Positions 1 through 64,000 of a stretch of 64,000 nt of DNA are shown one piece after another. The notes beneath the pieces were generated by a model. It was not told where the DNA came from, searched no databases, and worked only from the letters and a program-made list of their open reading frames with translations. Every line of letters begins with the position of its first letter. Position 1 is the first letter of the stretch. Made by a program: the position numbers and the translations under genes. Source of the DNA: Flavobacteriia bacterium 40-80 (GTDB taxonomy: Bacteria; Bacteroidota; Bacteroidia; Flavobacteriales_D; Crocinitomicaceae); NCBI GenBank assembly GCA_001899145.1, contig MKVF01000018.1, forward strand, positions 372,001 through 436,000, written 5' to 3'.

Positions 1-287
1 TTAAAAAAGATAGCTTTTCTTTTGAAAATGATACGTTATCCAATAAATATGACGATAAAATCATTATCAAGAAGTTCCCTGGATTAGTATTGGATGATAT
101 ATGCAGGGCTGATATTCTTTTTGACTATGATAGTGCTATTATGAGACCATATATTCTTTGGTTTTCATTTCAGAAAGGATTTGTGCAAGTGATAACAGGA
201 GATATTGTTTGTGTAGAAATATTGACATTTCTTCCAGACTTAAAATATAGAATGATTAGAAAGGATAAAAATGCAGGGTATTTATAG
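1..287 (+). CDS. C-terminal part of a hypothetical protein, cut by window start
   Basis: The reading frame is open from base 3 to the stop at 285-287, so the gene begins upstream of the window; a TTG at 90 is not needed as a start. The visible 94 residues contain an aromatic stretch YILWFSFQKGFVQVI. I do not recognise a family. The same stretch reappears in the next gene (YNVWFSFKKGILQII), so the two are tandem paralogues. The region is visibly AT-rich compared with the sequence after 1500. Function unknown; a place in an accessory or immunity-type gene array is inference only. Confidence 0.6.
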   Translation, partial: KKDSFSFENDTLSNKYDDKIIIKKFPGLVLDDICRADILFDYDSAIMRPYILWFSFQKGFVQVITGDIVCVEILTFLPDLKYRMIRKDKNAGYL

Positions 288-393
288 TTTCTCAAGATTA
301 TAAAACGTCTGGAATTAATAAAAACAAAGATTTGGAATTAAGTTGAACAGATTTTATATTTTGTAGAAATGTGATATAAATCTATTTTGGTTA

Positions 394-947
394 ATGAGCT
401 ATTTATATATTAAAATCAGGACTTTTTATCTTGCGATTATCTTTCTACTGCTGACTTATAGTTGTGGTAAAACAGACTATACTTTAAAAATTAGTTCAGA
501 AAAGTTTCCGGAAGAAGCGTCAGAATTTCAGTTTTATAAGACAGGTAATAATCTGTATAAAATGAAGCTTGATACTCTTATTCAGGGACAAGTACACTTT
601 GAGAATGATTCATTTGCATATATTGTGTTTGATAACTTTAAGGATAGAAAAATCCCTTTTTTTATACGCAATAATTTCATTGTTACGTCAGATACGATTA
701 AAGACACCCTAAATAATATTGAATTTGTGTAAGCCAAAAAGAAGGAGTGGCTTATGAGGAAATTTCTAATGTAGTGATCAGGTACAAAAAGTCGGTCGTG
801 TTTGGAGAGTATAATGTTTGGTTTTCTTTCAAAAAAGGAATCTTGCAGATTATTTATTTTGATGGTATTGTAAAAGGTTATACTATTTTTTATCCCCAGG
901 AAAAATATTACAGTAAGATTGTTGATTCATCATGTGTTAGGATTTGA
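394..947 (+). pseudogene. Frameshifted lipoprotein, paralogue of the preceding gene
   Basis: Frame 1 (394-732) encodes 112 residues starting with a signal peptide and a lipobox-like LLTYSC (Cys about residue 24), then stops. The downstream frame, open from 723 to the stop at 945-947, continues with QKEGVAYEEISNVV and YNVWFSFKKGILQIIYFDG. This aligns along its length with the C-terminus of the gene at 1-287. The two halves fit one protein of about 180 residues if one base has been lost near 727-735. It is therefore probably a broken lipoprotein gene, though a sequencing error or programmed shift cannot be excluded. No known domain recognised. Confidence 0.6.
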
Positions 948-1160
948 ATGAAAGGAAAAGATAATAGTATTTTATTTGTTATAAATAGGTGTGTGTGATG
1001 CTGTCCTTTTTTTCATAAAGATAGACAAGGTTTATATAATTGATAGATTCTATTCATACAAACCAGTGGTAATATCTCTGAAAAATATTGATAGTAGAAT
1101 CTTTAAGGAATTAGTAAGATAGAATGAGAAGGAGTATTCATAATAAAAATGGACTAAACA

Positions 1161-1451
1161 ATGAATGAAGACGAACAAATATTACTTTTTAGTTATCTCC
1201 TTTTTTGGACGACGTTTGCTTTTTTACTTATAAAGAATAAGTATAATAAACAGATATTAATAATTAACCTGACAATTCATGTAATTTATAGCTCTTATTT
1301 TTTACACTGTCTATTTTATCGGTCATATGGAAACGGGACAGCATTAGCATGGTGGTTTTACCTTTTGCTATTACTTTGGACTCATTGTATTATTAACCTA
1401 GGGCAACTGATTCATTTAATTATCAAGGCGAAAAAGCAAAAGATAAATTGA
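1161..1451 (+). CDS. Small hypothetical membrane protein
   Basis: Predicted 96 residues, ATG start. Three hydrophobic stretches (about residues 7-25, 31-50 and 61-88) suggest three membrane segments, with a basic tail (KAKKQKIN) expected in the cytoplasm. I do not recognise a family. It sits in the same AT-rich stretch as the two upstream paralogues and is convergent with the DinB-like gene. The 213 bases before it show no obvious promoter or gene. Confidence 0.5.
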   Translation: MNEDEQILLFSYLLFWTTFAFLLIKNKYNKQILIINLTIHVIYSSYFLHCLFYRSYGNGTALAWWFYLLLLLWTHCIINLGQLIHLIIKAKKQKIN

Positions 1452-1508
1452 CATAATTAAAAACCCAACGAACACTTGGATAACGCTAAAAATTATTCAA
1501 CACATATC

Positions 1509-2063
1509 TTAATATTGTATCTCTCTTTCAACTCGTTCAATCTGCGCCATGTGCCGTATAATATGATTGATCACAAAGTGAAAAGTATCACCTAACTTCA
1601 GGCGGAGCAGGGGAGAAATAGACGTTTTAATCCGTATGCGGTTGAGATTTGCACCTTTTGCTTCGTTCAGCAATTCCAGCAATTCGTGTTGCTGCCCGAT
1701 AAATACCGCAATAATCTCTTTCGTCAGTGGAGCGTGCAGGTTCATCGGATCTTTGTCTTTGAACGTTTTCATCTTATTCAGCTTCTCTTTCGGAAGCATG
1801 CTCTTTGCAAAGTAATTCCCCAGCCATCCCGGTTTGACATTCGTATCGGGAGCTGCAGTTGATCGCCGGATTGCTTTCCTGATTTCAGGAAGATAATAAT
1901 CACCGTAAAGATTCAGGTGCTCCAGGCACTCAAGGATACTCCATGATTCAGTATTGCTTTTCCATGTCAGATAATTAAGATCTTTTGCATTGAGCTTTTC
2001 GGACTGATTTAAAACTTTCCGTGTTTCCTCTATCAATCCCTGGATAAATTGTTCTGTCAGCAT
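1509..2063 (-). CDS. DinB superfamily protein
   Basis: 184 residues from the ATG at 2063. The frame stays open further upstream, but that extension lies antiparallel-in-frame inside the Crp-type gene and reads as non-coding, so the shorter start is chosen. DinB-like four-helix-bundle features are visible: TESWSILECLEHLNLYGDYY near the N-terminus and HFVINHIIRHMAQIERVE near the C-terminus. These give the His of EHLN and the H-x4-H pair typical of the metal-binding triad. DinB proteins are divalent-metal proteins, some of them thiol transferases; the substrate here is unknown. It is the last gene of a CDF-Crp-DinB cluster, 59 bases after the Crp stop. Confidence 0.8.
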   Translation of the reverse strand: MLTEQFIQGLIEETRKVLNQSEKLNAKDLNYLTWKSNTESWSILECLEHLNLYGDYYLPEIRKAIRRSTAAPDTNVKPGWLGNYFAKSMLPKEKLNKMKTFKDKDPMNLHAPLTKEIIAVFIGQQHELLELLNEAKGANLNRIRIKTSISPLLRLKLGDTFHFVINHIIRHMAQIERVEREIQY

Positions 2064-2122
2064 ACCATTTATTTTAACAGGGCAAAGTTCCGGTTTATGA
2101 ACCTTAAAAACCTTGATCGAAA

Positions 2123-2641
2123 TCAAGATTTTTTTAATCTTGACAGTGTTTCCGGACTCATCCGCAGGTAATTGGCAATGTACCTGTTCGGGATTTCCTG
2201 GAAAAGCCGGGGACTTCTTTTCAAAATGCGGTTGTAACGTTCCTTCGGAGAAGTTGTCAGAATATCCACTTCCCGTTCCATTTGCTGCAGCACCAATTCT
2301 TCCAGCACGCTGATCCACCAGGATTGATGGCTTTTGTCTCTATCCAGGAACAATTTGAAATCTCTTTTTGTAATGACTTTCAGCTCACATTTTTTAATTG
2401 CCTGTATATAAAAATCCGAAGGACGCTCTGTCAGAAAAGAGTCCAGTGAAACGATGATATTGCCCGTATAGCCGAAACGGATGATCTGCTCTTCACAGTC
2501 GTCCAGCACGAACGCCCGCAAGCTTCCGCTTTCGATAAAATAAATATTGGTGTCGGCGCTCCCTTTTACTTTCAGGTATTCGTTGCGTTCCAGCATTATA
2601 ACGCTGTGCGGGAGTCCGGAAATGACAGATGAAAGCTCCAT
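2123..2641 (-). CDS. Crp/Fnr family transcriptional regulator
   Basis: 172 residues from ATG 2641, which leaves 13 bases after the cation efflux stop. A longer frame begins at 2716, but it would overlap that gene by 62 bases and add a sequence unlike the family. Residues about 10-105 form a cyclic-nucleotide-binding-like beta-roll (ERNEYLKVKGSADTNIYFIESGSLRAF, FGYTGNIIVSLDSF). Residues 130-172 form a winged helix (ERYNRILKRSPRLFQEIPNRYIANYLRMSPETLSRLKK). It lacks the complete phosphate-binding cassette of true CRP, as do many Bacteroidota members, so the ligand is unknown. It likely regulates its own cluster (inference). Confidence 0.8.
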   Translation of the reverse strand: MELSSVISGLPHSVIMLERNEYLKVKGSADTNIYFIESGSLRAFVLDDCEEQIIRFGYTGNIIVSLDSFLTERPSDFYIQAIKKCELKVITKRDFKLFLDRDKSHQSWWISVLEELVLQQMEREVDILTTSPKERYNRILKRSPRLFQEIPNRYIANYLRMSPETLSRLKKS

Positions 2642-2654
2642 GAAGCAGATTTTA

Positions 2655-3566
2655 TCAGCAATCTGTAAATGAACAGGAATGAGGAGCTGTTTCCATCTGA
2701 ACAGTCGGATGTTCAATATGAAACTTTTTCATTACTGAAATAATCGCTGTCTGAACGTCTTCTTTAGATGCCGTTTCACTGATGACAGCATGAACGGAAG
2801 CTACGGAATAAGAACCATCCAGGCTCCAGACATGTAAGTCGTGAATGCTTTCAATTCCTTCAAGGACTTCTAATTCCTGCTGTAGTGCTTCCATACTCAC
2901 ATTTTCAGGCACAGATTGCAGCAGGATTTTCATTGTGCCGGACAAATTATTCAGTGCATTGTATCCGATGAATACAGCTATGCAAAGCGTCAGCACACCG
3001 TCAATCCAGTACCAGCCGGTAAAGTAAATAATGATTGCCCCGATCAGTACTGCTATCCATCCCAATACATCTTCCAGCAGGTGCAGCATGATTGCCTTGC
3101 TGTTGTGATTGGTAGTATTACTTTCTTGATGCGTGTGCCGTTCTTCTTTTCTGATTTTCAGGAATGCAAACCCATTAATGGAAATCCCCAGAAGTGCAAG
3201 GATCAGCATTCCTAAACCGTTTACTTCTTTCGGTTCATAAAAGGAAGTGATCGCGCTGAAAACCATTAAGGCTGCTCCGGTAAGCAGGAAGACAGATAAT
3301 CCGATCGCAGATAACAGGGAAAAACGCCTGTAGCCGTAGGAGAATCGGGTAGTTCGTTTTTTACCTGATAGTTTTTCAAGAAAAACAGCGGTACCAATAG
3401 CGACAGCATCCATAAAATCATGAAAAGCGTCAGCGATAATCGCGGTGGAGTTGGTCCAGATGCCTCCGACGATCTCAATGCCGGAAAAGAGCAGGTTAAG
3501 CCAGAAAGCGACAGAAAGACTTTTTGATGTCGTATGATGATGGTGCCCGTGGTGCTGGTGTGACAT
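2655..3566 (-). CDS. Cation diffusion facilitator (zinc/cadmium/cobalt efflux)
   Basis: 303 residues, inner membrane. The N-terminus is histidine-rich (HQHHGHHHH), followed by six hydrophobic segments. The metal-site pairs of the CDF family are visible: H49 and D53 in ADAFHDFMDA (TM2) and H162 and D166 in LHLLEDVLGW (TM5). There is a His-containing loop (ERHTHQ) between TM4 and TM5. The C-terminal cytoplasmic domain (about 210-300) contains IHDLHVWSLDG, typical of the ferredoxin-like dimerisation domain. The family exchanges Zn2+ or related ions for protons. Crp and DinB-like genes follow on the same strand, suggesting one transcript. Confidence 0.92.
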   Translation of the reverse strand: MSHQHHGHHHHTTSKSLSVAFWLNLLFSGIEIVGGIWTNSTAIIADAFHDFMDAVAIGTAVFLEKLSGKKRTTRFSYGYRRFSLLSAIGLSVFLLTGAALMVFSAITSFYEPKEVNGLGMLILALLGISINGFAFLKIRKEERHTHQESNTTNHNSKAIMLHLLEDVLGWIAVLIGAIIIYFTGWYWIDGVLTLCIAVFIGYNALNNLSGTMKILLQSVPENVSMEALQQELEVLEGIESIHDLHVWSLDGSYSVASVHAVISETASKEDVQTAIISVMKKFHIEHPTVQMETAPHSCSFTDC

Positions 3567-3640
3567 TGTTGTATTTTTAGCTGTTCAAAGTTACGTTTTT
3601 TTGTCAGGATTTTTAGGACATTATGACTTTAAGATATTAT

Positions 3641-3678
3641 GACAAAAGACAAAAGACAAAAGACAAAAGACAAAAGAC
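3641..3678. repeat. Heptanucleotide tandem repeat (gacaaaa x5)
   Basis: Five perfect copies of gacaaaa (3641-3675) followed by a further gac. It lies 75 bases upstream of the efflux gene start and downstream of the peptidase terminator. It is not in a coding frame. Copy number could vary by slippage; whether it alters transcription of the efflux cluster is unknown. Confidence 0.9.
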
Positions 3679-3698
3679 TTTGAAAGTAGACACCCTGT

Positions 3699-3729
3699 AA
3701 AAAACAAAACCCGGCATTACACCGGGTTT
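3699..3729 (-). terminator. Rho-independent terminator after M16 pair
   Basis: Arms aaacccgg (3707-3714) and ccgggttt (3722-3729) with a 7-base loop. Read on the minus strand, the stem is followed by ttttgtttttt. It lies 24 bases after the stop of the 3753-5840 gene. Confidence 0.85.
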
Positions 3730-3752
3730 GTATGAACATATAAAGGAAAAAA

Positions 3753-5840
3753 TTATTTCAGAAATACTTTTCCGTCAATTTTTTGGTTGACTTTGATGGA
3801 TTTTACTTCTCCGTTGAAACCCATTTCTCCCATAATCATACTTGTTTTATGAGGAAATTTAATGCCTTCAACATCTTTGTAATCTCCGTAAGTGTTTGTT
3901 ACCTCTGTTGTCTCGTCTCCGACAGTTACGATAGAAACAGTTTTTTCTTTCTGGCCATTCATGTTGAAATAATCAAAAGATTCTCCTTTTGAATTTTCAC
4001 GTTTGATAACGTAATAATCTGCACCGTTAATGCTTTCGATACCGATTAATTCGTATTTAACGCCATTGGCAGCATAATTTAATTCTTCAAATAAACCTGC
4101 AGTTTTTTTCTTTTCATCGATCTCTTCAGGAGTCAGGTCTTTTGTTCCCTGCTGCATAACAAACTGACCACCTGTTTTTCCGTCAAAATATTGACGTTGA
4201 ACGAGCATTCCCTGAACTTCAAGAGACATTGCCGATTTATTCGGAGCCTGGAAATATTGCTTCATTGTCAATGGCATCGGAACCTGTGGAGTAGTCATAG
4301 AGATTTCCTGCTCTACAGTTTTGATTTTTTTCAATTTCTTCTTCGCTTCTGCAATTGTTTTTGAATTTGTATTCAGCAATACATATTTTTCGATCAATTG
4401 CTCTTTTGTGATATCCGCAGCGCGGGTTTCTTTCACTTTGTCCCCGAATGCATCCAGCTTCTCGATGTTTCCATCTGCGTCAAAAGGCTTGATTTTGTCT
4501 AATACTTCCTCGCTTCCGATAACAACGATCAGCAATTTTTTAGGATTGATGAATTTTTGAGAAGCATCCAGAATATTTTCTTCTGATACGGCTTCCAGTT
4601 TTTTCAGATACGTTTTATAATAATCTTCCGGAAGGCCATATTTGAAAATATTGTAGGCGAAGTCAGCATAAGTTCCCGCATCCTGCAAGGAACGTGCGAA
4701 ACGTCCTGTCATCATGGCTTTGGTCTGGCTTAATTCGTCTGCTGTTACATTTGATTCCGTGATACGGTTCAGCTCATAGATGAATTCTGTAATTGCACTG
4801 TCTGTAACGGCGTTTCTGAAATCACCTGATCCTGCGAAAAAGCTTCCGTACTCATCTGTCTTATATTGAGAGTAAGCTCCATAAGTGAAGGCCTTGTCTT
4901 CACGCAGGTTTTGCATGAAACGCGTTCCGAATCCGGAACCTCCCAAAATCTGGTTAGCAACATTGAAAGTAAGATCATTTGCATCTCCTTTTTTGATATC
5001 CAAAGGAAAAGCAACGATGATTTTAGACTGAACAGCACCTCTTTTGTTAACGAAAATCACACGGTTTCCTTGTGTGTTTTTAGGAGTGCTGTAAGTAGCT
5101 GTGAATGGTTGTGCACCTTTCCAGCTTCCGAAATTTTTCTCTGCATATTCCTTTGCTTCTGCAAGTGTCATGTCTCCGACGATCGTCAAATAACCTTTTG
5201 TCGGAGTGAACATTCTTTTGAAAGCAGCAACAACATCATCTCTGGTGATGTTTTTCAATGTTTCTTCCGTAAGAATCTCTCCGTTCGGATGCTCTTCACC
5301 GTAGATTACTTTTTTAATCACGTTTTGTCCGATAAATGACGGGTTTGATTTCCCTGCAAGCAGATCGGATTCGTACTTTGTTTTGATACGGTCAATTTCA
5401 GACTGAGGGAATGTCGCGTTATATAAAGCATCCGTGAAAAGATCTGTTGCCTTTGACAGGTGTTTTTTCAGCGTGTGCATGTAAAGCTGCTTTGCACCTG
5501 AGTTAATGGAAAGACCGATGAAATCTTTTTCATTGTCAAACTGGTCTTTTGTTCTTTTCGCTGTACCTGAAAGGATCAGCTCTCCCATTAGAGTAGCTGT
5601 TCCCGCTTTGTTTCCTTCCAATGCGTAATCGCTTGGAGAATTAAAATACACAGAAACAGTAGGAAGCTTGTGATTCTCGGAAAGAATAACTTTTAATCCG
5701 TTGTTTAACGTAAAAACCTGCGGGTCTTTTATTTGAATTTCCGGAGCAGCACCTGCTTTCGGACGAACTGAACGGTCAATTTGCCCAAAAGAAACTGTAC
5801 TGATTCCTGCGATAGCGAGTAATAATACTAATTTTTTCAT
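3753..5840 (-). CDS. Exported M16 peptidase, non-catalytic-type subunit with C-terminal extension
   Basis: 695 residues with a signal peptide (MKKLVLLLAIAGISTVSFGQ). Residues about 40-480 form the two-lobed M16 (insulinase-like) fold. The HxxEH zinc motif is absent; the equivalent region reads YFNSPSDYALEG...TLMGELILSGT. The R/Y substrate-side signature NLREDKAFTYGAYSQY is present, as in the partner subunits of heterodimeric M16B enzymes. The last ~200 residues (MPLTMKQYFQAPNKSAMSLEVQGM onward) resemble the outer-membrane-lipoprotein-sorting-like tails seen on some Bacteroidota M16 proteins. It follows the catalytic subunit by 11 bases, so both are probably one periplasmic complex. Substrate unknown. 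Confidence 0.88.
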   Translation of the reverse strand: MKKLVLLLAIAGISTVSFGQIDRSVRPKAGAAPEIQIKDPQVFTLNNGLKVILSENHKLPTVSVYFNSPSDYALEGNKAGTATLMGELILSGTAKRTKDQFDNEKDFIGLSINSGAKQLYMHTLKKHLSKATDLFTDALYNATFPQSEIDRIKTKYESDLLAGKSNPSFIGQNVIKKVIYGEEHPNGEILTEETLKNITRDDVVAAFKRMFTPTKGYLTIVGDMTLAEAKEYAEKNFGSWKGAQPFTATYSTPKNTQGNRVIFVNKRGAVQSKIIVAFPLDIKKGDANDLTFNVANQILGGSGFGTRFMQNLREDKAFTYGAYSQYKTDEYGSFFAGSGDFRNAVTDSAITEFIYELNRITESNVTADELSQTKAMMTGRFARSLQDAGTYADFAYNIFKYGLPEDYYKTYLKKLEAVSEENILDASQKFINPKKLLIVVIGSEEVLDKIKPFDADGNIEKLDAFGDKVKETRAADITKEQLIEKYVLLNTNSKTIAEAKKKLKKIKTVEQEISMTTPQVPMPLTMKQYFQAPNKSAMSLEVQGMLVQRQYFDGKTGGQFVMQQGTKDLTPEEIDEKKKTAGLFEELNYAANGVKYELIGIESINGADYYVIKRENSKGESFDYFNMNGQKEKTVSIVTVGDETTEVTNTYGDYKDVEGIKFPHKTSMIMGEMGFNGEVKSIKVNQKIDGKVFLK

Positions 5841-5851
5841 TGTCGTTCAGA

Positions 5852-7321
5852 TTAATCTTGTTTTGGTAAATATTTTAAAATGACTCTGTTATCTTTTGTA
5901 AGATATTCTTTTGCCACACGTTGAATATCTTCTTTGGTAACTTTCATGTATTTAGCCAGCTCATTGTTCACCAGCTCTGTTGAGCCTTGATACATATAGC
6001 TTTGTGCAAGGATCTCAGCAATATTCGAGATATCTCCGATACGCTCGATGAATTGCTTTTCGATCTGGTTTTTCACTTTTTCCAGCTCTTCGTCAGAGAT
6101 CAGCTCGTTCTGCATTTTTGTAATCTCTTCTTCAATAGCAGCGATTACTTCTGTATCTGTTTTTCCTTTTGCGTTGATAGACGCAATGATGTTCATACCC
6201 GCATTTTCTTTCAGGTAAGGGAAAGAGAAAGCAGCTGTGGAAAGTTGTTTCTTCTCTACCAGCTGTTTGTAGATTCTGGAACTTTCAGAACCAGCCAGTA
6301 CAGAGTTCATCAATTGTAATGCGTAAGCATCCGGATGGTTCTCATTTGGTAATTTGTAAACAAGGAAAACACCCGGTAAGTCAACATTGTCATAGATGGT
6401 CTTTTCTATACTTTTTGTCAGCTTATCATCGTTTTTGCCCGGACGATTGATAGCAGTCGGCATTGCGCTGTACTTTGCAATGATTTTTTTCGCTTCCGCA
6501 TTTTTAGAAGCAAAGAAATCTTTTTGATCAAAGATGGATTTGTCAACACCATACATTTCTTTGAAACGTTTATCGTCCAGTCTCAGGAAATTTCTATACA
6601 GGTTAATTGCCTGCCCGGAAGGAATAGAACCGTAATATTTGTTGATCCATTCTTTTGTCTTTTTGATATCAATATCACCCGCAATAGATAAGACCGCGTT
6701 TGAAGGAACATAATACGTCTGATAGAAATTTACGTAGTCGTCCTCGGAAGCCTGCGATAAATGCTCCATGCTGCCGATCACAGACCATCCGTACTGTGTT
6801 CCTGCATATAGATTTTCAAATGCCTGCTCGATAAATGTCCCGTAAGGCTGATTGTCGAAACGCATACGTCTTTCTTCCTTAACAACATTTCTTTGGGTTT
6901 CTATCCCTGTGCTGTCCACTTTAGCGTGCAGCATACGCTCTGCCTCCAGCCATAAACCAAGCTCTGTCTGATTGGAAGGCAGGATTTCAAAATAATACGT
7001 ACGGTCCGGAGTCGTGTTGGCATTCAATGCGCCACCGTTTTTCTCTACTAATTTACTGTATTCGCCGCGATCAATATTCACGGAACCTTCAAAAAGCAAA
7101 TGCTCAAAGAAGTGAGCGAATCCTGTCCGGTTTGGTTTTTCGTTTTGTGAACCGACATGGTACATCACGGAAACGACAGTTAGCGGATTGTCATGATCTT
7201 CATGTAAGATGACGTGCAACCCGTTTGGCAGGTCGTACTCAACATACTTGATACGCTCTTGTGCGAAGCTTACAGCCGATAAGCCTGACACAAAAAATAG
7301 GGTACCTAAAATTTTCTTCAT
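5852..7321 (-). CDS. Exported M16 zinc metallopeptidase, catalytic subunit
   Basis: 489 residues with signal peptide (cleavage expected near SFAQ, residue 21). The inverted zinc motif HxxEH is H70-F-F-E73-H74, with the third ligand at about E150 (NVVKEERRMRF). N- and C-terminal M16 lobes are both present. Most close relatives (pitrilysin, insulysin, mitochondrial processing peptidase) cut short or unfolded peptides. The start is an ATG 211 bases from the AraC gene. It forms a two-gene operon with the HxxEH-lacking partner downstream. Confidence 0.92.
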   Translation of the reverse strand: MKKILGTLFFVSGLSAVSFAQERIKYVEYDLPNGLHVILHEDHDNPLTVVSVMYHVGSQNEKPNRTGFAHFFEHLLFEGSVNIDRGEYSKLVEKNGGALNANTTPDRTYYFEILPSNQTELGLWLEAERMLHAKVDSTGIETQRNVVKEERRMRFDNQPYGTFIEQAFENLYAGTQYGWSVIGSMEHLSQASEDDYVNFYQTYYVPSNAVLSIAGDIDIKKTKEWINKYYGSIPSGQAINLYRNFLRLDDKRFKEMYGVDKSIFDQKDFFASKNAEAKKIIAKYSAMPTAINRPGKNDDKLTKSIEKTIYDNVDLPGVFLVYKLPNENHPDAYALQLMNSVLAGSESSRIYKQLVEKKQLSTAAFSFPYLKENAGMNIIASINAKGKTDTEVIAAIEEEITKMQNELISDEELEKVKNQIEKQFIERIGDISNIAEILAQSYMYQGSTELVNNELAKYMKVTKEDIQRVAKEYLTKDNRVILKYLPKQD

Positions 7322-7532
7322 TCGTTCTAAAAATTTTTGAGATGTAAAGATGCTAAAATACTTTCAATTATTATCAACAGAATGTTAGATGGCAAATAAT
7401 ATGGACGAAAGGAGATGGGTGTTGATATAGCGTAGGAGGATCTGTGGAATTTATCCGTTTGAACAAGAAGAATTTCTTATCTTCTGCACATCCGGGACGA
7501 AAATAAACTATTGTTTTTTAATGCACTGTAAT

Positions 7533-8423
7533 TCATTTAGTAAAATCAACCTCATATTTCTTTTTAAATTCCATTGGTGTTTGGCCGGTACTTTTTTTAA
7601 ATAATTTGGAGAAATAAGAATAATCTTCAAATCCGAGCTTTTCAGCGATCTGGGCCAATTGAAAATTGGGGTTGGAGATCATGCGTTTGGCTTCCAGTAT
7701 GAGACGTTCAGTGATAAGCTGGGTAGTGGTTTTATTAACGGACATTCTGGTGATTCTGTTCAGATGTTTGGGAGTAATGTTCATCCACTCAGCATATTTC
7801 CGGGGAGATTTTTCACGGACAAAATGCTGATCAATGAGCAGCTCCAGCTGGATCAGCCGGTCAGAATAGTGCTGAGGAGAAGGAGAATTTTTCTTTAATT
7901 GATGTTCGATCAGACGGGTAAGCTCAATATAGATCAGATCAATAAAAATGTGGATTTTTCTGTTTTTCAGCTGGTGATTCCCTTTGTATTCCTGAAGTAA
8001 GGTCTCAAAATAAGAAATGAATTCCTGTGTTTGCTGTTCATTCAGCTGAAGGCAGGGAGTGTTTTTGGTAGATGCGAAAAACGGATAGTGAGGAAGGGTA
8101 TTTTGTACAAATAGCTGATTGTAGAAATTTTCTGTGTGGAAGAAAATAAAGCCTTCAATGTCTTCGGATAGCTTCCAGTAATGTGTTCTTCCCGGATGCA
8201 GCATGAAAATGCTTCCCCTCGAAACGTTGAATATTTCAAAGTCAATTTCATGTGTTCCTGTTCCTTTAGTAAAAATAACAGTAGTATAGAAATTGTGCTT
8301 ATGTGGAATGTCGATCTGCTTGTGATGATGCTCCAGATGATAGCTTAGGGTACTGGTGCTGAACTGATCTGAAGGATCATTTTTTACAAAGCTGTCTAAG
8401 CTGAGGATAATGGTTTTATTCAT
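7533..8423 (-). CDS. AraC family transcriptional regulator
   Basis: 296 residues. The N-terminal ~170 residues carry cupin-like features (HHHKQIDIPHKHNFYTTVIFTKGTGTHEIDF, SIFMLHPGRTHYWKL). The C-terminal ~100 residues form the double helix-turn-helix, with the typical second helix region LAQIAEKLGFEDYSYFSKLFKKSTGQTPMEFKK. It is divergent from the DUF983 gene with a 112-base shared intergenic region, so it may control that gene or an unlinked target. Effector unknown. Confidence 0.9.
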   Translation of the reverse strand: MNKTIILSLDSFVKNDPSDQFSTSTLSYHLEHHHKQIDIPHKHNFYTTVIFTKGTGTHEIDFEIFNVSRGSIFMLHPGRTHYWKLSEDIEGFIFFHTENFYNQLFVQNTLPHYPFFASTKNTPCLQLNEQQTQEFISYFETLLQEYKGNHQLKNRKIHIFIDLIYIELTRLIEHQLKKNSPSPQHYSDRLIQLELLIDQHFVREKSPRKYAEWMNITPKHLNRITRMSVNKTTTQLITERLILEAKRMISNPNFQLAQIAEKLGFEDYSYFSKLFKKSTGQTPMEFKKKYEVDFTK

Positions 8424-8482
8424 GCAGTAAAAATAATAAAAATGTCTTTTTTGTACAAAAAATAGAGTGATTTATCTATTGG

Positions 8483-8510
8483 TTTGTTGCTGAGAGAAAC
8501 CGTACATTTG
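8483..8510 (+). promoter_or_regulatory. Bacteroidota-type promoter for DUF983 gene
   Basis: A -33-like tttg (8483-8486) and a -7 box tacatttg (8503-8510) that matches TAnnTTTG exactly, with a 16-base spacer. The ATG at 8536 lies 25 bases downstream of the box. This is the best-formed promoter in the window. Confidence 0.6.
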
Positions 8511-8535
8511 TAGCGTAATTTAATCAGTAAACGTC

Positions 8536-8931
8536 ATGAAAGAGAAGTTAACAAGTATTTTTACTGCAAAATGTCCTGTTTGTTTGAAAGGAGACGTATA
8601 TATTGTTCGCAATCCCTACGATTTAAAACATTTTGATGAAATGCATGAGCATTGTGAATGCTGTGGCCACAAATACGAGGCAGAAACCGGCTACTGGTAC
8701 GGAGCGATGTATGTAAGCTACGGACTTTCTGTTGCGATTTCGGCAACAGCTTTTCTGCTGACCTATTTCAGCGATCTGATGTTTAATCTGGATATCAATG
8801 CATTTGTTTATTTCGGAATCATTGTCGCGGCTCTGCTGGTCTTTATCCCGGTGACATTCCGGACCAGCCGGCTGATCTGGATGAACCTCTTTGTTTCTTA
8901 TGATCCTCAGAAAGTAAAAGCTTGTTCTTAG
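8536..8931 (+). CDS. DUF983 zinc-ribbon membrane protein
   Basis: 131 residues. The N-terminus holds two Cys pairs, CPVC (KCPVCLKGD) and CECCGHKYEAETGYWYGAMYVSYG, matching DUF983, a small family with a zinc-ribbon-like head and two or more membrane helices (about residues 58-80 and 88-112). The molecular role is not established. It is transcribed divergently from the AraC regulator. Confidence 0.85.
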   Translation: MKEKLTSIFTAKCPVCLKGDVYIVRNPYDLKHFDEMHEHCECCGHKYEAETGYWYGAMYVSYGLSVAISATAFLLTYFSDLMFNLDINAFVYFGIIVAALLVFIPVTFRTSRLIWMNLFVSYDPQKVKACS

Positions 8932-8947
8932 CAATATATCTTTATAA

Positions 8948-8998
8948 AAAAATCAGCGAAATATCCGTTCCATCTGCGCTATCTGCGTACTATTAATA
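8948..8998 (+). repeat. Partial copy of dispersed 'atctgcg' intergenic repeat
   Basis: The segment resembles the right half of the repeat units around 47600-48820: atccgttccatctgcg here against aatccgttcaattcgtgtcatctgcgtgct there. It sits 17 bases after the DUF983 stop in non-coding DNA. Identity is only partial. Confidence 0.5.
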
Positions 8999-9157
8999 CA
9001 ATTGATTTAAACAATTATTCAGCTTAAGATCCGTCACAAGGCGGATTTTTTGCCGGGAAGCGTTGTTGCACATTTCTTCCCTGATCTTCTTTATTCCTCG
9101 TTCTTTACCTGTTTTATACAAGATATTCTGTAATTTAGCTGACCTAAATTGACATAC

Positions 9158-10111
9158 ATGGGAAATCGTATTACGCAACTTTTTGGTATTCAGTATCCGG
9201 TTGTCCAGGCAGGAATGATCTGGTGCTCGGGCTGGGAGCTGGCAGCAGCTGTATCAAATGCCGGCGGGCTGGGAATCATCGGTTCCGGGTCTATGTATCC
9301 TGAGATCTTGGAAGAACACATTCAAAAGTGCAAAAAAGCAACAGATAGACCATTTGCCGTTAATCTTCCTATGCTCTATCCGGATATAGACAAGCATATT
9401 GAAACGATCATTAAATATAGAGTACCGGTTGTTTTTACATCCGCAGGAAACCCGAAAACATGGACTAAAAAGCTGCAGGGGCACGGAATAACAGTAGTAC
9501 ACGTGGTATCCAGCGTAAAATTCGCATTAAAAGCGCAGGAAGCAGGTGTTGATGCGGTTGTATGTGAAGGTTTTGAAGCAGGAGGACATAACGGACGCGA
9601 CGAAACGACCACTTTCTGCCTGGTTCCGATGGTGGCGAAAGAAGTTTCTATCCCCGTGATTGCTGCAGGCGGAATTGGAACAGGGCGTGGAATGCTGGCA
9701 GCGATGACCTTGGGAGCAGACGCAGTACAGATCGGAAGCCGGTTCATTGCAACACCGGAATCAAGTGCACATGAAAATTTTAAGAATTATATCCTGAATT
9801 CAAAAGAAGGAGATACCATGTTGTCACTGAAAGAGCTGACCCCTGTCCGTCTTTTGAAAAATGAGTTTTACAGGAAAGTGGAAGAAGCTTATCAGAACAA
9901 CGCGACTGTGGAAGAGCTGCATGCGTTGTTAGGCCGTGGCCGTGCTAAGAAGGGAATGTTTGAGGGAGATTTAATTGAAGGAGAGCTGGAAGTGGGGCAG
10001 GTTGCAGGATTGATTTCCGAAATAAAACCTGCTGCTGACGTGGTGAAGGAAATTATTGAAGAATACCGGTCAGCTTTAAATGAATTGAAAGAAGGAAAAC
10101 TGGATTTCTAA
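9158..10111 (+). CDS. Nitronate monooxygenase-like FMN enzyme (NMO/FabK family)
   Basis: 317 residues from ATG 9158; a TTG nine bases upstream is not needed. TIM-barrel NMO/FabK features are present. QYPVVQAGM lies at the N-terminus. EGFEAGGHNG carries the conserved His (H144). AAGGIGTGRGM and GADAVQIGSRF form the FMN phosphate site. Known members are nitronate monooxygenases or enoyl-ACP reductase II; the short C-terminal region makes NMO-like more likely, but the substrate is undecided. Flanked by a degenerate low-complexity spacer and the second M16 pair; no functional link is evident. Confidence 0.85.
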   Translation: MGNRITQLFGIQYPVVQAGMIWCSGWELAAAVSNAGGLGIIGSGSMYPEILEEHIQKCKKATDRPFAVNLPMLYPDIDKHIETIIKYRVPVVFTSAGNPKTWTKKLQGHGITVVHVVSSVKFALKAQEAGVDAVVCEGFEAGGHNGRDETTTFCLVPMVAKEVSIPVIAAGGIGTGRGMLAAMTLGADAVQIGSRFIATPESSAHENFKNYILNSKEGDTMLSLKELTPVRLLKNEFYRKVEEAYQNNATVEELHALLGRGRAKKGMFEGDLIEGELEVGQVAGLISEIKPAADVVKEIIEEYRSALNELKEGKLDF

Positions 10112-10194
10112 AACCTCATTTCAAAAGTCTAATATCTAACGTCTTATATCTTGTGTCTTGCAGTCCTAATATTCTAAAGTCCTAAAATCCAAAA
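10112..10194. repeat. Degenerate low-complexity spacer (tctaatatct/tcctaa words)
   Basis: Near-repeats of words such as gtctaatatct, gtcttatatct, gtcctaatattct, gtcctaaaatcc run from the nitronate monooxygenase stop to the next start. Similar degenerate word strings occur at 61960-62032. No hairpin or coding potential seen. Confidence 0.6.
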
Positions 10195-11433
10195 ATGATT
10201 AAATACGAAAAATTCCAATTACCAAACGGTTTGACTGTTATCTTTCACCAAGATAAAACAACACCGATGGCAGTTGTAAATACCCTTTACAAGGTCGGTG
10301 CACGTGACGAAGAATACGAAAAAACCGGGTTTGCTCATCTTTTTGAACATCTGATGTTCGGCGGCTCGGTGAATATTCCCGATTTTGACACGCCGCTGCA
10401 GCTGGCCGGCGGAGAGAATAATGCCTTCACTTCTAACGATATCACCAACTATTATGATGTTGTCCCAAAACAAAATATTGAAACGGCGCTCTGGCTGGAA
10501 TCAGACAGAATGCTTTCGCTGGCATTTACTCCCAAAAGCCTGGAAGTGCAGCGAAGTGTGGTAATCGAAGAATTTAAGCAACGCTATCTCAATCAGCCTT
10601 ATGGAGATGTCTGGCTTATGTTGAGAGAGCTGGCTTATAAAGAACATCCATATCGTTGGGCTACTATCGGCCGTGAGATCAGCCATATTGAGGAGGCAAC
10701 AATGGAAGATGTAAAAGCCTTCTTCAAAAAATATTACCATCCCTCCAATGCGATTTTATGCGTTGCGGGAGATTTTGAACTGACCGAGGTAAAACAGCTG
10801 GTTGAAAAATGGTACGGAGATATTCCTGCAGGAATCCCGGTGGTCCGTCAGTTGCCGGAAGAACCGGAACAGCAACTTTACTGTGAGCGCATTGTAGAGC
10901 AGAAAGTGCCGTCGGATGCGTTTTATTATGCTTTTAAAATGTGTGATCGTTTGTCAAAGGATTATTATGTGACGGACGTTCTGTCGGATTTATTAGGTTC
11001 GGATCATTCTTCCAGATTATATACTAAAATCAAAAAAGAACAGAAATTAGTTACCAGCATCAGCGCTTATATTACCGGTTCACTGGATGAAGGATTGCTG
11101 GTTATCTCAGGTAAGCTGGCTCCGGAAATTACATTCGGGCAGTTGGATGAAGCATTGTGGAACGTATTGGATGAGGTAAAAACGCAGGCTGTTGACAAGC
11201 AGGAGCTGACGCGCCTGAAAAATAAGATCAAGACATCGAAAGCATTTCAGGATAAAGCAATATTAAATCGGGCAATGAATTTATGTTATTTTGAATTGCT
11301 TGGAAATACGGAATTGATCAATGACGAGCTGTCATATTATGATAAAATTACCAGTGATGAATTACGCCGGGTTGCCGGAGAAATTTTAGAGAAAACCCAA
11401 TGTTCCCTGTTAAAAATCAAAGCCATCTCATGA
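10195..11433 (+). CDS. M16 zinc peptidase, catalytic subunit (no signal peptide)
   Basis: 412 residues. The HxxEH motif is H48-L-F-E51-H52 with the distal Glu in SVVIEEFKQR (about E125), so this is an active-type M16 subunit. No signal peptide: the protein opens with MIKYEKFQLPNGLTVIFHQD, directly at the first strand of the fold. That contrasts with the exported pair at 3753-7321. The stop overlaps the next start by four bases (ATGA), pointing to translational coupling with a partner subunit. Probably a cytoplasmic heterodimeric peptidase; substrate unknown. Confidence 0.92.
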   Translation: MIKYEKFQLPNGLTVIFHQDKTTPMAVVNTLYKVGARDEEYEKTGFAHLFEHLMFGGSVNIPDFDTPLQLAGGENNAFTSNDITNYYDVVPKQNIETALWLESDRMLSLAFTPKSLEVQRSVVIEEFKQRYLNQPYGDVWLMLRELAYKEHPYRWATIGREISHIEEATMEDVKAFFKKYYHPSNAILCVAGDFELTEVKQLVEKWYGDIPAGIPVVRQLPEEPEQQLYCERIVEQKVPSDAFYYAFKMCDRLSKDYYVTDVLSDLLGSDHSSRLYTKIKKEQKLVTSISAYITGSLDEGLLVISGKLAPEITFGQLDEALWNVLDEVKTQAVDKQELTRLKNKIKTSKAFQDKAILNRAMNLCYFELLGNTELINDELSYYDKITSDELRRVAGEILEKTQCSLLKIKAIS

Positions 11434-12686
11434 ACCGTACAGAAGCTCCGGCCTTACAGCCGATCGAAAAAATCAAGTTTATTTCTCCGGTAGTAAAAAC
11501 GTTTGGAGTACACAGCGAATTGCTGTGGATGAAGGAAGTAAATGATGAAACGGTACGCCTGGAGCTGCATTTCAATGCAGGTTCCATTCAAGGCGAATGC
11601 CTCGTAGCCGGAGCGGTGAACGCTTTATTGCTTTCCGGTACAAAAGAGAAATCAACCACACAGATCCATAATGAGCTGGCGCAGCTGGGAGCATTTGTAG
11701 ATACGGATGCAACAACGGAAGCAGCTGTGATTGCAGTTTATTGCCTCCGGGAACATTTAGACGCTGTATTGGAAATTTTAATTGATGCCGTTGAAAATGT
11801 TGCTTTTCCCCAGCAGGAGCTGGAAGATCTGATCCGTGACCGTAAACAGTCATTTCTGGTAAATTCCCAAAAGGTGGGCATGGCGGCAAAACGTCTGTTT
11901 ACGGGAGAATTCTTTTCAAATGATAAACGTTACGGGCGCGTAATTCAGCTGGAAGATTATGATACTCTGACCGTTAAAAAGCTAAAGGAATTCCACCGGC
12001 AGTTTTACCTGAAAGGATTGAAGAGGATAGTGTGTGTGGCGAATACGGAAGAATCTCTGCTTATGAAATGGACAGATCGCCTTGCAATCTGGAGCGATCA
12101 GAATGCTACTTCGTTCATTTCCGAAATAAAGAATACTCCGGTTGATTTATATGAAGAACGAGAAGACGCAATGCAGACCGCTATCAGGATCGGGATGCCT
12201 ATGTTTAATAAAAAAGCGGAAGATTACACAGGAATGTATGTCTTGCAAACAATCCTGGGAGATTATTTCGGAAGCCGCCTGATGTCCAACCTTCGTGAGG
12301 ATAAAGGTTATACTTACGGAGCAGGAACAGCTGTCGTTGAAACGTATAAGACAGGCTACCTGATTATCGGGACAGAAGTGAAGAAAGAAGCACAGGCAGA
12401 TGCTATTCTGCAGATAAAACACGAAATCAATAGATTAAGAGAAGAGCTTGTGGGTGAGGAAGAGCTACAGCTGGTAAAGAACTATATCCTGGGACAGTTG
12501 TTGAAAAACGCAGACGGCAGCAATGCATTGACTGATTTGTTTCTGGCGGTGCATATTTATGGAATGACACTGGATTTTTATAATGAATTCATTGAAAAAG
12601 TGAGAAGTATATCCGCAGAAGAACTATTGCGGTTGGCACAGGAATGCCTGCGGCTGGAAAATATGACGATGATCAGGGTCGGATAG
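11430..12686 (+). CDS. M16 peptidase-like partner subunit
   Basis: 418 residues from ATG 11430, chosen because it overlaps the upstream stop as ATGA; the frame extends to 11400 without need. HxxEH is missing (the equivalent region reads VAGAVNALLLSGTKEKS), whereas NLREDKGYTYGAGTAVVE, the R/Y signature of partner subunits, is present. No signal peptide. It should pair with the catalytic subunit encoded just upstream, as in other M16B heterodimers. Confidence 0.9.
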   Translation: MNRTEAPALQPIEKIKFISPVVKTFGVHSELLWMKEVNDETVRLELHFNAGSIQGECLVAGAVNALLLSGTKEKSTTQIHNELAQLGAFVDTDATTEAAVIAVYCLREHLDAVLEILIDAVENVAFPQQELEDLIRDRKQSFLVNSQKVGMAAKRLFTGEFFSNDKRYGRVIQLEDYDTLTVKKLKEFHRQFYLKGLKRIVCVANTEESLLMKWTDRLAIWSDQNATSFISEIKNTPVDLYEEREDAMQTAIRIGMPMFNKKAEDYTGMYVLQTILGDYFGSRLMSNLREDKGYTYGAGTAVVETYKTGYLIIGTEVKKEAQADAILQIKHEINRLREELVGEEELQLVKNYILGQLLKNADGSNALTDLFLAVHIYGMTLDFYNEFIEKVRSISAEELLRLAQECLRLENMTMIRVG

Positions 12687-12817
12687 GAGATGCTTCAACA
12701 ATCCGCATCATGCAATTTCATTTTTTAGAAATAAGCCTTGAGATAGATTGAAAACAGACTTAATACCATTTTATAAAGGATTAATATTAGGGTAATGCCA
12801 TTACAATAAGAGCGGCA

Positions 12818-12825
12818 TAGCTTTG
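12818..12825 (+). promoter_or_regulatory. -7 box (tagctttg) upstream of T9SS cargo gene
   Basis: Exact TAnnTTTG match 28 bases upstream of the ATG at 12854. No convincing -33 TTG at the expected distance, so support rests on the -7 box alone. Confidence 0.4.
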
Positions 12826-12853
12826 CAGAGAACAATTATAAACCTCTGTTTCT

Positions 12854-15800
12854 ATGACGCGAGTTGCCCTATTCGGAAAGAAAAATACCAGCTTAAAAAG
12901 CTGTTTTTCTGTTTGTTTCGCATTGTTTTTGCTCCTTCTTTGCGGCAAGGCGCTGGGACAGACAGAAACACTGAGAATCAGCCGTAGTAGTTTTGCGAAT
13001 GGTGCTTTGGATTATGGTACGGAGGACAACTGGACGGCTACTTCTTCTGGTGGTGATATAATCTCGGGAAAAGCAGATATATATTCTTCCAACGGTCAGA
13101 CAACGCTACAAATGAGAAATAGCGATGCTCCTCATCCTTACAATTCTGTTGCTTTGCCCGGAGCTATTACCAAAATCACAATAAAAAAAGCATCGGGAAC
13201 AAACCGGGGCTGGACCCCTTATTTAGCGACAAGCGAGCTGACATCTTCTGCCGGAGGAGTTTCCCAGGGAAGCAAGACGGTTTCAGGAACTTCTACCTGG
13301 ACAGTGGATGAAAGTGATAACTACAGGTATTTTTATCTGAACCTGGCAGGAGGTGCATTTTTTGCTGACTATATTGAAATAGAATATAAGAAAGCTTCCT
13401 GCGCCACACCCGATGCGCTTGTTTTTGAAATACAGCCTTCTACTGTAGCGCAAAATGCAACAATGAGTTCGGTAAAAGTAAAAGCGGTATGTTCCGGAAC
13501 AGGTGCTACTGCTGCATCTTATTCAGGGAATATCACCTTGACTCTTAATGCGCCGGGATGTGGCTATACTACCCAGACAGTTGCTGCTGTAAATGGTATA
13601 GCAACCTTTTCGAATATCAAGATAGTGAGAAGCCCGCAATCTAATTTGAAATTTACAGCTTCCGCAAACGGATTCTCCGCTGTGATAAGTAATACTTTTA
13701 ACGTTACAGTTCCAAGTGTTACACCTGTCGTGTCGACAATTACTCAAAATAACTTTGATGCTAATACTTCATGGAATTATACAATCGGAACACCTGTTAC
13801 TGTCGGTTCAGGTGGTTCATCCGGCTCTGATGTGACGGGAGTTTCGTCTGTGAGCGGTAATAATGTTTTAAGAAAATCCTATTCGGCAAATAATGGTTCC
13901 GGTGAAAGAGGAAGTACGAATACCGTAACTTTTGACAATGTTTCCGGTTTATCGGGCTATGATCAGGTAGAATTTTCTTTTCAGGTATTTTCTTATGGTT
14001 CCGGAAGTGGTGGTGGAAACGATAAAGATGAAGATTTTCTTCTGGAAGTATCTACAAATAACGGAGCCGACTGGAGTCCTGTGTTGACGAAAAAAGGATA
14101 TTCCAACTGTACATTTGGCTTGTCTTCTTCTCCGGTTACCTCATTAAATATAGCTACTCACGTAATTTATTCCACAAGTGCCTGCGATACGAAAAGTGCT
14201 TTTAAGCTGGTTTTATCAGGAATTTCGCAGTTTCGGTTCCGTATTACAGCGACCAATAACCGTTCAGAGGAAAACTGGGCAATAGATAATGTGCTCTTCA
14301 AAGGAACAACTATTCCTTCAGGCGCCGCTTTTAATCTGCCTACGGTTGAGGTTGTTGATAACTTTACTGTTTGTAATGGAGAATATGCGCAGCTGGATGC
14401 AGATGTAAGTTCTTTTCAGGCACCGCTTTCATTCCTGTGGACGAATGCTTCCCGACTGAACGATGCAACACTGCAGAATCCATTGGCATTGCCATCAGGT
14501 GCCGCCCAGACATTCACTGTTACAGTTACCGATGCTCATGGATGCAAAGCAACAGATAATGTTACAGTCACTAATTACGGTTACGGAGGAACAGCTGGTT
14601 TATGGACAGGCGCAGAAGATGATAACTGGTTTAACTGCAGGAACTGGAGTGATGGAAAAATTCCCGGCATAACGACAGGTGTAATCATTAATCAGACAGC
14701 TGCCAATCCATGCAGAATAACAGATGACCCTGCAGAATGCAGATCATTGTCTATTATTTCAACTAATTCCACTCATCCTGACCTGACAATTGAAACAACC
14801 GGTTCTTTAATTGTTGCTGCAGATGTATTAATTAATAAGACAGCGGGAAGTGGTACTTCTAAGCTGATATTGAAAGATCTGGCAGAATTCAGCTGCAGAA
14901 ATCTTACAATTCAGGGATATTCTTCCGGAGGAGGAAATGCCAAGCTGGAACACGAATTCAATACAACAACCTGTACTGTTTTGGGAAATCTGACAATTAA
15001 CCCAGGAGGAGAGCTGGACCTTAGCGACGGAGATGACCTTACAAATGATGGAATGATCTATTTACATGGAAATTTCAATAATCAGGCAACAGCATCAGAT
15101 TTCAAACAGTCGACTTCTACTATTGTTTTTGCAGGGGCAACTGATCAGACTGTTTCTACTGCCGGATTCAATGAAGTGTTTGCTGCTGTCAGGCTGGAAA
15201 AACCGACAGGTGATGTTCTGCTGAACAATTCTATAGAAGTGGAGAAAACAACAGACTTTATCAGCGGAGATTTCATCACGGGAAATAATCTGTTTATTTT
15301 CAAAGATAATTCGGGTTATTCAGGCGTAAGTGATGCGAGTCATATAAATGGGAATGTGAGAAAGATAGGAAATGATGCATTCACATTTCCGATAGGAGAC
15401 GGAACCTATCATCGTCCTGCGGCAATTACAGCCCCTTCTAACGTTTCCGATCATTTTACGGCATATTATGTGTTTTCTGATCCTCATCCGGTATACAATG
15501 AAAATCAGAAAGATATTTCTCTGGATCATATCAGCTCCTGTGAGTACTGGATGATAAACAGAACCAACGGATCTTCGAATGTTCAGGTACAGCTGAGCTG
15601 GAATGCTAATACCTCTTGCGGAATAACAGCTTTGAGCGATTTACGGGTTGCGCGTTGGAACGGCAGTAACTGGAGCGATCATGGAAATGTAAATGTATCA
15701 GGAAACCTGCTGGAAGGAGCGATCTGGTCAAATGTAATTACAGCTTTCAGCCCTTTTACACTGGCATCTGTAACAGCAGCGAACCCGCTTCCGATCCAGC

Positions 15801-16342
15801 TGCTTTCTTTTCAAGTCGCATGTGAAAATAACCAGAGGGTTGCTGTCAGCTGGTCAACGGCAACGGAAACAAACAACGAGAGATTTCTCGTGGAGAAATC
15901 TTCCGATGCAGCGAATTGGGAGCTTGTTCAAGAAATAAAAGGACAGGGAAATTCAAGTGAGCTGACGGAATATGAAATTACAGACAGAAAACTAATGAAT
16001 GAAATCACTTACTATCGTTTGACTCAGGTAGATTTTGACGGAAAACAAACGATATACAACGCGTTGAGTACCGTATGTGAAGGAACGGAAACGGTGCTGA
16101 TTTACCCGAATCCTGCTTCTTCTCTGATAAATGTTGAGATCAATAATAGCATTTCAGGCGGCGAGATTAGTGTTTCTCTTGTTACCATGGACGGAAAAGT
16201 AGTCGGGCAGCACCAGCTTAAAGCAGGCAGTGAAAACATCCTTGTAACATTTGATGTGCAATCCCTGGCATCAGGAATGTATTTTATTCATCTCCAAGAT
16301 GCAGAAGGGATATTCAGGGCAGAAAAAGTACAGGTAAAATAG
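12854..16342 (+). CDS. Large secreted surface protein with T9SS type A sorting domain
   Basis: 1162 residues with an N-terminal signal peptide (hydrophobic SVCFALFLLLLCGKALGQ, about residues 18-36). The first ~160 residues look like a beta-sandwich (fibre-like TLRISRSSF...). An Ig-like segment follows (180-280), then a jelly-roll-like segment (about 295-490). Next comes a SprB/PKD-like stretch (FTVCNGEYAQLDADVSS...TVTDAHGCKATDNVTV, 500-575), then repeat-poor beta-rich sequence. Residues 977-1162 are a module NPLPIQLLSF...YPNPASSLINVEI...GMYFIHL...EKVQVK ending in a type A sorting signal, which directs export through the T9SS and attachment or release at the surface. No catalytic motif recognised. 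It is followed by a larger gene with the same module. Confidence 0.88.
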   Translation: MTRVALFGKKNTSLKSCFSVCFALFLLLLCGKALGQTETLRISRSSFANGALDYGTEDNWTATSSGGDIISGKADIYSSNGQTTLQMRNSDAPHPYNSVALPGAITKITIKKASGTNRGWTPYLATSELTSSAGGVSQGSKTVSGTSTWTVDESDNYRYFYLNLAGGAFFADYIEIEYKKASCATPDALVFEIQPSTVAQNATMSSVKVKAVCSGTGATAASYSGNITLTLNAPGCGYTTQTVAAVNGIATFSNIKIVRSPQSNLKFTASANGFSAVISNTFNVTVPSVTPVVSTITQNNFDANTSWNYTIGTPVTVGSGGSSGSDVTGVSSVSGNNVLRKSYSANNGSGERGSTNTVTFDNVSGLSGYDQVEFSFQVFSYGSGSGGGNDKDEDFLLEVSTNNGADWSPVLTKKGYSNCTFGLSSSPVTSLNIATHVIYSTSACDTKSAFKLVLSGISQFRFRITATNNRSEENWAIDNVLFKGTTIPSGAAFNLPTVEVVDNFTVCNGEYAQLDADVSSFQAPLSFLWTNASRLNDATLQNPLALPSGAAQTFTVTVTDAHGCKATDNVTVTNYGYGGTAGLWTGAEDDNWFNCRNWSDGKIPGITTGVIINQTAANPCRITDDPAECRSLSIISTNSTHPDLTIETTGSLIVAADVLINKTAGSGTSKLILKDLAEFSCRNLTIQGYSSGGGNAKLEHEFNTTTCTVLGNLTINPGGELDLSDGDDLTNDGMIYLHGNFNNQATASDFKQSTSTIVFAGATDQTVSTAGFNEVFAAVRLEKPTGDVLLNNSIEVEKTTDFISGDFITGNNLFIFKDNSGYSGVSDASHINGNVRKIGNDAFTFPIGDGTYHRPAAITAPSNVSDHFTAYYVFSDPHPVYNENQKDISLDHISSCEYWMINRTNGSSNVQVQLSWNANTSCGITALSDLRVARWNGSNWSDHGNVNVSGNLLEGAIWSNVITAFSPFTLASVTAANPLPIQLLSFQVACENNQRVAVSWSTATETNNERFLVEKSSDAANWELVQEIKGQGNSSELTEYEITDRKLMNEITYYRLTQVDFDGKQTIYNALSTVCEGTETVLIYPNPASSLINVEINNSISGGEISVSLVTMDGKVVGQHQLKAGSENILVTFDVQSLASGMYFIHLQDAEGIFRAEKVQVK

Positions 16343-16523
16343 AGGAGATATATAAAAAATGAACCATAATGATTCATAGTTAACCTTCATTGTTTGGTTG
16401 TTACCGAATGTTAATAAATATGTTTTTGTGTTAACTTATTGTTTTTCAGTAATTAAATAATTTTCAATTTTATCCAATTGTTAAGAATCAGGCAGATATA
16501 TTTTAAAAAAGTATAAACTATTT

Positions 16524-16531
16524 TATATTTG
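16524..16531 (+). promoter_or_regulatory. -7 box (tatatttg) upstream of giant T9SS gene
   Basis: Exact TAnnTTTG match 50 bases before the ATG at 16582, in a 239-base intergenic region. No clear -33 element. Confidence 0.4.
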
Positions 16532-16581
16532 TTTTTATGTATCCGATCAGGAGCACATAATATTCAGACAATTCGATATCT

Positions 16582-19500
16582 ATGAGATTATTTTACGCAT
16601 CTGCTAACCGCTTTTACACGATCCTTTTCGCTCTTATTTTATCACTTTTTCTGGTAAAAGGGAATACTTGGGGACAGACTGCTTCTGTTACAACAAGACC
16701 AAGTCATATTGACTTATCGAATTCAACCTCTGAAAGTGCCATTTTGATGACTTTATCCGGCTATTCTTCTAATGATGCCAGATATAGAATCTACAATGGG
16801 GGCAATCAGTATAATTGCTGGGATGAATCAACTAATGCTTATGTTGCGGCAACAGGATATGGTGCAGGGCCTAAAGTTGTTGGATCTCCCACTTCTACCA
16901 CAACCTTCTGGATATTGTTCCAAATAGGAACAAATACTACTTCCGCTGGATCCTATAGAGACAGACTAGGTACAGGGTATTCATCAAATTATCAGACAAC
17001 AACATTGCCATCTGCAACAGGATTTACTACATCTTCCTATAATTTAACGGGTACAATTGCCGGATGCGCAGCAAATCCTTTAACTAAAAAATATGTGGTC
17101 TTAGGATTTGATGCAACAAGCGGGGGAAATTTAATTGTAGCCTCTTCTACGGCGCTGACTTCCGGAACATTCAGTCTTTCTGCCCCTAATTCAATAACAA
17201 TAAGAAGGGTAGAGATTAGATCAATTTCAAATGATATTTTAAGTACTACCACAGGTACTTGGTCTAGTTCAACCAATATAGGTGCTTCAATTTCAATTTG
17301 CTCATATACTGTGACTTATAATTCTAATGGCGGTTCGGGTACCATGTCTAATCAAACGGCCTCAACGGCAACGAATCTGACATCGAATACATTCACCCGT
17401 TCCGGTTACATTTTTTCCGGCTGGAATACAGCGTCTAACGGTTCCGGTACAGCTTATGCCGATGGTGCGAGCTACCCTTTTACTGCAAGCACTACTTTAT
17501 ATGCTCAATGGACGGCAGTCGGCGGGCATACAGTGACCTTTAACGGGAATGGCGGAACAGGAAGCATGGCCTCTCAAAATGCCAGCTCGGCAACGAATCT
17601 GACATCGAATACATTCACCCGTTCCGGTTACACTTTTTCCGGCTGGAATACGGCATCCAACGGTTCCGGTATAGCTTATGCCAATGGAGTTTCCTATAAT
17701 TTTGCCGCTGATCTGACACTGTATGCACAGTGGTCAGCTAATATAAATACGATTACGTTCGATGCCAATGGCGGAACGGGGACAATGGCCAGTCAAAGCT
17801 TAGCGACAGACGCCACAGCCAATCTGAATACAAATTCATTTACCCGTACAGGCTATACCTTTGCAGGATGGGCAACAACTGCCGGAGGAGCTGTAGCCTA
17901 TACGAATGCGGCTTCCTACACGATGGGGACTTCCAATGTTACTTTATATGCTAAATGGACCGTTAATAATTACACCATTACATTTGACGGGAACGGTTCA
18001 ACAGGAGGCTCAATGTCAAATCAGGCCATTGTTGCTTTCGCCAGTGCGAATTTGACAGCGAATGCTTTTACACGAACGGGATATACGTTTTCAGGCTGGA
18101 ATACAGCCTCCGACGGAAGTGGAACAAGTTATGCCAACAGCGCATCGTACACCATGGGAACAGTCAATGTGACATTGTATGCACAGTGGACAGTTTATGT
18201 GGGGCCGTGCTTAGATGATAATTTTAATTCCGGTTACGGAAACTGGACTCTTGGGTCAGGTACATATCAAAATGCAACAGCTGGTTTAAGTAGTAATGGA
18301 ACGGGTTTTAATTCTACTGGTGATGATATTATTACAACAGTTTCAATTTCAAATCCCTCATCTATCTCATTTCAAGGAGCTGCTTCTGGTTCGACTTCAA
18401 GTTTTACTATTAAGGTTCAATATGCAACTAGTTCATCTGGACCATGGACTGATGAAGTAACACTTACAGCAAATGGTTCAAATACAGGTACTATTACCAG
18501 CACATGGAATTTATTTAACTTTCCACTTGTTTCAGGAGCTCATTTTTTAAGAATCATAATGAGCGCAAGATCAATTGGAAGTTTTTATCTGGACGATGTT
18601 CAGATTTTCTGTGCTCCTTTGTCTCCGGCACTTGAAGTTTCAACCACCACTTTAACAGGATTGGATTATACAGTCGGTTTTGGTCCATCGGCTGTACAGA
18701 CATTGACGCTGACCGGAAGTAATTTAGATGGTTCAGATGTTGAATTGATCACAGGAAACAACGATTTTGAAATTTCAGCAGATAATTCAACTTTTTCAGA
18801 TTATATCAACTTGGGAGCTTACAACGGAGCTTCCCAAACAATTTATGTGCGCTTAAAATCAGGGCTTCCCGTTAATTCTTACACAGATGTGATCTTAATC
18901 GCTGGAGGAGGAGTGGATATTGCGGATGAACCGGAAGTGAATATTTCAGGAAATGTAGTTCCTGTCGTTGCTCCTGTTATAACAAGTTCTGTTACACAGA
19001 CTGTTTCTTATGGAAGTACAGTATCTTATCAGATCACGGCATCAAATACTCCGACTTCATTCAGCGCTGCTAATCTGCCTGCAGGGCTGAGCGTGAATGC
19101 CGCTACAGGAATTATTTCAGGAACCGTGACAGAAAATGTGGGAACTGTTTTGACAACAATTACGGCGACAAATTCAGCAGGATCCGATAATAAAACATTA
19201 ACCTGGACGATCACTCCGAAAACCTTAACTATTTCAGGCCTGACAGGAACAGATAAAGTATATGACGGGACCACTGCTGCTTCTGTTTCAGGAACAGTGG
19301 TGTTAAATGGGATTGTAGGTTCAGATAATGTGACTGTATCAGGAACCGGAACCGGACTTTTTGATGATAAAAATGTCGGAACAGGGAAAACGATTACTGT
19401 TTCAGGCTATACACTTTCCGGTACTAAAGCAGGAAATTATACACTTACACAACCTGCAGCAACAGCTAATATCACCGTAAAAACATTGACCGTAACAGGG

Positions 19501-22227
19501 GCAACTGCACAAAATAAAGTGTATGACGGAACGGCAACCGCAACAATAACAGGAGGAACATTGGTAGGAGTAATTTCTCCTGATGCTGTTACATTTTCGG
19601 GAGGAGGAACATTTGCTTCTCCGAATGCAGGAACAGGAATTTCAGTAACACCATCACTTACATTAAGCGGTACACAAGCGGGTAACTATACACTGACACA
19701 GCCAACAGGTTTGTCTGCTACTATCACGAAAGCAAATCCGGTGTTTACAACTTCTACAATTAATATTACGGTGGGCGGAACATATTCCCTTCCGGGAGCG
19801 AATATTTCAAGTACATCAGATGGAACACTTTCCTATATTATTACAAATGGTGGAAACGCAACGTTGTTCGGAACGACGATTACGGGAGAAGGCGCAGGAA
19901 CGGAAACGTTGACAGTGAGTCAGGCGGCAAGCACAAATTATAATTCCGGAAATACAACAGTGACGGTGAATGTTGCATCTTTCAATACAGGAGATTACAG
20001 AACTACGAGTAGTGGAAACTGGCATTCTACAGCGGCTAGTAACACAGCAACATGGGAACAGTTTAATGGAACAACTTGGGTAACTTCCTCGGCTCCGGGG
20101 ATTAACGTTGCTTCATTAGGGACAAAAACAGTCTATATCAGAGATTCTATTTATCTGGTTGGAAATAACACAGCCCCATATGTAGTTATTGCAAATGGAG
20201 GAATTTTAAATACATCTACAGTAACTGCTACTTTTGGTAATTTATTAGTTAAGAGTGGAGGTAAATTTTATAGAAAAGCTAACGGATCCGGGGTAAGTGG
20301 GACTTTTGAAGTAGAAGATAACGGGACAGTCTATTTTTATCATACAAATACAACATCTCGTTCATCATCCATCTGGTCAGGAACAGAAAAATTTCATTCG
20401 AATTCCAACTTTTACATCCGTGAATCTCAAAATTCCGGAGGCTTTTTAATTATTGAGTCAAATAATGATGTATCGGAATATAACGGAGCTTGCTTCGGGA
20501 ATCTTTATATTGATCTTGTTGACGGTGGTAAAATGAGCCTTATCCCGGCTAATTTCACAAAAACGCTTGCGAATAACTTAATATTTAGAACTGGAACGGA
20601 AAATTTCACAATATCAAGCGGAGGCACAACCTTAAATGTATTGAATAATCTTATAATGGAAAGTACATTTAATTATAATATGACCTACCTTACTGCAAGC
20701 GGGACAACAAATTCTACTATAGGAGGAAAGCTTATCAATAATTCTTCAAAAGTCTTTAGATTAGTAAACAATGCTTCAGGCAATGTAACTGTAAATGTAG
20801 CTGGTAACGTAGAAATTAATTCCGGTTCAATAGAGGTAAACTTTAATGGGACAGGACTTTTAAATATCCAGGGAAATCTTACTGTTGCATCAGGAGCAAG
20901 CTTGACTGCAAATAGCGCAACTACCGCAACCGTGAGATTTAGCGGAGGAAATGTACAAAATGTCTCAGGAGCAGGCACAATTAATATCTATCACGGAGAA
21001 ATTAGTAAATCCGGGGGTATTGTTAATCTGCAGCGTAATTTGCAGGTGAGAAATACTTTAAAAATGATATCCGGAAATCTTCAGACTAATGCTTACCTGT
21101 TTGAGCTCGGAGAAAGTACTTCCCAAACCGGAACGTTAACTTACACTTCAGGCTATGTGCTTGGAAATATGAAACGCTGGTTTAGTGGAACATCTGCAGG
21201 TACGGATACAAAAGATCTATTCCCGTTAGGATATGATGAAAGTGGAATTAAAAACCGCTTCGCAAAAATCAGATTTACGGGAGGTGCTCCTTCCGGTGCA
21301 TTAACTGCCCATTTTGTCGGTTCTCCAATGGGAGCTAATGTACTTCCGATAGTAGTTGGTTCTGCTAACTCTGCACCGGATATCACATTCGATATTACAT
21401 CAACTGAAAATCAGGGATATTGGGATATAAGCGCTTCTTCCGGAACATTTTCGTCCGCGGAAACTTATACGGCAACACTCGTAGGAGAAGGATTCACAAC
21501 GATAACAGATGTCTCCAGGCTGGTATTGCTGAAACGCCCTGATGCTGCTACGGCATGGTTCGTTCCCGGAACAAGCGGAACCGGCACTACAATTAATACA
21601 TTTCCTGCAGTAGTCAGAAACGGAATTTCAACGTTCTCTCATTTTGGTTTTGGCGGAGCGGATGAAAATCCACTGCCAATCCAATTGCTGTCTTTCAATG
21701 TCTCCTGTGAAAATAACCAGCATGTAGCGATCAGCTGGTCAACGGCAACTGAGACAAACAATGAGAAATTTATCGTTGAGAAATCTCGTAATGCGAGTGA
21801 TTGGTCTGTGCTGGAAGAAGTGAAAGGACAGGGAAATTCCAATAAAGTAGTGAACTATGAGCTGACCGATCGTAAATTAGCAAGCGGAACAACTTATTAC
21901 CGTCTTGCACAAGTGGATTTTGACGGAAAACAAACAACCTATAATTCGGTGAGCACGACATGTGAAGGAACAGAAACAATAGTAGTATATCCGAATCCTG
22001 CTTCTGCTTTGTTGAATGTCGCGATTAACAGCAATAATTTAAATGGAAACATCACAGTCTCTTTGATCGGTACAGACGGAAAAATTATCGAACAACGTCA
22101 GTTTATGGCAGACAGTGAAAATACACTTATAACATTTAACGTTGCGCCGTTGCAGGCAGGGATGTATTTCATACAGCTCCAGGATTCTGAAGGAACGTTT
22201 AAAGCAGAAAAAGTGCAGGTGAAATAA
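16582..22227 (+). CDS. Giant repeat-containing T9SS cargo protein
   Basis: 1881 residues with signal peptide (ILFALILSLFLVKGNTWGQ). Domain order read from sequence: unique region (30-235), then four InlB/Listeria-Bacteroides-type repeats (about 239-537; each FDANGGxGTMxxQ...FTRxGYTFSGWNTA...LYAQW). A jelly-roll-like region follows (542-678), then an Ig-like region (684-794) and a putative Ig domain (797-879, ITASNTPTSFSAANLPAGLSV). Two YDG/MBG-type repeats come next (YDGTTAASVSGT, YDGTATATITGG; 880-1055), then an MBG-like segment and a long beta-helix-like region (1140-1600). Residues 1696-1881 are the NPLPIQLLSF module with a type A sorting tail. This is typical of adhesins; ligand unknown. 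Same C-terminal module as the preceding gene. Confidence 0.9.
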   Translation: MRLFYASANRFYTILFALILSLFLVKGNTWGQTASVTTRPSHIDLSNSTSESAILMTLSGYSSNDARYRIYNGGNQYNCWDESTNAYVAATGYGAGPKVVGSPTSTTTFWILFQIGTNTTSAGSYRDRLGTGYSSNYQTTTLPSATGFTTSSYNLTGTIAGCAANPLTKKYVVLGFDATSGGNLIVASSTALTSGTFSLSAPNSITIRRVEIRSISNDILSTTTGTWSSSTNIGASISICSYTVTYNSNGGSGTMSNQTASTATNLTSNTFTRSGYIFSGWNTASNGSGTAYADGASYPFTASTTLYAQWTAVGGHTVTFNGNGGTGSMASQNASSATNLTSNTFTRSGYTFSGWNTASNGSGIAYANGVSYNFAADLTLYAQWSANINTITFDANGGTGTMASQSLATDATANLNTNSFTRTGYTFAGWATTAGGAVAYTNAASYTMGTSNVTLYAKWTVNNYTITFDGNGSTGGSMSNQAIVAFASANLTANAFTRTGYTFSGWNTASDGSGTSYANSASYTMGTVNVTLYAQWTVYVGPCLDDNFNSGYGNWTLGSGTYQNATAGLSSNGTGFNSTGDDIITTVSISNPSSISFQGAASGSTSSFTIKVQYATSSSGPWTDEVTLTANGSNTGTITSTWNLFNFPLVSGAHFLRIIMSARSIGSFYLDDVQIFCAPLSPALEVSTTTLTGLDYTVGFGPSAVQTLTLTGSNLDGSDVELITGNNDFEISADNSTFSDYINLGAYNGASQTIYVRLKSGLPVNSYTDVILIAGGGVDIADEPEVNISGNVVPVVAPVITSSVTQTVSYGSTVSYQITASNTPTSFSAANLPAGLSVNAATGIISGTVTENVGTVLTTITATNSAGSDNKTLTWTITPKTLTISGLTGTDKVYDGTTAASVSGTVVLNGIVGSDNVTVSGTGTGLFDDKNVGTGKTITVSGYTLSGTKAGNYTLTQPAATANITVKTLTVTGATAQNKVYDGTATATITGGTLVGVISPDAVTFSGGGTFASPNAGTGISVTPSLTLSGTQAGNYTLTQPTGLSATITKANPVFTTSTINITVGGTYSLPGANISSTSDGTLSYIITNGGNATLFGTTITGEGAGTETLTVSQAASTNYNSGNTTVTVNVASFNTGDYRTTSSGNWHSTAASNTATWEQFNGTTWVTSSAPGINVASLGTKTVYIRDSIYLVGNNTAPYVVIANGGILNTSTVTATFGNLLVKSGGKFYRKANGSGVSGTFEVEDNGTVYFYHTNTTSRSSSIWSGTEKFHSNSNFYIRESQNSGGFLIIESNNDVSEYNGACFGNLYIDLVDGGKMSLIPANFTKTLANNLIFRTGTENFTISSGGTTLNVLNNLIMESTFNYNMTYLTASGTTNSTIGGKLINNSSKVFRLVNNASGNVTVNVAGNVEINSGSIEVNFNGTGLLNIQGNLTVASGASLTANSATTATVRFSGGNVQNVSGAGTINIYHGEISKSGGIVNLQRNLQVRNTLKMISGNLQTNAYLFELGESTSQTGTLTYTSGYVLGNMKRWFSGTSAGTDTKDLFPLGYDESGIKNRFAKIRFTGGAPSGALTAHFVGSPMGANVLPIVVGSANSAPDITFDITSTENQGYWDISASSGTFSSAETYTATLVGEGFTTITDVSRLVLLKRPDAATAWFVPGTSGTGTTINTFPAVVRNGISTFSHFGFGGADENPLPIQLLSFNVSCENNQHVAISWSTATETNNEKFIVEKSRNASDWSVLEEVKGQGNSNKVVNYELTDRKLASGTTYYRLAQVDFDGKQTTYNSVSTTCEGTETIVVYPNPASALLNVAINSNNLNGNITVSLIGTDGKIIEQRQFMADSENTLITFNVAPLQAGMYFIQLQDSEGTFKAEKVQVK
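17299..18192 (+). repeat. Four tandem InlB-type (Flg_new) repeats within giant cargo gene
   Basis: Four units of about 70 residues, each starting with FNGNGGTGSM-type and ending LYAQW/LYAKW. Units 1 and 2 share a 45-base perfect match (17366-17410 and 17588-17632) with a 222-base period and further near identity. Units 3 and 4 are more diverged. The first two units therefore arose or were homogenised recently. Confidence 0.85.
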
Positions 22228-22263
22228 AAGTTTTTGAATGCTTAATATTGAATACTGAACACT

Positions 22264-22443
22264 ATGACAGCTGTTCATTTTAGCATGTTGTCCCCTGATG
22301 GGAAATTAATTAATGAACAGTCTTTTGTCCAGCAGAATGATTTGAAATATATGATAGATGTTTCGGATTATACGCAAAGTATTTATATGATAAATATCAG
22401 CATATCTGAAGGAAAGGTAACAAAGAAGTTTACAGTTCAATAA
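22264..22443 (+). pseudogene. Orphan T9SS type A sorting-tail fragment
   Basis: A 59-residue frame, ATG 22264 to TAA 22441-22443. It reads as the second half of a type A sorting domain: VHFSMLSPDGKLINEQSF, then SIYMINISISEGKVTKKFTVQ. It has no signal peptide, no body and no YPNP start of the domain. It lies 36 bases after the giant cargo gene and just before a terminator. Most likely the residual 3' end of a deleted third cargo gene, or of the original tail replaced by the NPLPIQLLSF module. Confidence 0.7.
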
Positions 22444-22460
22444 ATTTAATTTTGATATAC

Positions 22461-22494
22461 AGAGAGAGCCCTGAAAAAGCTCTCTCTTTTTTTT
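22461..22494 (+). terminator. Rho-independent terminator
   Basis: Arms agagagagc (22461-22469) and gctctctct (22479-22487) followed by a run of eight T. It ends the T9SS cargo gene unit. Confidence 0.9.
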
Positions 22495-22506
22495 ATCCTA
22501 TTTTTT

Positions 22507-22519
22507 GGTTGAACCAACC
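22507..22519. promoter_or_regulatory. Inverted repeat ggttg-aac-caacc upstream of ECF sigma gene
   Basis: A perfect 5-bp inverted repeat with a 3-base spacer, 51 bases before the sigma factor ATG. It could be a regulator binding site or part of the promoter. No T-run follows closely enough for a terminator. Confidence 0.3.
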
Positions 22520-22569
22520 TTTTAATTTTTTAATTCGTTATTTTTATTGAAGTGAATAGTTAGGCGCGC

Positions 22570-23145
22570 ATGGCAATTGACCTCAGCATATTACAGCGGT
22601 GTATCGATAATGATCAGAGAGCATTAAAACAGCTTTACGAGTACAGCTTTTGCAGACTGATGCCTCTTTGTGTGCGTTATCATAACAATCAGGAAGACGC
22701 GCGTGCAAGCCTGAATATCGCTTTTATGAAGATTGTACAGAACCTGCCATCCATGGAGTTTGAGAAATTTAATTATGAAGCGTGGTCAAAGAGAATTATG
22801 ACAAATACACTGATTGATGAGTACCGTAAGCAGAAGCTGAGAAATGAGCATTATATAAAAAAAGAGACAGAGCGCGAGCTGGACAACATTTCGGAAGCGG
22901 TAACGAATGAAGGAATGGAGAATCTGAACCATGAATTTCTTATGAAGCTGCTTCAGCAGCTTCCTGAGACAACCCGCATGGTTTTTAATTTACATGTTGT
23001 TGAAGGATATGGACATAAAGAAATTTCTGAAATGCTTTCCATTCCTGAAGGAACATCGAAGTGGCATGTATCCAATGCCCGGAAATTAATGAAGGAATTA
23101 TTGGAAAAAGTATTAAATAAAACGACATTAGATGAATTTATCTGA
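22570..23145 (+). CDS. ECF-type RNA polymerase sigma-70 factor
   Basis: 191 residues. Region 2 is seen at about 10-85 (LYEYSFCRLMPLCVRYHNNQEDARASLNIAFMKIVQNL...WSKRIMTNTLIDEYRKQK). Region 4 lies at about 125-182 (LLQQLPETTRMVFNLHVVEGYGHKEISEMLSIPEGTSKWHVSNARKLMKEL). No region 1.1 or 3. It overlaps the next gene by 14 bases, so they are translationally coupled. It should direct transcription of an envelope- or surface-related regulon, perhaps including this operon. Confidence 0.92.
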   Translation: MAIDLSILQRCIDNDQRALKQLYEYSFCRLMPLCVRYHNNQEDARASLNIAFMKIVQNLPSMEFEKFNYEAWSKRIMTNTLIDEYRKQKLRNEHYIKKETERELDNISEAVTNEGMENLNHEFLMKLLQQLPETTRMVFNLHVVEGYGHKEISEMLSIPEGTSKWHVSNARKLMKELLEKVLNKTTLDEFI

Positions 23146-24418
23146 TAAAGACATAGATCAGTTATTTCAGCAGGCGGACGGAAAAGCTTCTTTTGAATTT
23201 AAGGACGCTTATTGGTCGGAAATGCAACAGATACTTCAAAAGAAGGATCGCAGAAAAGCCGTTGCATGGTGGCTGAACGTATGGTTTTTACTGCCGGTAT
23301 CCTTATTATTATCACTTTCCATTATGGCCGGTTTTTCCGGAAGAGGAAATACAGATCAGGAAATAGCTGTTGAAGAGGAGACCGGAATCGCTGAATTGCT
23401 TAAGGTTTCACTCAATACAAGTAAGTTGAAGACAGAAGATGAAAGTCCTTCAGAGATGAACATCAAAACGGTACAGAATTACAGTTTGGAAAGAGCTGTA
23501 AGTGGTTCTTCAGTGCAAAGCTTCCGTAACGGTGAAAAAGGAAATGGCAAAATCAGAACATACAACCAATCAGCCGGGATTTCTGCAGGAAATAAACGGA
23601 TTACAAATAACTCCAGGGTGGAAGAATACCATTCTTCTGTAATTCCGGAAGAGAACGATGTAATAGCACAGGAAAATGAGACTATGGAAATTATATCGGA
23701 AAATCCAGTGATAACAATGGATTCACCTGATTCAGAAACGGATGCCGACAGTGCAGAAGCTGTTCAAGAGGCTGTCACGTCTCTTACAGAAAGCCTTGTT
23801 TCCGATCCTGCCTTAAAACCAAAATGGAATATGTATGTCGGTGCTGGAATCGGAATGGTAACAAATCTCGGACTTTCAGGAAAACACTACGGAGCAGGAG
23901 TCGTACGCCTGGAATATGGTATCTCCAAAGCGTTCGGGCGATTTACAGTTTCACCTGCAATTGCAATTGAGAGCACATTCGGGACGTCCGTTTCCTTTGT
24001 AAATAAATATTATGAGTACGATTTTATCCGGAATGAGAAGATGCAGGAGTATAATTATAACCGGTTTACAAATGTTCTGATCCCGGTGCGTGCCGGGTAT
24101 TATCTGGGAAAAAGCCGGAAAAGCCATCTGCAGCTTATGGTGGCACCTGTGTTTATGCTGAACAACAACCTGGTGTACAAAGAATCCAAAAATGGCGTTC
24201 TGATGGCAAAAGATGAATATTTCAATCAGCATCTCGGATTGAACGGGTTTTATCTGAATTTGGGAATAGGATATTCGTTCATGCTTTCCCGTAACTGCTC
24301 TCTTGGCCTGGAATACAATAACAATTTGGGAATGAACCGGGATAAATCTCTTTCTGGCCTGTCCCAATCAAAAACAGATCATCAATTTATTATTCAGCTC
24401 AGATATTTTATAAAATGA
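23132..24418 (+). CDS. Anti-sigma-like inner-membrane protein fused to a beta-barrel domain
   Basis: 428 residues. An acidic cytoplasmic-type N-terminus (MNLSDKDIDQLFQQADGKASFEFKDAYWSEMQQIL, about 1-40) precedes one membrane helix (44-68). A low-complexity linker with acidic, Ser and Thr residues follows (70-230). The last ~195 residues show alternating beta strands, e.g. WNMYVGAGIGMV, RLEYGISKAFGRFTVSPAIAIE, FYLNLGIGYSFML, and end in HQFIIQLRYFIK. They resemble PorT/outer-membrane beta-barrel families. The coupling to an ECF sigma suggests an anti-sigma role for the N-terminus (inference; no zinc motif seen). The fusion could bridge both membranes. Confidence 0.75.
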   Translation: MNLSDKDIDQLFQQADGKASFEFKDAYWSEMQQILQKKDRRKAVAWWLNVWFLLPVSLLLSLSIMAGFSGRGNTDQEIAVEEETGIAELLKVSLNTSKLKTEDESPSEMNIKTVQNYSLERAVSGSSVQSFRNGEKGNGKIRTYNQSAGISAGNKRITNNSRVEEYHSSVIPEENDVIAQENETMEIISENPVITMDSPDSETDADSAEAVQEAVTSLTESLVSDPALKPKWNMYVGAGIGMVTNLGLSGKHYGAGVVRLEYGISKAFGRFTVSPAIAIESTFGTSVSFVNKYYEYDFIRNEKMQEYNYNRFTNVLIPVRAGYYLGKSRKSHLQLMVAPVFMLNNNLVYKESKNGVLMAKDEYFNQHLGLNGFYLNLGIGYSFMLSRNCSLGLEYNNNLGMNRDKSLSGLSQSKTDHQFIIQLRYFIK

Positions 24419-25473
24419 GAAACTTTATTTATTTACTTTCGATTTGCTTACTTGTTGTACTTTCCTGTAAAAAGGAGGAAGTAGTTCCCATACAACCGGC
24501 AAATTCCCCTGTATTCAGATCAATGGTATATATAGGCGAGGATTCCTCAACTTTTATTGCAGGAGAACAAGGGGTCCTGGTATCGAATACAAGTATGGAA
24601 AATGGAGTGTATCGTATAAACGCCCTGTTTGTAAATAATGATAATTCTTTGTCTTTTACACTGAATGACGGGAAAATAGGTGATAAAACACCCTTGATCC
24701 AGAAACTGATGAGTCAAAGCAAGCTGCAGGTCACCTCTTTTAGTCCTTTGTCTTACACCTATCCCCTGGATACTTTAAAAAAACTATTAGGTGGGGCGGT
24801 AGATCTTTATATTAATGAACAGAAGCTGATAACAGATAATTACGTGTTCTCTTCGCCGGGAATCTACACGCTCAAAGTAGTAAAGAATTATGAAGGACAG
24901 ACTTATACGATCAGTAATGACTGGTATGTGGGATATCAGAATCCTTATGGAAACCTGAGCTTTGCCTATGACGCGGGGAGCCATAAAATGGTAGCGGATA
25001 TCTCCGGAGGCTTTATCCCGAAAACAGCCGTAAAATGGTATCTTGATGGAGAGTTGATAGGAGAAGGCCTGAAGTTGATGAAAAATTTAAACGATCAGGG
25101 ATTGAAGAAGTTAACAGCAGTAGTGATCTTTAATGGTGAAGAAAAGAAATTTGAAAGCCTCATAGATTTTAATCAGGGAGGCGTGAACCAGGTTTATGAT
25201 GTGAAGCAATACGATTATTTACTTCAGGATAATCAGTGGCAAGACTTCCGATTTACCTTAAAAGTAAAGCTGAATGGTAAGGAATGGGAGGTGATCCCCG
25301 GCACAACCGCAGAGCTGAAAATAGACGCGCTGTCTTACTATAAAAACATCGGTGGAAAAGACATTTACTTGCTGGAGACTAATGGCATGTCCTTGAAATT
25401 CAGAAATATTGAGACCGGAGAAATCCGGCAGGGAAAAATAATTTTTAAAGGAGGGTTAGAGTTCCCGTATTAA
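24415..25473 (+). CDS. Hypothetical lipoprotein in ECF sigma operon
   Basis: 352 residues, overlapping the previous stop by four bases (ATGA). Signal peptide with lipobox LLVVLSCKK (Cys18). The body is beta-rich with apparent Ig/PKD-like stretches (e.g. VFSSPGIYTLKVVKNYEGQTYTISNDWYVG; PYGNLSFAYDAGSHKMVADISGGF). No family recognised. Its placement in the sigma/anti-sigma transcript suggests a periplasmic or surface partner of the signalling system. Confidence 0.75.
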   Translation: MRNFIYLLSICLLVVLSCKKEEVVPIQPANSPVFRSMVYIGEDSSTFIAGEQGVLVSNTSMENGVYRINALFVNNDNSLSFTLNDGKIGDKTPLIQKLMSQSKLQVTSFSPLSYTYPLDTLKKLLGGAVDLYINEQKLITDNYVFSSPGIYTLKVVKNYEGQTYTISNDWYVGYQNPYGNLSFAYDAGSHKMVADISGGFIPKTAVKWYLDGELIGEGLKLMKNLNDQGLKKLTAVVIFNGEEKKFESLIDFNQGGVNQVYDVKQYDYLLQDNQWQDFRFTLKVKLNGKEWEVIPGTTAELKIDALSYYKNIGGKDIYLLETNGMSLKFRNIETGEIRQGKIIFKGGLEFPY

Positions 25474-25517
25474 AATTTCTCTATATTTACTTATTTTTAA
25501 ATAGCCAAGAAACACTT

Positions 25518-26588
25518 ATGAAAAAATTTTATATTGCACTTTCAGTTTTGCTTTCTGTTCAGTTAAATGCACAGATTTCTTTATCGAAACAACATTTCGC
25601 GACAAAAGGAGATAATGAAAGGATGTCTTCCGCTTCTGCTTCTTCACAAGTGGACCTTAATACCGGGGCAGATTATGTATGGGACTTTTCTCATCTGACG
25701 GCTGAGAGCCAACTCGTGGAAGAGTACGGGAATATCAGTTCATTGGGAGCTGTTGCGGGGCTTCAGTTCGGGAGTTTTGCACCTAATAAATACAAAGCAT
25801 CTTATTTTATTTTAAACCAGGATGTTCCGCTTCAGTATCTGCCATCCTTCCTGCCGATTACATTTTCCGATTATAATAATATCATGCAGCTGTCAGCCGA
25901 CTCTTTAAGCCTTGTCGGTGTAACGGTTTCGATTAACGGGCAGTCACTTCCTATCCGTTACAGCGATATTGAAGCACAGTTTTATTTTCCGGTGAACTAC
26001 GGAGATCATTACACTACTTATGGTAAATTTGATCAGGATATGAGTCCTGTTTATAACGCGCAGTGGAGACAAAAGCGAGAACACGAGGTGGATGTGGATG
26101 GCTGGGGAAAAGTGACAACACCAATTGGAACTTTTGATGCTTTAAGAATTAAGCACACGATCGTTGAGCAGGATTCTATTTATGCTTCTGTGAGCGGTTT
26201 CGGGATGTGGTTTCCGCTGAACGTTCCGACGCAGGTGATCTATGAATGGAGAACGCTGGAAGAAAAAAGCCCTGTTGTGCGCATTAAAGCAAATATCGTT
26301 GGTGGTAACGAAGTTGTTCGTTCGGTTCAGTTTCGGGACAATGTCATTCTTGGAACAGAAAACCTGTCGGAAGAAAACTTGTCGGTTTACCCTAATCCTG
26401 TAGAGAATGTGCTGAATATCAGTCCCGGCTTATTCGATAAATATAAAATAATGACAATCGATGGAAAGCTGGTTCTTTCAGGTTCTGTTACCAATGCGGT
26501 TGATTGCTCTCAGCTAAATGCAGGAACCTATATTATTCAGCTGAATGCGGATACAATGGTAAAAAATATAACATTCGTAAAACGCTGA
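25518..26588 (+). CDS. Secreted protein with T9SS type A sorting domain
   Basis: 356 residues: signal peptide (MKKFYIALSVLLSVQLNAQ), about 260 residues of unrecognised beta-rich sequence, and a C-terminal type A sorting domain (SVYPNPVENVLNI...TIDGKLVLSGSV...GTYIIQLN...KNITFVKR). It lies 44 bases after the lipoprotein gene and before a terminator, so it is probably the last gene of the ECF operon. Confidence 0.85.
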   Translation: MKKFYIALSVLLSVQLNAQISLSKQHFATKGDNERMSSASASSQVDLNTGADYVWDFSHLTAESQLVEEYGNISSLGAVAGLQFGSFAPNKYKASYFILNQDVPLQYLPSFLPITFSDYNNIMQLSADSLSLVGVTVSINGQSLPIRYSDIEAQFYFPVNYGDHYTTYGKFDQDMSPVYNAQWRQKREHEVDVDGWGKVTTPIGTFDALRIKHTIVEQDSIYASVSGFGMWFPLNVPTQVIYEWRTLEEKSPVVRIKANIVGGNEVVRSVQFRDNVILGTENLSEENLSVYPNPVENVLNISPGLFDKYKIMTIDGKLVLSGSVTNAVDCSQLNAGTYIIQLNADTMVKNITFVKR

Positions 26589-26613
26589 TATTTTTTAATA
26601 ATAAGAGATTGAG

Positions 26614-26639
26614 AATGAGCTTTTCGGAGCTCATTTTTT
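26614..26639 (+). terminator. Rho-independent terminator of ECF operon
   Basis: Arms aatgagct (26614-26621) and agctcatt (26628-26635), loop ttcgga-like, then six T. Confidence 0.85.
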
Positions 26640-26666
26640 ATTGTAGTAATTGAAAAACGTTGTTCT

Positions 26667-27611
26667 TCAGGAGGAAAGATCTTCTTTTTTTACGGGATCA
26701 CCTTTCTTATCCACCTGGTATTCACTGGTTGCAATGCGAATGGAAAATTTATTGGGTTCTATTCCATGACCGTGATGAAGTGCATAAGCTTTGGTAAATT
26801 CAGCCCCGAAATACAGAATGCTCGAGGAGTAATAAACCCATAATAACATAATTATTAAGGAGCCGGCCGCACCATAAGCACTTGTAGTTGCAGAAGTTGC
26901 CAGGTACATGCTGATGATGTATTTCCCGATAAAAAACAGGCAGGTAGTGAAAAATGACCCGATAAAAGCATCCTTTATCCTGATTTTTGCATCGGGCAAT
27001 AGTTTGAATATCAAAGTGAATAACACGGAAATAATTGCCAGGCCAACTGCGTTGGATATAACGCTCATAACAAATGCTGAATAAGAAAACCATTGCGCGA
27101 GCTGATCATTTAATAAAGAAATTAACGAGCTTGCGATTAATGATACGATCAAAAGGAAGCCGATGGACATGATCATTGCGAATGAAAGGAATCGGTTGAA
27201 AATAAATGAAATGATACCTTTTTTCGGCTTGGCTTTTAATCCCCAGATTTTATTGATGCTGGACTGGATTTCTCCGAAAACCCGCGTAGCACCGAATACG
27301 AATGTTCCAATCCCGACGACGGTTGCGATGAAATTCTTCTGTTGCAGTGTGATCTTTTGCAGCATATTTTCGATGAACAATGATGCTTCCGGTCCGATAA
27401 CCCCTTCCAGCTGGTCAAAAAGATGTCCTTCCAGCGCATCCTGACCGAAAAATACACTTCCCATTACAATGGTCAGCAACAGCATGGGAGCAATGGAGAA
27501 AATGGTGTAATAAGATAATGCGGCGCTGTATTTCATATCATCATTCGCAGAAAAATTTTTCACAGCTGTTTTCAGCAGTTGGAAAAAATTCAGAAACATT
27601 CGTTTTATCAT
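26667..27611 (-). CDS. YihY/BrkB family membrane protein
   Basis: 314 residues with about six hydrophobic segments. Family motifs are visible near the start (NDDMKYSAALSYYTIFSIAPMLLLTI) and in TATRVFGEIQSSINKIWG-like sequence (GATRVFGEIQSSINKIWGLK). Also visible is the late YGAAGSLIIMLLWVYYSSSILYFGAEFTKAYA segment. The family is an inner-membrane group often misnamed ribonuclease BN; transport of solutes has been suggested, but the function is not settled. Divergent from the AI-2E family gene. Confidence 0.9.
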   Translation of the reverse strand: MIKRMFLNFFQLLKTAVKNFSANDDMKYSAALSYYTIFSIAPMLLLTIVMGSVFFGQDALEGHLFDQLEGVIGPEASLFIENMLQKITLQQKNFIATVVGIGTFVFGATRVFGEIQSSINKIWGLKAKPKKGIISFIFNRFLSFAMIMSIGFLLIVSLIASSLISLLNDQLAQWFSYSAFVMSVISNAVGLAIISVLFTLIFKLLPDAKIRIKDAFIGSFFTTCLFFIGKYIISMYLATSATTSAYGAAGSLIIMLLWVYYSSSILYFGAEFTKAYALHHGHGIEPNKFSIRIATSEYQVDKKGDPVKKEDLSS

Positions 27612-27722
27612 TGGAATTGTTTTTACAAAGGTCTTGTTTTTTCGGTTAAAGATTTTCTTAATAAATGAAAAAAAATGGAGGCGAAATCAGGGAATGTTTA
27701 ATATTGAAGATATTTTTGGATC

Positions 27723-28940
27723 ATGCAGGCAGAAAAATTAATCTCAAAGTACCTAACACTTTTTGTTATTGTTTTATTGGCATCGTACCTTTTTGTAGGA
27801 CTCAAAGAGTTTCTGAGCGCTTTTTTAGGTGCTATCGTTTTCTATATTCTTTTTAGAAAGTTCATGAGATTCCTTGTATATACAAAGAAGTGGAATAAAG
27901 CGCTTGGTGCTGTTATTATTATATTGATCTCCTTCTTGATAGTCGTTCTGCCAATCGGTCTGATCGGAATAATGATCACAAGAAAGATCATGGAAATAGT
28001 AAGCAGCCCGGATTTGATTCAAAAATACAGTATAATGCTGGAGGAGAAGCTGAAGCTGTTCCCGGGTAGCTATACCATTGAGGACATTACAGCTACGGTG
28101 ACGAAATTTACTTCCAGTCATATCGGAGATGTTTTAAATTCTACAGCAGATATTGTAGCCAGCTTGCTGATGATGTACTTTTTTCTTTACTTCCTGTTGG
28201 TAAACGTGCAGAAGCTGGAGGAAGGACTGGTTTTTTATCTGCCCTTTGAAGACGAAAAATTGAAAATGTTCGGAGAAGAGTTGGTGGATCAGACGATCGG
28301 AAATGCTATAGGAGTACCAATGGTTGCCGCTGCGCAGGGACTTTCCGCATGGCTGGCCTATTGGATTGCAGGAGTTCCTGATGCCGGAATGTATGCGCTT
28401 TTAACAGGAGTAGCCTCTATCATTCCGCTGGTGGGAACCGCGATTGTCTGGGTTCCGGTCGCTGCAATTCTGCTGGCGAGCAATATGATCTGGCAGGGAA
28501 TCTTTATCATCACTTTCTGTGTGGTAATAATGACAAATCTGGATAATGTAGTCAGGATGATCGTATTTAAGAGAGTGGGAGATGTACACCCGGTAATTAC
28601 AGTATTGGGAGTCATACTCGGATTAAAATACTTCGGCCTTCCCGGGTTGGTCTTCGGACCTTTGCTGATTTCATATCTGGTACTGCTGCTGAAAATTTAT
28701 CACCAGGAGTTCAATGTAAAAAAACGGCACCTGAAAATAGATAATGAACCGGTTAGCGGAAGTGGTAATCTGAGCCAAAACCAAATAATGAACTTAATAA
28801 ACAAGTATCTGTTTTTCACAGAGAAGATGAAACAGGAGAACTTTAAGCCGGCAAGGGGAGAAGGAAGTTACGGTGATCAGGAAAATAAAAAACAAGAGGA
28901 AACAAACGATAACAATTCCGTAATTCCGGAAGAAAAGTAG
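27723..28940 (+). CDS. AI-2E family transporter (PerM/TqsA-like)
   Basis: 405 residues with about eight hydrophobic segments. Characteristic sequence: VLPIGLIGIMITRKI; the conserved core GVPMVAAAQGLSAWLAYWIAGVPDAGMYALLTGVASIIPLVGTAIVWVPVA; and LGLKYFGLPGLVFGPLLISYL. The family exports small molecules or ions (AI-2 in TqsA, Na+ or Li+ in some members). A hydrophilic acidic tail of about 60 residues ends the protein. Converges with the radical SAM gene with one base between stops. Confidence 0.9.
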   Translation: MQAEKLISKYLTLFVIVLLASYLFVGLKEFLSAFLGAIVFYILFRKFMRFLVYTKKWNKALGAVIIILISFLIVVLPIGLIGIMITRKIMEIVSSPDLIQKYSIMLEEKLKLFPGSYTIEDITATVTKFTSSHIGDVLNSTADIVASLLMMYFFLYFLLVNVQKLEEGLVFYLPFEDEKLKMFGEELVDQTIGNAIGVPMVAAAQGLSAWLAYWIAGVPDAGMYALLTGVASIIPLVGTAIVWVPVAAILLASNMIWQGIFIITFCVVIMTNLDNVVRMIVFKRVGDVHPVITVLGVILGLKYFGLPGLVFGPLLISYLVLLLKIYHQEFNVKKRHLKIDNEPVSGSGNLSQNQIMNLINKYLFFTEKMKQENFKPARGEGSYGDQENKKQEETNDNNSVIPEEK

Positions 28941-28941
28941 C

Positions 28942-29961
28942 TTATACCCAAACCTTAGCGCCTTCTGAGCAGTTTTTACAGATCTCAATCTGAGACCGGT
29001 TTTGCAGCACAGCTTTCCGGAACTGGTTATAACGTTCCTCTTTCCACAATACAGAGAATGGAGCGTCTGATGTATCCCCGAGGATGTGACGGGCATCTTT
29101 GTCAAAGCAGCAGGGAACTATTTTTAAATCCCAGGTGAAAACGCAGGAAGACCACATCCGCCAGCAATTATTGGACAACTTGTATTTGAATTCGTAAGTC
29201 CCGTCGGATTTTTTTTTGTAACGGGCATATTTTTCATTTTCAGGGATCAGGGGATTACCGTTTTTGTAGTCATATACCTGAGCTGATTTCAAACGCACTT
29301 CATCAATTCCGATTTCCCGTGCAAGCTCATAAATTTTCGGAATATCCTGCTCGTTGGGTTTCACTACAAGAAACTGAAAAATCAGATATGGTGTATGGCT
29401 TTTTAATTTTTTCTTCGCCTGAACCAAATGGCGTGAGGCTTCTAATACCTTTTCCAATTTCCCGTGGATACGGTAATTTTCATAGGTCTGCTGTGAAGCG
29501 CCGTCAATGGATATGATCAGCCGGTCTAAGCCGGACAGGACAATTTCTTCAGCTTTTTTTTCATTGATAAAATGCGCATTGGTTGATGTCGCCGTATAAA
29601 TCCTGCGTTTTTTGGCGGCTTTGATCAGTTCCAGAAATTGTGGATGTAAAAAAGGCTCTCCCTGAAAATAATAAGTGATGTAAAAAACACTTTTTTTCAA
29701 CTGTTCAAGCAATTGCTCGTTTTTTTGTAAATCCAGCTTACCGGTAGCCCGTGTGAATTGCTTTAGCCCGCTTGGGCATTCAGGACACGCCAGATTACAG
29801 GCAGTGGTCGGTTCGATGCTGACACTTAGCGGTTGTCCCCAGACAGTACTTTTCCTGAAGCTTTTGGAATAATGATAGCTGAGTCGTAAAGCAAATAAGT
29901 TCGTGACTCTTCTAAAAGTCAGGTGCCTGGCTAATTGAAAAAAGTCACGAACTTTACTCAT
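28942..29961 (-). CDS. Radical SAM/SPASM domain protein
   Basis: 339 residues. The radical SAM cluster motif CxxxCxxC is C55-N-L-A-C59-P-E-C62. Then come QGEPFLHPQF (GGEP-like) and LDRLIISIDGASQQTYENYR. The C-terminal part (about 260-339) has SPASM-type cysteines (NNCWRMWSSC, VPCCFDKD, ICKNCSEG), which usually bind extra Fe-S clusters. Members modify peptides, proteins or small molecules; no precursor peptide gene is seen nearby, so the substrate is unknown. On the minus strand, 45 bases after the large membrane protein. Confidence 0.88.
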   Translation of the reverse strand: MSKVRDFFQLARHLTFRRVTNLFALRLSYHYSKSFRKSTVWGQPLSVSIEPTTACNLACPECPSGLKQFTRATGKLDLQKNEQLLEQLKKSVFYITYYFQGEPFLHPQFLELIKAAKKRRIYTATSTNAHFINEKKAEEIVLSGLDRLIISIDGASQQTYENYRIHGKLEKVLEASRHLVQAKKKLKSHTPYLIFQFLVVKPNEQDIPKIYELAREIGIDEVRLKSAQVYDYKNGNPLIPENEKYARYKKKSDGTYEFKYKLSNNCWRMWSSCVFTWDLKIVPCCFDKDARHILGDTSDAPFSVLWKEERYNQFRKAVLQNRSQIEICKNCSEGAKVWV

Positions 29962-30006
29962 CAGGGCAAAGATACGGAAATCGGAAGGAAATAGCGGAAG
30001 ATAAAG

Positions 30007-31824
30007 CTAATACTTGTCAAATTTATCAATTGATACTACCACATTTTTGAGAATCCGTTTCCCGAAAAGCGCTCTGAAATGAATAATAAGAGAGTCAGAT
30101 CCGATCGTTCCGGGGTTGGCATATTCAATATAAAATGGTTCGAAACGCCCCAGTTCTTTGATCTGGTTCCCGATAAACATTTTCATCGAGTCCGTTTCCT
30201 GTTCTTTATTCTTGTAGAAAATGAAGGCGTCGTTTAAATCATTCGCATTCTGGATCATTGCCTGTCCGCGGATCCGGATAGCATTTAAAGCAAGACTGTC
30301 TTCCAGCTTTATTCTGAAAGATGTAATATAATCATCATCTATAACAGATGTTGAAAGATAGGCTTTATCCTGTGTCCATTTCTTTGATTTCGGGTCGAAG
30401 AAATAGTGCTCGGAATGATCAGGCTTTCTCTTTTCTTTGAAAGGCATTCTTTCGATCTCTATGTAAGGATACCAGCTAAAACGGGCATCCTTTTCCAGAA
30501 AGACATGCCAGAAGAAATTTTTATTCATTTCATCATAATGGAAAATGTTATTCAGGTACTGATATTCGAAAACCTGATTCAGATGAATACCGATGGAAAT
30601 CAATAAAATAAATATACATTTCCCTAAAATGCTCAGGAAGCTCATTGCAATGAACAGGACGAGCAGAAATAAAGGATAAAAACCGATTAGTGCCCTCATT
30701 CCGAAACATCCTCCGTAAGACCAATACCACCATGAAGAGATGATCCAGATAAAAAGAAAGGAAACGATAAGTGAACCCCATCCGAAATATTTTTTCTTTC
30801 GGAACAAGATAAGCCATGAAGGAATCAGCAGCAGCATTACCGGCGTATAAACGAAGAATCCTTTGCGATAGCTGAACAGCACATTCATGATCTGAGGTGA
30901 CCACAGATAACGAAAGCCTTCCTCCTCGTAAGAATATAAACCGAAGGCTCCTGTTTGATAATAGTTAGAGCCTAATTGTAAGAATAAGAAAAAGAGACCG
31001 ATCAACAGGACGAAAAAAATAACCTTCAGATTTTTCACGGAAAAGAAAGCTTTGATGCGGGTTTTTAGTTCGCTGAATGAATCAAATAAAAAAGGAATAA
31101 TAAAAAATATTAACCCGTCTGCAGGCCTGATGATAACAATTAAGGAGAAAAAAGCAGTTCCTGCATATAAGTGAACTGCCCGTTCCGACAAAATCCATTT
31201 TTTTATGAAGTAAAGAAACCAGGTACAGGCGAAAAATGAATACAGGTGCGAGTACATCAGATCAATTGTAGAATAATAACTTAAATTGGTTCCATAAAAA
31301 ATAAGAACAATAGCTATTAAGCTCATGAACCGGTTGAGGTTGAATAGTTCAAATAGTTTGACGATACCGATCATGCTTAAAAGGAGATAAAACATGGCGC
31401 CGATAAAAACGGAGGCCTGATAACTGAATGAATAGCCGTCTGTTTTGCCGTTAAAGATACTTTGGACGATATGATTTGTTCCGAAGAAAGGGCTTTGTAA
31501 AAAAGCCGTTCCGATATAAAATTTATTGATTTTATGTTGATAATTAGGGGAATATGCGACCATTTCTTCTTTCAGAAGATGAGGTGATTCCTGGCCTAAA
31601 GAATCAAGATAAGTATAATGAGGGCTGCCCGGATAAATGAGATATTGGGGCAAATAAGAATAATAACCGAAAGCATCGGAAGAATAAACATTGAAGCCTC
31701 TTTTGTCAGGATTGGTCCAGCCGTAACGAAGGTCGCTTTTATGACCTATTGAATAGACAACGAGAAAAAGGAATAAAAGCAAAAACCAGTTGCTGTTAAT
31801 TATTTTTTTTAATTTTTCTGCCAT
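30007..31824 (-). CDS. Polytopic membrane protein, possibly GT-C type glycosyltransferase-like
   Basis: 605 residues. The N-terminal TM helix is followed by a soluble loop (DLRYGWTNPDKRGFNVYSSDAFGYYSYLPQYL), with about ten further hydrophobic helices to residue ~430. A hydrophilic C-terminal domain of ~170 residues follows (RIKLEDSLALNAIRIRGQAMIQ, ending NVVVSIDKFDKY). The early acidic loop and helix pattern resemble lipid-linked-sugar glycosyltransferases, but no diagnostic motif is clear, so this is a loose inference. Probably co-transcribed with the radical SAM gene downstream. Confidence 0.65.
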   Translation of the reverse strand: MAEKLKKIINSNWFLLLFLFLVVYSIGHKSDLRYGWTNPDKRGFNVYSSDAFGYYSYLPQYLIYPGSPHYTYLDSLGQESPHLLKEEMVAYSPNYQHKINKFYIGTAFLQSPFFGTNHIVQSIFNGKTDGYSFSYQASVFIGAMFYLLLSMIGIVKLFELFNLNRFMSLIAIVLIFYGTNLSYYSTIDLMYSHLYSFFACTWFLYFIKKWILSERAVHLYAGTAFFSLIVIIRPADGLIFFIIPFLFDSFSELKTRIKAFFSVKNLKVIFFVLLIGLFFLFLQLGSNYYQTGAFGLYSYEEEGFRYLWSPQIMNVLFSYRKGFFVYTPVMLLLIPSWLILFRKKKYFGWGSLIVSFLFIWIISSWWYWSYGGCFGMRALIGFYPLFLLVLFIAMSFLSILGKCIFILLISIGIHLNQVFEYQYLNNIFHYDEMNKNFFWHVFLEKDARFSWYPYIEIERMPFKEKRKPDHSEHYFFDPKSKKWTQDKAYLSTSVIDDDYITSFRIKLEDSLALNAIRIRGQAMIQNANDLNDAFIFYKNKEQETDSMKMFIGNQIKELGRFEPFYIEYANPGTIGSDSLIIHFRALFGKRILKNVVVSIDKFDKY

Positions 31825-31958
31825 GCTGAATTTCAGTTGAGCGCTAAAATTAAAAAAATGTACAATTGGTTTTATTTATAATGTTAAATAGTTACCGTTA
31901 AATGATAATACGTAAATTTACTCACTTGTATATGGTTTTCTGCAAATACACTATATTT

Positions 31959-32369
31959 ATGAAATCAGGTTTCTTACTTCTGTCTTTACTTTGCGTTCAG
32001 TGTCTTTTTTCCCAGCTAAAGCAAAAGCAGGAAGGCTGGTATAAAGGGGAAACAAAAGATTTTACACTCTACCGCCAGATCCTGGAGGTAAAAGAGGAAA
32101 ATAGCTTTATCAATGTGCAGCCGGTTAAGATCTGTCTTTTTCTTCAGGGTAACCGCTATATAATACAAGCCGGAACCCACAAAATCGAAGGGACTTTTAC
32201 AGTAAGTAAATCATCAAAAGCAGAACAAAAGTTATTACTTCAATCATATGATTACGGAACTTTTGAATTAATGCTCAGCACAAAGAAAAAATATGCTGTT
32301 CTTTTCGGAAAGGGACAACAGCCTTCCGTAAAATTAAATAAAGCGAGTAAAAAAGAAAGTTGTGATTAA
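31959..32369 (+). CDS. Small secreted hypothetical protein
   Basis: 136 residues from ATG 31959, chosen because the signal peptide (MKSGFLLLSLLCVQCLFSQ) starts there; the frame continues upstream without signal-like sequence. The remainder is beta-rich (QEGWYKGETKDFTLYRQILEV...). No family recognised. The stop overlaps the convergent nucleoside permease end by four bases. Confidence 0.6.
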   Translation: MKSGFLLLSLLCVQCLFSQLKQKQEGWYKGETKDFTLYRQILEVKEENSFINVQPVKICLFLQGNRYIIQAGTHKIEGTFTVSKSSKAEQKLLLQSYDYGTFELMLSTKKKYAVLFGKGQQPSVKLNKASKKESCD

Positions 32370-33742
32370 TGTGAAATCTGCCCCATATCTTTGTGCTGGT
32401 GCTTATGCTTAAAGAAAATGGCAAATAAAATAGTAATCACGAGTGCATATCCTGCAAACGTCAGCCAGATCTGCGGCCAGTCCTTCATAAAAACAGGAGA
32501 AGACAAGTTAGACGAAGCATCTATTGAAATATTCCTGTTATTCAGAAAATTATTGAAAAAAGGAGCGTCCGTGGATGATTCCATATAATTTGCCAGTGCT
32601 GTTGATGTGGTAAATTTTAACGTAAAATACCGGTCAATCAGCCAGCCCGAAACCAGGCTGCCTAAAATTGCCCCGATACCGTTTGTCATCATCATGAAGA
32701 TTCCCTGAGCGCTTGCCCTGATTTTAGATGCTACATTTGTTTCCACAAACAACGAGCCACTGACGTTGAAGAAGTCGAAGGCCATTCCATACACGATACA
32801 GGAAAGAATGATCATCCATAATCCATCAGAAGGATTTCCGAAGCCTAAAAGCCCGAATCGTAATACCCATGCCAGCATGGAGATCAGCATTACGTTTTTA
32901 ATTCCGAATCTTTTCAGGAAAAAAGGAATGGCTAAAATGAATAAGGTTTCGGAGATTTGAGAAATGGACATGATGATTGTCGAATATTTCACAACAACAG
33001 AATCTGCATATCTGGGGAAATTCTTAAACTCGTCAAGGAACACATCCCCATAAGCATTTGTCAGCTGTAAAGCGCCACCCAAAAAGACAGAGAACAGAAA
33101 GAACAACGCCATTTTATAATCTTTGAACAGTTTAAACGCGTCCAGTCCGAAAAGATGAATAAAGGAAGATTTCTCTTCAATTTTGTGCTGCGGAGGGCAT
33201 GCAGGCATTGTAAAACTGTACAATCCGAGTATTGCCGCAGCGATTCCTGCGTTGTAGAATTGCCCTTCTGTCGCTTTGAATCCCAAAAGATTGGTAGCCC
33301 ACATGGCGACAATAAAACCTATTGTTCCCCATACACGGATAGGAGGAAAATCTTTGATGATATCAAACTGATTTCTTTTCAATATGCTGTATGAAATTGA
33401 ATTGTTCAGTGCGATGGTAGGCATGTAAAACAACATGGAAACCAACATTACCCAAAAAAAAGTATTCGGATCGTCAACTGTCGTTAAATAAAAAAGAGAG
33501 CCGGCGTAAGATAAATGAAGCACACCGTGCAATCTTTCCGCGTTAACCCATTTATCAGCGATTATTCCGGTTAATGTCGGCATAACCAATGAGGCGATTC
33601 CCATTGTAGAGAAAATCACTCCGAATTTAGTAGCATCCCATTGCTTCGTTTCAAACCAATAGTTTGCGATGGTAATCAGCCAGGCTCCCCAGGCGTAGAA
33701 CTGCAGGAAGTTCTGGGCTGTTAAACGCAATTTTAAATTCAT
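32366..33742 (-). CDS. Nucleoside:H+ symporter family permease (MFS, NupG-like)
   Basis: 458 residues with about twelve hydrophobic segments. The family start is well recognised (MNLKLRLTAQNFLQFYAWGAWLITIANYWF), as are PTLTGIIADKWVNAERL and IRVWGTIGFIVAMW. NupG-type proteins import nucleosides with protons. The start follows the bifunctional nuclease stop by five bases, so they form an operon. Confidence 0.88.
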   Translation of the reverse strand: MNLKLRLTAQNFLQFYAWGAWLITIANYWFETKQWDATKFGVIFSTMGIASLVMPTLTGIIADKWVNAERLHGVLHLSYAGSLFYLTTVDDPNTFFWVMLVSMLFYMPTIALNNSISYSILKRNQFDIIKDFPPIRVWGTIGFIVAMWATNLLGFKATEGQFYNAGIAAAILGLYSFTMPACPPQHKIEEKSSFIHLFGLDAFKLFKDYKMALFFLFSVFLGGALQLTNAYGDVFLDEFKNFPRYADSVVVKYSTIIMSISQISETLFILAIPFFLKRFGIKNVMLISMLAWVLRFGLLGFGNPSDGLWMIILSCIVYGMAFDFFNVSGSLFVETNVASKIRASAQGIFMMMTNGIGAILGSLVSGWLIDRYFTLKFTTSTALANYMESSTDAPFFNNFLNNRNISIDASSNLSSPVFMKDWPQIWLTFAGYALVITILFAIFFKHKHQHKDMGQISH

Positions 33743-33747
33743 AAGAA

Positions 33748-34347
33748 TTACTGTTGTGATCTTTTATTGATTTCGTCACGTATCTTGGAAGCCGTTTCGT
33801 AGTCTTCTTCTTCGATAGCTTTGTTCAGCATTTCCTGAAGTTGCTCCATGTTCATAGTGGCGAAGCCTTTGGATGATTCCTGCGTTTTTTGTGAACCCGT
33901 TGTTTCTCCGGTATCATCAAACGCATCATCCTGACTTTCATCCATCATCACGCCTGCACTGTCCATGATGTTCTCAAACGTATAGATCGGGCATTTGAAA
34001 CGCACAGCTATTGCAATAGCATCGGACGTTCTGGCATCAACATGCTGAATGTCGCCGTTTTGTTCAAAAACAAGCTTTGCATGGAAAATGCCTTCGTTCA
34101 GTTCGTCAATCAGCACTTCGCGAAGTGTGATATCGTAGGCAGTAGCAAGGGATTTGAATAAATCGTGTGTCAGTGGTCTGTTAGGAGTCATCTTTTCCAG
34201 TTCTATAGCGATTGCCTGCGCTTCAAAAGCTCCGATGATGATCGGCAGGCTTCTTAGGCCGGAAGTTTCTGACAGGACTAAGGCATAAGCTCCGGATTGT
34301 GTCTGACTATAGGATAAACCTACTATTTCTAAACGTATTTTATTCAT
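33748..34347 (-). CDS. Bifunctional nuclease (BFN) domain protein with UVR motif
   Basis: 199 residues from ATG 34347; a TTG six bases upstream is ignored. The N-terminal ~130 residues match the BFN/DUF151 domain (SLPIIIGAFEAQAIAIELEK, RTSDAIAIAVRFKCPIYT). The C-terminal ~45 residues hold a UvrB/UvrC-type motif (EQLQEMLNKAIEEEDYETASKIRDEI). This combination is common in Bacteroidota. BFN domains have reported DNase/RNase activity in plants; the role here is unknown. Heads an operon with the nucleoside permease. Confidence 0.9.
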   Translation of the reverse strand: MNKIRLEIVGLSYSQTQSGAYALVLSETSGLRSLPIIIGAFEAQAIAIELEKMTPNRPLTHDLFKSLATAYDITLREVLIDELNEGIFHAKLVFEQNGDIQHVDARTSDAIAIAVRFKCPIYTFENIMDSAGVMMDESQDDAFDDTGETTGSQKTQESSKGFATMNMEQLQEMLNKAIEEEDYETASKIRDEINKRSQQ

Positions 34348-34374
34348 TTTCAATTAAGGCGTGTCTTGAACGTT

Positions 34375-34406
34375 AAAAAATGAAGGGAAGCTATTGCCTC
34401 CCTTCA
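34375..34406 (-). terminator. Rho-independent terminator in front of BFN gene
   Basis: Arms tgaaggga (34381-34388) and tcccttca (34399-34406). On the minus strand the stem is followed by tttttt (34375-34380). It lies 28 bases before the BFN start and ends whatever is transcribed from 34407-34762, or lipase read-through. Confidence 0.8.
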
Positions 34407-34762
34407 GATTATTCGCCATAAAAATAAGCAATCTATTCGAACAAAATTTAAAAAGTATCAAAAAAAAGGTTGCTGAATACATTGTGTTTTCAGGATTTTA
34501 AAGATTTACTCTCGCTGGCATATTACTGACAATGAAGCCGGGACCGAACCGGTTCTTTCTGTCACGTCGCCGTGGTTTTATGTCTCTCCGTTGATTGCTT
34601 CTTCTTTTTGAGCCCGGGCAAAACCAGAGGTAATAAACGGAATTGTAAAAAAAGCTAAATATTTAATATTTTATGATTTTAGCGTCATTAACCCGGAAAA
34701 CCTGCTGTAAAAAACATCAATCTGCACATATTTTGATTGATCAACTCAAACAGGCTATGCAG
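34407..34762 (-). other. Non-coding gap with GC-rich structured segment (possible RNA or basic micro-ORF)
   Basis: No annotated gene in about 356 bases. Within it, 34530-34640 is markedly more GC-rich than its flanks. On the minus strand it contains CACG-gcga-CGTG, a GNRA tetraloop hairpin (34563-34574). It also contains CCGG-ttcggtc-CCGG (34538-34552) and a palindrome gcccgggc (34612-34619), with a terminator at 34375-34406 after it. A minus frame from 34662 to 34498 is open but lacks ATG, GTG or TTG; it would encode a strongly Arg/Lys-rich stretch (KRRSNQRRDIKPRRRDRKN). A structured small RNA is the more likely reading; the family is not recognised. Confidence 0.4.
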
Positions 34763-35710
34763 CTATTTCAAATGATTTGAAATCCAGTTGACCACATCAT
34801 TGAATACCTCCTTCTTTTCGGTCTCATTAAGAATTTCATGACGCATATTTGAATAAATTTTCATGCTCACATCCTGAAAACCGTCTTTTTTGAGATTATT
34901 GACTGTTTCTGTAACACCTTTACTGAAATCTCCGATCGGATCGTCTTCTCCACTGATAAACAATATCGGAAAATTTTTCATGATTCCATTTGCCCAATCC
35001 TTTTTGGTAGCGTCAATATTCAATGAAATAAGCGTGTGAAATCCGTTGTGCGAGAATGGAACACCGCACAATTCATCTTTCAGAAATGCTTCCCTGTTTT
35101 CTTTGTTTACACTCAGCCAGTTGGTATTTTTATAATTTTCTTCGTTTTTGAATTTGCTGTTGCTTGCTTTTACAAAAGCATTGTTAATGAAGGCGCTTTT
35201 ATATCGTGGTGCAATTTTATTCAGAATGGAAATGATTGCCTTACCGATTTTTATTCCTTTGATTTTTCCGCCTGTTCCTACAATTATCGCTCCGTCAAAT
35301 CGCTGATGGGCTACTTGCAGTAAGCAGCGGGTGATAAATGATCCCATGGAATGGCCTAAAACAAAATGTGGAACGGTGGGAAATTTATGTTCCAGATGAG
35401 CAGCCATACTTTCGGCATCAGTGACTACCTGCTCTCTTGCATTTTTGTGAACAAAAAATCCCAGATCTTCGAACGATTGAGCCGTTTTTCCATGTCCTAA
35501 ATGATCATAAGTGACAACAGCAAATCCTTGCTTTGCCAGAAAACGTGCAAATTCAGCATAACGGCCGCTGTGTTCCTGCATTCCGTGCAAAATAAGAAGA
35601 GTTGCTTTTATTGCTGATACATCTTCCGGCTGATACAAGCTGTAATATAATTTATGGCTTGTTCCGTCCTTTCTGACGCTTAGCTGATATTCTGAATTTT
35701 CTTTTATCAT
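34763..35710 (-). CDS. Alpha/beta hydrolase, monoacylglycerol lipase-like
   Basis: 315 residues. Hydrolase features: oxyanion HG (LLILHGMQEHSGRYAEFARFL), nucleophile elbow GHSMGS with Ser121, acid in FISGEDDPIGDFSKG and His in YSNMRHEILNE. The order and the GxSxG context match the lysophospholipase/monoglyceride lipase group. No signal peptide, so cytoplasmic or membrane-associated. It stands alone on the minus strand. Confidence 0.88.
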   Translation of the reverse strand: MIKENSEYQLSVRKDGTSHKLYYSLYQPEDVSAIKATLLILHGMQEHSGRYAEFARFLAKQGFAVVTYDHLGHGKTAQSFEDLGFFVHKNAREQVVTDAESMAAHLEHKFPTVPHFVLGHSMGSFITRCLLQVAHQRFDGAIIVGTGGKIKGIKIGKAIISILNKIAPRYKSAFINNAFVKASNSKFKNEENYKNTNWLSVNKENREAFLKDELCGVPFSHNGFHTLISLNIDATKKDWANGIMKNFPILFISGEDDPIGDFSKGVTETVNNLKKDGFQDVSMKIYSNMRHEILNETEKKEVFNDVVNWISNHLK

Positions 35711-35772
35711 TTAAACAATATTGTTATAGATATAATCAAAGCTAAAATAAATAATGTTTTCTTACAATACCT

Positions 35773-36636
35773 TCAAAAACCTAAAAACCAATCATAACTT
35801 TCAATCGAATGATATTCTTTCGGAACAGCTTTTAAAACAATTCCTTCTTTGTCAAATCGACTTGTATTTCTTTTTGTCTTGATGAACCGGTTTTTTGTTT
35901 CGAAATCCGGATAAATAAATTCAATCGTGTCAACTTTTAATCCATTCCATTTATATTTATAAAGTTCAGCTTCTCCGGGGTGTCCGTATTCTATTCCCCG
36001 AATAATTTTTTCTTTTGCTGAAAATGTCGGATTAATGAATTCGTAATCTGTTGTGAATTTACCTTTCTCGGGTTGATTTAAATAAACATTATATATGTTT
36101 CGTCTGCAACAACCAACGGCGGGATACCAATGAACCAGAAAGTCTTTATAATTATCTCCGTTCACATCAAATATGGTATCACGTATATATCCATATTGTT
36201 CTCTTTCAATTATTTTTTTTGTCTTTCCGTCAATTATTTCATACAAATTAATGTATGTTACAAGCGGTCCCCATGGAGCATGCCTGCGTATTAAAAAATA
36301 CTTTTTATCATCATCAAAAAGATGATCTACTAATAGCTCCATTTTTATTGAAAAAGAACTATCATCGGGCTGTAATTCATATTCCTTCTTAAAACGATCT
36401 GATTTGAATGCTGGTTTTGCAATTTTAAACGCATCTTGTAATGCCATTTCAAATCGCAAGCTGTCAATTCTGTTTTCTTCTGCAATTTGTTTTTGTCTTT
36501 CTATTGCTGTTAATAACTCCTTCGGTTTATTCGTCTCTTCTGTTTTCCAGATATTTACTTTTTCCTGGTTTTTCGATTGCCTACATGCAGTACAAAGTAT
36601 TAAAATGAATACTGTTAATGATTGTATTTTCTTCAT
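35773..36636 (-). CDS. Hypothetical lipoprotein with FG-GAP-like segment
   Basis: 287 residues with lipobox LILCTACRQ (Cys18). The middle contains IFDVNGDNYKDFLVHWYP, resembling a calcium-binding D-x-N-G-D loop of VCBS/FG-GAP repeats, and a Cys pair in AVGCCRRN. Otherwise not recognised. It starts 16 bases after the penicillin-binding protein 1C stop on the same strand, so it is likely co-transcribed and periplasmic. Weakly reminiscent of the lipoprotein at 47853 in the DxNxD region. Confidence 0.7.
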   Translation of the reverse strand: MKKIQSLTVFILILCTACRQSKNQEKVNIWKTEETNKPKELLTAIERQKQIAEENRIDSLRFEMALQDAFKIAKPAFKSDRFKKEYELQPDDSSFSIKMELLVDHLFDDDKKYFLIRRHAPWGPLVTYINLYEIIDGKTKKIIEREQYGYIRDTIFDVNGDNYKDFLVHWYPAVGCCRRNIYNVYLNQPEKGKFTTDYEFINPTFSAKEKIIRGIEYGHPGEAELYKYKWNGLKVDTIEFIYPDFETKNRFIKTKRNTSRFDKEGIVLKAVPKEYHSIESYDWFLGF

Positions 36637-36652
36637 GTTATTATTTTTAAGC

Positions 36653-39007
36653 TTATTTCCGTTCTTTATCTATATAAAAAATCACACTGCATGTCAAGCC
36701 GTCCTCATCTATCGCTTTTAAAGTATGTCTTCCCTTATCTGCAGTAAATTTCAGCTGATGAATACCTGTGGTTTCTCCTAAAAATTGCTGGTCTAAGTGC
36801 CACAGGATACGTTTATTTGCATGTTGGTGTACCAGTTCGGCAATCACTTCCCCTTTGGACTCATTCAGTTGTTTTGGTATAAGTATGTTGCTGTTGGGTA
36901 AAGGATATAAAATATGCATTGCGGTTGTTTGCTGATTGCATCCGGGTTTGAATGGCGGAAGCACCAGGTGGTTCGGATGTGTGATTTTATAATATTTCTC
37001 CACCAGAGGAGGAAAAACAAAGAATACCGATTTCTTCATCTGATAGATATCCTCACAGGAAGCATTGACCCGGAATTTTCCGTCAGCAGAGAGATTTACT
37101 TCCTGGTGAAATGGACATCTTTTAGAATCACCTACACATTCAGGAAGCATTTTCCATTTTTTATTTGGGCAATGCTTTCCCGCGATCCTGCCGCTTTCAG
37201 CACAAATTTCCTGTGGCTCATACAGATTGATTGGTTTTGAAAACCAGGTTTCCGACTTTTTTAATTGGCGAAAAATATCAAACATCAAAGGCGCTGCTGC
37301 CTTTATTCCGGTTAATCCCGGTCGCCCTTCACCATCTGCATTTCCAACCCAGACAGAAACAACGTAGTCCGGTGATATTCCAATTGACCAGGCATCCCGG
37401 AATCCGAAGCTGGTTCCTGTTTTCCATGCAATTTTCTGAGAAGAGGCAAATAATTTCCATTGATTGTCTTCATCGGGTCTTTGAACTTCAGTTAATGCCT
37501 CCAGTGTTTCATACACTGCTGCTCTGTTCATGCCGGATGAGGAAAGGTTTTTATCAGAATTTGTTTGTTTCTCAATGCGTAAAGGGCTTATCATTCCTGT
37601 TGCTGCGGTTTGTGCAAAATGCAGGTACAATTGATTCATTTCAAACAGTGTAACTTCCGCACCGCCTAAAACCAGTGAAAGTCCGTAATGTCTGCTGGGT
37701 TTATTGATACTGGTAATTCCGACCGCACGCAAATCCGAATGAAATTTTGTAACACTATATTCTTCCAGTAATTGCACCATAGGAATATTTAAGCTCCTCG
37801 CCAGGGCTGTATTGACAGGTAAGGCTCCTTCATACGTCCCTGAAAAGTTTTTTGGTATGAAACTTCCGAACTGAACAGGAACATCATAAATAAGTGCATG
37901 AGGTGTGATTAAGCCTCTTTCCAGTGCTTTTTCATAAAGTAAAGGTTTTAAAATGCTTCCTGAGCTTCGTTTTGCCTGGACACAATCTACCGCTGAGCTG
38001 TTTTCTTCATCTTCCGAATGGGTATTTCCAATGTAGCATACTACTTCACCTGTTTTTACAGAGCTGATTAAAATAGCTGCATTGTGAATTTCATTATCCT
38101 TCCAGATTTCCTGATACATCTGCAGTAAAGAAGTCATCTTCTCCTGCAGGTTGTAATCAATACTGGTTTTTACCATTTTTCCTTTCTTTCCCTTTTTAAT
38201 TACATGCTGCATCAGATGCGAAGCAATAGCGGGCAACGGTTTGGGTTTGGATGGTAATGGTTCCGCAAGAGATAATTCATAGGTTTCACCATTGATTTTC
38301 TCCGATTTATACAAGTAATTCAGTAACCGGTCCCGCTTATTTCTCAGTTCGGTTTCATTTTTTCCCGGATACATCAGTGAAGGAGCATTCGGTAAAACTG
38401 CCAGTGTAGCACTTTCCGCCCAGCTCAGCTGACCTGCAGAACGGCCAAAATAACGCCAGGCCGCCGCTTCTGCACCCACAACATTGTTTCCGAACGGAGC
38501 ATTCGAGAGATACGTTGCAAGAATTTCCTGCTTCGAATACGAAAATTCCAGACGGGTTGCCATTATTATTTCAATACATTTTTCGAAGTAAGTCCTGGGT
38601 GGGTTCTGCCGGCTCATCCGGATTACCTGCATGGTAATTGTGCTTCCTCCGCTCACTCGTTTTTTGTTGCTTGCATTTTGTTTTATTGCCCTTGTAATTC
38701 CTTTTATGCTGACACCAAAATGATGGTAAAAATTCCGGTCTTCAAATGCAATCAAGCAGGTCTTTAATTTTTCAGGAACAGAATCGGAAGAAGGAAACCG
38801 CCATTGCCCGTCGGATGCAATTTGCGCTCCCAGCAATTCTCCCTTTTTATCTAAAATTACCGTTGATGTAGGATGCGAAAATAACTGATCCGGCAGGCAT
38901 CCGACATACCAGATGAGAAACAGCAGAAAAAGTATTTTGAGCACAAAACGTATGATAACTCGTCTTTTTGTGCTTTTTTCCGAATGTTTGCCTGGCACCG
39001 TTCCCAT
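36653..39007 (-). CDS. pbpC: Penicillin-binding protein 1C (bifunctional murein synthase)
   Basis: 784 residues. One N-terminal membrane helix (about 20-37) precedes a glycosyltransferase domain with the catalytic Glu in LIAFEDRNFYHHFGV (E89) and GGSTITMQVIRM. The transpeptidase motifs are S351-I-L-K (SSGSILKP), S405-L-N and K529-T-G. The C-terminal ~85 residues (biPBP_C, PLPNSNILIPKQLNESKG...GRHTLKAIDEDG) identify the 1C type. In E. coli pbpC is adjacent to an alpha-2-macroglobulin gene; here that gene is 3 kb away on the other strand. A lipoprotein gene follows closely. Confidence 0.93.
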   Translation of the reverse strand: MGTVPGKHSEKSTKRRVIIRFVLKILFLLFLIWYVGCLPDQLFSHPTSTVILDKKGELLGAQIASDGQWRFPSSDSVPEKLKTCLIAFEDRNFYHHFGVSIKGITRAIKQNASNKKRVSGGSTITMQVIRMSRQNPPRTYFEKCIEIIMATRLEFSYSKQEILATYLSNAPFGNNVVGAEAAAWRYFGRSAGQLSWAESATLAVLPNAPSLMYPGKNETELRNKRDRLLNYLYKSEKINGETYELSLAEPLPSKPKPLPAIASHLMQHVIKKGKKGKMVKTSIDYNLQEKMTSLLQMYQEIWKDNEIHNAAILISSVKTGEVVCYIGNTHSEDEENSSAVDCVQAKRSSGSILKPLLYEKALERGLITPHALIYDVPVQFGSFIPKNFSGTYEGALPVNTALARSLNIPMVQLLEEYSVTKFHSDLRAVGITSINKPSRHYGLSLVLGGAEVTLFEMNQLYLHFAQTAATGMISPLRIEKQTNSDKNLSSSGMNRAAVYETLEALTEVQRPDEDNQWKLFASSQKIAWKTGTSFGFRDAWSIGISPDYVVSVWVGNADGEGRPGLTGIKAAAPLMFDIFRQLKKSETWFSKPINLYEPQEICAESGRIAGKHCPNKKWKMLPECVGDSKRCPFHQEVNLSADGKFRVNASCEDIYQMKKSVFFVFPPLVEKYYKITHPNHLVLPPFKPGCNQQTTAMHILYPLPNSNILIPKQLNESKGEVIAELVHQHANKRILWHLDQQFLGETTGIHQLKFTADKGRHTLKAIDEDGLTCSVIFYIDKERK

Positions 39008-39230
39008 ATATTTTTTTCTTTTTGAGTGAAATTTACAGGGATGAAATGATTTTCAGAAGGCTATTTTATTATTCGTTTTGAATTGCTGATAATTCGTTCC
39101 GGATTCCGGACATTTTCATTCTCATTTGATTTTATGCAAGTGACCGGAGTTTTATAAAATTTATTGGAAGAATCGTGAGTTTGTTCAATTGTTAAACTGC
39201 TGTTTCAAATATAATATTGAATAGAAATGT

Positions 39231-39238
39231 TATTTTTG
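39231..39238 (+). promoter_or_regulatory. -7 box (tatttttg) before acyl-CoA dehydrogenase
   Basis: Exact TAnnTTTG match ending 17 bases before the ATG at 39256, in a divergent intergenic region (39008-39255). No convincing -33 TTG. Confidence 0.35.
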
Positions 39239-39255
39239 TCAGCAAAAACATAGTT

Positions 39256-40464
39256 ATGGCTACCGATTTATATGTACACCCCGATTACCTTTTAATGGAT
39301 GAGCTTCTGACGGAAGAGCAAAAGCTGGTTCGTGATACTGCGCGTGCGTGGGTGAAAAAAGAAGTTTCTCCAATTATCGAAGAACATTATGAAAAAGCGA
39401 CTTTTCCTCAACATCTTTTGAAAGGCTTGGGAGAAATCGGCGCTTTTGGCCCTTATATTCCGGAACAATACGGAGGTCCCGGATTAGACCAGATTTCCTA
39501 CGGTTTATTAATGCAGGAATTAGAACGATGTGATTCAGGTTTAAGGTCCACGGCATCTGTTCAAAGCTCACTTGTGATGTACCCGATCTGGAAGTACGGC
39601 TCGGAAGAACAACGCATGAAATATTTACCGAAGCTTGCAACTGGTGAGTTCATGGGATGTTTCGGCTTAACAGAACCGGATCACGGTTCTGACCCGGGAA
39701 GTATGATCACCAATTTTAAAGATGCAGGTGACCATGTAATTCTTAACGGTGCCAAAATGTGGATTTCCAATGCTCCGTTTGCAGATATAGCTGTTGTATG
39801 GGCAAAAGATGAAACAGGAAGAATCCACGGATTAGTGGTTGAAAGAGGAATGGAAGGTTTCTCTACTCCTGAAATGCACGGAAAACATTCATTGAGAGCT
39901 TCTGCAACAGGAGAACTGCTGTTTGATAATGTAAAAGTTCCGAAAGCAAATATTCTGCCGGGAAGATCAGGTCTTGGCGCTCCGCTTTCCTGTCTTGATT
40001 CCGCTCGTTTCGGTATCGCATGGGGAGCGTTAGGTGCTGCAATGGATTGCTATGACCAGGCTTTGAGATATTCTAAGGAACGTAAGCAATTCGGTGTTCC
40101 GATTGCTGCTTTCCAGCTGACTCAGAAGAAGCTGGCAGAAATGATCACGGAAATTACAAAAGCTCAGTTCCTGACGTTACGTGTTGGCCAGCTGAGAGAT
40201 CAGGGACGTGCGACTTCCTCTCAGATTTCAATGATTAAACGTAATAACGTTGATATCGCATTGAATATCGGCCGTGAGGCACGCCAGATCTTAGGAGCAA
40301 TGGGAATCACAAATGAATACTCTATCATGCGCCACATGGCGAATTTAGAATCCGTTGTTACTTATGAAGGTACGCACGATATCCACTTGTTAATTACAGG
40401 AATGGATATTACAGGCATCTCTGCTTTCTCCAGAACAGAACCGGATTTATCAAAAATGAAGTAA
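39256..40464 (+). CDS. Acyl-CoA dehydrogenase, glutaryl-CoA dehydrogenase-like
   Basis: 402 residues from ATG 39256; the frame runs upstream to 39217, but that extension is not family sequence. FAD-binding and substrate motifs include FGLTEPDHGSDPGSM and MWISNAPFADIAVVWAK. The base near the C-terminus is Glu371 in VVTYEGTHDIHLLITG, the pattern seen in glutaryl-CoA dehydrogenase. That enzyme oxidises and decarboxylates glutaryl-CoA to crotonyl-CoA in lysine and tryptophan catabolism. The next +-strand feature is a terminator, so it is monocistronic. Divergent from pbpC. Confidence 0.88.
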   Translation: MATDLYVHPDYLLMDELLTEEQKLVRDTARAWVKKEVSPIIEEHYEKATFPQHLLKGLGEIGAFGPYIPEQYGGPGLDQISYGLLMQELERCDSGLRSTASVQSSLVMYPIWKYGSEEQRMKYLPKLATGEFMGCFGLTEPDHGSDPGSMITNFKDAGDHVILNGAKMWISNAPFADIAVVWAKDETGRIHGLVVERGMEGFSTPEMHGKHSLRASATGELLFDNVKVPKANILPGRSGLGAPLSCLDSARFGIAWGALGAAMDCYDQALRYSKERKQFGVPIAAFQLTQKKLAEMITEITKAQFLTLRVGQLRDQGRATSSQISMIKRNNVDIALNIGREARQILGAMGITNEYSIMRHMANLESVVTYEGTHDIHLLITGMDITGISAFSRTEPDLSKMK

Positions 40465-40486
40465 TTTCTGATCTTAATTTTTCACG

Positions 40487-40514
40487 AAGCTGTCTCAAAA
40501 GGACAGCTTTTTTT
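40487..40514 (+). terminator. Rho-independent terminator after acyl-CoA dehydrogenase
   Basis: Arms aagctgtc (40487-40494) and gacagctt (40502-40509), then a T run to 40514. Confidence 0.85.
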
Positions 40515-40632
40515 GTTCTAATAATTTCCTGCGGATTGGATATTTACTCCACGTTGACAGTGCCGAAAATCCGTACTGAAGATTGGGATTATATGGACGT
40601 CATCCTATATTGAAATCTTACCGGATATTCTC

Positions 40633-41157
40633 TTATTTTCTATGCACCAATTCTTTAAGCTCTCTCATAAATGAATCAATTTCAGTAGTATCTTTTAGGA
40701 TAATGGGAGCGGTTATCAGTGAAAAAGGAACAATCTTTTTCATAAATTCCAATTTGATCTGATGGAAATAAATAAAATCTTTTGATTTATAGTCCAGATG
40801 CTGAATGTCCTGAAATGCAATTGTTTTCTTTCCGGTTGACAACTCTTTTCGTTCTTTATCGAATAAGATAGTCTTGGGAGGAATAATCAGAGGTTTGATA
40901 ATCATAATAAATCCACCTACGATACCGAGTAATCCTAAATACCAAAGTGCGGGGTCCAGGTAATTCAAAAAACGAAACCGTATCAGCTCAGGAAATCCTG
41001 TCCAAACCAATAAAATGCTGAATAAACAGGCAGCTATTCCCGTAAGAGCAGTGATGGCACCTGATCCGACAGAGCCCCTTGCTTTTTCTTTAATGATAAT
41101 CCCATTGTCTGTACGAAAGGCATCAAATACCTTTGTTGAGATGATTAATTCGTTCAT
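40633..41157 (-). CDS. Hypothetical two-TM membrane protein
   Basis: 174 residues. Two hydrophobic segments (about 32-52 and 70-88) split an N-terminal ~30 residues from a C-terminal ~80-residue soluble part (ILFDKERKELSTGKKTIAFQDIQHLDYKS), reminiscent of PH-like strands. No family firmly recognised. Convergent with the acyl-CoA dehydrogenase terminator. Confidence 0.55.
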   Translation of the reverse strand: MNELIISTKVFDAFRTDNGIIIKEKARGSVGSGAITALTGIAACLFSILLVWTGFPELIRFRFLNYLDPALWYLGLLGIVGGFIMIIKPLIIPPKTILFDKERKELSTGKKTIAFQDIQHLDYKSKDFIYFHQIKLEFMKKIVPFSLITAPIILKDTTEIDSFMRELKELVHRK

Positions 41158-41307
41158 TTCTATGTTCTGTATTTATTATACCCGTATCATTCTCCGGAAT
41201 CCTCTTACAGCATAATGAGATTCAGCCGATAGCTGCTCCGAACTATTTTTGTCATTTCTAATCAAAACTATTCAATACATTTCATAGTTAAAATTAAGAA
41301 AATTATC

Positions 41308-41814
41308 TTAGAACGATGTCGCTGTTTTTGTATCATTTACAGGTTCTCTTTTAGCTGTATGGTCAGTCACGTCAATAATTTCAAGAACATCTTTCGTGGA
41401 TTTAAGCACTAAATATTGCTCTTTTTCCGTATAACGTTGTTCTCCTATGTGTATTTTTTCATTATGCTCTGTATTTCCTGACTTTAAATAACACCACGCA
41501 CATATATCTCTGTTTCTCTGAGGAATTGAAACAGGATAAAGCGTAAGTGTATTATTTTTAACCGAATATTTGCGTCCTCTTTTTCCAAAAAAGTAAGATA
41601 ATCCCCGGCTATCATCTTGAAATATAGAATCTTTTGTAATTCTCCAGTATTTCCAATTCCAATCTCTTTTTAGATCTTTCTCATCGGCTTTAAACCGTAG
41701 CATATCACCATTTGATGATGCTAAATTCAGATAAAAAGTACCTTCAACTAAATTTTGCCTGGCTGTACAACCCAAAATAACAAACAGAATGGCTGTTATG
41801 ATGTATGTTTTCAT
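41308..41814 (-). CDS. Hypothetical lipoprotein
   Basis: 168 residues from ATG 41814, where the signal peptide begins (MKTYIITAILFVILGCTARQ, lipobox ILGC, Cys16); the longer frame to 41934 is not signal-like. The body is beta-rich with tryptophans (KRDWNWKYWRITKD) and a Cys pair (DICAWCYL). I do not recognise it. Divergent from the alpha-2-macroglobulin gene. Confidence 0.65.
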   Translation of the reverse strand: MKTYIITAILFVILGCTARQNLVEGTFYLNLASSNGDMLRFKADEKDLKRDWNWKYWRITKDSIFQDDSRGLSYFFGKRGRKYSVKNNTLTLYPVSIPQRNRDICAWCYLKSGNTEHNEKIHIGEQRYTEKEQYLVLKSTKDVLEIIDVTDHTAKREPVNDTKTATSF

Positions 41815-41988
41815 ATTTACAAAAGTAGATATTTTTCCTGTAAACGTACCATTATGGGAAAGCCTGCTCTCCATAAAAATACAAATAATCACCACATCCC
41901 TGCAAATAATAAAGACATCCTGCCGGAGCATCAAATTTCACAGCTGAAATAAATGGATAACAGCATCTTCGTATCAAAATAGTCTGAT

Positions 41989-44900
41989 ATGAAAACGTTG
42001 ATGAAATTGAAAAGAAAGGGAGCCTGGGCCTTGTTACTACTATTATTAGCTGCCTGCGGACCTTCAAAACCCAAATTTATTCAAATAGATCCTGAGTTTC
42101 ATAAATATGTTTCCGGCTACACATCGGGAGTGATTTCCAACAACCAATCGATTCGAATTGAACTGGCAGATGAGGTTCCGGCCGAGATCCTTCATAAAAC
42201 AGGAAAGAAAGAGGTGGATTCAACACTGCTCAAAGAGATCATTGAATTTGAACCTGCGCTTGATGGAACAGTAAAATGGATCAATTCCCGCACTATCGAA
42301 TTTACGCCCGAAAAGAAACTGACTTCGAATCAATTTTACACCGTTTATTTTAAGTTGGATCAGGTGGCAAACGTAGAACGTAAATACAAAACATTTGCCT
42401 TTCAGTTTGCAACTTACCCTCAGGATGTTTTTGTGGAAAATGTTTCACTTGAAATTGACGATGAATTTAATCCCAATGAAATGACGCTCCGCGGAAAATT
42501 GAAAACCACAGATGTTGCAGATAGCACATCGTTAAAAAAAGTCCTGTATGTACTTGTAGATGGTAAAAAAATCTATCCTGACTTAGAGAAAGCGACATGG
42601 TATGACAGTGAAAATCAATACACATTTAGTGTAACAGGAATTCAACGGAAATCTACAGAAAAGCAGATAGAAGTTTACTGGGACGGAGAACCCATTCAAT
42701 CCGCTAGAAAGGGAAGTGAAAAGGTAAGAGTACCGGCATTGGGTGATTTTTCGGTTTTAAATGCAAATGTGATGGACAGGGAGGATCAATGGGTGGAAAT
42801 TTCATTTTCGGAACCAATCCTTGCTACGCAGAATCTGAACGGCATTATTTCTATTGAAGGACAGGATAACCTGTCGTATGAAGTTTCAGGAAGCCAGGTG
42901 AAAGTCTTTTTACCCAAACGGATTGTTGGTGATAAAAAACTGACCATCAGCAATGGAATTCAAAATATCAAAGGGCATAAAAAAATGAATGCTTATCAGG
43001 AACAGCTGACATTTAATGAACCAAAACCAATGTTGCGCATGAAAGGAACCGGAGCAATTTTACCAAATTCTCAAGGGTTGATTTTTCCTTTTGAAGCCGT
43101 GAGCCTCAAATCAGTAGAAGTGCGGGTAATAAAGATTTTTGAAAATAACATTCACAATTTCCTGCAATTAAACAATCTGGATGGTGAAGATGCTTTACAC
43201 CGTTTCGGAAAGGTGGTTGCAGAAAAGAAATTCAGATTGGATGACGATAAATCCATTGACCTGAAGCAATGGTCAACCCATGTTATTGATTTGCAAAAAC
43301 TCATTTCTCCCGATCCGGGATCCATTTACCGTGTTTCCATCAAGTTCACAAAAGAAGACGCTATCTGTGATTGCGAAGAAGAAACAACTCCGGAACATAC
43401 AAATCAATCGTCAAAAAGAGATGATTCATGGAGCGAGCGGCTTTGGAGCTATTATGGTTTTGATGACGGGTATGATTCCTGGTATTATTACAGTGACAGC
43501 TATTCTCCTTGTGATGCGTATTATTACGAAGGAAAGGCCATTTCCCGCAACATTCTGGCATCTGATTTAGGAATCATCTTCAAATTGGAAGAAAATAAAA
43601 CAGGTCATACATTTGTAAGCAATATGCTGACAACAGAACCTGTTTCAAGTGCTGATGTAACCTTCTATGATTTTACAAAACAAGTTATTAGCAGTGGTAA
43701 GACAGATGCGCAGGGCATGTACACACATCAGCTGGATAGAAAACCGTTTTTAGTCGTTGTGAAAAACGGAAATCAACGAGGTTACCTGAAATTGGGAGAT
43801 GCGTATGCGAATGCCATGAATAAATTTGATATTGAAGGAACGAATGTGCAAAAAGGTGTCAAAGGGTTTTTATATGCAGAGCGAGGTGTATGGAGACCGG
43901 GAGATTCGCTTTATGTGGCATTTATTCTGGAAAACAAAGACAATAGTTTGCCAAAAAATCATCCTGTGGATTTCAGTTTGCAAGATCCGAACGGAAACAT
44001 TGTTTATCAGACGACTCGTACAAAAAATGTGAATGGAACTTATGATTTCCGATGCAAAACAGAGGAAGAGGGAATCACAGGACATTACCTTGCCACGGCA
44101 ACAGTTGGAAACAATACCTACACAAAATACCTGAAAGTAGAAACCATCAAACCCAACCGATTGAAAATCAAATTGGATGTTCAAAAGAAATCTGAACAGG
44201 ATTCTGTTGCGAAATTGAAAGTGGAATGGTTGCATGGAGCGGTTGCCAAAAACTTGAAAACGATTGTTCAGGTACAGATTAATCAGGGAAAGACGATGTT
44301 TGATGACTACAAGAAATATACGTTTGATTCACCGCTTCGATCTTATTCCTCCGATTTGATGACCATTGTTGATGGAAAAGTAGATGAAAACGGGGCATTG
44401 ACTTTTTCCAAACAGCTGCATGTAGGAAATACTGCTCCAGGTAAACTAAAGGCTAATTATATCACAAAAGTATTCGAATCGGGAGGTGATTTCAGCATTG
44501 ACCGTACACAGGTTGATTATTCTCCGTTTCAGACATACATCGGGATTCAATCTCCTGCTACAGGAAGTTTTGATGGTTCATTGGAAACGGATAAAAAACA
44601 TGCGTTTGATATTGTTGCCGTATCCGAAGACGGAAAATTAAAAACGGATGAAACGGTAGAAGTGAAAATTTACAAACTGCAATGGCGATGGTGGTATGAA
44701 AACAATGATTCTGACTTAGCTTCTTACATTGCCCGAACAGGATCGTTTCTGGTGAAGGATACCGTTTTGAAAACCAAGCAGGGAAAAGCAAGCATTCCGT
44801 TTAAAATCAATTATCCTGATTATGGGAAGTATGTCATTATTGCAACACATAAAAATGGAAACCATCAAACCGGATTGCCATTCACAATTGACTGGCCCTA

Positions 44901-47556
44901 TTGGAACAGAACCAATAGAGTGCAGGGTGAACACGCCAATTTGTTGAATTTCACAACCAATAAATCAAATTACACCAAAGGAGAAAACATTCAACTTTCC
45001 ATTCCTTCTCCTGCTGCAGGAAAAGCATTGATAAGTGTTGAAACACGTTCCAAGGTGATTAAGAAATACTGGATCAATACCAACAAAGGAGAAACACGGC
45101 ATACCTTGGAAGCCTCAGCAGATATGGCTCCGAATGCGTATATTCACATTACATTGATTCAGCCACATGCGAATACTAAAAACGACCTTCCAATCCGTTT
45201 GTATGGAGTAACTCCTGTTGTTGTGGACGACCCGATGACGCATCTGAATCCGATTGTGCAGATGCCGGATGTGTTGAAACCGGAGACAAAATCAACTATT
45301 ACCGTCAAAGAAAAACAAGGAAGAAAAATGACCTATACATTGGCTGTTGTCGATGACGGATTACTGGATTTGACCAATTTTAAAACACCGCAGCCATGGA
45401 ATACATTTTATGCCAAAGAAGCACTTGGCGTAAAAACGTGGGATATGTATGACTATGTAATTGGTGCATTTGCCGGGAAATTGTCTAAGCTATTATCCAT
45501 TGGTGGTGATGGCGAGGCAGGTCGCGGAAAGAACCCGAAGGCAAATCGTTTTAAACCGATGGTGCGTTTTATGGGACCTTTTACAGTTGAAGCAGGGCAA
45601 AGTAAAAATCACACATTGGACGTGCCAAATTATGTTGGTTCCGTTCGTGTAATGGTTGTTGCCCAAAACAATGGAGCATATGGGAATTTTGAAAAAACGG
45701 TTCCGGTTAAAAAGCCCTTGATGTTGTTGGCAACCTGTCCGCGTGTTTTTGGTCCGGATGAAGAAATTGCGCTACCCATCAGCGTTTTTGCAATGGAAGA
45801 ACACATTAAAAATGTAACATTGAGCATTGAAACCAACGATTTGGTATCTGTTAATGGGAAAAATACGCAGACTTTTGAAGTGAAAGAACTAGGAGAAGTA
45901 ACCAAAACATTTCAACTCAAAGTGGCAAAACAAACTGGAATCGCCAAACTGAAAATCACAGCAGTTTCCGGAAAAGTAAAAGCTACGGAAGAATTGGAAA
46001 TTGACGTTCGACCTGCTAATCCTGTTCAGTATACGTATTCTAGTTTTATTGTAGAACCGGGAGCATCAAAGAAAATAGATGTACGTTATTTCGGATTAAA
46101 ATCAACCAATGAAGCCATTGTGGAGATTTCACGTATTCCTTCCATCGGTTTGCAAAAAAGATTGGATTATCTGATTCAATATCCGCATGGCTGTCTGGAA
46201 CAGACTACTTCAGGTGTATTCCCACAGTTGTATCTTGGGAAATTGACGAATCTGTCCGAAAAAGAGCAGAAGCAGATTAAAAGCCATGTGCAGGAAGCCA
46301 TTAAACGCCTTCAGCTGTTTCAAACTATAAATGGTGGTTTTGCGTACTGGCCGGGAGAAAGTTATGAAAATGAATGGGCAACGAATTACGCCGGACATTT
46401 TTTACTGGAAGCTGAAATTCAAGGGTATGTCATTCCTGATAAACTGAAAAAAGGTTGGGTAAAATATCAGACTGAAAAAGCGCAAAACTGGAACACAGAT
46501 ACCAATCCGTTTGTTCACAAACAAGCAACGGAAAGCCATCAGTTGACACAGGCATACCGTTTGTATTTACTGGCATTGGCTAAAAAACAGCAGTTGGGGG
46601 CAATGAACCGTTTAAAAGAAGAGCGTAACCTGACACCGATGGCGAAATGGCAATTAGCTGCAGCTTATGCGGAAATCGGGCAGGATAAAGTGGGACAGAA
46701 AATGATTGAATCATTGGCAACGGAAATGGGCTCGTATCGGGAATTGTCATACACATTTGGTTCAAATACCCGTGATGAAGCCATCATCCTGCAAACACTT
46801 AGCAAATTGAATCATCAAAAAGCACAGAAATTAGTCACAAAAATGTCTGATAAACTCAATTCCGATTCATGGATGAGCACACAGGAAACAGCAATGGCAT
46901 TACTGGCATTGACCGAATATGCAGGAGTGAAGAATACAAATGAGAAAAGTACATACGGTTTACAGATAAATGGCAATCAGTTGCAGCAATTGACATTGAA
47001 CCGAATCTTGGAGAAACACACGTACAGTGAAACAGAACTTGCAGCAAACTCGTTCATTCAGCTCAAAAATATCGGAGCAGGTAAGTTATATGTTTCTGTA
47101 ACCTTCAAAGGAATTCCATTGCAGGGAACAGAAAAAACAGCTTCTGAAAATCTGAAAATGAGCATTGCGTATGTGGATATGAACGGCAATACCATTCATC
47201 CGGATAAACTAAAACAAGGAACAGATTTCATGGTGGAAGTTACTCTTACAAATCCCGGGAAGAAAGGAATCTATAAGGAAATGGCATTGAGCCAATTGTT
47301 TCCAAGCGGATGGGAAATTTTAAACGACCGAATGGACGGAGTAGAATCCAATCAGGGAGTTCGTTACCAGGATGTAAGAGACGACCGGGTGTATTCTTAT
47401 TTTGAACTGGGACCAAATGCCACCAAAACGATTCGCATTCGTTTGAATGCAAGTTATCTGGGAAGATTCTACCTGCCTGCCGTTCAGTGTGAAACGATGT
47501 ATGACAACAGTATCTATGCTTCTGAAAAAGGAAGGTGGGTAGAGGTTGTGAAGTAG
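41989..47556 (+). CDS. Alpha-2-macroglobulin family lipoprotein (bacterial, thioester-containing)
   Basis: 1855 residues. Signal peptide with lipobox LLAACG (Cys23) for lipid anchoring in the periplasm. The N-terminal two thirds are a run of MG-type beta domains, with a disordered Tyr/Ser/Asp patch near residues 480-510. The thioester motif is G-C1402-L-E-Q (YPHGCLEQTTSG), so covalent trapping of proteases is expected. It is followed by the alpha-helical toroid (ETNDEWATNYAGHFLLEAE-like NEWATNYAGHFLLEAEIQ) and a receptor-binding-like C-terminus. Bacterial A2Ms guard the periplasm from proteases when the wall is breached and work with PBP1C; pbpC is nearby. Confidence 0.92.
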   Translation: MKTLMKLKRKGAWALLLLLLAACGPSKPKFIQIDPEFHKYVSGYTSGVISNNQSIRIELADEVPAEILHKTGKKEVDSTLLKEIIEFEPALDGTVKWINSRTIEFTPEKKLTSNQFYTVYFKLDQVANVERKYKTFAFQFATYPQDVFVENVSLEIDDEFNPNEMTLRGKLKTTDVADSTSLKKVLYVLVDGKKIYPDLEKATWYDSENQYTFSVTGIQRKSTEKQIEVYWDGEPIQSARKGSEKVRVPALGDFSVLNANVMDREDQWVEISFSEPILATQNLNGIISIEGQDNLSYEVSGSQVKVFLPKRIVGDKKLTISNGIQNIKGHKKMNAYQEQLTFNEPKPMLRMKGTGAILPNSQGLIFPFEAVSLKSVEVRVIKIFENNIHNFLQLNNLDGEDALHRFGKVVAEKKFRLDDDKSIDLKQWSTHVIDLQKLISPDPGSIYRVSIKFTKEDAICDCEEETTPEHTNQSSKRDDSWSERLWSYYGFDDGYDSWYYYSDSYSPCDAYYYEGKAISRNILASDLGIIFKLEENKTGHTFVSNMLTTEPVSSADVTFYDFTKQVISSGKTDAQGMYTHQLDRKPFLVVVKNGNQRGYLKLGDAYANAMNKFDIEGTNVQKGVKGFLYAERGVWRPGDSLYVAFILENKDNSLPKNHPVDFSLQDPNGNIVYQTTRTKNVNGTYDFRCKTEEEGITGHYLATATVGNNTYTKYLKVETIKPNRLKIKLDVQKKSEQDSVAKLKVEWLHGAVAKNLKTIVQVQINQGKTMFDDYKKYTFDSPLRSYSSDLMTIVDGKVDENGALTFSKQLHVGNTAPGKLKANYITKVFESGGDFSIDRTQVDYSPFQTYIGIQSPATGSFDGSLETDKKHAFDIVAVSEDGKLKTDETVEVKIYKLQWRWWYENNDSDLASYIARTGSFLVKDTVLKTKQGKASIPFKINYPDYGKYVIIATHKNGNHQTGLPFTIDWPYWNRTNRVQGEHANLLNFTTNKSNYTKGENIQLSIPSPAAGKALISVETRSKVIKKYWINTNKGETRHTLEASADMAPNAYIHITLIQPHANTKNDLPIRLYGVTPVVVDDPMTHLNPIVQMPDVLKPETKSTITVKEKQGRKMTYTLAVVDDGLLDLTNFKTPQPWNTFYAKEALGVKTWDMYDYVIGAFAGKLSKLLSIGGDGEAGRGKNPKANRFKPMVRFMGPFTVEAGQSKNHTLDVPNYVGSVRVMVVAQNNGAYGNFEKTVPVKKPLMLLATCPRVFGPDEEIALPISVFAMEEHIKNVTLSIETNDLVSVNGKNTQTFEVKELGEVTKTFQLKVAKQTGIAKLKITAVSGKVKATEELEIDVRPANPVQYTYSSFIVEPGASKKIDVRYFGLKSTNEAIVEISRIPSIGLQKRLDYLIQYPHGCLEQTTSGVFPQLYLGKLTNLSEKEQKQIKSHVQEAIKRLQLFQTINGGFAYWPGESYENEWATNYAGHFLLEAEIQGYVIPDKLKKGWVKYQTEKAQNWNTDTNPFVHKQATESHQLTQAYRLYLLALAKKQQLGAMNRLKEERNLTPMAKWQLAAAYAEIGQDKVGQKMIESLATEMGSYRELSYTFGSNTRDEAIILQTLSKLNHQKAQKLVTKMSDKLNSDSWMSTQETAMALLALTEYAGVKNTNEKSTYGLQINGNQLQQLTLNRILEKHTYSETELAANSFIQLKNIGAGKLYVSVTFKGIPLQGTEKTASENLKMSIAYVDMNGNTIHPDKLKQGTDFMVEVTLTNPGKKGIYKEMALSQLFPSGWEILNDRMDGVESNQGVRYQDVRDDRVYSYFELGPNATKTIRIRLNASYLGRFYLPAVQCETMYDNSIYASEKGRWVEVVK

Positions 47557-47596
47557 GAGTGAAAAATCGCCACCAAATAAAAAATGGTTTTGTAAT

Positions 47597-47811
47597 GGAT
47601 AGGGAACGCAGATGCCGCAGATTGATTAAGATTTTCATTTGTGAGAATCCGTTCAATTCGTGTCATCTGCGTGCTATCCCTGAAATGCAAAGTGACTGGC
47701 AAAATGGAAACAGGACATTGATTTAATAGGATTGATTAAGATTTTATCTGTAGAAAATTCACTTAATCTGTATCATTCCGATAAATCGGAACAAGTCCTG
47801 CGTGCTATTTT
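47597..47811 (+). repeat. Left copy of ~215-bp direct repeat block (units A+B)
   Basis: Two head-to-tail units rich in gattgattaagatttt, aatccg-type and tcatctgcgtgctat words. It matches the block at 48610-48826 in the same order and orientation. Unit B carries a 21-base insertion (47777-47797) containing most of a perfect 7-bp hairpin (ttccgat-aa-atcggaa, 47776-47791). Non-coding; begins about 40 bases after the macroglobulin stop. Confidence 0.85.
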
Positions 47812-47852
47812 TTGAGAGTAAAACGATGAAAAAATCAAATGAAAAGAGGTAA

Positions 47853-48584
47853 ATGAAAAAAAACGTGATTAAACTATTAAATAACGTCATGAAACAACTA
47901 CCAATCATATTAACAGTTATATTATTTGGATGCTCTGCACGAAACGAGTATCCGAACAACGAATCGTCAGAAACGATACAGCCAGCTATGAGGAAACAAT
48001 CAAAATTTCTATTAACACAAATGAATGATTGCCACCAAACTAATCTTTCAACACAATTTGACATATCTATTAATTTTAAGCGATATACTGATACAATCGT
48101 ACAACAGGACTCTTGTTTTTTTACTGTTTATTTGTACAATAAATCAACAAAATCTCTTATTGACAGCTTCTTTATTGCGTCCTCATTTATTTCTTCGGAA
48201 TTTGCAAATTGTGACAATATGACTTCATATACTACTAAATTTAAAGCAGACAGAGAAATCGTTGACAATTATTTTGGTGATATCGTCGTCGCAGATTTAA
48301 ACTTTGACGGGAATGATGATATTGCTGTTATCAATGATTGTGGTGGTAATGGAGGTCCCCTTTATAGTTATTATATTCAGACGAGTAAAAAAAAGTTCAT
48401 TTTAGATAGTTTTTTAACGGATTCAATGGTATTTTTTCCTTCGGAAATCAACAGTAAAAACAAAACTTTGACAACTTACGTTCACATAGGTGTGTGTGAA
48501 TTGAGTGAAGATATTTATAAGTTTAATAAAACGAAAAAAAGTTGGACAAAAAAAAGTTCAAAATACATTAATGTATGTGAATAA
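47853..48584 (+). CDS. Lipoprotein resembling XAC2610-type proteins
   Basis: 243 residues from ATG 47853; a second ATG at 47889 (MKQLPIILTVILFGCSARN) starts the signal peptide and may be the true start. Lipobox ILFGC. The middle reads DIVVADLNFDGNDDIAVINDCGGNGGPLYSYYIQTSKKKFILDS. This resembles the calcium-binding D-L-N-F-D-G and YYxxxxxKKF pattern I associate with XAC2610-related proteins, one of which is a periplasmic immunity protein against a lysozyme-like effector. That similarity is from memory. The gene is visibly AT-rich and is bracketed by direct repeat blocks. Confidence 0.65.
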   Translation: MKKNVIKLLNNVMKQLPIILTVILFGCSARNEYPNNESSETIQPAMRKQSKFLLTQMNDCHQTNLSTQFDISINFKRYTDTIVQQDSCFFTVYLYNKSTKSLIDSFFIASSFISSEFANCDNMTSYTTKFKADREIVDNYFGDIVVADLNFDGNDDIAVINDCGGNGGPLYSYYIQTSKKKFILDSFLTDSMVFFPSEINSKNKTLTTYVHIGVCELSEDIYKFNKTKKSWTKKSSKYINVCE

Positions 48585-48609
48585 AGCACTGAAGAAAATA
48601 GTTTTATAA

Positions 48610-48826
48610 TGGAAATGGGACACTGATGATCGCTGATTTAATGGATTAATCAAGATTTTCATCTGCGGAAAATCCGCTTAATCTGTGTCATCTGCGTGCT
48701 ATCCCTGAAATACAAAGCGAATTAGCAAAATGCAAACAGGATACTGATTTAATAAGATGAATTAAGATTTTTATCTGTGGAAAATCTGCTTAATCTGTGT
48801 CATCTGTATACCATCTTTGAAAAGCA
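48610..48826 (+). repeat. Right copy of ~215-bp direct repeat block (units C+D)
   Basis: Units C (48610-48706) and D (about 48726-48826) repeat the order and orientation of 47597-47811, including ctatccctgaaat and caggatactgatttaata words, but without the hairpin insertion. Together with the left copy it brackets one lipoprotein gene. It accounts for most of the 384-base gap 48585-48968. Confidence 0.85.
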
Positions 48827-48968
48827 TAATGACCAACAAACCGAGTAAATGAAATATAAGCTTTGAATGGAAAATTATCATATGATTAATTCAAAAAATA
48901 ATTTCAAAACACTTTTTTTTAGCCGATTATAACTGTACATTCGTATCAACTTTAAATCTTTTGCTAGT

Positions 48969-49415
48969 ATGAAACTAATTGTTGTATTGTTCTTAACTAT
49001 TTGTAGTTTTTCTGTTTCAAGAGCTCAGTGTGATGTCAATGTACGAGAAGCTTTTGGTGGTGTTTCATCCATTACTGTTTACAACACATATATCACCATC
49101 GGAGCTATTGCGGATGCGTATGTGAATGAAGTGTACGATGCTAATCACGTAAAGGATCTGATGAGCGAGCAGACAGCTATGCTGCAGTCGGTAATCGAGA
49201 TGCTATCTAAATGTAAAGAAGTAAAAAGTAACGGACTCACGGAGGACGATGTTCTTTATGTGCAGGAATTAGTGGATTGTTTAACGTCTTTGAAAAAAGA
49301 GGCGCAGGGGTTGAATGATTATGCCGCTACCGGAAGTGAGGATGCGCAAAACCGGTACAATACAAATCGTGATAAGGCATGGCAGCAAATCACAACCTTG
49401 CTTGGGTTGGAATAA
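48969..49415 (+). CDS. Secreted helical hypothetical protein
   Basis: 148 residues with signal peptide (MKLIVVLFLTICSFSVSRAQ). The mature part looks helical (NHVKDLMSEQTAMLQSVIEMLSKCKEVKS; DVLYVQELVDCLTSLKKEAQGLNDYA) with three Cys. No family recognised. A near -7 box (tacattcg, 48936-48943) precedes it by 25 bases, one base off consensus. Followed by a second secreted protein on the same strand. Confidence 0.6.
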   Translation: MKLIVVLFLTICSFSVSRAQCDVNVREAFGGVSSITVYNTYITIGAIADAYVNEVYDANHVKDLMSEQTAMLQSVIEMLSKCKEVKSNGLTEDDVLYVQELVDCLTSLKKEAQGLNDYAATGSEDAQNRYNTNRDKAWQQITTLLGLE

Positions 49416-49593
49416 AATGAATGATTGGTAGTGTTTTATTTTACATATTGTTGAAAAACAATATACTAAAATTTTGTGTGATTTAACCAATTTTGGAGTT
49501 CATTTTAAGTTTAAATGAAATTGATGAAATTCTCGCATTAGCCCCATTTTAATGTAAATTAATTGACTATTTTTATCGAAATTTCAATAAAAA

Positions 49594-50553
49594 ATGAACA
49601 ACAAGAAACTATTTAAGGTAGCATTAGCGGGAGCTATTATGTTATTTTCTCAAGTTGCAAATGCGCAATTCAAATTTTCAAAAGTAAATGTTGCTGATGG
49701 AGTAAAAACAGCACTAAAAGCAGGAGACAAAGTAGACATGAAAATAAGCTCAACTGGTACAGTTGAACAAAATTTTGTAGTAGATTTAGATATTGCCGCA
49801 TTTAGAAAAGTATACAAATATGACGTTGTTACCATTGCCTACCTTCGTGATGGTTCAGCTACGTACCAATACATCCATGAATTTGAATCAATATTGAACA
49901 CAAAAAAATATGCAGGAAAAGGAATTATTCCAATTTATGCATACGATAACAAGAAATTCAAAGAAACAGATTTCCGCGTATTGGCAAAAGACCTGATTGA
50001 ATATGAAGGACCTACACCAATTTCTCGTAAAGTTGCTGTTTATGGTAACTACATTGTTGGTGAAGAAGGGTATTTTGATGCAAATGAAAAATTCCAATTC
50101 AGAAATAAATATTCTGAAGGAGAATTACTTGGTTTCATTGAAATCAATACCGTTTATAACCCAACACAGATTAATGCATACAACGAACAAGCGAAAGCAC
50201 GTCAATTTGCTGATGCACAAAGATCGGTAGACAACTTAGGATACAGATTTAAGCGCGATATTATTGACAGAATCAACGAAACAGTTGCACCTGTGGTTGC
50301 GACACCAGTTTATGTAGCACTTGGAAACGGATTTCAGGAAGTATGGGATTCGAAAGTAAGAGAAGTACAACAATTCAATTCACAGGAAAATGCTGAAAAA
50401 TTCATTACAATGGTGAAAGCATTGGACCAGGATTATCAACTTATGTACGATGTTATCAATAAAGACAAAAGTCGTTTGAAAACTATGAATAAAGAGATTA
50501 AAACAAAGACTTCTGTTCAGGATAAGTGGGACTACATCAAGTCCATGAAATAA
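49594..50553 (+). CDS. Secreted hypothetical protein
   Basis: 319 residues with signal peptide (LFKVALAGAIMLFSQVANAQ). The N-terminal ~190 residues are mostly beta-rich (KVNVADGVKTALKAGDKVDMKISSTG...), the C-terminal ~120 helical (QINAYNEQAKARQFADAQRSVDNLGYRFKRDIIDRINE). No family recognised. Its end is marked by a strong bidirectional terminator opposite the LytTR regulator. Confidence 0.6.
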   Translation: MNNKKLFKVALAGAIMLFSQVANAQFKFSKVNVADGVKTALKAGDKVDMKISSTGTVEQNFVVDLDIAAFRKVYKYDVVTIAYLRDGSATYQYIHEFESILNTKKYAGKGIIPIYAYDNKKFKETDFRVLAKDLIEYEGPTPISRKVAVYGNYIVGEEGYFDANEKFQFRNKYSEGELLGFIEINTVYNPTQINAYNEQAKARQFADAQRSVDNLGYRFKRDIIDRINETVAPVVATPVYVALGNGFQEVWDSKVREVQQFNSQENAEKFITMVKALDQDYQLMYDVINKDKSRLKTMNKEIKTKTSVQDKWDYIKSMK

Positions 50554-50575
50554 GAAGCACTTTTCTAAACGTTTT

Positions 50576-50616
50576 AAAATCCCGGTTTGCAATTTGTAAA
50601 CCGGGATTTTTGTTTT
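50576..50616. terminator. Bidirectional terminator between convergent genes
   Basis: Arms aaaatcccggttt (50576-50588) and aaaccgggatttt (50598-50610), a 13-bp perfect stem. The plus strand continues with T, g, T run. The same stem serves the minus-strand regulator at 50641. Confidence 0.85.
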
Positions 50617-50640
50617 TAAGTAATCCTATCTTTTAAAAAT

Positions 50641-51381
50641 TTACAACTCCTCCAGCATTTTCATTACCTCGGGCTTTTTACGGGTAGAAACAGGAACCAA
50701 ACTACCATCAGTCATAACCAGATGGCCGCCTTCCTGCTTAGAATATTCCCGAATGTATTTGGTGTTGATTAAATGTGATTGATGTACCCTGAAAAACCCA
50801 TGATTTTGCAATAATTCTTCAAAATCTTTCAGTGTCCGGGTGACCATTATTTTTCGTTTATCGGAGAAATGAAACTGTGTATAGTTGATATCACTCTCAC
50901 AACGGACGATGTCCTTTATCTCAACAATGCTGATTTTTTCCTGCGAATGCAGTGCCAGTCGCTCATTGTGTTTTTGTTTGTCTTTCAGACTCTCATTGAG
51001 GAGCTTGTATTTTTCATTTTCGTTGATGCCACTCGCCTTGAATTTTTTCAGAGCTGTCTGTAATTCATCCGGATCAACTGGTTTTAGCAAATAATCAATT
51101 GCAGCATAACGAAATGCTTTGATGGCATGTGCATCCGATGCTGTAATGAAAATAATCTTGAAGTCAATTTCACCGATAATGTCCAGTAAATCAAATCCGC
51201 TACCATCCTGCATCTGAATATCCAGAAAAAGAATATCGGGTTTGATTGTTTTTAGCAATTTAGCACCTTCCACAACACCGCTCGCCTCTCCTACAATTTC
51301 AACATCCGGAGCATAGTATTCCAGGTCTTTTCTCAGTGTGATACGTGCTTGTTCAATATCGTCTATTAAAATTGCTTTCAT
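50641..51381 (-). CDS. LytTR family response regulator
   Basis: 246 residues from ATG 51381, where the receiver begins (MKAILIDDIEQARITLRKDL). Phosphoacceptor Asp in ILFLDIQMQDGSGFDLLD, Lys in DYLLKPVDPDEL. The LytTR DNA-binding domain occupies about 145-245 (IVRCESDINYTQFHFSDKRKIMVTRTLKDFEELL, FFRVHQSHLINTKYIREYSKQ). Encoded directly after the sensor kinase (two bases), so the pair is a two-component system. Target unknown; the adjacent secreted genes are candidates. Confidence 0.92.
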   Translation of the reverse strand: MKAILIDDIEQARITLRKDLEYYAPDVEIVGEASGVVEGAKLLKTIKPDILFLDIQMQDGSGFDLLDIIGEIDFKIIFITASDAHAIKAFRYAAIDYLLKPVDPDELQTALKKFKASGINENEKYKLLNESLKDKQKHNERLALHSQEKISIVEIKDIVRCESDINYTQFHFSDKRKIMVTRTLKDFEELLQNHGFFRVHQSHLINTKYIREYSKQEGGHLVMTDGSLVPVSTRKKPEVMKMLEEL

Positions 51382-51383
51382 AA

Positions 51384-54300
51384 TCAATGTATTATCGGAA
51401 TAGTTAATCGAATCAATGTGCCGCAAGCCTGACCTTCATCCGTATGTAAATCGATGATTTCAAGTTGAGCAGTCGTGTTTTCTTTTTTGAGTAATTCTAA
51501 TCGTTCGTTGGTTACTTTCAATGCTGTGGATTCATGGTAGCTTTCCATGCTTTTTTCATTGTTTTCCGCAGCTTTTTTTCGACCGATACCGTTGTCTTTT
51601 ACTTCACAAATCAAATGTTCTTCCACGGAACGGAACGTTACTTCAATCTGCCCATTTCGCTGCTCGTTGGGTGGAAATTTAAATCCGTGCTTAATGGCAT
51701 TTTCAACAAAAGGTTGCAAAAGCATAGGAGGAATGAGAATAAAATCTTTTTCCAGCGATTCATCCACCTGAATGGTGTAATCAAACCGGTCTCCATTACA
51801 GAATTTTTCAATCAGCAAGTAATTTTCAAGCGTTGAAACTTCTTCTTCCAGTGTAATAAATGTATTTCTGGAGTTGCTTAAAATCTGACGCATCAATCGG
51901 GAGAATTTTGCCAGATAATAACGTGCTTCCTGCTCATTTCCTGTCCCAATTTGTGATTGAATGGAATTCAATGCATTGAAAATAAAATGCGGATTCATCT
52001 GTAGACGCAGTGCTTTTTGCTCCAGTTCCATCAACTCCTTTTCCATGCTGATTTTCTCCTCACGCTCCCTTGATTTTTTCCTCACCAGATTGATGCGCCA
52101 TCGGAATAACAGGAATAAAATCAAACCGATGAGTCCTATTTCCAATGTCAGGAACCACCATGTTTTCCAGAAAGGCAATTCAATTTCAAAACTGAATGAA
52201 ATAGGTTGCTTGTTCCATACCTCATCCTCGTTGCTTGCTTTCAACAAAAAGGTATATTTTCCCGGATTCAGATTCGAATAAACAATGCTGTGCTCTTTTG
52301 AAGGAGGAGACCAGTTTTCGTCAAACCCGACCAGTTTCCATTGATAACGAACTGCTTCCGGATTGCTAAAATTAATGGCAAAAAAATCAAAACTGATGTG
52401 GTTTTGGTCGTGAGGCAGTAACAGGTTCTCAATCTTGTTCCACGGTTTTATTTTATCCTTGTAGTTTGTCTGACTTAAAGGGATATAAAACAATTTGATG
52501 TCTCGGATTTGTGTAATCGGTTCATGATTATTCCGATACAAATTGGCAGGATTGTAGTGAAATAAACCATTGATGGTGCCAAACCAGAATGTTCCATCAG
52601 TATCCTTAAAATTGGCATTCTGGCAGGTTTCGATTCCTGTAAAACCTTCACTTTTTCCAAAATGCCGGATGTCTTTAACAGCATTGTCGGTCTGAAATTC
52701 AATAAAATCAATTCCGGTTTCGGTTCCCACAATGCAGTTTCCCGAATTGTCATTGGTAATCAGATAAACATTGGAAGAAGTAAGCCCGTCTTTTATACCA
52801 TAAATCCGTATCTGGTGTTTATTTCCATTGAATGAAATCCGATTGATACCTGCACCTGCCGTTCCTGCCCAAATTGTTCCGTTGATATCTTCCGACAGAC
52901 AACGAATGGCATTGGAAGACAGTCCGTTTTTTTCACGAATGTAATTTTTGGAGGGAACATCATTGAAAATATATCCGATTCCGTTTTCTTCCGAACCATA
53001 CCAAATACGGTTCATTTTATCAATCTGTAAGCAGGTGATTCGGTTTTGTAACAAGCCGTCAGTGACTAAAAATTGCTTTTGCAGTTCACCGTTCCACTTT
53101 AAAATTCCCAATCCTGCGGTTGCTACCCATAAATTTCCCAATGCATCCACCTGAATGGAGCGAATGTATGATTTGGAAAATTCTTTTAGACTTTCAAAGG
53201 TTTCACCATCGTAACGAAAAATTCCCTGACCGTCTGTTCCGAAATACAGATTCCCCTGAAAATCTTCTGCTATTGCTTTCACTTTCACATCTGCAAATCC
53301 GTTTGCTCCGTCAAAAGCAGTGAATGTATTGTTTTCTTTGAGTGTAACCCCTTTTTGCCCATTCCCAATCCACAACCGGTTTTTGCTATCCCGAAAAACA
53401 CTGTAAATGAAGTTGGCTTTCAACCCCGATTTTTCATCGTATCCGGTAAATTGATTTCCGGCATAATTGGCAACACCTCCGCCAGATGTTCCAAACCAGT
53501 AGCTATTACTGTTATCCTGGCAAATACTTCGAACATGATTGTTGCTCAGACCTTCTTTTTCTCCGAACCATGAAAATGATTTTCCGGCTCTTGAATAATG
53601 CGCAACACCGGAAGTCAGTGTGCCAATCCACAAATCCTGATTGTGGTCGATGTAAATATCTAAAACGGTTTGTTTATACAATTCGTGCTTTAAATCAATA
53701 CGGTAAAACTGCTGGCCATTGTAGCAATACATCCCGTCACCATAGGTTCCGATCCATAGATTACCGTTTTTATCCTCCTTGAGCGTTGTAATAGCATTGC
53801 GCATGTATCGGTTTTCGTTCCCTAAGTCTTCTTTCTTCCAATGATTGTTATTGTTATTGAGTGTATAACGGAACAACCCTTTGCCATAGCCGACATAAAG
53901 CCTGTTTTCCTTATCAAAAAGCAGGGTATTGACAGTAATATTTTCTGTTTCGAGCTGCTCATTGAGCGATTTGAATTGTTTTCCGTCAAATGTGAAGACC
54001 CCTTTGTTTCCCGATAGGAGTATCTTTCCATTTTTATCCCAAACAATTGACAGAACCTGAAATTTTCCTTCGGAGCTGGCTAATTTGAACGATTCAAATG
54101 CAAGGCCATTGTAGCGTGAAATTCCATTGTTCGTTCCAATCCATAAATTTCCCTCACGGTCTTCCTTGATACAATTGATGTAATTTGTTCCTAATCCGTC
54201 TTTTTCCGTAAACGTTGTGAATGTGATTCCATCGAAACGTGTCAAACCACCACCTCTTGTTCCCATCCACAAATAACCTCTTGAGTCCTGGAGCAAGGCA

Positions 54301-54422
54301 TATACCTGAGATTGCGCAATTCCATCCTTTACCGTGTAATTTCTGAAATGGTAGGACTGCCCCCAGAATATCGTTGGAGCGAACAGCAAAAATAACAGAA
54401 ACAGTACCTTGTAAAAACGCAT
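51384..54422 (-). CDS. Beta-propeller sensor histidine kinase (LytS/YehU-type)
   Basis: 1012 residues from ATG 54422. Signal peptide/TM at the start (FLLFLLFAPTIFWGQ). About twelve Reg_prop-type propeller repeats follow (WMGTRGGGLTRFDG, WIGTNNGISRYNG, WIGTYGDGMYCYNG and similar) over residues 30-650. Then come a Y_Y_Y-like domain (about 690-770, FDENWSPPSKEHSIVYSNLNPGKYTFLLKASNEDE) and a TM helix (about 780-800). The LytS-type His_kinase domain has the phosphoacceptor in MNPHFIFNALNSIQSQI and an ATPase end (FVENAIKHGF, VKDNGIGRKKA). The periplasmic propeller is expected to sense a polymer or surface ligand. Confidence 0.9.
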   Translation of the reverse strand: MRFYKVLFLLFLLFAPTIFWGQSYHFRNYTVKDGIAQSQVYALLQDSRGYLWMGTRGGGLTRFDGITFTTFTEKDGLGTNYINCIKEDREGNLWIGTNNGISRYNGLAFESFKLASSEGKFQVLSIVWDKNGKILLSGNKGVFTFDGKQFKSLNEQLETENITVNTLLFDKENRLYVGYGKGLFRYTLNNNNNHWKKEDLGNENRYMRNAITTLKEDKNGNLWIGTYGDGMYCYNGQQFYRIDLKHELYKQTVLDIYIDHNQDLWIGTLTSGVAHYSRAGKSFSWFGEKEGLSNNHVRSICQDNSNSYWFGTSGGGVANYAGNQFTGYDEKSGLKANFIYSVFRDSKNRLWIGNGQKGVTLKENNTFTAFDGANGFADVKVKAIAEDFQGNLYFGTDGQGIFRYDGETFESLKEFSKSYIRSIQVDALGNLWVATAGLGILKWNGELQKQFLVTDGLLQNRITCLQIDKMNRIWYGSEENGIGYIFNDVPSKNYIREKNGLSSNAIRCLSEDINGTIWAGTAGAGINRISFNGNKHQIRIYGIKDGLTSSNVYLITNDNSGNCIVGTETGIDFIEFQTDNAVKDIRHFGKSEGFTGIETCQNANFKDTDGTFWFGTINGLFHYNPANLYRNNHEPITQIRDIKLFYIPLSQTNYKDKIKPWNKIENLLLPHDQNHISFDFFAINFSNPEAVRYQWKLVGFDENWSPPSKEHSIVYSNLNPGKYTFLLKASNEDEVWNKQPISFSFEIELPFWKTWWFLTLEIGLIGLILFLLFRWRINLVRKKSREREEKISMEKELMELEQKALRLQMNPHFIFNALNSIQSQIGTGNEQEARYYLAKFSRLMRQILSNSRNTFITLEEEVSTLENYLLIEKFCNGDRFDYTIQVDESLEKDFILIPPMLLQPFVENAIKHGFKFPPNEQRNGQIEVTFRSVEEHLICEVKDNGIGRKKAAENNEKSMESYHESTALKVTNERLELLKKENTTAQLEIIDLHTDEGQACGTLIRLTIPIIH

Positions 54423-54552
54423 AAACAAATCTAAATTTTATTTTGGTTTTTTTCAAAGTAGAAAGAGAAAAGTGAGAGCAGGAGTAATTAAAGAGCCCAA
54501 TTGAAGATAAATTAACTTTTCAGAGTTTCAGCAGGTTTTTGCCGCTAAATAT

Positions 54553-54560
54553 TACTTTTG
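54553..54560 (+). promoter_or_regulatory. -7 box (tacttttg) before DUF4271 gene
   Basis: Exact TAnnTTTG match 19 bases before the ATG at 54580. No consensus -33 element at the expected distance. Confidence 0.35.
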
Positions 54561-54579
54561 TTCTAAATTCTGTGAGGAG

Positions 54580-55260
54580 ATGCTTGAATCAGTGTATGGG
54601 AATAAAGATATTGTCTGGCAGCTGCGCCCGCACTTATTTGATACGGTAAGTATGGTGATTCTTTTCTTGTCATTGGTGCTGCTCACGATCTCCCGTTTGT
54701 TGCAGGACGGACTAATGGCCGGTATTGTAACGAATACCTTTAAGAATTATTCTTTTAAAGTTCCGGTCAATACCGGCGCCACGGTCCTGCTGTTTATAAA
54801 TTATTTCCTTGTTACCATTGGAATTGTTTATATGATCGTCCGGGAATACAAAACACTGGATGTTTTAAGCGTCTATTTCTTTTATGGCACGGTGCTGACA
54901 TTGTTACTGATTCCGTTTATAAACTTTTTGATCTCCCGGATTTTTGTGGGAAATATTCCGGTGTTCCGTGAGCTGGCAGAAGTCAGTAAAAATCTGATAT
55001 TGCTGAAAAGCGTGGTTTTTAGTGTTCTTTTATTATTATGGGTATTTAATGATCAGTGGGATTATTATTTTAAAATAGCCCTGTTATCCTTGCTGCTGCT
55101 GTTTTATACGGTAAGAGTGTTCTTGTCTGTTTATAAGAGTTTGAGACACCATGTGTATTGGTATTATTTAATTTTGTACTTTTGCACTCTCGAAGTCTTG
55201 CCCTATTTGTTCTTAGGTGTTACAATAGGCAGGATTATTGAACTTGAAATGATTGTTTAA
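54580..55260 (+). CDS. DUF4271 integral membrane protein
   Basis: 226 residues with about six hydrophobic segments. Pattern and position match DUF4271, a Bacteroidota membrane family typically found directly upstream of a HemD-like gene. The final motif LYFCTLEVLPYLFLGVTIGRI is characteristic. The function is not established. The next gene follows by 18 bases. Confidence 0.85.
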   Translation: MLESVYGNKDIVWQLRPHLFDTVSMVILFLSLVLLTISRLLQDGLMAGIVTNTFKNYSFKVPVNTGATVLLFINYFLVTIGIVYMIVREYKTLDVLSVYFFYGTVLTLLLIPFINFLISRIFVGNIPVFRELAEVSKNLILLKSVVFSVLLLLWVFNDQWDYYFKIALLSLLLLFYTVRVFLSVYKSLRHHVYWYYLILYFCTLEVLPYLFLGVTIGRIIELEMIV

Positions 55261-55278
55261 TATAAATTCAGAATCAAA

Positions 55279-56040
55279 TTGGCTATTAAAACTATATTGG
55301 TTTCTCAGCCAAAACCTGAAGGAGAGAAATCTCCTTACTTCGATTTGGCAGAAAAATACGATTTAAAGATCGATTTTCGTCCCTTTATTCATGTTGAAGG
55401 AGTGAACGCTCAGGAGGTGAGAGGACAGCGTGTGAATTTCGCTGAGCACTCCGCAGTGATCATGACTTCTAAAAATGCAGTGGACCACTTTTTCAGAGTA
55501 GCTGAGGAGATGAGATTTCAAGTGCCTGATACCATGAAATATTTTTGTATTTCTGAGGCAGTTGCATTATACCTGCAGAAATATGTAGCATACCGGAAAC
55601 GTAAAATTTTCTTCGGAAAACAAACGATCGAAGAGCTGGCAGATGTGATGAAGAAACACAAAACGGAAAAGTTTTTGCTTCCTTGTACCGATATTCTGCG
55701 CGATAAGATTCCGGAAGTGCTTGAAAGCTTCGGATATCAGTTTACTAAGGCTGTATTGTACCGTACAGTGGCATCGGATTTAAGCGATCTGGAAGATGTT
55801 TATTACGATATGCTGGTATTTTTCAGTCCAGGAGGAATCGAGTCGCTGTTTAAAAACTTTCCTGACTTTAAGCAGAACAACACATTGATCGCAGCCTTCG
55901 GACCTACAACAGCAAATGCAGTGATAAAGAATAGTCTTCGTTTGGATGTTCACGCGCCACAGCCCAATCTTCCTTCGATGACAGCGGCGATTGAGCATTT
56001 TATAAAAGAGGTGAACAAGAAAGAAAAATCTAAGAAATAA
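55279..56040 (+). CDS. hemD: Uroporphyrinogen-III synthase-like protein
   Basis: 253 residues starting at a TTG at 55279; no ATG or GTG exists between the preceding in-frame stop (55258) and the conserved ILVSQPKPEGEKSPYF start, so TTG is the only reasonable start. The family features are sparse, as usual for HemD: IMTSKNAVDHFFRVAEEM, YFCISEAVALYLQKY, FFSPGGIESLFKNFPDF, IAAFGPTTANAVIKN. It would close hydroxymethylbilane to uroporphyrinogen III in haem and sirohaem synthesis. Ends with a terminator. Confidence 0.85.
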   Translation: MAIKTILVSQPKPEGEKSPYFDLAEKYDLKIDFRPFIHVEGVNAQEVRGQRVNFAEHSAVIMTSKNAVDHFFRVAEEMRFQVPDTMKYFCISEAVALYLQKYVAYRKRKIFFGKQTIEELADVMKKHKTEKFLLPCTDILRDKIPEVLESFGYQFTKAVLYRTVASDLSDLEDVYYDMLVFFSPGGIESLFKNFPDFKQNNTLIAAFGPTTANAVIKNSLRLDVHAPQPNLPSMTAAIEHFIKEVNKKEKSKK

Positions 56041-56046
56041 ATGATG

Positions 56047-56076
56047 AAAACGCCTTTAACGAGGCGTTTTTTCTTT
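56047..56076 (+). terminator. Rho-independent terminator after hemD
   Basis: Arms aaaacgcct (56047-56055) and aggcgtttt (56062-56070), loop ttaacg, followed by T run. It lies inside the longest possible frame of the next gene, which argues that this gene starts later. Confidence 0.8.
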
Positions 56077-56114
56077 TCTCATTTTGTTACTTTTTCCCAT
56101 GTCCGAAAAATCAT

Positions 56115-56122
56115 TATTTTTG
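56115..56122 (+). promoter_or_regulatory. -7 box (tatttttg) upstream of PBP1A
   Basis: Exact TAnnTTTG match ending 20 bases before the GTG at 56143. It falls between the hemD terminator and the GTG, consistent with a start at GTG. No -33 consensus seen. Confidence 0.45.
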
Positions 56123-56142
56123 AAAGATTAAAAATTGAAAAG

Positions 56143-58644
56143 GTGAGTAAGAAAAAGATCGTTGATTCCGGGTCAGGTGAAAACAAATCAAATTCCAGAG
56201 CTCCTAAAGTGCTGTTCTGGCTCATCGGATTGATGCCGATGTTTGTGATCATTATATTGCTTCTTTCTCAGTCGGAAGAAGAGCTTCCCTCGCTGGAGAT
56301 GCTGGAAAACCCGCCGGAGCTTCAGGCTTCGATCATTCTTGCTGATGATGGTGAGACAGAACTGGGCCGGTACTGGAAAATCAACAGAACAACGATCAAT
56401 TATAAAAATATTTCCCCGTTTGTCACATCTGCGCTGATTTCCACGGAAGATGAGCGGTTTCATGAACATTCCGGAGTTGATTTTAAAGCATTAGGAAGAG
56501 CGGTAGTGAAAATGGGAAGAGCCGGAGGAGGTTCCACGATTACCCAGCAGCTGGCCAAATTACTCTATACTTTGCAGCAACGCGAAAAAGAAAGCGAGGC
56601 AAGATCACGCGGTTTGAGCCTTCCTATTCCCGGGAGAGCCGGAAGGCTGATGGGACGTGTTAATGAAAAGGCACAGGAAAATATCATTGCAACACGTTTA
56701 GAGGAACGATATACAAAAGAAGAGATTATCAGTATGTACCTGAATCAGTTTGATTTCCTGTACAATGCGGTAGGAATAGAAAACGCTTCAAAAGTATATT
56801 TTAATAAACCGGCAAAAGAATTAAGCAAAGAAGAAGCGGCAACGCTGGTCGGGATGTGTAAAAATCCGGGATTATATAATCCGTATAGCTTTACAAAAAC
56901 CAATTACAGACAGAAGCTGGCGAATAAAAAGAACGTCTCTGCTGATAAAATCTCTGATGAAGAAGTCCGGAGTGCCCGTGCGGAAGATAGCTTGAGAACG
57001 GTTTCCAGACGAAATCAGGTGTTATATCAATGGATGAAAAACAGCAGCAAAGATAATCCTGCGCTGGGAGTGAAGATCACAAGAGAGGAATACGAAGAGC
57101 TTATTAAAAAACCTTTGCTGACCAATTATCAGAGTGTGGATCACAAACAGGGGATAGCTCCTTATTTCAGGGAGTCGATCCGTGCTGAAATTAATGACCT
57201 TTTTTCCCAGAAAACCGAAAAAGGGGAATTGAAATACAAGAAAAAAGACGGTACACCCTGGAATATCTATAATGACGGACTGAAAATTTATACCACTATA
57301 AATATTGACCTGCAGAAATATGCGGAAGAAGCGGTGGAACGGCATCTAAAAGAAAATCTGCAGCCGGCTTTTGATAAAAATAATTCGAAAACGAAATTTT
57401 ATCCCTTTGCCAACGAGATTAAGCAGGAGGAGATTGATAAGATTATGAATTCGGCTATTAAAGTCAGCGACCGTTACAGAAACCTGAAAAAGGCCGGCTT
57501 ATCTAACAGTGAAATTATTAAAACCTTTCATGAGCCTGCAGATATGAAGGTTTTTTCCTGGAAAGGAGAGATCGACACGGTAATGACACCTTATGATTCT
57601 ATTCGCTATTATAAAGCCTTCTTACGTGCAGGTTTGATGAGCATTGAACCGGGAACGGGATTTGTAAAAGCATGGGTAGGCGGTTATAATATGGATTATT
57701 TCGCATTTGATCATGTCCGTCTCGGAAAACGCCAGATCGGGTCAACCGTAAAGCCATTTGTATATGCTGCAGGAATGACCATGGGAGTGATCACTCCATG
57801 CACGACTTTCCCGAATATTCAGCACTGCGTGGACAAGTTTGACCATCAGGGAAGGCCGAGCGGCCAGTGGTGTCCCAGAAATTCAGACGGAAAGTTTGAC
57901 GGAAGTCCTGTAACTGTAAGAAAAGGATTGGCGGGATCGATGAATAATATTGTAGTAGCCGTAATGCAGGCGATGGGAGCGACAGCCGGTCCGCAGACAG
58001 TGAACAAAATATTAAAGTCCATGGGAATAAATCTGAACGAAGCAGATGTGGTTCCCGCAATGTGCTTAGGAACGATGGATATGTCGCTGTATGAGCTGGT
58101 CGCTGCCCAGGCAACATTTGTAAATAACGGGCTTTACATCCAGCCGACAACCATATTACGTATTGAGGACAGAAACGGTAATGTGATCTATAATGCACAG
58201 CCGGAGATCAATGAAGCATTAAACGAAAATGTAGCGTATGCGACTTTGAGCATTATGCGTTCTGTAGTGGACGGCGGAACAGCGGGAAGCCTGAGAGGAA
58301 GCGTTCATAACTGGGGCGGCTTGAAATACCCAATGGCAGGTAAGACAGGTACGACACAAAGTAACTCTGACGGCTGGTATATGGGATTGACTCCGAACCT
58401 AGTTACAGGTGTTTGGGTTGGAGGAGAAGAGCGGGCGATTCGTTTCCGGACAATGACCTGGGGACAGGGAGGACGTATGGCGCTGCCTATTTTCGGTTAT
58501 TACATGCAAAAAGCCTATGCAAATCCTAAGCTGAAGTTGACGGAGGGCGATTTTGTGAAGCCGGAGCATTACAATGAAAGTGAATTTAATTGTACCCCTG
58601 GAGTGGCTGAAGATCTGCCATTAGATCCCGGTTTTACTATTTAA
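56143..58644 (+). CDS. Penicillin-binding protein 1A (bifunctional peptidoglycan synthase)
   Basis: 833 residues from GTG 56143 (VSKKKIVDSG). The frame is open to ATG 56041, but the intervening 102 bases contain the hemD terminator and a -7 box, so GTG is preferred. Cytoplasmic tail, one TM helix (about 27-45), then a glycosyltransferase domain with the catalytic Glu in STEDERFHEHSGV and GGSTITQQLAKLL. Transpeptidase motifs are S-T-V-K (GSTVKPFVY), S-M-N (SMNNIVV) and K-T-G (GKTGTTQSNSDGWYMG). A longer spacer sits between the domains. It polymerises and crosslinks peptidoglycan at the inner membrane. Confidence 0.9.
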   Translation: MSKKKIVDSGSGENKSNSRAPKVLFWLIGLMPMFVIIILLLSQSEEELPSLEMLENPPELQASIILADDGETELGRYWKINRTTINYKNISPFVTSALISTEDERFHEHSGVDFKALGRAVVKMGRAGGGSTITQQLAKLLYTLQQREKESEARSRGLSLPIPGRAGRLMGRVNEKAQENIIATRLEERYTKEEIISMYLNQFDFLYNAVGIENASKVYFNKPAKELSKEEAATLVGMCKNPGLYNPYSFTKTNYRQKLANKKNVSADKISDEEVRSARAEDSLRTVSRRNQVLYQWMKNSSKDNPALGVKITREEYEELIKKPLLTNYQSVDHKQGIAPYFRESIRAEINDLFSQKTEKGELKYKKKDGTPWNIYNDGLKIYTTINIDLQKYAEEAVERHLKENLQPAFDKNNSKTKFYPFANEIKQEEIDKIMNSAIKVSDRYRNLKKAGLSNSEIIKTFHEPADMKVFSWKGEIDTVMTPYDSIRYYKAFLRAGLMSIEPGTGFVKAWVGGYNMDYFAFDHVRLGKRQIGSTVKPFVYAAGMTMGVITPCTTFPNIQHCVDKFDHQGRPSGQWCPRNSDGKFDGSPVTVRKGLAGSMNNIVVAVMQAMGATAGPQTVNKILKSMGINLNEADVVPAMCLGTMDMSLYELVAAQATFVNNGLYIQPTTILRIEDRNGNVIYNAQPEINEALNENVAYATLSIMRSVVDGGTAGSLRGSVHNWGGLKYPMAGKTGTTQSNSDGWYMGLTPNLVTGVWVGGEERAIRFRTMTWGQGGRMALPIFGYYMQKAYANPKLKLTEGDFVKPEHYNESEFNCTPGVAEDLPLDPGFTI

Positions 58645-58656
58645 TGATTTTTATTT

Positions 58657-59358
58657 ATGAATAAAGTTGTAAAAAACGAAGAAGAAGCACTGAATGGAAT
58701 TCAGGATGGAATGACGCTGATGGTCGGAGGGTTTGGTCTTTGCGGGATTCCCGAGAATTCTATTGCTCAGCTGGTAAAAATGAATGTAAAACAACTGACG
58801 TGTATCTCCAATAATGCGGGAGTTGATGATTTTGGGCTTGGTCTGCTGTTACAGCAGAAACAAGTTAAAAAAATGATCAGCTCGTATGTGGGGGAGAATG
58901 CCGAATTTGAGCGTCAGATGTTGAGCGGCGAACTGGAAGTGGATCTGATCCCGCAGGGCTCACTGGCGGAAAGATGTCGTGCCGGTGGAGCGGGAATTCC
59001 TGCATTTTTCACCCCTGCAGGTTACGGTACAGAGGTGGCGGAAGGAAAAGAAGTACGGCAGTTTAATGGTAAGCCTCATATTTTGGAAACTGCCTTAACA
59101 GCAGATTTTGCAATCGTAAAAGCGTGGAAAGGTGATACGGAAGGAAATCTCATTTACAAAGCGACGGCAATGAATTTCAACCCGATGATGGCAATGGCAG
59201 GTAAAATCACGGTTGCAGAAGTAGAAGAGCTTGTTCCGGCAGGTGAATTAGATCCGGGGCAGATACATACACCGGGGATTTTTGTTCAGCGTATTTTTCA
59301 GGGTAAAAAATATGAAAAGCGGATAGAGCAAAGGACAGTAAGGAAAAGAGAAGCATAA
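58657..59358 (+). CDS. scoA: Succinyl-CoA:3-ketoacid CoA-transferase subunit A
   Basis: 233 residues. Class I CoA-transferase alpha-subunit features: [86 protein letters not shown]. It transfers CoA from succinyl-CoA to acetoacetate together with a B subunit that bears the catalytic Glu. No B-subunit gene lies within this window: a terminator and an unrelated gene follow. It starts 12 bases after PBP1A. Confidence 0.88.
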
Positions 59359-59364
59359 ATAAGG

Positions 59365-59388
59365 AACCGCAAGTGATTGCGGTTTTTT
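59365..59388 (+). terminator. Rho-independent terminator after scoA
   Basis: Arms aaccgcaa (59365-59372) and ttgcggtt (59377-59384), loop gtga (GNRA), then T run. Confidence 0.85.
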
Positions 59389-59406
59389 CAATTTAAAAGA
59401 TAACAG

Positions 59407-60522
59407 ATGAAGATACGAATTTTATTGTTGTGCTTATTGGTAAAGGCAGGCGCTGTTTACGGGCAAAAAGATTCGATCTGGAAGCAAAAACCAGAATTAT
59501 CCGTCAGTGGTTTTATTGATGTGTTTTATGCGACGGACTTTGGTAAATCAAAGATGAACCAACGGCAGCTTTTTCTGTATAATCACAACCGAAGGAACGA
59601 GTTTAATTTAAATCTTGGATTAGTTAAATTTGCGGTTGCTCATCCTCGTTATCGTGCTCATTTAGGCTTCCATGCAGGAACATACGTTAATGATAATTAC
59701 GCAGGGGTCCCTTCTGCTTTACGTTATGTCCACGAAGCGAATGTAGGATTGGCACTGGACAAAAAAAGCAGATGGTGGCTGGATGCGGGAATTTTTTCAT
59801 CTCATATTGGTCTGGAAAGTGCAGTTTCTATTGATAACTGGACCTTGACAAGATCATTGCTGGCAGAGAATTCTCCGTATTATGAAACGGGTGCAAAACT
59901 AACCTTTTCTCCGGGTAAATGGAGCTTTTCAGCATTATTATTGAACGGTTGGCAGCGTATTCAGAAAGTTCCGGGTAATTCGCTTCCATCCTTCGGCTCA
60001 CAGGTAATTTACAAGCCAAATGATAAGATTAAATTGAATCACAGCTTGTATGCCGGTTCTGAATTTCCTTACGACTATAGAAGATGGCGATATTACAGTG
60101 ACTTGTATGTAATTTATAAGGTACATAAGCAGGTAGGGCTTATTGCCGCTTTTGACATAGGACTCGAACAACGTTTTACAAGATCAAGAAATTATAACGT
60201 GTGGTTCAGCCCGGTCGTGATGGTGCGATACCAGTTTTTGCCGGCATGGGCGTTTACACTTCGCGGAGAATACTTTTCAGACCCGCGAAGAGTAGTTGTT
60301 CTCAATATGTCACCGGATCCTTTTCGTGCGAGCGGATGTTCTTTAAATGTTGATTATTCACCTATACCTGCTGTAATGTGCAGAATTGAAGGCCGCTGGA
60401 TGACGGGACGGGACAAAATATATCTGAACGGGCAAGGAATTTTTGAAAAAAATAACCTGGCTTTAGTTGCTTCCATTGCGATAAAAATTGAGAAAAAGTT
60501 CTCTGACAAACCTGAAAAATAA
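59407..60522 (+). CDS. Outer-membrane beta-barrel protein (porin-like, BBP2 type)
   Basis: 371 residues with signal peptide (ILLLCLLVKAGAVYGQ). The mature sequence alternates short beta strands throughout (e.g. LSVSGFIDVFYATDF, FNLNLGLVKFAVAHPRYRAHLGFHAGTYV, WWLDAGIFSSHIGLESA, LALVASIAIKIEKKF) and ends near a Lys/Phe strand. It resembles the BBP2/porin-like outer-membrane barrels of Bacteroidota. Specificity unknown. Confidence 0.75.
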   Translation: MKIRILLLCLLVKAGAVYGQKDSIWKQKPELSVSGFIDVFYATDFGKSKMNQRQLFLYNHNRRNEFNLNLGLVKFAVAHPRYRAHLGFHAGTYVNDNYAGVPSALRYVHEANVGLALDKKSRWWLDAGIFSSHIGLESAVSIDNWTLTRSLLAENSPYYETGAKLTFSPGKWSFSALLLNGWQRIQKVPGNSLPSFGSQVIYKPNDKIKLNHSLYAGSEFPYDYRRWRYYSDLYVIYKVHKQVGLIAAFDIGLEQRFTRSRNYNVWFSPVVMVRYQFLPAWAFTLRGEYFSDPRRVVVLNMSPDPFRASGCSLNVDYSPIPAVMCRIEGRWMTGRDKIYLNGQGIFEKNNLALVASIAIKIEKKFSDKPEK

Positions 60523-60702
60523 AGGATATTCTTTATTAAGATCAAAATCAACCCCGGAATATATAACCTGTAACGTTTAATCGCACTACAGATTGTGAAT
60601 TACAACACTGAAACCCATTGAACGCTTGTGTTTAACGATTCACGTAGTCACTTCAGGATCATCTTCAGATATAAACCTGATATCTTATTGAATTTTATCA
60701 AT

Positions 60703-60730
60703 AAAAAAATCCGGGGAAATTCCCCGGATT
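60703..60730 (-). terminator. Rho-independent terminator of peroxiredoxin operon
   Basis: Arms atccgggga (60709-60717) and tccccggat (60721-60729). On the minus strand a run of seven T follows (60703-60709). It ends the 61927-60752 transcript. Confidence 0.9.
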
Positions 60731-60751
60731 CCGAATGCTAATAAATAGAAA

Positions 60752-61009
60752 TTATTTATCAATAGAACCTGTTACGCGTTTCATGAAATCATTCAATGCG
60801 TCTTTCTGGTTTTTGCCGGACTGGATATCCTGATGAACTTCCACAGCGCCGGAGAAGTTAGATAGCAATTCTCCGATCACATCTAATTCTTCATCCTTCA
60901 GGCCGGGAGCATCAATAAGATACTCCAGTGTTTCAATCGTTTCATTGACGTAATCTTCATCATTCTCTTCGATGAATTTTACCATGTGCTTAATTACCGG
61001 TAACCGCAT
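60752..61009 (-). CDS. DUF6952 family small protein
   Basis: 85 residues, starting MRLPVIKHMVKFIEENDEDYV, the typical start of this small Bacteroidota family. It overlaps the thioredoxin stop by 20 bases, so it is translationally coupled. Entirely helical and acidic; function unknown. The recurrent peroxiredoxin-thioredoxin-DUF6952 order suggests a link to thiol redox. Confidence 0.75.
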   Translation of the reverse strand: MRLPVIKHMVKFIEENDEDYVNETIETLEYLIDAPGLKDEELDVIGELLSNFSGAVEVHQDIQSGKNQKDALNDFMKRVTGSIDK

Positions 61010-61304
61010 CTTTCACTTCTTGAATGGTTTCTACTTTGTTACCCTGTGCCTGCTTTACCAATTGTCCGTTTACAAAGCCAGCGAAAGTCGGTAAGTTCGT
61101 GACATCAGCGAATTTACGTGATTCCGGTAATTTTTCGGCATCCACATAGTAAAAAGCGATGTCAGGATTTTCTTCCGCCATGCGTTTGAACTTAGGCTTT
61201 GTTATTTTGCAATTGCCGCACCAAGCCGCACCATATTGAACCATAACCTTCTCGTTAGAGTGGAGGATCTGGTCCAGATTATCTTCCGTTAACTCTGTAA
61301 ACAT
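60990..61304 (-). CDS. Thioredoxin-family protein with CGNC active site
   Basis: 104 residues, no signal peptide. Active site W-C29-G-N-C32, unlike the CGPC of classical thioredoxin, and a cis-Pro in TNLPTFAGFVNG. It lies 5 bases after the peroxiredoxin gene, so it is the likely electron donor or partner of that peroxidase. Confidence 0.9.
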   Translation of the reverse strand: MFTELTEDNLDQILHSNEKVMVQYGAAWCGNCKITKPKFKRMAEENPDIAFYYVDAEKLPESRKFADVTNLPTFAGFVNGQLVKQAQGNKVETIQEVKDAVTGN

Positions 61305-61309
61305 AATTT

Positions 61310-61927
61310 TTAGTGTTTGCTTAAATACTCTGCAGTACTGTTACGATCTGCTTTCATTGCGTCTTTTCCTTCTTCCCAGTTGGCAGGACATACCTCTCCG
61401 TGCTGCTGAACGTGTGTGTACGCGTCCACTAAGCGAAGATATTCACCGACATTTCTTCCTAATGGCATGTGGTTAATTGATTCGTGGAATACAGTTCCAT
61501 CCTCATCAATTAAATAAGTCGCGCGGTAAGGTACGTTATCTCCGGTAGATTCATCATCGTACTGGTCGTAGTCCAGAATGTCCAGCTCTTCCGCCAAACG
61601 ACGTGTAGAATCAGCCAATAGAGGGAATTTAACCCCTTCAATACCTCCGTTGTCTTTCGCAGTACTTAACCATGCGAAGTGAACTTCCGCCGTATCACAG
61701 GATGCTCCGATGACAAGTGTATTGCGTTTTTCAAATTCAGCTGCGGCTTCCTGAAATGCGTGGATTTCAGTAGGACAAACGAATGTGAAATCTTTCGGAT
61801 ACCAGAATAATACTATTTTTTTCTTTTTATCAACAGCATGCTGGAAAACATTAAGCTTAAATGTGTCTCCTAATTCGTCGATTGCATTCACTGCAACAGA
61901 AGGAAATTTTTTACCTACTATACTCAT
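61310..61927 (-). CDS. 2-Cys peroxiredoxin (AhpC/Prx type)
   Basis: 205 residues. Peroxidatic cysteine C51 in FTFVCPTEIHAF and resolving cysteine C180 in GEVCPANW, the typical 2-Cys layout. It reduces peroxides in the cytoplasm with a thioredoxin-like donor, encoded next. The C-terminus ends in YLSKH. It heads a three-gene operon. Confidence 0.93.
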   Translation of the reverse strand: MSIVGKKFPSVAVNAIDELGDTFKLNVFQHAVDKKKKIVLFWYPKDFTFVCPTEIHAFQEAAAEFEKRNTLVIGASCDTAEVHFAWLSTAKDNGGIEGVKFPLLADSTRRLAEELDILDYDQYDDESTGDNVPYRATYLIDEDGTVFHESINHMPLGRNVGEYLRLVDAYTHVQQHGEVCPANWEEGKDAMKADRNSTAEYLSKH

Positions 61928-61959
61928 AATTATATTGTTTTTATTTGTTTACTTATTTT

Positions 61960-62032
61960 TGATTTTAAGATTTTAGGATATTAAGACTTCTAATTCAATA
62001 TTCAGCATTTAATATTCCCAATTCAACATTCA
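61960..62032. repeat. Degenerate low-complexity spacer
   Basis: A run of near-repeated words (attttaagattttagg, taattcaatattcagcatttaatattcccaattcaacattcatta) fills the gap between Dps and peroxiredoxin. It resembles the string at 10112-10194 in style. Similar words also occur just after the giant T9SS gene (22237-22262). Confidence 0.6.
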
Positions 62033-62485
62033 TTATTTCCCCAGCCACGCCGAGAACATCCAGGTGGATTTTTCTTTCTCACGGATCAGGTCACTCATAA
62101 AAGCACTGGTTCCTTCGTCGTCTGCTTCTCCCGCTGCCGCTAAAATTTCCCGTTCGGTCTTCAATAAGGATTTTTGGGCTTCCACGATGTATTTCATACC
62201 TTCTTTTCCATCGGAAATATAGGCATTTTCCTTTATCAGGCTTGTTTTTACATAATCGGCGAAAGTGTGAAGCGGTACGGCCTCATACGTAAGGATACGC
62301 TCTGCCAGATCATCAATGATCACCTGGGTGCGTGTATAAAGTTCCTCGTATTTCAAATGAAGCTCGAAAAAATGAGGGCCTTTGATATTCCAGTGCAAAG
62401 AACGAAGATTTTGGTAGTGAATCTGGTAAGTGGCGAGTAATTCATTTAGCCGGCTTACGATGTTGTTTTTTTCTTTCTTTCCCAT
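62033..62485 (-). CDS. dps: Dps family ferritin-like protein
   Basis: 150 residues. The inter-subunit ferroxidase ligands have the exact E. coli Dps spacing: H31 (LRSLHWNIKGPHF), H43, D58 and E62 (IIDDLAERIL). It oxidises and stores iron and can protect DNA. The N-terminus is short and only modestly basic, so DNA binding is uncertain. On the minus strand, upstream of the peroxiredoxin operon. Confidence 0.92.
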   Translation of the reverse strand: MGKKEKNNIVSRLNELLATYQIHYQNLRSLHWNIKGPHFFELHLKYEELYTRTQVIIDDLAERILTYEAVPLHTFADYVKTSLIKENAYISDGKEGMKYIVEAQKSLLKTEREILAAAGEADDEGTSAFMSDLIREKEKSTWMFSAWLGK

Positions 62486-62664
62486 AATCAGTGATTTTAA
62501 TTACAAATATAAGTGTTTAAAACCTATAAACAAAATAGATTGTTTTGATGTTATTATTGATTTTGTGAATAGTAATCAGATTTTGTAAGTTTGCCTGAAT
62601 ATAGTATTTGATTATTAACAACGTAGTCTTGAAAGAAATCTCCGGGCAGAGCAGCCGGATTCCT

Positions 62665-62672
62665 TATATTTG
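62665..62672 (+). promoter_or_regulatory. -7 box (tatatttg) upstream of HYR protein gene
   Basis: Exact TAnnTTTG match 41 bases before the ATG at 62714. No -33 consensus. The rest of the 62486-62713 gap shows nothing else clear. Confidence 0.4.
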
Positions 62673-62713
62673 CGCTTGATAACAATTTTTTCAATATTTA
62701 ATTTCACTAAAAT

Positions 62714-64000
62714 ATGAAGTTACGTTACATGCTAATGTTCTTTGTAGGTTGTTTTGCCCAGACTGCTTTCAGTCAGTATTACGATCTGTATAAGGACGAT
62801 TTTGAAGCAAATCAGGGTTGGACATTTCAGAATGGAAGCGGCCTTAATCACTTTATTCTTGGAGAATGTGCGGGAAATTCTGCACCCGCTTCCGGAACTA
62901 CAGCGCTTTATGTTGCACCAATGACAGGAACAGGTTCTGACTGCTCTGTCGGTTCTCAGCTTTCGTATGCTTATCAGCCGACAGCGAGCGGAGTAGATAC
63001 TGTTTGGGCATTTCAGGCTTTGACCTATAATAACTGTGCTCAGAACTTGGTGGTTGATTTTGATTATAAGCTGGAAACCAATGACGCCAATGATAAAGGT
63101 GCAATTGTTTATCGCCTGAACGCTTCTTCCCAGTGGCAGGTGCTGGCAGTTTTGGCTACTTCTACCAATTCATGGCTGAATGCGAGCTACAGCTTGCCAG
63201 CCTCATTAAACGGCCAGAATTTTGAAATAGGATTTTTGTTTACATTCGATAACAGTACTGTGAGCGGAATCCCGTTCGCGATTGATAATTTTACCGTAAA
63301 AGGCCTGGATATTATTGATCCGGTGATTTCCTGCCCGACAGCCCATTCGTTGATCGGAGATGCGAATTGCTCCGTTGTCCTGCCTGATCTGACAGGACTG
63401 GTTACCGCCAGTGACAATTGCTCACTGACAGCCGACCTGTCTTATTCCCAGTCTCCGAATATGGGAGAAACAGCGATAGGAACGTCAACAATTACATTTA
63501 CGGTATATGATGAGTCAAATAACTCGGCAAGCTGTACCATGACGCTGAACATGATTGATACGATCCGGCCTGTGATCGTGTGTAATCAGTTTGTCAATAT
63601 CAGTAACAATAACACGGCTTGTAATTATCTCGTTCCTGATCTGACAGGAGAAGTTGTTTCCATAACAGACAATTGTTCTTCTTCTAATTTTATTATTTCT
63701 CAGACACCTACTGTCGGAACCTCTGTTTCCGGAATTTTTAATGCTGTGGTAACTGTTGAAGATGAGCAGGGGAACGCAACTACCTGTTTTGTCCGTTTAC
63801 TTCCTGTTGACACGATCGCTCCGGTAATTACCTGTCCGAATGATGTAGTGGTGAACAACGGCACAAGCTGTACTTTTGTCGTTCCTGATTACACTCCGCA
63901 AGCCGTTGTGACTGATAACTGCGTGCTGTTATCTACCGTTCAGGTTCCGGCGGCAGGAGCAACTATTAATTCGGGAATCCATACGTTTAAGATCCGTGCG
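62714..64000 (+). CDS. HYR-repeat secreted protein, cut by window end
   Basis: The frame is open from ATG 62714 to the last base (429 codons) with no stop, so the gene continues beyond the window. Signal peptide (YMLMFFVGCFAQTAFSQ). A lectin/jelly-roll-like N-terminal part (30-190; VSGIPFAIDNFTVKG) is followed by at least three HYR-type repeats, each starting around DxIxPVIxC with Asp-Asn-Cys (ASDNCS, ITDNCS, VTDNCV) motifs. HYR modules are common in adhesive surface proteins. A T9SS tail would be expected beyond the window. Confidence 0.85.
   Translation, partial: MKLRYMLMFFVGCFAQTAFSQYYDLYKDDFEANQGWTFQNGSGLNHFILGECAGNSAPASGTTALYVAPMTGTGSDCSVGSQLSYAYQPTASGVDTVWAFQALTYNNCAQNLVVDFDYKLETNDANDKGAIVYRLNASSQWQVLAVLATSTNSWLNASYSLPASLNGQNFEIGFLFTFDNSTVSGIPFAIDNFTVKGLDIIDPVISCPTAHSLIGDANCSVVLPDLTGLVTASDNCSLTADLSYSQSPNMGETAIGTSTITFTVYDESNNSASCTMTLNMIDTIRPVIVCNQFVNISNNNTACNYLVPDLTGEVVSITDNCSSSNFIISQTPTVGTSVSGIFNAVVTVEDEQGNATTCFVRLLPVDTIAPVITCPNDVVVNNGTSCTFVVPDYTPQAVVTDNCVLLSTVQVPAAGATINSGIHTFKIRA

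Follow-up and report, generated by a model that had tools for sequence, protein, structure and literature searches.

Four co-directional genes at positions 22570-26588 of the window, the whole 64,000-nucleotide stretch of Flavobacteriia bacterium 40-80 DNA analyzed here, probably constitute an autoregulated switch that pairs an ECF sigma factor with a dual membrane-spanning anti-sigma factor (Dma type) and has genes for exported proteins as its output. The computational support comprises gene order, protein layout, an amphipathic barrel pattern, a minimum linker length, a promoter, and the placement of a motif together with its dependence on the operon. In our model, the Dma-like regulator would hold the sigma factor via a short N-terminal motif, cross the inner membrane once, continue through a long disordered periplasmic linker, and end in an eight-stranded outer membrane barrel. 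The barrel would sense a surface or outer membrane event, perhaps with the co-encoded lipoprotein, and we infer that this sensing frees the sigma factor. The freed sigma factor would then act at CCAACC-N16-CGTT promoters, transcribing the operon it belongs to along with a few genes for exported proteins, namely lipoproteins and T9SS cargo.

The four open reading frames all lie on the plus strand and encode proteins of 191, 428, 352, and 356 amino acids, in the order ECF sigma factor (22570..23145), regulator (23132..24418), lipoprotein (24415..25473), and T9SS type-A cargo protein (25518..26588). Genes 1 and 2 overlap by 14 bp, genes 2 and 3 overlap by 4 bp (ATGA), and a gap of 44 bp separates genes 3 and 4. 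The original prediction of four genes in a row, coupled by overlaps, is borne out by the open reading frames, the domain matches, and the 14-bp and ATGA junctions. It had also named a search for the same four-gene order elsewhere in Bacteroidota as a check, and this search, when run, was positive. We scanned 62 loci (58 relatives, three Saprospiraceae, and the window), and 52 of these carried a Dma-like gene. The loci had been picked as matches of a Dma or a cargo search, so the following proportions do not estimate frequencies in the population: the full order was present in 14 of the 52 loci including the window, a sigma gene lay upstream of the Dma-like gene in 51 (the exception, L115, is at a contig end), and a lipoprotein of the gene 3 family followed the Dma-like gene in 40, with no match in the other 12. 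The gene 4 cargo family was found in the operon of 19 loci at a strict threshold that left uncounted a divergent cargo gene in place at locus L028 (BLAST, 2.6e-9). Across the class, at least 155 of the 296 genomes had a match to the Dma profile at 1e-4, with no more than five candidates scored in each. A single-protein search of the window's 3.5-Mb genome found no second copy of the 428-residue protein, and scans of viral contigs for more sequences returned two sigma-like loci, both without a Dma homolog.

Gene 1 matched Sigma70_r4_2 (2.8e-14), Sigma70_ECF, and Sigma70_r2. When we compared its product with the sigma factor encoded beside a Dma-like gene in 21 related loci, identity was 45-56% in 14 and 34-42% in 7. 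A strict match to the ECF-type promoter CCAACC-N16-CGTT lies at 22514..22539 on the plus strand, 30 bp 5' of the sigma start codon. A search from 300 bp upstream to base 60 of each gene located the core pattern AACC-N15..18-CGT(T/A/C) for 30 of the 51 sigma genes, where shuffles predict 1.8; one of the 30 matches was intragenic. Within 250 bp upstream of the sigma genes of sigma/Dma pairs (one pair was dropped for a short upstream region), the strict motif preceded 22 of 51 and a relaxed form, CAAC(C/T)-N15..17-CGT, preceded 36 of 51, compared to 0.60 expected from shuffles. The relaxed promoter was present in 24/28 of the family set and 12/23 elsewhere; 11 of the 15 upstream regions that lacked it were outside the family set, and locus L023 was scored as a miss with its site at -256. 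Given this conserved ECF-type promoter before the sigma gene, the operon is probably autoregulated by its own sigma factor. This agrees with Dma2 of Bacteroides thetaiotaomicron, for which autoregulation was measured: deletion of dma2 raises das2 and nearby genes (PMC13088901).

The gene 3 lipoprotein has a lipobox with Cys18 followed by KKEE. No Pfam family matched it at E 1, no NigD Pfam domain was found in it, and no NigD family was found among 12 members at 0.1. Against solved structures, the lipoprotein profile gave only a weak match (E 0.0068), the protein in question being a surface glycan binder. A lipoprotein export signal, C-X-K-(D/E)2, has been defined in Capnocytophaga canimorsus (PMC5080379). 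The window sequence fits this signal, yet an exact fit was found in 7 of the 34 operon lipoproteins whose lipobox was recognized by a simple pattern (in 2 more lipoproteins no lipobox was found); therefore, surface exposure is plausible for the window lipoprotein, and we do not extend it to the family. The gene 4 product ends in a sorting domain (approximately 26385-26585) that matched PF18962 (3.1e-9; 37.4 bits, cutoff 27) and TIGR04183 (2.5e-8; 33.8 bits, cutoff 23). Its signal peptide was recognized by eye only. This cargo protein is 31-41% identical to eight relatives and is better conserved than the regulator. It also occurs free of the operon, as 10 of 20 stretches obtained with the cargo profile had no Dma-like gene.

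We then asked where the motif lies in 12 operon-bearing relatives. The strict pattern gave 102 sites, compared to 88 for the reversed pattern; 11 of the 102 were the operons' own promoters, and the operon promoter of G012 was no strict match. Since site totals were not or barely above those of controls, overall motif counts were rejected as evidence, and the signal of the motif is its placement and not its number. All but one of the 91 nonoperon sites were classified by one script (G490:C7:131729 was left out); the first 60 had been chosen for AT-rich spacers, and the remaining ones were added later. Of these 90 sites, 55 were intergenic and 45 had a gene start within 250 bp, with 38 of the 45 products being signal peptide-like. 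For the control pattern CCAACC-N16-TTGC, 30 of 88 sites were examined, and one was intergenic and none preceded a gene. Among 30 sites listed for 18 operon-bearing genomes, 16 were before a gene (two being operon sigma genes) and 14 were signal peptide-like.

The signal peptide score was passed by 38/45 motif-preceded genes versus 70/172 background genes (p 1e-7). We rejected this score as evidence on its own, as it is lenient enough for 70/172 background genes to pass. Of the downstream products that were complete, 16 of 33 had a T9SS sorting domain; the background figure was 1 of 172 (p 7e-14), a rate that comes from a strict home-made model applied to genes near the operons, and the true rate is maybe a few percent. 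Counted by family, with 22 product families grouped by eye, the proportion was 8/22 (p 6e-8). One cargo family was preceded by the motif repeatedly, in six genomes, and two representatives were confirmed by TIGR04183. This family aligned along its full length with the gene 4 cargo (hhalign probability 99.0%, 322 columns, 21% identity), a score partly due to the common sorting domain; a motif-preceded cargo protein of 344 residues matched the gene 4 cargo end to end at 21% identity. With T9SS cargo among the motif-preceded products, T9SS cargo looks like an output of the system. These data suggest that the sigma/regulator pair switches on exported-protein genes, many of them for T9SS cargo, and that the motif would be the one used by the operon's sigma factor.

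An alternative is that several sigma factors use the motif as a general ECF promoter, with the exported-protein genes not mainly under this pair. Sharing of ECF promoters was regarded as possible for the SM6 motif of Flavobacterium psychrophilum (PMC9723704), and a second sigma/Dma pair, preceded by a similar site with a spacer of 15, exists in at least one relative, G425. We consider this explanation unlikely from the behavior of the motif in 11 family genomes without a strong Dma homolog. There, 0/27 sites preceded a gene (27 of 49 were examined), compared to 14/30 in operon-bearing genomes (p 2e-5); 4 of the 11 genomes have weaker Dma-like proteins, and none were found in the other 7 at 1e-3. 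Genome G022 was left out of this operon-free set for its strong Dma homolog (7.4e-30), which dropped three loci (30 to 27), and both gene-preceding sites of the initial 12-genome set were located in G022. The strict motif itself before 22 of the 51 sigma genes of pairs also argues against a general promoter.

In the window's own genome, the strict motif occurs three times, compared to eight for the reversed control. One site is at the operon, one is inside a gene on the opposite strand, and one lies 45 bp before the gene for a 224-residue lipoprotein (contig C21). Relaxed sites showed no overall excess (19 versus 25 for the control); one of them (C2:4787) is 28 bp before the gene for a large signal peptide protein, and another (C18:526750) precedes a doubtful 144-residue frame. 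The 224-residue lipoprotein was found in 114 of the 120 family genomes searched. The relaxed motif was upstream of 11/26 of its orthologs (3 of 29 loci were dropped, with no start recognized), compared to 0.22 expected and to 0/26 and 1/26 for control patterns. From the operon promoter and the lipoprotein site, it is likely that at least two transcription units are under the motif in this genome.

A more elaborate form of the switch would have the two-membrane tether set the composition of the T9SS-delivered surface by feedback, with the barrel monitoring the surface, the surface lipoprotein and the operon's own cargo serving as ligand or gauge, and the sigma factor replenishing cargo and lipoproteins. 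We regard this as improbable. Under such feedback, more sigma factor would be held or tuned by those regulator variants in which the sigma-binding motif is repeated three or four times.

The original prediction had suggested that T9SS secretion could be the sensed process, so that the system would respond to the flux or blockage of secretion itself. In line with this idea, 19 of 52 loci carry a T9SS cargo gene within the operon and T9SS cargo is found among the motif-preceded genes, and so is the ECF control of T9SS components that is known in Porphyromonas gingivalis (SigP; PMC7712824) and suggested in F. psychrophilum (PMC9723704). We found no sequence feature tying the barrel to T9SS parts, however, and the gene 4 cargo family is absent from the operon in 20 loci outside the window's order and in three Saprospiraceae loci. 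The motif-preceded genes include those for cargo and lipoproteins, and no T9SS machinery gene was recognized among them by eye. Sensing of T9SS secretion is quite improbable and gained no support here; T9SS cargo and lipoproteins instead look to be among the controlled genes.

The switch we favor, an ECF sigma factor with a Dma-type regulator, depends on the layout of the gene 2 product (23132..24418, plus strand). We measured 46 regulators, namely, the proteins of the loci that matched the Dma profile at 1e-20 (window included), and the layout was identical in all of them. Sequence conservation is low, with 15-19% identity to the window protein in full-length alignments of 12 relatives and 14-16% in three Saprospiraceae. 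Residues 1-40 (23132..23251) contain the motif DIDQLF...FEFKDAYWxEM and have the highest mean majority-residue frequency (0.41, versus 0.33 for the C-terminal domain and 0.24 for the linker). This cytoplasmic segment is the probable sigma-binding segment. The putative inner membrane helix spans residues 50-68 (23279..23335), with a mean hydropathy of 2.09 over 19 residues, and is directly preceded by KKDRRK; therefore, the N terminus is probably inside. The helix starts at positions 43-55 in most of the 46 regulators; later starts go with an extended N terminus or with an automatic start call that falls early. One homolog has a weak helix (hydropathy 1.32). The presence of a helix is partly by construction, since we took whichever stretch ahead of the barrel was most hydrophobic.

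Residues 70-228 (23339..23815) form a linker, periplasmic in our model, that is acidic in composition (30 D/E versus 13 K/R) and poorly conserved. The distance from helix end to first strand is 165 residues in the window protein, and linkers of the 46 regulators range from 127 to 231 residues (median, 168), with none below 127. At approximately 0.33 nm per residue, even a 127-residue linker is able to cross the periplasm.

The C-terminal domain (residues 230-428; 23819..24415, plus strand), 189-242 residues long across the 46 regulators, is read as an eight-stranded outer membrane barrel. The window protein itself gave weak Pfam matches below cutoff to OMP_b-brl_2 (19.3 bits, cutoff 27) and OMP_b-brl (19.0 bits, cutoff 28.7). 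Among homologs, 13 of 29 matched OMP_b-brl_2 at 1e-3 (best, 4.5e-14), as did 6/16 members at 0.01. Two-residue alternation was found in 66 windows of the homolog alignment, compared to a mean of 11.1 and a maximum of 34 in 2000 column shuffles, and the same test on the window regulator alone gave p 0.002. By eye, eight stretches alternate hydrophobic with small or polar residues (approximately 234-243, 258-268, 271-279, 312-325, 333-343, 373-385, 389-399, and 417-427), the glycines falling on the polar face and the last strand being hydrophobic/aromatic. Searching solved structures with the Dma profile returned nothing relevant, with one match at E 0.67. AlphaFold models of the full-length protein (pLDDT 34, from a four-row alignment) and of the C-terminal domain alone (pLDDT 30) were of no confidence, and the case for barrel closure is a sequence-based one. 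An inner membrane helix and an outer membrane barrel in one regulator are nonetheless well supported by sequence, and the C-terminal domain is predicted to insert in the outer membrane. Proteolysis is the usual route of release from single-membrane anti-sigma factors. That the regulator is an ordinary factor of this kind, with a soluble periplasmic beta domain at its C terminus and regulated proteolysis at the inner membrane, is very unlikely: it would accord with that general knowledge, with the lack of a confident fold, and with the subcutoff Pfam scores of the window protein, and against it stand the homolog matches to OMP_b-brl_2 (to 4.5e-14), the alternation with its polar-side glycines and hydrophobic/aromatic final strand, and the absence of any linker under 127 residues in 46 regulators.

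The original prediction also held that the regulator would connect both membranes without a TonB-FecR pair. The predicted helix and barrel agree with this; no FecR domain was found in gene 2 at E 1 (Pfam), and there is no TonB receptor among the four genes. The concept itself was already published, as Dma1-3 of B. thetaiotaomicron are two-membrane anti-sigma factors (PMC13088901). The window regulator fits the Dma class by architecture, the features found being a sigma gene directly upstream, an N-terminal segment, one helix, and a long linker. As proposed for the window, the Dma1-3 systems pair a sigma gene with an anti-sigma factor reaching from the cytosol to the outer membrane and have surface-related outputs (PMC13088901). 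The outputs differ, with NigD1 and glycan use in the published systems and, as we propose, T9SS cargo and lipoproteins here. Unlike the Dma1-3 systems as described (PMC13088901), the window operon type carries a lipoprotein gene and often a T9SS cargo gene.

Other systems resemble the operon in part. In Phocaeicola vulgatus, the sigma/anti-sigma pair M0N98_03761/03760 is induced by a toxin, and O-antigen becomes longer when the anti-sigma factor is lost (PMC9308784). This anti-sigma factor is likewise predicted to span the periplasm and to end in a C-terminal outer membrane barrel, with the sigma gene upstream; it differs in the toxin induction and O-antigen phenotype, and the available portion of the source describes no T9SS gene (PMC9308784). 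The PorXY-SigP system of P. gingivalis shares a T9SS-tied ECF sigma factor, a surface CTD protein (PorA) that affects signaling, and autoregulation of sigP (PMC7712824). It differs in that the response regulator PorX, not a Dma-type anti-sigma factor, governs activation and in that T9SS machinery genes are controlled (PMC7712824). The SM6 promoters of F. psychrophilum are similar in having an ECF-type CGT box at -10 and in including a sigma/anti-sigma operon and T9SS genes, and they differ in that the machinery genes GldN and PorU are listed among the targets (PMC9723704).

Set against the open-license PMC literature, the regulator is of a known kind, and the new part is the conserved four-gene operon with its exported-protein regulon. 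The Dma factors described so far come from Bacteroides of the gut and have phenotypes in vesicles and glycan use. Should the promoter evidence hold, another part of Bacteroidota would have a Dma-type switch that governs which proteins T9SS and lipoprotein export place on the surface. The named motif and the short list of genes may then offer an entry to how Bacteroidota couple the outer surface to transcription.

Directly upstream of the operon, its nearest neighbor in the window is a gene (16582-22227) for a T9SS cargo protein of 1881 aa that contains List_Bact_rpt and YDG repeats. The DNA directly past the stop of this gene (22228-22440) resembles, by eye, an extra C-terminal sorting-domain tail without a gene of its own. 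This tail-like stretch is perhaps a leftover of a duplicated end. On the other side, two genes past the operon (27723-29961), one presumably for a multi-TM protein and the other for a protein of radical-SAM-like type, both have look-alikes by eye at the same place in L024, a locus from a relative (9772-11912). The two neighborhoods therefore appear to be partially syntenic. In relatives, a divergent gene similar to one for a SixA-type phosphohistidine phosphatase adjoins the sigma gene (L023-L026, L029, L030, L037, L040, L106, L108-L112, L116, L118, and L119); no such SixA-like gene lies beside the sigma gene in the window.

The relaxed form of the ECF-type promoter motif also occurs elsewhere in the window's own genome, 28 bp ahead of a gene for a large signal-peptide protein (G000:C2:4787, locus L278). 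Among relatives, the motif lies 71 bp upstream of an RpoD-like sigma gene in one (L261, genome G005) and about 248 bp upstream of a gene that is ECF factor-like by appearance in two (L254/L259, genomes G015 and G034). These placements before RpoD-like and ECF-like sigma genes hint at sigma cascades, or else may have arisen by chance.

The (F/Y)W-x-E motif at the N terminus of the anti-sigma protein is present in 3 or 4 copies ahead of the membrane helix in the proteins of L031, L040, L118, and L119 and in the homologue from the relative G022 (L387). Such a repeated arrangement looks as if each of these anti-sigma proteins could hold several sigma molecules.
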